This document shows, piece by piece, positions 1-21,345 of a stretch of 21,345 bases of DNA (the stretch's first letter is position 1; each line of letters starts with the position of its first letter). The position numbers and the translations under genes are program-made. This DNA comes from a virus. Below the pieces are notes generated by a model. The model was given only the letters and a program-made list of their open reading frames with translations, made no database searches and was not told the DNA's origin. The DNA lies in IMG/VR virus record IMGVR_UViG_3300048694_000658, positions 1-21,345 of that record; one strand, written 5' to 3'.

Positions 1-1
1 C

Positions 2-481
2 TATTATACTGATTGGCCGCTATCTAGACAAGAATTTGAAGATATGATAGTCCAAAAATATGATGGATATGTATTAACTACTAATCAAGATATATCTCAA
101 GGATTTGTAAAAGGCGAAATAGTCAGAGGATTAATTTCTGGTGCTTATGGTACTTTAGAAAGTAAAGATGCTAATACAAATACGTTTAGAGTAACTAATA
201 TTGTTGGTCAATTTAGAGAGAATGAAATTATTCGTGGTGATATTAGCAATGATGTTAAGACTATTACTGGTCAAACAGAATATTATAATGCGACTAAATA
301 TTATGTAGATGGAGATGGTGCAATTGTTGATAAATCAGCCATTGTTGCTATTCCAGTTACTTATCTAGAATATGAGAAAGATTTAAACGACTTAAAAGCT
401 GAAATTCGCGTTATTCGTCCTGCATATATTACGCGAATTGCAGATGAGTTTTTTAAACAAATTAATCCAAATCGTGAGTAA
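2..481 (+). CDS. 53: Baseplate wedge subunit gp53-like (5' end cut by window)
   Basis: The reading frame is open from the first base, so the ATG at 44 is internal and the gene starts outside the window. The visible part begins YYTDWPLSRQEFEDMIVQKY. In T4-like gp53 a segment of the form 'YYDWPLSxxEFxxYIxxKY' follows the region that sits in the wedge, and this match is the basis of the call. Gp53 is a structural subunit of the baseplate wedge that helps join wedges around the hub. Residues after about 20 contain a glycine/valine-rich beta segment (GEIVRGLISGAYG, repeated loosely as NEIIRGDISND), which looks like a small inserted beta-domain. The C-terminal part (LKAEIRVIRPAYITRIADEF) is the usual gp53 ending. 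The next gene starts 4 bases after the stop, consistent with co-translation. The family is fairly secure; the missing N-terminus prevents a length comparison. Confidence 0.8.
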   Translation, partial: YYTDWPLSRQEFEDMIVQKYDGYVLTTNQDISQGFVKGEIVRGLISGAYGTLESKDANTNTFRVTNIVGQFRENEIIRGDISNDVKTITGQTEYYNATKYYVDGDGAIVDKSAIVAIPVTYLEYEKDLNDLKAEIRVIRPAYITRIADEFFKQINPNRE

Positions 482-484
482 CAA

Positions 485-1747
485 ATGGCACAATTAGGTA
501 AATTAGATTATTCGATAGTAAGTGCTAAGATTGTTTCATCTAATGGTGATTCATATGAATTTAAAGACTTGATATCAGGCGTTGATATCTATGAATCTTT
601 ATTGTCTCCATATATTAAAGCAGATTTAACAATTGTTGATTCTTCCAATTTGATGGAATCATTACCGATTATTGGCCAAGAAAAAGTTGATTTAACTATA
701 ATGGAAGGCAACAATCTAATACAAAGAGTATTTTATGTTGGTTCTATAACAAACTTTGTTAGAGCTAATAATCAGGCTGCACTTTATGTAATGAAATTAA
801 TTACTCCAGAGCAAATGATGAATAGTTTATTACTAGTGTCTCGTGCGTATGATGGTACATTAGATACAGCAATTGAAAAAATAACAAAAGACTATTTAAG
901 AAGCAAATTAAACGTAAAAGAAAAAACAATTGGAAATTATGGTTTAGTCATTCCAAATTGGAATCCATTTCATGCAATTGATTGGATAGCAAAAAGAGCT
1001 ATGACGTCTTCGAAGATGCCATTTGCTTTTTATGAAACATTCCAAGATGGTTTTATGTTTGAATCATATGAAACTATGTTTAAAAAGAAAACATATAATA
1101 AGTTTGTTCATAAGGGTGGTTCAACTGCAGAAGATGATGCTGATAATCAATCTGCAACATATAATGTTGCTTTTGAATATGACTTTAAAGATTACGCTAA
1201 CACATATAAAAATACATTAAGAGGAGCTTTTGGTTCTGGTATGTGGGTTGTTGATATTGCAACAAAATCATATAAATTTGTACAATATAATTATGAAAAT
1301 GATTTTAAGAAAAAAACTCATTTAGCCGAACAAGCGTTTGTTAATCCGGATTTTAAAGTTGAAGATAAAAAAATAACAGAATATGATGCAGTTCATTATA
1401 CTATTAATAAAAACACAAAAGCTTTTGGCGATAAACCAGTAGGCAATTATAATAGTGCTGCTGAATATACAAAACTAGAAACAGATGCATTTGTTTATCA
1501 ATTAACTCTTAATAAATTAACCTTATCTGTTCGTGGAAGAGCTGATTTAAGTGCTGGTAAAGTTATTGAATTTATTGTAGATAGAAATAGGCCATCTAGT
1601 TATGGTAATACAAGAGAAGATAATGAATATTTGAGTGGAAAATATTTAGTTCTTAACGTTCATCACAAGATGTCTGCAGGAAAATATGTGAATATTATAG
1701 ACGTTGTTCGTGATTCTTTAGGTAAGAAGGTGAGAAAGAGCGAATGA
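485..1747 (+). CDS. 27: Baseplate hub subunit gp27-like
   Basis: A 420-residue protein, close to T4 gp27 (391 aa). Gp27 forms the trimeric hub cylinder that carries the gp5 spike and connects to the tail tube. The N-terminal half (residues about 10-110) is a beta-rich region with the phrase DLTIVDSSNLMESLPIIGQE, common in hub proteins of marine T4-like phages. The middle has the aromatic stretch NWNPFHAIDWIAKRAM followed by FAFYETFQDGFMFESYE, equivalent to the 'PW...YLSYVREVA...FVFVWQD' part of T4 gp27. The C-terminal part (RGRADLSAGKVIEFIVD) resembles the second tube-like barrel of hub proteins. The position directly before the gp5 gene, with an ATGA overlap, supports the assignment. The evidence is family-like phrasing plus context; a structure search would settle it. 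Confidence 0.72.
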   Translation: MAQLGKLDYSIVSAKIVSSNGDSYEFKDLISGVDIYESLLSPYIKADLTIVDSSNLMESLPIIGQEKVDLTIMEGNNLIQRVFYVGSITNFVRANNQAALYVMKLITPEQMMNSLLLVSRAYDGTLDTAIEKITKDYLRSKLNVKEKTIGNYGLVIPNWNPFHAIDWIAKRAMTSSKMPFAFYETFQDGFMFESYETMFKKKTYNKFVHKGGSTAEDDADNQSATYNVAFEYDFKDYANTYKNTLRGAFGSGMWVVDIATKSYKFVQYNYENDFKKKTHLAEQAFVNPDFKVEDKKITEYDAVHYTINKNTKAFGDKPVGNYNSAAEYTKLETDAFVYQLTLNKLTLSVRGRADLSAGKVIEFIVDRNRPSSYGNTREDNEYLSGKYLVLNVHHKMSAGKYVNIIDVVRDSLGKKVRKSE

Positions 1748-2994
1748 AACAATTAATGCATTGGTGGACTGGCGTAGTTGAGGATAGAGATGACCCTCAA
1801 AAGCTTGGTCGTGTACGAGTTCGTATATTTGGTCTACATACAGATGATCTTTCCAAAATTAATATTGGAAATTTACCATGGGCTCATACTATGATGCCTT
1901 GTACATCAGCTTCTATTTCAGGCGTTGGTTTTTCTCCAACAGGTTTAGTTGAAGGATCTTGGGTAGTAGGTTTTTTTGCAGATGGTGAAAATATGCAAGA
2001 TCCTATCGTTATGGGATCTATTCATGGTTATCCAACTCAACCGAAAGATGAACAAAAAGCATTTAAAGATTTCTATGGAGTATATCCTCGTTGGCACAAT
2101 GACACTGATGTTAGTTATGTGGCCAGAGAAAAATGGAATGCGCATCAATCCTATTATTCTAGATATCATGAGAGAATAACAGGAATTGAAAAATCATCTA
2201 AACCAACATTAGATACCGTTGATACTAAAGCCTCTGAAGGTACTGAAGATGTACGCAAGACTTGGAATGAACCTGAACCAAGACATGGTGCTGGTGGTAT
2301 GTATCCATATGTTCATGTACATGAATCTGAGCAAGGCATAGTACATGAAATTGATGATACACCAAACGGTGCTCGTATTGTCGAGTATCATCCAGCTGGT
2401 ACTTGGCATGAAATATTTCCAGATGGAGATAAGGTAACCAAAGTTTCTGGAAATAATTTTGAAATAGTAGTTCATGACGAAAACATTTTAGTTCGTGGAT
2501 CTAGAAGCGTAACTGTTGAAGGTGCTGCTCATTTATTAGTTAAAGGCGATTTAATAACTGAAGTTAGAGGTGATTATCATTTAAAGGTACACGGTAATCG
2601 TCATACAAAAATTGTTGGCAATGATTTTATGGAAGTAGTTGGAAACTTTAACCGTAACGTAAAACGCGATTTCTTAAGTAGAGTTGGTAAAAATCAAACG
2701 TTGTTAGTAGACGTTGATAAAACTGAATCTGTTGGTGGTACTAGTGGATTGACTGTTGTTGGTAAAGCTGATCAGATGTATCTTTCAACATATAGTATGT
2801 TTTCAAATGGTGCACAATCGATGTCTACTAATTCCACACAACAGTTTTTATCAAAGGATGGTTTAGATTTTGGTTCTCAATCGGACTGGATTTTAAATTG
2901 TAAGTCTAGTATGACAATTAATGTTAGTGGAGCACTTAATATTAATGCTGGACCAACGTTCAAAGTATTAGCAGATAAAGTAGAGTTAAATTAA
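1744..2994 (+). CDS. 5: Baseplate central spike gp5-like, without lysozyme domain
   Basis: This protein forms the membrane-puncturing spike at the tail tip. Residues 1-110 are the OB-fold domain, with WWTGVVEDRDDPQKLGRVRV, a close match to the T4 gp5 start (WFVGVVEDRMDPLKLGRVRV), then PWAHTMMPCTSASISGVG and GLVEGSWVVGFF. From residue 186 (MYPYVHVHESEQG..HEIDDTP) it matches the T4 segment that follows the lysozyme domain (YPYVHTMETESGHIQEFDDTP). Residues about 230-345 are short valine/glycine octad-type repeats (VRGSRSVTVEG, VKGDLITEVRG, VHGNRHTKIVG), typical of the triple-stranded beta-helix needle. It has 416 residues against 575 in T4; the difference is the roughly 170-residue T4 lysozyme insert, which is absent. 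Peptidoglycan cleavage is probably supplied by the next gene. The start ATG overlaps the gp27 stop (ATGA). Confidence 0.92.
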   Translation: MKQLMHWWTGVVEDRDDPQKLGRVRVRIFGLHTDDLSKINIGNLPWAHTMMPCTSASISGVGFSPTGLVEGSWVVGFFADGENMQDPIVMGSIHGYPTQPKDEQKAFKDFYGVYPRWHNDTDVSYVAREKWNAHQSYYSRYHERITGIEKSSKPTLDTVDTKASEGTEDVRKTWNEPEPRHGAGGMYPYVHVHESEQGIVHEIDDTPNGARIVEYHPAGTWHEIFPDGDKVTKVSGNNFEIVVHDENILVRGSRSVTVEGAAHLLVKGDLITEVRGDYHLKVHGNRHTKIVGNDFMEVVGNFNRNVKRDFLSRVGKNQTLLVDVDKTESVGGTSGLTVVGKADQMYLSTYSMFSNGAQSMSTNSTQQFLSKDGLDFGSQSDWILNCKSSMTINVSGALNINAGPTFKVLADKVELN

Positions 2995-2995
2995 T

Positions 2996-4327
2996 ATGGC
3001 AGATAATAAATCAAGTCCTGTTTGCGGCATTAATGCATCGCTCGATGAAGCTAAAGCCGCAATTGATTCATTGAAAGGACAAATCGCTGCGGGCGTCAAT
3101 TCAATTGGAAATCTTGGAGATATAGCTGAAACTATTAAAAGTAAACTTGCAGAAGTAAACATTCCTCAAGTGCCAATAACAAATTTACAACAAGAATTAG
3201 CTAATTTACCAAATTTATCACCAGAAGAATATCAAGCTAAAGTTGCCGAACTAAAGCAAAAGTTTGGTGCAGCGATGAAAGAAGCTGGCCAAGATTTAGA
3301 CGAAGTTATTGGTAAAATACCAAAACCTGCTGGATTAACAGTAGATGGTGATAAGGATATATTTGCTGGACTAGCAGCATTAAATGATAAGCTTGGAAAA
3401 GCATTTCAAGAAGCACAGCAACAGTTATCTCAATTAAATATTGAATCTATTGTTGGAGATATATGTAAAGGTGTTCCAAATTTAGAAATTCCTGAAGTTA
3501 CTGAAACACAAGTAATCGTAGATCCACAAAATCCACAAAAACAACAGGAAGTAGTAGTTCCTGTTCCACAAACTCCTACAGTTAATCCGGATCCTCCAAA
3601 ACAACCTCAAAAAGATCCAGTTGTAGAATCTAAGCCAAAGGCACCTCCAGCTGGAGGTTTTACCTTTGCATTTACAGCTGATAAATTACAAGCTGCGTGT
3701 GGTGCTGAAGCTGCAAAATGGCATAGTTATTTAAGTGAAATGCTACCAAAGTATAATATTACCACTCCAGAACGTGTAGCTGCGTTCTGTGCAAATGTTA
3801 CAGTAGAAACTAATTGGAAACTTTTAGAAGAAAATTGTAATTATGGAGCCAATTTCCTATACAATTCATTAAATCCAGGTAAAAAACGCTTTCCAACCTT
3901 GGAGGATGCTCAAGCTCTAGTAGCTAAAGGTAAGGAAGCGATTGCAAATGTAATTTACGGTAATCGTATGCTAAATGGACCTCCAGAAACAGGAGAAGGC
4001 TACAAATATAGAGGTAGAGGTCTTAAACAATTGACGGGTAAAGATAACTATACACGCGCATCAAAGGTATTTTTTGGTGATGATAGATTAGTTACTAATC
4101 CAGATCAAGTAGTAACTGATAAAAATATTGCTGTAGAAACAGGATGCTGGTATTATAAGACTGTCAATATTGCTTCTTATGCAGATAAGAAAGATTGGGG
4201 CGCATGTGCAGCGTTGGTTAATCTTGGAAGACCTATCAAGAGTAATGAAGATGCAACTAAAATTGTAATTGGATATAATAAACGCGTAGAATTAGCTCAA
4301 AAAGCATATAATACCTTCAATGGATAA
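2996..4327 (+). CDS. Tail-associated GH19 family glycoside hydrolase (peptidoglycan-degrading)
   Basis: A 443-residue, three-part protein. Residues 1-160 are charged and helical with likely coiled coils and no signal peptide. Residues about 165-222 are a Pro/Gln/Val-rich linker. Residues about 225-443 are a glycoside hydrolase family 19 (chitinase/phage lysozyme) domain: the helix VTVETNWKLLEENCNY holds the expected first catalytic Glu (E271) and further acidic residues (E278/E279), and the signature GEGYKYRGRGLKQLTGKDNY is at 333-352. GH19 enzymes cut beta-1,4 bonds between GlcNAc-containing sugars, and in phages the substrate is usually peptidoglycan. Its place between gp5 and gp25, among baseplate genes, suggests a virion-borne enzyme that stands in for the lysozyme domain missing from gp5. 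The N-terminal helices may attach it to the hub. It could instead serve as an endolysin, but no holin gene is nearby. Confidence 0.87.
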   Translation: MADNKSSPVCGINASLDEAKAAIDSLKGQIAAGVNSIGNLGDIAETIKSKLAEVNIPQVPITNLQQELANLPNLSPEEYQAKVAELKQKFGAAMKEAGQDLDEVIGKIPKPAGLTVDGDKDIFAGLAALNDKLGKAFQEAQQQLSQLNIESIVGDICKGVPNLEIPEVTETQVIVDPQNPQKQQEVVVPVPQTPTVNPDPPKQPQKDPVVESKPKAPPAGGFTFAFTADKLQAACGAEAAKWHSYLSEMLPKYNITTPERVAAFCANVTVETNWKLLEENCNYGANFLYNSLNPGKKRFPTLEDAQALVAKGKEAIANVIYGNRMLNGPPETGEGYKYRGRGLKQLTGKDNYTRASKVFFGDDRLVTNPDQVVTDKNIAVETGCWYYKTVNIASYADKKDWGACAALVNLGRPIKSNEDATKIVIGYNKRVELAQKAYNTFNG

Positions 4328-4338
4328 TAAATAGGATC

Positions 4339-4770
4339 ATGCGTACTCAAAACCCATCAGATTCTTCATCCCCAGCGTCTATTATAAGCTCTGTAGTTCA
4401 TAGCGACTTAGATTTGCTTTTTAAACCTAATCCAATTAGCGGAGATATAAATCCACTAAAAGATGTTGAAGCTATTAAAAACTCAGTAAGAAATCTAATG
4501 CAAACTAACTTTCAGGAAAGACCATTTCAACCTGAAATTGGCTCTGGAATTAGAGGATTATTATTTGAATTAGCTGATCCAATCACTATGCATGACATAG
4601 AGATGGCTATACAACGCACAATCGATAACTTTGAACCACGAGTTATTGTACAAAATATAGACATTAGTGATGACATTGACAATAATGCATATAATGTATC
4701 ACTTACATTTCAAGTTATAGCTACAGAACAAGTTAGCACAGTAACAATCATATTAGAGAGATTACGATAA
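4339..4770 (+). CDS. 25: Baseplate wedge subunit gp25
   Basis: A 143-residue protein of the GPW_gp25 family (T4 gp25 is 132 aa). Gp25 is a sheath-initiator-like component at the top of the inner wedge, where it joins gp6 and gp53 and nucleates sheath assembly. The core reads TNFQERPFQPEIGSGIRGLL with FELADPITMHDIEMAI, followed by the family EPR motif at residues 99-101 (NFEPRV). This motif is conserved from T4 to contractile injection systems and type VI secretion. The first 30 residues are Ser-rich and poorly conserved. The stop overlaps the next ATG (TAATG), so it is likely translationally coupled to gp6. The start at 4339 is preceded by AGGA four bases upstream, a tight but usable spacing. 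Confidence 0.92.
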   Translation: MRTQNPSDSSSPASIISSVVHSDLDLLFKPNPISGDINPLKDVEAIKNSVRNLMQTNFQERPFQPEIGSGIRGLLFELADPITMHDIEMAIQRTIDNFEPRVIVQNIDISDDIDNNAYNVSLTFQVIATEQVSTVTIILERLR

Positions 4771-6701
4771 TGGCATCTAACCTAAAAGTAACAGAGTTAG
4801 ATTTTTTCCAAATTAAGGAAAACTTCAAATCTTACTTAAAAGCACAACAAGATAAAGGTAAATTCACCGACTATGACTTTGATGGGTCAGGAATGTCTGT
4901 GCTTTTAGATATTTTAGCTTATAATACTCATTATAATGCTATTAATGCTAATATGGCAATGAATGAAGTATTTTTAGATAGCGCCGAACGTCGAAACAAC
5001 GTTGTTTCACTCGCAAAGATGTTATCATATGTGCCAAGATCTGCTTCTGCGGCATATTCAATTGTTAATTTTGATGTAAATTCCCCAGCTGGATCTCCTC
5101 TTACTCTAACATTAGAACGAGGAACACGCTTTGTGTCAACTGTGGGCGATAATCAGTATAATTTCGTCGTTTTAGATAGTAAAACAATAGTTCCTCAAGA
5201 TGTTACAATCACAAATGAACAAACCGGATTGCCAACCACATACTATAATGTTTATAGATTTGAGAATGTAAAAATTAGTGAAGGTAGTATTAAAAATATA
5301 CAATATACCGTTGATTCTTTTGATAACGGACACTATTTTGAAATCCCAGATATAAACGCTGATATTTCTACACTAATTGTAAAAGTAAAAGAAAATAGCG
5401 TATCAACAAAAGCAGATGTATATACTCTTGCTACTGATTTCACAACAGTAAAAAGCGACACTCAAGCATATTTTTTACAAGAAGGTCTTGATGGAAAATA
5501 TGAAGTTTATTTTGGTGATGGAACCGTTGGTAAACAACTTGTGGGTGGAAATGTTGTAACATTGGAATGGCTAAGTACAAATGGTGTTGCCGCAAACGGC
5601 GCTAGTGTGTTTTCACTGGCTGATACTATTTCAGGAAACACAGATATTACGTTATCTGTGTTAAATAAGTCAATCGGTGGAGCAGGAAATGAAGATATTT
5701 CTTCAATTAAATTTAATGCACCGCTATCATATCTTTCACAAAACAGATGTGTGACATCAGCTGACTATCAGGCTATGATATCAAATAATTATGGAGATGT
5801 GGAAACTGTGACGGTTTGGGGTGGAGAAGAAAATGATCCTCCTCAATATGGCAAAGCATATATTTGTGTTAAGCCAAGAAATGCTGATTTTTTAGATGAT
5901 GTAGAAAAATCATACATTATCGATAGCATTTTAAAACCAAAGAATGTAGTTTCAATTAGTCCAGTAATCGTAGATCCAGAATACACATATTTGTATTTAG
6001 ATGTATTTTTTAAATATAATCCTAATGCTACTGATTCAACGTCTAGTCAATTAGCTACTATTGTTTATAATACTATTAATAATTTTAATAATAATGAATT
6101 GAAAAAATTTGATGGCGTATTTAGACATTCACGTCTATTAGGCTTAATTGATAATTCTGATACTGGCATTTTAAGTTCTACTATTAGACTTTATATGCAA
6201 AAGCGTTTAGTACCAACACTAGGTACATTTAAACGTTATGAATTAAAATTTTCAGCGCCTATTTTTGGTTCTCGTGCTAATGTTAATGAACCAATCATCA
6301 AATCTAGTGCATTTGTCCACAATGGTCAAACTGTGTATATTGAAGATCGTGTGCTAAAAGTTGGAGAAGTTAATACACATTTGGGTGAAGGCGCTACACA
6401 CGTGTTACAAATGTATACTATTGCAGATAATAGTAAAGTTGTTGTAAACACAGATGTTGGTTATATTAATGCTGATACTGGTAAAGTAGTCTTGATTGAT
6501 CTTTTAGTTGATTCATTGCTAAACAATTTATCATATATTTCATTTAGTACTATTCCAGCATCTGATGATATTGCTCCTAAGAGAGAACAATTGTTAGAAG
6601 TTGATATGTCACTAGTTAACATTACACCTACAATTGATACTATTGCAACTGGAGCTTCTCAATCGGGTATTGGTTACACAACAACAAATAGGTTTGTATA
6701 A
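4770..6701 (+). CDS. 6: Baseplate wedge subunit gp6
   Basis: A 643-residue protein, close to T4 gp6 (660 aa), a member of the gp6/gpJ-like baseplate family. Gp6 dimers form the inner ring that holds the wedges together around the hub and rearrange when the sheath contracts. The N-terminus is characteristic: LKVTELDFFQIKENFKSYL, DFDGSGMSVLLDILAYNTHY and NANMAMNEVFLDSAERRNNV, followed by LAKMLSYVPRSASAA. A later segment (YLSQNRCVTSADYQAMISNNYGDVETVTVWGGEENDPPQYGKAYICVKP) has the 'RAVT..DY' and 'GGE...P..GK' phrases seen in baseplate J-like proteins. Start and stop are both shared with neighbours (TAATG at each end), so gp25, gp6 and gp7 form one tightly coupled unit. Confidence 0.93.
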   Translation: MASNLKVTELDFFQIKENFKSYLKAQQDKGKFTDYDFDGSGMSVLLDILAYNTHYNAINANMAMNEVFLDSAERRNNVVSLAKMLSYVPRSASAAYSIVNFDVNSPAGSPLTLTLERGTRFVSTVGDNQYNFVVLDSKTIVPQDVTITNEQTGLPTTYYNVYRFENVKISEGSIKNIQYTVDSFDNGHYFEIPDINADISTLIVKVKENSVSTKADVYTLATDFTTVKSDTQAYFLQEGLDGKYEVYFGDGTVGKQLVGGNVVTLEWLSTNGVAANGASVFSLADTISGNTDITLSVLNKSIGGAGNEDISSIKFNAPLSYLSQNRCVTSADYQAMISNNYGDVETVTVWGGEENDPPQYGKAYICVKPRNADFLDDVEKSYIIDSILKPKNVVSISPVIVDPEYTYLYLDVFFKYNPNATDSTSSQLATIVYNTINNFNNNELKKFDGVFRHSRLLGLIDNSDTGILSSTIRLYMQKRLVPTLGTFKRYELKFSAPIFGSRANVNEPIIKSSAFVHNGQTVYIEDRVLKVGEVNTHLGEGATHVLQMYTIADNSKVVVNTDVGYINADTGKVVLIDLLVDSLLNNLSYISFSTIPASDDIAPKREQLLEVDMSLVNITPTIDTIATGASQSGIGYTTTNRFV

Positions 6702-7636
6702 TGCAAAATCTTCAAAGAATTCCTTTATCTGATGATAAATTTTATGCATTAGATTCGATATTACCAGAATATTTGAAAGAAAATGTAAATTTTACAGAAT
6801 TTTTAAAGACATATTTTGAGTGGAATCAATTAAATGTTGATTCTCCTATTGGTATCATTAACAAATTAAATGAAAACAGAGATATTGATTTAGTCGATGA
6901 CAGATATATTAAATATCTTGAAATGGAATATGCTGTTGCAATTCCGGGAAATATGCCTGACATTGACAAGCGTAAATTATATAAACAAATAAATGATATT
7001 TACAGAGCTCGTGGAACTATTCCAGCATTTGAAGCATTATTTAATTTATTGTATGGTGATGAAATAGAGATTTATTACCCACGCGTAGATTTGATGAAAC
7101 TATCAGATGGAAATTGGAATGAAGCAAATAGTCGCTATTTAAATAAAGGTGGCTTTTTATCTAATTATAATTATATTCAAGATAGTAATTACTATCAAGA
7201 TTATTCTTATGTAATTAAAACACGTAAACCATTCGAACAATGGGAAGGTCCAGTTAAAAAAATGCTACATCCAACAGGATTTGCATTATTTGGACAAGTA
7301 GTAATTAGAAGTCAAGCAGAAGTAAAGAGATTAAAATCTCCGCTTGCACAACCAGGTTCTACAATTTCTTCATATAACAATACAATAGCGTTATATGCTC
7401 CAGCTGTAAAGGCTTCTACTACAGTTGTTGAAACGACTTCATTTTTGAATACACTATACATCTCTATAGTAAACACATTATTTAAACCAAAATTTGGTCC
7501 TGGATTTGCATTACTAGATAAGATTAAATTTATGATTAATCAACCAAATAGAATTTATGGAAATTTCACACTAGCGCAAGCAGCTGGTGGATCTCCATTT
7601 AATATTTTACCTAATTCTTCCATTACAGTAAGCTAA
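6701..7636 (+). CDS. 7: Short gp7-like baseplate wedge protein
   Basis: A 311-residue protein that matches only the C-terminal part of T4 gp7 (1032 aa). Correspondences with T4 gp7, from memory of its sequence: YLKENVNFTEFLKTYFEW with 'LLQDSNFEAFCEAYIQYL'; DIDKRKLYKQINDIYRARGTIPAFEALFNLLYGDEIEIYY with the T4 region 'NADKRDAVARFFESRSYDFYSTKGIEASYKFLFKVLYNEEVEIE' (adjacent pieces aligned); and KMLHPTGFALFG with 'RFVHPVGFGFIA'. Its position between gp6 and gp8 is the T4 position of gene 7. Gp7 is the wedge core protein that binds gp10 and gp8. The large beta-propeller-like N-terminal domains of T4 gp7 are absent, so this appears to be a minimal form of the family and not a broken gene: the frame is intact and the start is coupled to the gp6 stop. 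Confidence 0.75.
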   Translation: MQNLQRIPLSDDKFYALDSILPEYLKENVNFTEFLKTYFEWNQLNVDSPIGIINKLNENRDIDLVDDRYIKYLEMEYAVAIPGNMPDIDKRKLYKQINDIYRARGTIPAFEALFNLLYGDEIEIYYPRVDLMKLSDGNWNEANSRYLNKGGFLSNYNYIQDSNYYQDYSYVIKTRKPFEQWEGPVKKMLHPTGFALFGQVVIRSQAEVKRLKSPLAQPGSTISSYNNTIALYAPAVKASTTVVETTSFLNTLYISIVNTLFKPKFGPGFALLDKIKFMINQPNRIYGNFTLAQAAGGSPFNILPNSSITVS

Positions 7637-7645
7637 TGGAAAGTC

Positions 7646-7653
7646 TATAAATA
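7646..7653 (+). promoter_or_regulatory. T4-type late promoter motif (TATAAATA)
   Basis: An exact copy of the T4 late promoter element TATAAATA lies in the 42-base gap between gp7 and gp8, one of the few places here without coding constraint. In T4 this element is read by the host RNA polymerase carrying gp55 and gp33, with initiation a few bases downstream. That would place the start of RNA around 7658-7661, still upstream of the AAGGA ribosome binding site at 7668-7672 and the gp8 ATG at 7679. The spacing therefore supports a real promoter. I did not see other perfect copies in intergenic positions. Confidence 0.7.
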
Positions 7654-7678
7654 ATAAAGGTTAAACTAAGGACAGACT

Positions 7679-9001
7679 ATGTCAGCAATTATCACTACAA
7701 AATTTCGTTATCAGACCGCACAGAACTTAATCAATGCGATTGGTGGTAATGGATCACAAGGTACAGAGAGCTATTATCTTTTTATTGGCAGAACTGAAAG
7801 TTGGTCAAATGACAATACACCACCAACACCTGCAGATTCTCCTAATAATGAAAATGATGCTCGTTATAATATGTTATCTCTTAAAAAAATTACATCTGGC
7901 TATATTAGTCACGTGATTCCAAGATATACATGGACTTCAGGACAAACATACTCTGAATATGATGACCAAGATGATGCATTGACCACAAAGCGTTTTTATG
8001 CATTCACTGATGATGATTTAACAGTATGGAAATGTATTAAAGCCGGTTCAGGTCCATCTGTGATTAAACCAACTACTGCGTCTACTTCAATTGGTAGTGT
8101 ATTATCTGACGGTTATCAGTGGAAATACATGTATACATTAACTGGTTCTGATATCGGTAAATTTACAACATCTACATTTATTCCAGTAAAAACGCTAGCT
8201 GCTAATGATAACTCTTATCAGTGGTCAGTACAACAAGCTGCTATTTCAGGCGGCATTCATAGAATTAAGATTGTAGATGGAGGATCTGGTTATCAATCTA
8301 AACCTACAGTCACAATTACAGGAAACGGAACTGGATGTACTGTTCAAGCTTCTGGTGTTACATTGACAAATGGCGTTGTCACAGAAATTTTAGTTAATAC
8401 TCCTGGTACTGGATACTTACAAGCAAATGTATCATTTACAGGTGGTGGTCCAACAGTTGCAGCAACAGCTCGAGCAGTAATTTCTCCAGCAGGCGGTCAT
8501 GGTAGTGATCCGGTTAAAGAGCTTGGTGGATATTTTGCAATGATTACATCAACTCTTGCTGGCGCTGATGGAAATGGTGATTTCATTGTTGATTCTGGTT
8601 TCCGTCAAATTGGTATCATGCGTAATCCAATAGATACTGCTACTAGTGCAATCGCTACAGGCACAACATATTCAGCTTGTAAAAAGATTACTGTAAATAA
8701 TGTTGCAGGTGGTACTTTTGCACACTACACAACTTTAATTGGTAATACATCTACTGCAAATGCAAAGATCGATTCTGTTAGCGGTAATGTATTGTACATT
8801 CATCAAAATAGCGGTACAGGATTTACAAATTTCCAAGTCGGCGAAACAGTACATGTTGGTACAGTAACAGCAACAGTTGCATCAATTACACAACCAGAGA
8901 TTAATCTATCATCTGGAGAAGTATTATACATTGAAAACATTTCGCCAGTAACACGAAATGTTAATCAAACAGAAGATATCAGATTAGTTTTAGAGCTATA
9001 A
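7679..9001 (+). CDS. 8: Baseplate wedge subunit gp8
   Basis: A 440-residue protein of the gp8 family (T4 gp8 is 334 aa), a wedge component that bridges gp7, gp6 and gp10. The start (SAIITTKFRYQTAQNLINAIG) matches T4 'RAIVTSKFRTEKMLNFYNSIG'. FIGRTESWSNDNTPPTP matches 'TFGRSEPWSS...PPYP', VIPRYTW matches 'VIPRRDW', DGYQWKYMYTL matches 'DGYVWEYLFEI', SGFRQIGIMRNP matches 'KGFRQISIITNP', and the end GEVLYIENISPVTRNVNQTEDIRLVL matches 'GEMIYMENRPP...DQTEEINILF' (adjacent pieces aligned). The extra length comes mainly from an inserted beta domain at residues about 195-270 with GGSGYQSKPTVTITG and GTGYLQANVSFTGGG half-repeats. A strong Shine-Dalgarno (AAGGA) is 6 bases before the ATG, and the gene has its own late promoter motif. 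Confidence 0.93.
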   Translation: MSAIITTKFRYQTAQNLINAIGGNGSQGTESYYLFIGRTESWSNDNTPPTPADSPNNENDARYNMLSLKKITSGYISHVIPRYTWTSGQTYSEYDDQDDALTTKRFYAFTDDDLTVWKCIKAGSGPSVIKPTTASTSIGSVLSDGYQWKYMYTLTGSDIGKFTTSTFIPVKTLAANDNSYQWSVQQAAISGGIHRIKIVDGGSGYQSKPTVTITGNGTGCTVQASGVTLTNGVVTEILVNTPGTGYLQANVSFTGGGPTVAATARAVISPAGGHGSDPVKELGGYFAMITSTLAGADGNGDFIVDSGFRQIGIMRNPIDTATSAIATGTTYSACKKITVNNVAGGTFAHYTTLIGNTSTANAKIDSVSGNVLYIHQNSGTGFTNFQVGETVHVGTVTATVASITQPEINLSSGEVLYIENISPVTRNVNQTEDIRLVLEL

Positions 9002-9016
9002 TAAAAAGGCAAAAAT

Positions 9017-12000
9017 ATGTCATTAACAGTTTTTTCACAAGCACCATATTATGATGATTACGATGCAGATAAACGCTATCTGCGCATGTTATTTCGTCCA
9101 GGTGTTTCTCTTCAAGTTAGAGAATTAAACCAACTTCAAACATATCTTCAAACTCAAATTGAACGCTTAGGATTACACCTTTTTAAAGAAGGTTCAATGG
9201 TAGTTCCAGGTCAAACTGGTGTTGATATTAAGGCTGTTTATTTAAAAATTGAATCAACTACTAACGGAGTTAACGTTAGTACATTCCTTTCACAGTTGGA
9301 AAATGCTGTATTTACTGGTGCTAGTGGAGTTCAAGCACAAGTACTTGCGTATAGTAACTCTGAGGGTACTGATCCAATTACATTATTTGTTCGCTATGTT
9401 TCATCATCTGCTAGCAACAATACAGTAAAAGAATTTAGTCCAGGTGAATTATTAACAACTATCATCAACACAGAAACATATACTGTACAAATTAAATCTC
9501 TTGCCAATGATCCGATTGGAATGGGTTCTCTTGCCTATATTCAAGCTGGTATTTACTTTATTAAGTCAGAATTTGTACAAGTTGATACAACGACGATTAT
9601 TCTTGACAAATACTCTAATACTCCATCATATAGAATTGGTCTTTTAGCACATGAAAATATTGTAACATCTAATACTGACGTTACATTAGTTGATAATGCT
9701 AATGGTTCTCCTAACGAAAATGCACCTGGCGCACATCGTTATCAACTATTATTAGAATTTATTAAGCTAGATTTAGATTCCACAACTGACCAAAATTTTA
9801 TTGAATTAATTAAAGTTGAAGGTGGAGTTTTACAATCAAAGGTTGATACAACAACTTATTCTGAACTAGCTAAAACATTAGCTCGTCGTACATTTGATGA
9901 GTCTGGTAACTATACAGTTCGTCCATTTAATTTCTCATTTAAAGAACATCGTAACAACGATCGTGGTACTTGGTCAGCTGCAACTGTTTACAAATATAAT
10001 GATATCGTAAAGTCCGGATCTAATTATTTTGTTTGTACAGAAAATGGTACTTCTGGTACAATTAGTCCTAGCACAACATTTAGTTCTACTAATCCATATC
10101 AAGTATTGTCTGATGGCGTTTTACATTGGAATTATACAAATCGTCCTCCATATAATCGTGGGTATAAGCGTCCTGAAGAGGGCGGCGATGAAGCAATGTT
10201 TGCTATGGGTATTGATGCTGGTAAAGCATATGTTCAAGGTTTTGAAATTGAAAAAATTGCAACTGAATTCTTGCCTATCGATAAAGCTCGTCAATATGAT
10301 CGCATTGAATCTGACTCTGTAAATATTAAGTATGGTAATTACATTTACCTTACAAACTTGTATGGTGTTCCAGATTTAACTGCATATCCAACTATCAAGT
10401 TATATGATCAAATGTTACCGTCTACCGGTGCGCAAAGTGCTGGTACAGGTAATCAGATTGGTACTGCTCGCTTAAGAGCAATTGAATATGATTCTGGTAC
10501 TCCTGGTACAAATGCTGTTTATAAAGCATACTTAGCAGATGTTACTATTTCAAGTGGTTATTCACTTGAGAGAAACTTAAAATCTGTATTCTTCGATTCA
10601 GGTACAACATTGAATAATATTGCAGCTGATGTTGTTGATATGGGTCAATATACAACATTGACTGGTACAATCTCTGCATCTTCAACTACTGTTACTGGTG
10701 TAGGTACTAAATTTTCAACTGAATTAAAGGTTGGTGATTACATCTATGCATTGAATTCAAGCGGCACATATGAAACTCGTCGTGTAACAGCTATTACTAA
10801 TAATACAGCTTTAGCAATTGCTACTGCATTTAGCGGTACAATCACTGGTGTAATCTTTAAACGCGTGATGTCTGGTGTATCTGATCCAAGTTATACTAGC
10901 TTATTATTCCCGCTTGCATATTCATTCATTCGTAAAGTTCGCGGTGGCACAAACGATGCTACTATTGCAACCAACTACACAACAACTCAGAAGTTTACAG
11001 CGACTACATCTAGTGGACAGACGTCTATCACTATTTCAGTGGGTGCGGCTATTGGTGTTACTACTGTTGGTACTGAATTTAACCCGGCTGCTAGTAAAAA
11101 TCAATTCATTGTTATTAATAGAACTACTGGACGTGCTGTTAATCCATCAGCAGTTACATTAGCCAATAACGGTGCAGATGCAGTAATTAGCGGTGTTTCA
11201 GCATCTTCTTCTTATACTGTTCTAGCACCAGTTCGTAAATCTGGTACTACTGCTCAAGAAAAGAAAAAGACTCTAGTTTTAAATGCAACGGCTGATTTCA
11301 CTAGTGCTAGTGCAGTTGCTCCATTAAAACTATCGCTTGGTCATGCTGATGGCTATCGTGTTGTTGCAGTTTTAATGCGCAAAGATGGAAGCTTCACAGC
11401 TTCATCTGATCCATCACTCACAACTGATATTACAGATTGGTTCTCATTTGACGATGGTCAACGTGATACATTCTATGATTTAGCAAGTATTACACGCAAA
11501 AACGGATATCCAAATCCAACTGGTGCTGTAAGAGTTGTGTTTGATTATTTTAGTCATACTGCTGGTAATGCTGGTGACTATTTCACTGTTGACTCATATG
11601 GAATTCCATATGAAAAAATTCCATATTATACATCAACTGTAGGCGTGATTGCACTTGCTGATGTAATGGATTTCCGACCACGTATTGATGATGCTGGTGC
11701 AACTTACACATCAACCGGCGCATCTGGTTCAGAATTACCTAAAGTAGGTTTTGAAACGATTGCAAGTTATTCATACTACCTATCACGTAGAGATAAAATT
11801 GCTCTAGACATTAATGGTAAGTTTTATGACATCAGCGGTACAGATGGATTAGCTCCACAAGAGCCAAAAGATCCATCACTTGACATGTTATTGGCTAAAT
11901 TAGCTGTTTCTCCATATACATTATTCCCAGATAAGGGATCAGTTTCTATTGAAGTTACTGATAACAAACGCTATACGATGCGTGATATCGGCAAGCTTGA

Positions 12001-15000
12001 TAAACGTATTGAAAACTTAGAATATTATACAGCTCTTTCATTATTGGAAACTGATACTAAGAGTATGTCTATCAAAGATGATGTTGGATTAGAACGTTAT
12101 AAAAACGGGTTTATCGTTGATAGTTTTAAAGGATCAGATCTTGGAGACGTGGCATCATTAGACTATCGTTGCTCTATTGATATGACTAATCAAGAATTGC
12201 GTCCATTCTATACAATGGATAACGTAAACTTAGTTGAAAAATATCAAAATAATAGTGATCGTATTGCTCATGGTTATCAGTTAACAGGTCATATCATCAC
12301 ATTACCATATGTTAATCAGGAATTCATTAAACAACCATATGCTTCTCGTACAGAAAATGTAAACCCATTTGCGGTGTTTACATTCTTAGGTCAGATGTCA
12401 TTAAATCCTCCTGGTGATGATTGGTTTGAAACAGATCGTCGTCCTGATGTTATTACTAACGTAGAAGGTAATTTCTCTGCTACTCAGTCAGCTCTAGAAA
12501 AAGCTGGAGCACTTGGTACTGTGTGGAATGCATGGCAAACTACATGGACTGGAGCAACACGTACTATCGATCGCTTAAAAGTTACTCGTGGATTTGATGG
12601 TACAGATTATGGTTTAGGTGGCGGTCGTTGGTCTGATCGTCATACATTTACTGCAGCTGAACTTGCAGCTATTGGTGGTAATGCTGTCAACTATGGACAA
12701 GATGGCGTTGGAGCTCGTGTCTTAACATATCAAACAACCGCTACAACTATTGGTCAAGCGCGTACTGGTATCACAACTACTATTGTACCAAAAACTGATT
12801 ATCAAGTTGTTGATGATAAAGTTCTTCAAACAGCAGTTATTCCATACATTCGTTCGCGTGATTTAGTGTTCGTATGTAGAGGACTAAAACCAAATGCACA
12901 ATTAAACGTATTCTTTGATGATACAAATATCGCAAACTATTGCTATCCAGCATCAAAGGTTGTATGTGTTAATAATGGATCCGTAGCATTTGATACAACA
13001 TCTAACGTTGGTGCTGCATCTGGAGATATTGGTCGTCAATTGAATGGTGCTCCTGAAACTGGTTATAATACTGGTGATGTTGTATATGTTTCTTCACGTA
13101 ATGGCACTGCATATAACTCACAAATCACTTCACCAGCGCGTGGAGTTGCAGTGTTGACAGAAAAATCAGTTGAAACTGGCGCTGAAGCCGTTTATCTAGT
13201 AAACGTTGCTGGTACATTCCAAGCTGGTGATACAATTAAGGGTTCAGTTTCTGGTGCGACATATATTATTCCAGCTGGAACAGCAAATATTACTGCTCAA
13301 GCAAAGGGTAGTACACTAAGTACAAACTTTAATGGTAACTTAGCCGGTGTATTTGCAATTCCAAATACTGATGCTGCGCGTTTCCGTACAGGTACTCGTG
13401 AATTTAGATTAACTGATAGTGCTACTGCTGATGGTCGTGATTATACTACACAGGGTCGTGGAAGTTATACTGCTAAGGGTATCTTAGAGACTAAACAACG
13501 TTCAATTAATGCTGTACGTAATGCAGAAGTTGTAACAGTTCCAGCATCTGAAGAACGCACTCAGGAAATTTTCTCTCCAGAACGTTTAGTTCGTGATACT
13601 GGTTGGTATGATCCTCTTGCACAGACTATCATGATTCAATCTTCAGGTGGTGCATTCTTAACAGGAGTTGACATTTACTTCTATACTAAAGATGCAAGCA
13701 TTCCTGTAAACTTGCAAATTCGTGAAACAGTTAATGGATATCCAGGACCTGGTATTCTTCCATTCTCCAAAGTTTCGTTAACACCAGATAAGATTAATAC
13801 ATCGCCTGATGCATCTGTACCAACCAGATTCACGTTCGAATCTCCAGTATTTGTGAATGATCAGGTCGAGCACTGTATTGTGTTATTGTCTGATTCGAAT
13901 AACTATCGTGTATGGATTTCTCAACTCGGTGAAAAGAATATCAATTCTGACAGATTTATTTCAGAACAACCATATACTGGTGTTTTATTTAAATCTCAAA
14001 ACGCTTCTACGTGGACAGCTAACCAAGAACAAGATTTGAAGTTTACTGTATATCGCGCAAAGTTTAATACGGCTGCTCAAGGTTTAGCAACATTTACTAA
14101 TGACATCATTGGGCCAGCAACATTAGATCGTAGCCCATTTAAGACAACTCTTGGTACAAACAAAGTTCGTGTGTTCCAGCGTAATCATGGTATGCCAGCC
14201 GGTTCATCAGTAATTATCAGTAACGTTGGAGCTGCAACATACAATGGTATTGTTACTACATCATCAACTGGTTTAAATGGTACATTTACTATTAGTAACG
14301 TCGAAGTTGATTCATATGTAATTACAGTATATACTAATGCTACTGCTACAGGTTTTGTTGGCGGAGATAACGTTGTAGCTACTGCAAATATTCCTTATGA
14401 TGCTATTCAGTTGGCAACTACAAACCAAGTGTTCTCTGATACTGCATTAGATTTTGGTGTAATTACGACTGACACTTCTTACAATAAAGATTTAGATACG
14501 TCGCCAATTATTCCAAACGAAACATTATATTTTACTTCAAGCGGATTAGTTGCTTCACCTATCAATCAAACAAACAGTTTACTTGGCGAAGGTAATAAAT
14601 CATTAGAAGTCGTAGCACATTTATCATCTACTAATGATGCATTATCACCAATCATCGATACAACTCGTCTATCAATGACTACTATCAAGAATAGAATTGA
14701 TAATCTTACTGTAACTACTAAGAACGTAGTTCAGTTAGATGACATTAAGATTGCAGATGCTGTATCTGGTATCACGTTTGATAGTGGTAATCCAACGAAG
14801 ATTTATATGCCTTCTGCAGTTCGTGGAAATGCAAAGGGTGTTGCGATTGGTAAATATGTTTCAGTATCTGGTACTACAAGTAATAATACGTCTACTCCAG
14901 TTCGTGTTGTTTCAATTGCAACCGATGGTTCATATATTGAAACAACTGGAACATTTACAACAGAATCTCCATCAACTGCAACAGTTACTTTAAAAGATAG

Positions 15001-15385
15001 CTATATTGCTGAAGATGCTCCAATCGGCGGTTCTGCAGTTTCTAAATATTTAACACGAGTTGTTAACTTAGAGAAACCTTCAACATTCTTGAAGATCATG
15101 TTTGCAGCTAATGTACCACCAACACTTGATTCAGATGTTGAAGTTTGGTATAAATTAATACCAACCGGTACAAATGGTGATATTAGCTTGTATCCATTCG
15201 TAAGAGCAACTAATGCTGTTAAAGGTATCAGAAAAACATCTAATACAAGCGAATTCGTTGATGTTGAATATGATCAATTAAACCTTCCAGCGTTTGACGC
15301 CGTTGTAGTTAAGTTAGTATTTAAAGGCGCAAACACTGCACAAGTACCTCGTGTGAAAGATTTGAGGATCATTGCTTGTGCTTAA
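9017..15385 (+). CDS. Giant DUF4815-type baseplate/fibre structural protein
   Basis: A single intact frame of 2122 residues. The N-terminus (QAPYYDDYDADKRYLRMLFRPGVSLQVRELNQLQTYLQTQIERLG, read in pieces) is the DUF4815 start common in T4-like marine phages and other myoviruses. Residues about 316-375 (GTWSAATVYKYNDIVKSG..YFVCT) resemble a small carbohydrate-binding-type insert with spaced aromatics. Around 915-1020 are YYLSRRDKIALDINGKFYDI and a helical KLDKRIENLEYYTALSLLETD, a family hallmark. Residues about 1450-1650 (FRTGTREFRLTDSAT, SPERLVRDTGWYDPLAQTIMIQ, GVDIYFYTKD) form the conserved C-terminal core. Such proteins occupy the gp9/gp10 position and probably connect the baseplate to the fibres, though the exact role is not known to me. 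The weak-to-moderate Shine-Dalgarno AAGG is 8 bases upstream. Long Thr/Ser/Gly-rich beta stretches fit a trimeric fibrous protein. Confidence 0.8.
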   Translation: MSLTVFSQAPYYDDYDADKRYLRMLFRPGVSLQVRELNQLQTYLQTQIERLGLHLFKEGSMVVPGQTGVDIKAVYLKIESTTNGVNVSTFLSQLENAVFTGASGVQAQVLAYSNSEGTDPITLFVRYVSSSASNNTVKEFSPGELLTTIINTETYTVQIKSLANDPIGMGSLAYIQAGIYFIKSEFVQVDTTTIILDKYSNTPSYRIGLLAHENIVTSNTDVTLVDNANGSPNENAPGAHRYQLLLEFIKLDLDSTTDQNFIELIKVEGGVLQSKVDTTTYSELAKTLARRTFDESGNYTVRPFNFSFKEHRNNDRGTWSAATVYKYNDIVKSGSNYFVCTENGTSGTISPSTTFSSTNPYQVLSDGVLHWNYTNRPPYNRGYKRPEEGGDEAMFAMGIDAGKAYVQGFEIEKIATEFLPIDKARQYDRIESDSVNIKYGNYIYLTNLYGVPDLTAYPTIKLYDQMLPSTGAQSAGTGNQIGTARLRAIEYDSGTPGTNAVYKAYLADVTISSGYSLERNLKSVFFDSGTTLNNIAADVVDMGQYTTLTGTISASSTTVTGVGTKFSTELKVGDYIYALNSSGTYETRRVTAITNNTALAIATAFSGTITGVIFKRVMSGVSDPSYTSLLFPLAYSFIRKVRGGTNDATIATNYTTTQKFTATTSSGQTSITISVGAAIGVTTVGTEFNPAASKNQFIVINRTTGRAVNPSAVTLANNGADAVISGVSASSSYTVLAPVRKSGTTAQEKKKTLVLNATADFTSASAVAPLKLSLGHADGYRVVAVLMRKDGSFTASSDPSLTTDITDWFSFDDGQRDTFYDLASITRKNGYPNPTGAVRVVFDYFSHTAGNAGDYFTVDSYGIPYEKIPYYTSTVGVIALADVMDFRPRIDDAGATYTSTGASGSELPKVGFETIASYSYYLSRRDKIALDINGKFYDISGTDGLAPQEPKDPSLDMLLAKLAVSPYTLFPDKGSVSIEVTDNKRYTMRDIGKLDKRIENLEYYTALSLLETDTKSMSIKDDVGLERYKNGFIVDSFKGSDLGDVASLDYRCSIDMTNQELRPFYTMDNVNLVEKYQNNSDRIAHGYQLTGHIITLPYVNQEFIKQPYASRTENVNPFAVFTFLGQMSLNPPGDDWFETDRRPDVITNVEGNFSATQSALEKAGALGTVWNAWQTTWTGATRTIDRLKVTRGFDGTDYGLGGGRWSDRHTFTAAELAAIGGNAVNYGQDGVGARVLTYQTTATTIGQARTGITTTIVPKTDYQVVDDKVLQTAVIPYIRSRDLVFVCRGLKPNAQLNVFFDDTNIANYCYPASKVVCVNNGSVAFDTTSNVGAASGDIGRQLNGAPETGYNTGDVVYVSSRNGTAYNSQITSPARGVAVLTEKSVETGAEAVYLVNVAGTFQAGDTIKGSVSGATYIIPAGTANITAQAKGSTLSTNFNGNLAGVFAIPNTDAARFRTGTREFRLTDSATADGRDYTTQGRGSYTAKGILETKQRSINAVRNAEVVTVPASEERTQEIFSPERLVRDTGWYDPLAQTIMIQSSGGAFLTGVDIYFYTKDASIPVNLQIRETVNGYPGPGILPFSKVSLTPDKINTSPDASVPTRFTFESPVFVNDQVEHCIVLLSDSNNYRVWISQLGEKNINSDRFISEQPYTGVLFKSQNASTWTANQEQDLKFTVYRAKFNTAAQGLATFTNDIIGPATLDRSPFKTTLGTNKVRVFQRNHGMPAGSSVIISNVGAATYNGIVTTSSTGLNGTFTISNVEVDSYVITVYTNATATGFVGGDNVVATANIPYDAIQLATTNQVFSDTALDFGVITTDTSYNKDLDTSPIIPNETLYFTSSGLVASPINQTNSLLGEGNKSLEVVAHLSSTNDALSPIIDTTRLSMTTIKNRIDNLTVTTKNVVQLDDIKIADAVSGITFDSGNPTKIYMPSAVRGNAKGVAIGKYVSVSGTTSNNTSTPVRVVSIATDGSYIETTGTFTTESPSTATVTLKDSYIAEDAPIGGSAVSKYLTRVVNLEKPSTFLKIMFAANVPPTLDSDVEVWYKLIPTGTNGDISLYPFVRATNAVKGIRKTSNTSEFVDVEYDQLNLPAFDAVVVKLVFKGANTAQVPRVKDLRIIACA
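15363..15368 (+). promoter_or_regulatory. Ribosome binding site favouring a GTG start at 15378
   Basis: The sequence TGAGGA lies inside the end of the 2122-residue gene. It is 9 bases before the GTG at 15378 but only 3 bases before the TTG at 15372, which is the first possible start in that frame. The spacing favours GTG as the real initiation codon of the small downstream protein. Confidence 0.5.
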
Positions 15386-15608
15386 AGTTAAAGTTGAGAA
15401 TGAAAGTAGATTAGTCAGAGATATGTCTTCAGGCGCTATCATTAACACAGATGATAGCGCACATGAAGCATATTTAAGACAACGCGAAAATTTACTTAGA
15501 TCTAAACAACAACTTGACCAGAATTCACAGGACATCCAAGATCTGCGAGGGGAAATAAGCGATATTAAGCAATTGCTAACTCAAATATTAGCAAATGTCC
15601 AGAAATAA
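15378..15608 (+). CDS. Small coiled-coil phage protein
   Basis: A 76-residue protein starting from GTG (MLKVKVENESRLVRDMSSGAIINTD). The frame can be extended two codons to a TTG at 15372, but the ribosome binding site fits GTG better. The first 28 residues, with KVE.E..LVRD..SGAIINTD, match a small conserved protein that I recall in the structural regions of marine T4-like phages. It is otherwise uncharacterised. Residues about 35-74 (RENLLRSKQQLDQNSQDIQDLRGEISDIKQLL, read in pieces) form a clear heptad-type amphipathic helix, so it likely oligomerises. It overlaps the end of the giant protein by 8 bases and lies 11 bases before the S74 fibre gene. A structural or assembly role at the fibre/baseplate junction is an inference from position alone. 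Confidence 0.75.
   Translation: MLKVKVENESRLVRDMSSGAIINTDDSAHEAYLRQRENLLRSKQQLDQNSQDIQDLRGEISDIKQLLTQILANVQK
15433..15460 (+). repeat. Perfect inverted repeat (10-bp stem, 8-base loop)
   Basis: GCGCTATCAT at 15433-15442 and its exact reverse complement ATGATAGCGC at 15451-15460 flank an 8-base loop. The stem is GC-rich at its base in an AT-rich genome. It lies within the 5' third of the small coiled-coil gene and codes for residues GAIINTDDSA. No run of T follows, so it does not look like an intrinsic terminator. It may be an mRNA stem that affects stability or processing, or a chance result of the conserved protein sequence. Confidence 0.6.
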
Positions 15609-15619
15609 GAGAGAACTAA

Positions 15620-16708
15620 ATGTCTGTTATCAATGTGAGTCTAGAAGATACATTTGAACAGTGGCGAGTTAAGACAAATGCAATTAGTTCTTTTGCTGGT
15701 GATCAAGCTTCTCTTCTAACAACCTCAACAAGTTTAGCTGCAGCTATTAATGAGGTGCGTTCATTCGCTCCAATTAGTGGTACAATAAACACGTATGGAA
15801 ATAATTTTTCTGTACAAATCGATTCAGTTGATGGTGCAGAACTTGTATTAGATCAGAACGGTAATCTTACACTTCAAGGTAAACTATACGCTGACTGCGT
15901 TGGCAACTTAATCGGTAATGCTGATACTACTACTAAATTAAGAACAGCACGTATTATTTCAATTACTGGTGATGCCACATGGAATATTACCTTTGATGGC
16001 TCTACAAATCAAAGCGCTGCATTATCACTTAATCCTAGTGGAGTTGTACCAGGAACATATACTAAAGTAACAGTTGGTGGTGATGGCCGCGTAACATCTG
16101 CGACTAATGCAAATCTAGCCGATATTACTGCTAGTTGTGGCTATACACCAGTTTCTACACTAGCTGGTTATAATGATCCATCTTGGATCACAGGTCTTAG
16201 CGGCGCAAAGATTTTAAGTACTTCTTCAATAGCTGTTACTAATGCAACTATTGGTAATAGACTATTAGTTGGTAATGGTTCACAGACTCAACCAAGTATT
16301 GGATTCTCTTCTGATACAAATCAAGATACAGGTTTGTATTGGTCAACTGAAGGTTACATCTGTTTTACTAATCAGGGTGTAATTAGTGGAGCTATTCAAC
16401 CTGGCGGTCACTTAGTTATGGCAGGTGACGTAGTTGCATATTCTGATATTAAATTTAAAAAGAACGTTGAAACTATTAAAGATGCATTAAGCATAGTTAA
16501 TAAAATGCGTGGTGTTTATTATGATCATGTTACTACTAATGAACACAAGATTGGTGTCATTGCTCAAGAAGTAAAGCAGCAAGCTCCAGAATTAATACAT
16601 ACAGAAGCAGATGGTACTTTAGGCGTTGCATATGGAAATATGGGCGCATTACTTTTACAAGCCATTAATGAATTGACTGAAAGAGTAAAAGCTCTTGAGG
16701 ATAGATAA
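15620..16708 (+). CDS. Tail fibre-like protein with C-terminal Peptidase_S74 chaperone domain
   Basis: A 362-residue protein. Residues 275-362 are the intramolecular chaperone of endosialidase type (Peptidase_S74): SDIKFKKNVETIKDAL, then MRGVYYD and KIGVIAQEVKQQAPELI, and a final helix (LLLQAINELTERVKALE). In this family the domain helps the fibre trimerise and then cuts itself off at the conserved Ser-Asp, here S275-D276. The rest is a beta-rich region: ANAKLRTARIISITGDATWNITFDG-like text around 110-135 (TTKLRTARIISITGDATWN), GVVPGTYTKVTVGGDGRV, and GFSSDTNQDTGLYWSTEG just before the chaperone. Both phrases are widespread in phage fibres. The N-terminus (LEDTFEQWRVKTNAISS) is a common attachment module for phage structural proteins. 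The stop overlaps the ATG of the Cys-rich gene (TAATG), linking the two in translation. Confidence 0.9.
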   Translation: MSVINVSLEDTFEQWRVKTNAISSFAGDQASLLTTSTSLAAAINEVRSFAPISGTINTYGNNFSVQIDSVDGAELVLDQNGNLTLQGKLYADCVGNLIGNADTTTKLRTARIISITGDATWNITFDGSTNQSAALSLNPSGVVPGTYTKVTVGGDGRVTSATNANLADITASCGYTPVSTLAGYNDPSWITGLSGAKILSTSSIAVTNATIGNRLLVGNGSQTQPSIGFSSDTNQDTGLYWSTEGYICFTNQGVISGAIQPGGHLVMAGDVVAYSDIKFKKNVETIKDALSIVNKMRGVYYDHVTTNEHKIGVIAQEVKQQAPELIHTEADGTLGVAYGNMGALLLQAINELTERVKALEDR

Positions 16709-17175
16709 TGACATTACAATCAACAGGTCCAATTACAATAGCGGATGTATATAAGGAAGCTCGTAAAAAAGCCGGTGTTTATATTGAAGGTACTGTAACA
16801 GCTTCTGGTATTACAGCAGAAGTTAATACATATTCGGCAAATTTATCATGGATTCAAAATAATACTAAACCAGCATATAGAGATAATATAGCTAATCTTT
16901 CAGGCGTATTGGGTTATGCTTATTATCAAAAAAATAATGCAGGTAATTGTGATAATGGTAATTGTACAGTTGCTGCAGCAAATTGTGGTAATATTCAATG
17001 CACGAACTGTCAAATTACTTCTACAGTAAATTGTGTTAATTGTGATTCACAAGAATGGTTACAACCAAATTGTAACTGTGCGTGCACCTATAATTGTGTT
17101 CAAAGCCAAGTTTCATATAATTGTGCTTGTGCTTGTGCTTGTGCTTGTGCATGTGGAGACGCTTGCGGCGGCTAA
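16708..17175 (+). CDS. Cys/Asn-rich structural protein, candidate substrate of the adjacent radical SAM enzyme
   Basis: A 155-residue protein in two halves. Residues 1-75 contain no cysteine and start MTLQSTGPITIADVYKEA, like the N-termini of many phage tail/fibre structural proteins ('SGxISxxDIxxE'). Residues 76-155 hold all 18 cysteines (81, 86, 93, 98, 101, 109, 112, 122, 124, 126, 130, 139, 141, 143, 145, 147, 149, 153). Ten are preceded by Asn, one by Gln and seven by Ala. This half has no Lys or Arg and ends with CACACACACACGDACGG. The gene is coupled to the fibre gene before it (TAATG), and the radical SAM/SPASM gene starts 27 bases after its stop. I infer a virion protein whose tail is cross-linked by the radical SAM enzyme, in the manner of Cys-rich RiPPs. 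Alternatives are a metal-binding or disulphide-linked tip. No predefined family is recognised for the C-terminal half. Confidence 0.85.
   Translation: MTLQSTGPITIADVYKEARKKAGVYIEGTVTASGITAEVNTYSANLSWIQNNTKPAYRDNIANLSGVLGYAYYQKNNAGNCDNGNCTVAAANCGNIQCTNCQITSTVNCVNCDSQEWLQPNCNCACTYNCVQSQVSYNCACACACACACGDACGG
17122..17154 (+). repeat. Hexanucleotide tandem repeat TGTGCT encoding (Cys-Ala)n
   Basis: Four perfect TGTGCT units, a fifth ending in GCA, and a final TGT encode Cys139 to Cys149 alternating with Ala. The near-identical codon choice suggests expansion by replication slippage, and copy number could change without shifting the frame. This would alter the number of modifiable cysteines at the end of the Cys-rich protein. 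Confidence 0.9.
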
Positions 17176-17181
17176 TAAATA
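17174..17181 (+). promoter_or_regulatory. Possible late promoter variant (AATAAATA) before the radical SAM gene
   Basis: AATAAATA differs from the T4 late element TATAAATA only at the first base. It lies in the 27-base gap after the Cys-rich gene (its first base is within the stop codon). Initiation 5-8 bases downstream would leave the GAAGGA ribosome binding site (17189-17194) and the ATG at 17203 on the transcript. The motif is easily formed by chance in AT-rich DNA beside a TAA stop, so confidence is low. Confidence 0.25.
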
Positions 17182-17202
17182 TTATTTTGAAGGATTAATA
17201 TA

Positions 17203-18645
17203 ATGATTTTTGAAATATTGGCTGAACGCCATTCAGAAGACAGAAAACTATTTTGGTATGATAACCAACTTAGTACTCTTACTAGTGAGGATGGTATTGT
17301 ATTTCAAATACCAACTAGCGAAAACATTGATGACATTACACCTCCAGTAGTGCCGTTTTCAAAAGACACACCTCTAAAAAAATCCAAACAAATACAAAAA
17401 TTAAAGATCCAAATGGGTCTTTCATGCAATTATTCTTGTGATTATTGTTCACAAAAATTTGTTGGACGTCCGCCAGAAACATCTAAAAAAGATATTGATG
17501 ATTTTCTTGCAAAATTAGATGTATTAGAATTTTGTGAAGAGAAAGGTCTAAGTATTGAATTTTGGGGTGGTGAACCATTTGTATATTGGAAGACTATGAA
17601 ACCTCTTGCTGAAGCAATTCGCGAGAGGTTTTCTCATTGGAAAAAAGCACCTAAATTTTCTGTTATCACAAACGGATCTATATTAACTAGAGAAATTTGT
17701 ATGTGGTTAATGTATAATGGATTTGCAGTTTCAATTAGTCATGATGGTCCAGGTCAAAGTGTGCGTGGTCCAGATCCATTCGAAGATCCAGAAAATAAAA
17801 AGATTGTATTAGAATTTTATAAGATGATGCGACCTTTGGGTAGAATTAGTTTTAATTCAATGTTGAATTCTAAAAACAAGAGTCGTAAAGAGATTCATGA
17901 ATGGTTTATAAATTTTACAGGTGATGAAAATGTTATATTGGGTGAAGGTGGATTAGTAGATGCATATGATGCTGATGGAATGAATAATTGCCTAACTACA
18001 AAGCAAGAACATTTTGAGTTTAGACGAACAGCATTTAATGATATCTTTAGTGTAGATGCAAATATTGGATTTGATGGAATAGTTCAAAAAATTAATGGTT
18101 TTATTGAATCTATTTTACATCAGAAAAAAGACTATTATCTTGGCCAAAAATGTGGAATGGACAACGAACACGTCTTAGCAATTGATATGAAAGGTAATGT
18201 CTTAACATGTCAAAATGTTTCTGCTGTAGAAACTGCAATGAATGGAGAATCACATTTAAGCGGCAATTTAGATGATTATGACAATGTCTTAATTAAATCG
18301 GCTACTCATTGGATGAATAGACCAAAATGTGGAGATTGTCCAGTATTACATCTATGTAAAGGATCATGTATGTTTTTACAAGATGAATATTGGAATACTA
18401 CATGTGATAATGCATATAGCGATAATATAGTGCTTTTTGCAATTGCATTTCAAAAAATCACTGGAGGTTACATCCCATTTTACATAAATAGTGATATATT
18501 ACCTGAAGATAGAAAAGATATTTGGGGTACATTATCTAAACATGAAGAAGAACCTAAGAGAAAGGTTATTCCAATCAAGGTAATTAATGAAAAAGTAAAA
18601 TTAGATGATGTAGAAGTATACACTCAAGCAAGGGCAGAAAAATGA
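17203..18645 (+). CDS. Radical SAM enzyme with SPASM domain (peptide/protein maturase type)
   Basis: A 480-residue enzyme. Residues 1-65 are a beta-type N-terminal region. The radical SAM core follows, with the 4Fe-4S motif CNYSCDYC (C75, C79, C82; CX3CX2C), the GGEP motif at 122-125 for SAM binding, and a VITNGSIL strand around 155. The SPASM domain has all seven expected cysteines: C317, then GNVLTC (C336), then C376-X2-C379-X5-C385-X3-C389 and C401, enough for two auxiliary iron-sulphur clusters. Enzymes with this layout (anSME, PqqE, QhpD, and sactipeptide and ranthipeptide synthases) modify peptides or proteins, often by joining Cys sulphur to a backbone or side-chain carbon. The direct neighbour is an 18-Cys protein, the obvious substrate. 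A good ribosome binding site (GAAGGA) is 8 bases upstream. The stop overlaps the next ATG (ATGA). The reaction itself is not shown by sequence. Confidence 0.92.
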   Translation: MIFEILAERHSEDRKLFWYDNQLSTLTSEDGIVFQIPTSENIDDITPPVVPFSKDTPLKKSKQIQKLKIQMGLSCNYSCDYCSQKFVGRPPETSKKDIDDFLAKLDVLEFCEEKGLSIEFWGGEPFVYWKTMKPLAEAIRERFSHWKKAPKFSVITNGSILTREICMWLMYNGFAVSISHDGPGQSVRGPDPFEDPENKKIVLEFYKMMRPLGRISFNSMLNSKNKSRKEIHEWFINFTGDENVILGEGGLVDAYDADGMNNCLTTKQEHFEFRRTAFNDIFSVDANIGFDGIVQKINGFIESILHQKKDYYLGQKCGMDNEHVLAIDMKGNVLTCQNVSAVETAMNGESHLSGNLDDYDNVLIKSATHWMNRPKCGDCPVLHLCKGSCMFLQDEYWNTTCDNAYSDNIVLFAIAFQKITGGYIPFYINSDILPEDRKDIWGTLSKHEEEPKRKVIPIKVINEKVKLDDVEVYTQARAEK

Positions 18646-18992
18646 TTATTTTAAACAACACCATTGAAAATTTATCAGCACTAGTTGAACTTCTTGCAAG
18701 TATTGGAAACGTTGTTCAAGTACGCGCAAATGAAGTCTTAAGAGAAGCTGTAAAAGCCAAGCTTGGAGGAGAGAGTCTTCATATTTGTTGTATGGTTAAG
18801 CGCAGAGATGGTGCCGATCATTATATTCAATTTAGAGATTATATTCATGTTGAAGATATAACTAATATTGATAAACATCAAGGAATTGTACAAAAATTTA
18901 AGATGAATATTGATAATTATATTTACAAAGATATTCTCCCAGATCAAATGACTGATATGGCAACAGCTGTAGCATATGATTTACAGGCATAA
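18642..18992 (+). CDS. Unknown protein, first of a paralogous pair
   Basis: A 116-residue protein that I do not recognise. It aligns without large gaps with the next gene: NLSALVELLASIGNVVQVRANEVL against NLIQLIKQLEQLDHVIQVRFHKVL (adjacent pieces), then ESLHICCMV against INILCIV, and FKMNIDNYI against IKTRIDDYI. The pattern is an N-terminal helix, the strand 'VVQVR', a second helix, a core strand with Cys, and a C-terminal helix: a small alpha/beta fold. There is no signal peptide, membrane segment or obvious catalytic motif. The ATGA overlap with the radical SAM stop implies coupled expression. It could be an adaptor that presents the Cys-rich substrate to the enzyme, or a chaperone. Both are guesses from position. 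It differs from the paralogue by about 16 extra C-terminal residues. Confidence 0.75.
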   Translation: MIILNNTIENLSALVELLASIGNVVQVRANEVLREAVKAKLGGESLHICCMVKRRDGADHYIQFRDYIHVEDITNIDKHQGIVQKFKMNIDNYIYKDILPDQMTDMATAVAYDLQA

Positions 18993-18994
18993 TT

Positions 18995-19297
18995 ATGTTA
19001 ACTGATAATGAAAATTTAATACAGCTAATAAAACAGCTTGAACAACTTGATCATGTAATACAAGTACGTTTTCATAAGGTATTAAAGCAAAAATTTGTTG
19101 ATCAGGTTGGCCAAGATGGAATAAACATATTGTGCATTGTTCCAAGTACAATGGCAGAAGATGTGTTTGTAAGATTTACAACTCTTTTGCCGAATGAAGT
19201 TTATAATAATATCAATATGCATCCATCGGTAATTAATAGTATAAAAACTAGAATTGACGATTATATTTTAAACAATACTCCTCCAGTAAAATATTAA
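18995..19297 (+). CDS. Unknown protein, second of a paralogous pair
   Basis: A 100-residue protein, a clear tandem paralogue of the preceding 116-residue one. Shared positions include the 'VIQVR' strand, the helix with KVL, the 'ILCIV' strand with a conserved Cys, and the C-terminal 'RIDDYI'. It lacks the last part of the neighbour. It starts 2 bases after the previous stop and its own stop overlaps the next ATG (TAATG). No known domain is recognised. Adjacent divergent copies could form a heterodimer, as is common for duplicated subunits in an operon. This is inference. Confidence 0.75.
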   Translation: MLTDNENLIQLIKQLEQLDHVIQVRFHKVLKQKFVDQVGQDGINILCIVPSTMAEDVFVRFTTLLPNEVYNNINMHPSVINSIKTRIDDYILNNTPPVKY

Positions 19298-20022
19298 TGT
19301 TAAGTAAAAAAGAATCATGGGAATTTTATATGTCGCTTTATCCTTATTTTATAAGGGATGAAGATGTATCCATGAATCTTGCTACTAGGGGGAAATTTGC
19401 AATATTAATGAGTAATGATAAATTTGGAAGGATTATTGCGCTTAGTCAATACTTTAAATCATTACGATATATTCAAAAAGACCCAAATGCATTTGGAATA
19501 TTAAAAGAACCAACCTATGATACTCCAATTGAATTTGGTTTAAATGATTGCTGGAGATGGCAACTTGTATATACAGATTCTGTGAATTTAGAATGGCGTG
19601 AAGTTTATGATTTTAAAGATACTGAAGAGTTATATAATGCAATTTTAAATATTCAAAAAGTAGCAGCAATTGATTTTATTACCACTAGAATTAGAAGAAA
19701 TACTAGACATATTTCACGATATTTAAGACATCAAGAAAAAATATACTTTTACAAATATATTGAAGCATGTGATATATTAAAATCAGATGTAGTTGATGCA
19801 TTGGATGGACAATATCCATTTGTTGATGGATATGCAAAGATTATTGATTCTAGCTTACAAGATGCTGCTAGAGATATTAAACTACAATACGAAAATAGAA
19901 ATGCAACTGTCGCTGAGTATGAAAATATGAGATTAAAATACTTTAAACGTATCTTAGATGAAACCAAGATTGAAAATTTAAAAGATATCGTAGAACAATT
20001 TATGTCAGATAGAGAATATTGA
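19297..20022 (+). CDS. Unknown protein, first of a second paralogous pair
   Basis: A 241-residue protein that I do not recognise. It is homologous to the next gene, most clearly in its C-terminal half: IYFYKYIEACDIL, QYPFVDGYAKIIDSSLQDAA and EYENMRLKYFKRI, with equivalents IYFSKYIEAKYII, QYPFTTGYAELHDLTLQESA and ETENFRLKYSYIV in the neighbour. The N-terminal half seems beta-rich with aromatic residues (WRWQLVYTDSVNLEWREVYDF). The final 60 residues are helical, with an 'E.MRLKY' phrase loosely like the C-terminal helices of some tail fibre assembly proteins. That resemblance is weak. It lies directly between the small paralogue pair and its own paralogue with no spacing, so it belongs to the same operon. 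Confidence 0.75.
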   Translation: MLSKKESWEFYMSLYPYFIRDEDVSMNLATRGKFAILMSNDKFGRIIALSQYFKSLRYIQKDPNAFGILKEPTYDTPIEFGLNDCWRWQLVYTDSVNLEWREVYDFKDTEELYNAILNIQKVAAIDFITTRIRRNTRHISRYLRHQEKIYFYKYIEACDILKSDVVDALDGQYPFVDGYAKIIDSSLQDAARDIKLQYENRNATVAEYENMRLKYFKRILDETKIENLKDIVEQFMSDREY

Positions 20023-20023
20023 T

Positions 20024-20764
20024 ATGTTAACAGATTTAGAAATTGATGAATATTATAAAACACAATTACAGTATTTTATTAATCCTAATGATAAACTATT
20101 AGATATGTCATTAAATAATAAGCAATCTAATATATTAGTTGATGTTACTGATAAGCGTATCTTTGGAGTTGGTGTTTATTCAGGCAGTGTAAGAGCATTA
20201 TCATCCTTTGATAAGCAAGTTGTATATTCTTATATTTTTGATAGTATGAAAAATGGAGTTCAACGTACAATCTTTAGTAGAAATAAAGCTTGGAGAATGC
20301 GTATTAGTGATGATGGTTATAGTTGGGTAGATTCTCCAAATATTGCAACTATTGAACAATTACATGGATATATTTTAATAAACCAGAAGATTGCTTTATT
20401 AGATGTTATTCAAGCTGAGATTGATAGATTTAGAAGATTAATTACTAAAGGAACTGATAGTCAACAAAATATATATTTTTCAAAGTATATAGAAGCTAAA
20501 TATATTATAGAAAATAATATAGAAGCTGATCCTTTATTACAATATCCTTTTACTACTGGATATGCTGAATTGCATGATCTTACCCTTCAAGAATCTGCTA
20601 AACGTATCATGTTTCAACATGATACTATGGCTAGTAGACTTGCAGAAACTGAAAATTTTAGATTAAAGTATTCGTATATTGTTAGAGACAATAATGATAT
20701 TACACAACTCAAATCGATTCTTAATGCCTTTATGACTGAAAGCACTCAATACAGCAGCTTATGA
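20024..20764 (+). CDS. Unknown protein, second of a second paralogous pair
   Basis: A 246-residue paralogue of the preceding protein. The N-terminus is MLTDLEIDEYYKTQLQYFIN against MLSKKESWEFYMSLYPYFIR, so the homology probably runs the full length. The central AWRMRISDDGYSWVDSPNI aligns with the neighbour's CWRWQLVYTDSVNLEWREV. The conserved C-terminal helices carry KYIEA, QYPF..GYAEL, and ETENFRLKY. No catalytic motif, signal or membrane segment is visible. The start is 1 base after the previous stop, and the stop overlaps the ATG of the asparagine-synthetase-like gene (ATGA). A role in fibre assembly or in handling the modified protein is possible but unsupported beyond position. Confidence 0.75.
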   Translation: MLTDLEIDEYYKTQLQYFINPNDKLLDMSLNNKQSNILVDVTDKRIFGVGVYSGSVRALSSFDKQVVYSYIFDSMKNGVQRTIFSRNKAWRMRISDDGYSWVDSPNIATIEQLHGYILINQKIALLDVIQAEIDRFRRLITKGTDSQQNIYFSKYIEAKYIIENNIEADPLLQYPFTTGYAELHDLTLQESAKRIMFQHDTMASRLAETENFRLKYSYIVRDNNDITQLKSILNAFMTESTQYSSL

Positions 20765-21345
20765 AAAAAACTATATTCTTTAATAGCTATGATTTATTTG
20801 TAAATCCAGCTCATTATGATGCGTGCAATAAATTACCAGGTGGCCATGCTATGCGTGGATATTATCAATTATTCTCTAATAATATTAGTACTCATGATAG
20901 GACAAATACATTTACTACTCCCATCAAAACTGATATTATGGATCATTTAAAGCTTCCTGAATTTAAAAAGTTTGATAGAGATTTTGGTGAATTAATCGAT
21001 GAGCGTGCTATTGAATTGATGAATCAGGTTAAAGAATCAGGTCGAAAACTAGCAGTTATGTATAGTGGAGGTATTGATTCTACTGCTATTCTATGTGGAT
21101 TATTAAAAAATTGTTCTGAAAAAGATTTAAAAGATCATGTTGTTGTATTATTAAGTGATCATTCTATTTTAGAAAATCCTAATTTTTATAAAAATTATGT
21201 AGTTAAAAAATTTGAATGTGTATCAAGTTTTAGATTTCCATATTTTGTGGGTAATGATGACTTTCTGTTAATTTCTGGAGAATGTGCAGATCAATGTTTT
21301 GGATCTCAGGTAACTGGTAAATTTTCATCATATAGACCATATGAA
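20761..21345 (+). CDS. Asparagine-synthetase-like ATP pyrophosphatase (3' end cut by window)
   Basis: The frame is open from the ATG at 20761 to the window end (195 residues visible). Residues 100-107 (MYSGGIDS) are the PP-loop SGGxDS that binds ATP in N-type ATP pyrophosphatases. Residues 172-182 (SGECADQCFGS) match the asparagine synthetase motif 'SGxGADExFGG', which distinguishes it from QueC-type enzymes sharing only the PP-loop. The protein begins MKKTIFFNS, with no N-terminal nucleophile Cys and only about 100 residues before the PP-loop, so the glutaminase domain of AsnB is absent. Such stand-alone domains adenylate a carboxylate and then form an amide; examples are lasso peptide macrolactam synthetases and beta-lactam synthetase. 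Coupled to the preceding gene by ATGA, it appears to belong to the radical SAM cluster. The acceptor and substrate are unknown. Confidence 0.78.
   Translation, partial: MKKTIFFNSYDLFVNPAHYDACNKLPGGHAMRGYYQLFSNNISTHDRTNTFTTPIKTDIMDHLKLPEFKKFDRDFGELIDERAIELMNQVKESGRKLAVMYSGGIDSTAILCGLLKNCSEKDLKDHVVVLLSDHSILENPNFYKNYVVKKFECVSSFRFPYFVGNDDFLLISGECADQCFGSQVTGKFSSYRPYE

Follow-up and report, generated by a model that had tools for sequence, protein, structure and literature searches.

The window analysed here (21,345 bases) is a complete IMG/VR record; it carries a myovirus-like baseplate and tail region, and the phage sequence ends at position 21,345 (Table 1). In this lineage, a gene for a putative asparagine synthetase-like protein and its upstream partner (PART) follow an S74 fibre, a Cys-rich tail protein and a SPASM radical-SAM enzyme. 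The earlier note on this DNA had drawn attention to the synthetase and to the radical-SAM and fibre genes before it. The neighbour that turned out to be constant is the partner gene, which had not been singled out.

Table 1. Features at the 3′ end of the window
Feature	Position	Strand	Remarks
Tail-fibre protein with S74 chaperone domain	15620..16708	+	
Cys-rich protein, 155 aa	16708..17175	+	LxxTGxI-type N-terminus, C-terminal (Cys-X)n run; candidate radical-SAM substrate
Radical-SAM/SPASM maturase-like enzyme, 480 aa	17203..18645	+	phrog_1802; nearest NCBIfam model is PapB, below cut-off
Small protein, 116 aa	18642..18992	+	By eye like the 100-aa protein (VxQVRxxxxL motif common to both)
Small protein, 100 aa	18995..19297	+	Kept in the closest relatives
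Partner paralogue, 241 aa	19297..20022	+	
Partner (PART), 246 aa	20024..20764	+	Small beta-containing N-terminal domain and helical C-terminal domain; predicted fold DUF4376-like
4-bp ATGA overlap, partner stop/synthetase start	20761..20764	+	Translational-coupling type
Putative AsnB-type synthetase (PP-loop) protein	20761..21345	+	5′ complete, 3′ cut by contig end, 195 codons; relatives 340–398 aa
PP-loop motif SGGIDS, residues 102–107	21064..21081	+	S, G, G, D and S invariant in alignment A1
Second ATP/Mg motif SGECADQCFGSQ, residues 172–183	21274..21309	+	Counterpart of AsnB SGEGSDEIFGGY, Tyr to Gln

The Synthetase Gene and Its Missing Glutaminase Domain

The synthetase ORF starts with ATG and carries, in frame, both ATP-binding motifs to which the earlier note had pointed. 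It is open up to the end of the record, with its 3′ half lying off the contig. Full-length homologues in four viral loci (L004–L007) share 64–72% identity with it across the same 195 residues; since these homologues and at least 455 viral relatives exist, the ORF is a real coding sequence. Homologues in L022, L023, L025, L028, L029, L034 and L080 are 45–55% identical, and a distant set is at 26–33%. A search of viral contigs with the truncated 195-residue protein returned no match. The full-length relatives were reached by using the radical-SAM neighbour as query, which gave 78 viral loci, several of them with a full synthetase gene downstream. In alignment A1, S-G-G-D-S-T of the PP-loop is invariant, as are N38, D43-R44 and several aromatic residues.

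The absence of an N-terminal glutaminase, claimed from the window alone, holds for the relatives as well. The homologues are 340–398 aa long, the close ones share the N-terminus, and the PP-loop lies near residue 100. Neither a Cys2/Ntn domain nor an MCG start was found in the full-length homologues. Downstream of the synthetase, the closest relatives encode a cupin-like protein, then one or two short proteins that look structural, then a Gly-rich adhesin-like protein; by analogy, the same gene order would be expected 3′ of the window synthetase, beyond the contig end.

Fold and Family Assignment

The L007 homologue, the closest one, gave an AF2 model with pLDDT 88.8 and pTM 0.88. In the structural comparison (Foldseek and VIA-align), the hydroxyamidotransferase TsnB9 (7ylz) took the top rank with a Z-score of 13.0 over 260 residues. 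Other AsnB-type enzymes came next: beta-lactam synthetase (1mbz, Z 12.2), human ASNS (9b6c, 11.9), E. coli AsnB (1ct9, 11.3) and carbapenam synthetase (1q15, 10.4). GMP/NAD synthetases and LarE scored 8.7 and below. The earlier note had suggested comparing the full protein with beta-lactam synthetase, and on the L007 homologue this enzyme is indeed among the best AsnB-type matches. The best Foldseek TM-score is only 0.39, and the kinship with AsnB is therefore remote.

Profile comparison by hhalign against four AsnB sequences of bacterial genomes gives an alignment (223 columns, E 7e-5, probability 63%) that runs through the C-terminal domain and pairs SGENADQLFGSQ with AsnB SGEGSDEIFGGY. A PDB sequence search with the synthetase profile produced an alignment confined to the PP-loop region. 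The Pfam asparagine synthetase model (PF00733) gives the window fragment 14.9 bits against a cut-off of 21, and the full-length L004 protein also stays below the curated cut-offs, with 16.7 of 21 bits for PF00733 and 15.7 of 267 bits for TIGR01536. The structure ranking and the hhalign result together bear out the proposal of an AsnB-type synthetase domain without glutaminase. Judged by sequence and model, the protein is a glutaminase-less member of the AsnB fold superfamily with an ATP-pyrophosphatase (PP-loop) synthetase domain, the PP-loop reading SGG(I/L)DS. By its sub-threshold scores and the loss of the catalytic Tyr described below, it is not a standard AsnB.

The Catalytic Corner

Motif counts were made on 55 synthetase clusters with a readable second motif. 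None of the 55 retains the Tyr (GGY) of the catalytic Glu-Tyr dyad, whose Glu is kept in 47 and lost in 8. The Mg-binding Asp is likewise kept in 47/55 clusters, and the Glu next to it is always Gln or Asn. The AsnB consensus GEG(A/S)DE-FGGY with an intact dyad occurs in none of the 55. The synthetases of radical-SAM group 2 have both the Glu and the Mg-binding Asp replaced as well (SGMCGNQLFGPT).

The dyad is common to TsrC, ScdTA, AsnO and PesC, and in PesC, a peptide nitrile synthetase, it is required, the Y368F variant being dead (PMC13060819). It is absent from the phage synthetases. Since the dyad of the characterised amidating relatives is broken here, the active-site residues do not tell amide from lactam formation. 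The loss of Tyr in every cluster and of Glu in eight suggests that the chemistry may differ from standard amidation.

AsnB, TsnB9, beta-lactam synthetase and carbapenam synthetase have the PP-loop and the second ATP motif in the same order as the phage proteins, and the fold is shared over ~215–260 residues. In contrast to this group, the phage synthetases possess no glutaminase or vestigial Ntn domain, have DE changed to DQ or DN and GGY to GS(D/Q/L/T), score below the thresholds of the curated models, and are coupled to a partner gene. On sequence and structural prediction, we thus place the family within the AsnB fold superfamily, yet it differs in the catalytic corner.

The Partner Gene

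Neighbours were counted in 70 synthetase clusters (<80% identity). The gene directly upstream is PART in 54 of them, a DctP solute-binding protein in 7 and another gene in 8, with a contig edge in the remaining one. The overlap of PART and synthetase is exactly 4 bp in 29 of the 54 clusters and 1 bp in 7. Because the synthetase was the sole query for most of these loci, the search itself did not create the pairing, and PART is a nearly constant genetic partner of the synthetase. The DctP copies that replace the partner gene (L052–L071, L155) start without an obvious signal peptide.

The PART model (pLDDT 91.2) finds matches in BFVD with TM-scores up to 0.64/0.74, the best being unnamed, uncharacterised phage proteins. 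Several entries named DUF4376 are among the weaker matches, one with probability 1.00 and an E-value of 0.06. A comparison with PDB gave weak helical matches only. No Pfam match, PF14301 included, was obtained for 28 partners at E 0.1. PF14301 also had no match in 26 records; the control genomes likewise gave none. Among DUF4376 proteins, a role as chaperone of tail fibres is described for V22 gp27 and A5 gp9 (PMC7289586, PMC10579305). PART resembles these proteins of Alteromonas phage V22 and of A5 in length (246 aa vs. 195–239 aa), in the position of its C-terminal domain and, in several lineages, in its phage tail context, and the weaker BFVD matches may point the same way. It differs from them in having no PF14301 sequence match and in being paired with a synthetase, often far from fibre genes. 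The putative link to DUF4376 is one of predicted fold and of moderate strength.

Tail Genes and Radical-SAM Enzymes

The earlier note considered a synthetase unusual for a structural region. The neighbourhood of tail-protein and radical-SAM genes is real and recurs in relatives, but most relatives lie outside recognisable tail-tip regions. Synthetase and radical-SAM genes belong to a single run of genes in two clades, one of them the window clade. On the tree, the radical-SAM label has to change at least four times, and the two genes were therefore probably brought together more than once. A tail context is found in the window clade, radical-SAM group 2, Xanthomonas prophages and Pseudomonas phage Cygsa01. 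In the Xanthomonas prophages and their relatives, PART and the synthetase come after a tail protein whose end is a long stretch of prolines, and genes for a cupin and a 2OG-Fe oxygenase lie some kb further on. At two such loci, the prophage tail protein directly upstream of the pair (L164:6700-7350 and L168:6722-7207) has an unbroken run of dozens of prolines, or P/V repeats with GG at the end. The Cygsa01 genome has, after its baseplate and fibre genes, a Gly-rich protein and two synthetase homologues, both annotated as MnmA (L185:7422-9571).

Tail-gene proximity was ruled out as a rule for the whole family: with the synthetase as sole query and redundancy reduced, a radical-SAM, Gly-rich or S74-like gene lies within 5 kb at ~5 of 59 loci. 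A C-terminal GG of tail proteins was likewise rejected as a common substrate signal; it occurs in some relatives of the window and one Xanthomonas-like locus and is not general.

A protein with a CxCxC run lies on the same strand within 3 kb in 35 of 41 radical-SAM clusters, compared with 2 of 1,413 ORFs in loci without radical-SAM. By sequence, the SPASM enzyme and the CxCxC protein (window positions 16708-18645; L003–L080) look like a phage-encoded pair of peptide maturase and substrate. Fibre-like proteins ending in CNCNCNC adjoin the second radical-SAM group (L051, L053, L055, L072 and others). In Achromobacter phage JWF (L081:5793-7244), a CNCDCNCNCSC run stands in a fibre directly before a Hint-like autoprocessing domain. 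Our literature search on radical-SAM enzymes with phage tails found nothing relevant. PADLOC models matched neither the synthetase nor the partner nor the cupin, and the radical-SAM enzyme matched viperin-like models only, with a low score; on these PADLOC results, a role in defence was rejected.

Distribution and Other Neighbours

With A1 as query, at least 599 stretches of viral contigs were matched, at least 455 of them encoding relatives. A search of a genome collection gave ten loci, in Polynucleobacter, two candidate-phylum bacteria, Bdellovibrio relatives, Tenacibaculum, and Xanthomonas albilineans and its relatives. When 50,697 phage records were searched, the L004 protein had no match and the L140 homologue a single one, in Cygsa01 (PP179332), where the MnmA label is a probable misannotation. 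The Polynucleobacter contig (L159) carries the whole cassette of fibre, radical-SAM enzyme, small protein, partner, synthetase and cupin, together with a probable Cys-rich region visible only through its antisense ORF; its presence in this assembly is a hint at the host of these phages.

Multiple divergent synthetase copies can occur within one phage. In 14 loci (including L089, L091, L126, L130, L140, L144 and L158), a further PP-loop family, divergent from the first, is encoded a few genes away at most; a representative of it has no Pfam match. One locus (L092:4938-16207) combines both synthetase clades, the partner, a cupin and a distant radical-SAM enzyme, with genes that by eye are aminotransferase-like and hydrolase-like before a fibre.

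Most synthetase loci are away from recognisable tail-tip genes and near genes for desaturases, GNAT and 2OG-Fe enzymes, DctP and TctC proteins (Pfam scores of 138 and 185 bits, respectively) and sodium:solute symporters. TctC stands beside the synthetase in L025, L087, L109 and L131, and a symporter in L093, L096, L098, L100, L105, L126, L144 and L160. In Bdellovibrio, an acyl carrier protein is encoded near a synthetase pair. In a CPR bacterium (L161:2901-5053), YcaO and nitroreductase genes precede partner and synthetase by a few kb, resembling an azole-type RiPP cluster, and in Tenacibaculum (L163:6888-8906) a cupin and a synthetase homologue stand between two genes that by eye are aconitase-like.

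Possible Function

Enzymes of the AsnB superfamily use ATP to adenylate a carboxylate, and AMP is then displaced by a nitrogen nucleophile. Rather than making asparagine in the ordinary way, the phage protein probably acts as a dedicated bond-forming enzyme driven by ATP; its target is perhaps the phage's own tail tip. In the reading that we tentatively favour, while giving it somewhat less than an even chance, the synthetase would adenylate a carboxylate with ATP, an amine would attack the adenylate to form an amide-type bond, and the DUF4376-like partner may present or shield the substrate. As there is no glutaminase, the nitrogen would come from free ammonia or from an amine of the substrate. 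In the window lineage, gene order points, less firmly, to a tail-tip protein as candidate substrate, and the region might then serve as a module for RiPP-like maturation of the phage's receptor-binding end. Asparagine synthetase-like enzymes of RiPP clusters are known to amidate or nitrilate peptide C-termini (PMC13060819). Such enzymes (PesC, TsrC, ScdTA, lasso cyclases) resemble the phage case in that the neighbours of an AsnB-type synthetase include a peptide or protein of unusual repeats as well as radical-SAM or 2OG-Fe enzymes, and the RiPP enzymes act on carboxylates. PesC, however, uses glutamine-derived ammonia and the Glu-Tyr dyad (PMC13060819), whereas the phage synthetases have neither the Tyr nor a glutaminase. 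A bolder and rather doubtful extension is that receptor-binding tips themselves are RiPP-like maturation products: periodic, low-complexity tail proteins with (Cys-X)n, poly-Gly or poly-Pro stretches would be tailored by phage enzymes, the cysteine run by a SPASM radical-SAM enzyme and the fibre tip by a chaperone-guided AsnB-type enzyme that adds an amide-type bond.

Modification of a tail protein is a possibility to which we give a little under even odds. Against it stand the scarcity of tail-type or radical-SAM genes within 5 kb of the synthetase, the altered dyad and the lack of a PF14301 match, and the metabolic neighbours suit a small-molecule pathway equally well. A small-molecule ligase is, in our estimate, nearly as likely, at about one chance in three: the synthetase and its partner would form an amide in a specialised metabolite or scavenging product, and the location near tail genes would reflect genome organisation only. 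The DctP, TctC, symporter, fatty-acid desaturase, GNAT and 2OG-Fe neighbours fit such a role, as do the Bdellovibrio acyl carrier protein and the YcaO and nitroreductase genes of the CPR bacterium. Yet no common pathway emerges, the neighbours vary by clade while the partner is nearly constant, and in some lineages the pair comes directly after tail-tip proteins.

Three other explanations appear improbable. A degenerate, non-catalytic PP-loop protein acting with the partner as an assembly factor would explain the altered dyad and the further loss of Glu and Mg-binding Asp in radical-SAM group 2; however, the invariance of S-G-G-D-S in the PP-loop and the retention of the second-motif Asp and Glu in 47 of 55 clusters indicate, at the level of these motifs, that ATP chemistry is retained, and we give this explanation little weight. 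Slightly less weight still goes to a tRNA or nucleotide PP-loop enzyme (QueC, MnmA, TilS or LarE-type sulfur transfer). The earlier note had regarded a match to an enzyme such as QueC as the outcome that would speak against its proposal, and no such match emerged: QueC-like and PAPS-reductase PHROG hits are weak (E ~1e-4 to 5e-3) and mostly restricted to the PP-loop, MnmA, TilS and LarE are weak too, and structurally these enzymes rank below the AsnB group, which is clearly first and whose alignment reaches the C-terminal domain. The MnmA label in Cygsa01 would agree with such an enzyme, but the CxxC zinc site of QueC and tRNA PP-loop enzymes is absent from the L007 translation. An ammonia-dependent asparagine synthetase, serving as an auxiliary metabolic gene that supplies Asn, seems the least probable of all. 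It would share the fold superfamily, and a viral asparagine synthase has been reported as an auxiliary metabolic gene (PMC10980836); the scores below the Pfam and TIGR01536 cut-offs, the loss of the GGY Tyr in all clusters, the change of DE to DQ or DN, the several divergent copies in one phage and the nearly constant partner all argue against it.

Significance

The fold is already known; what appears to be new is a glutaminase-less, dyad-altered, partner-coupled phage family. No description of such a family was found in the literature searched, and none of the Pfam, NCBIfam, PHROGs and PADLOC models describes the synthetases at a convincing score. This large family has been hard to see because the curated models miss it and cultured phages are almost without it. 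Under both the tail-protein and the small-molecule readings, the labels 'asparagine synthase' or 'MnmA' on such phage genes are probably wrong. If a small molecule is made, phages carry a widespread unknown biosynthetic step. If tail proteins are modified, phages would rely on enzymatic post-translational chemistry to recognise their hosts.
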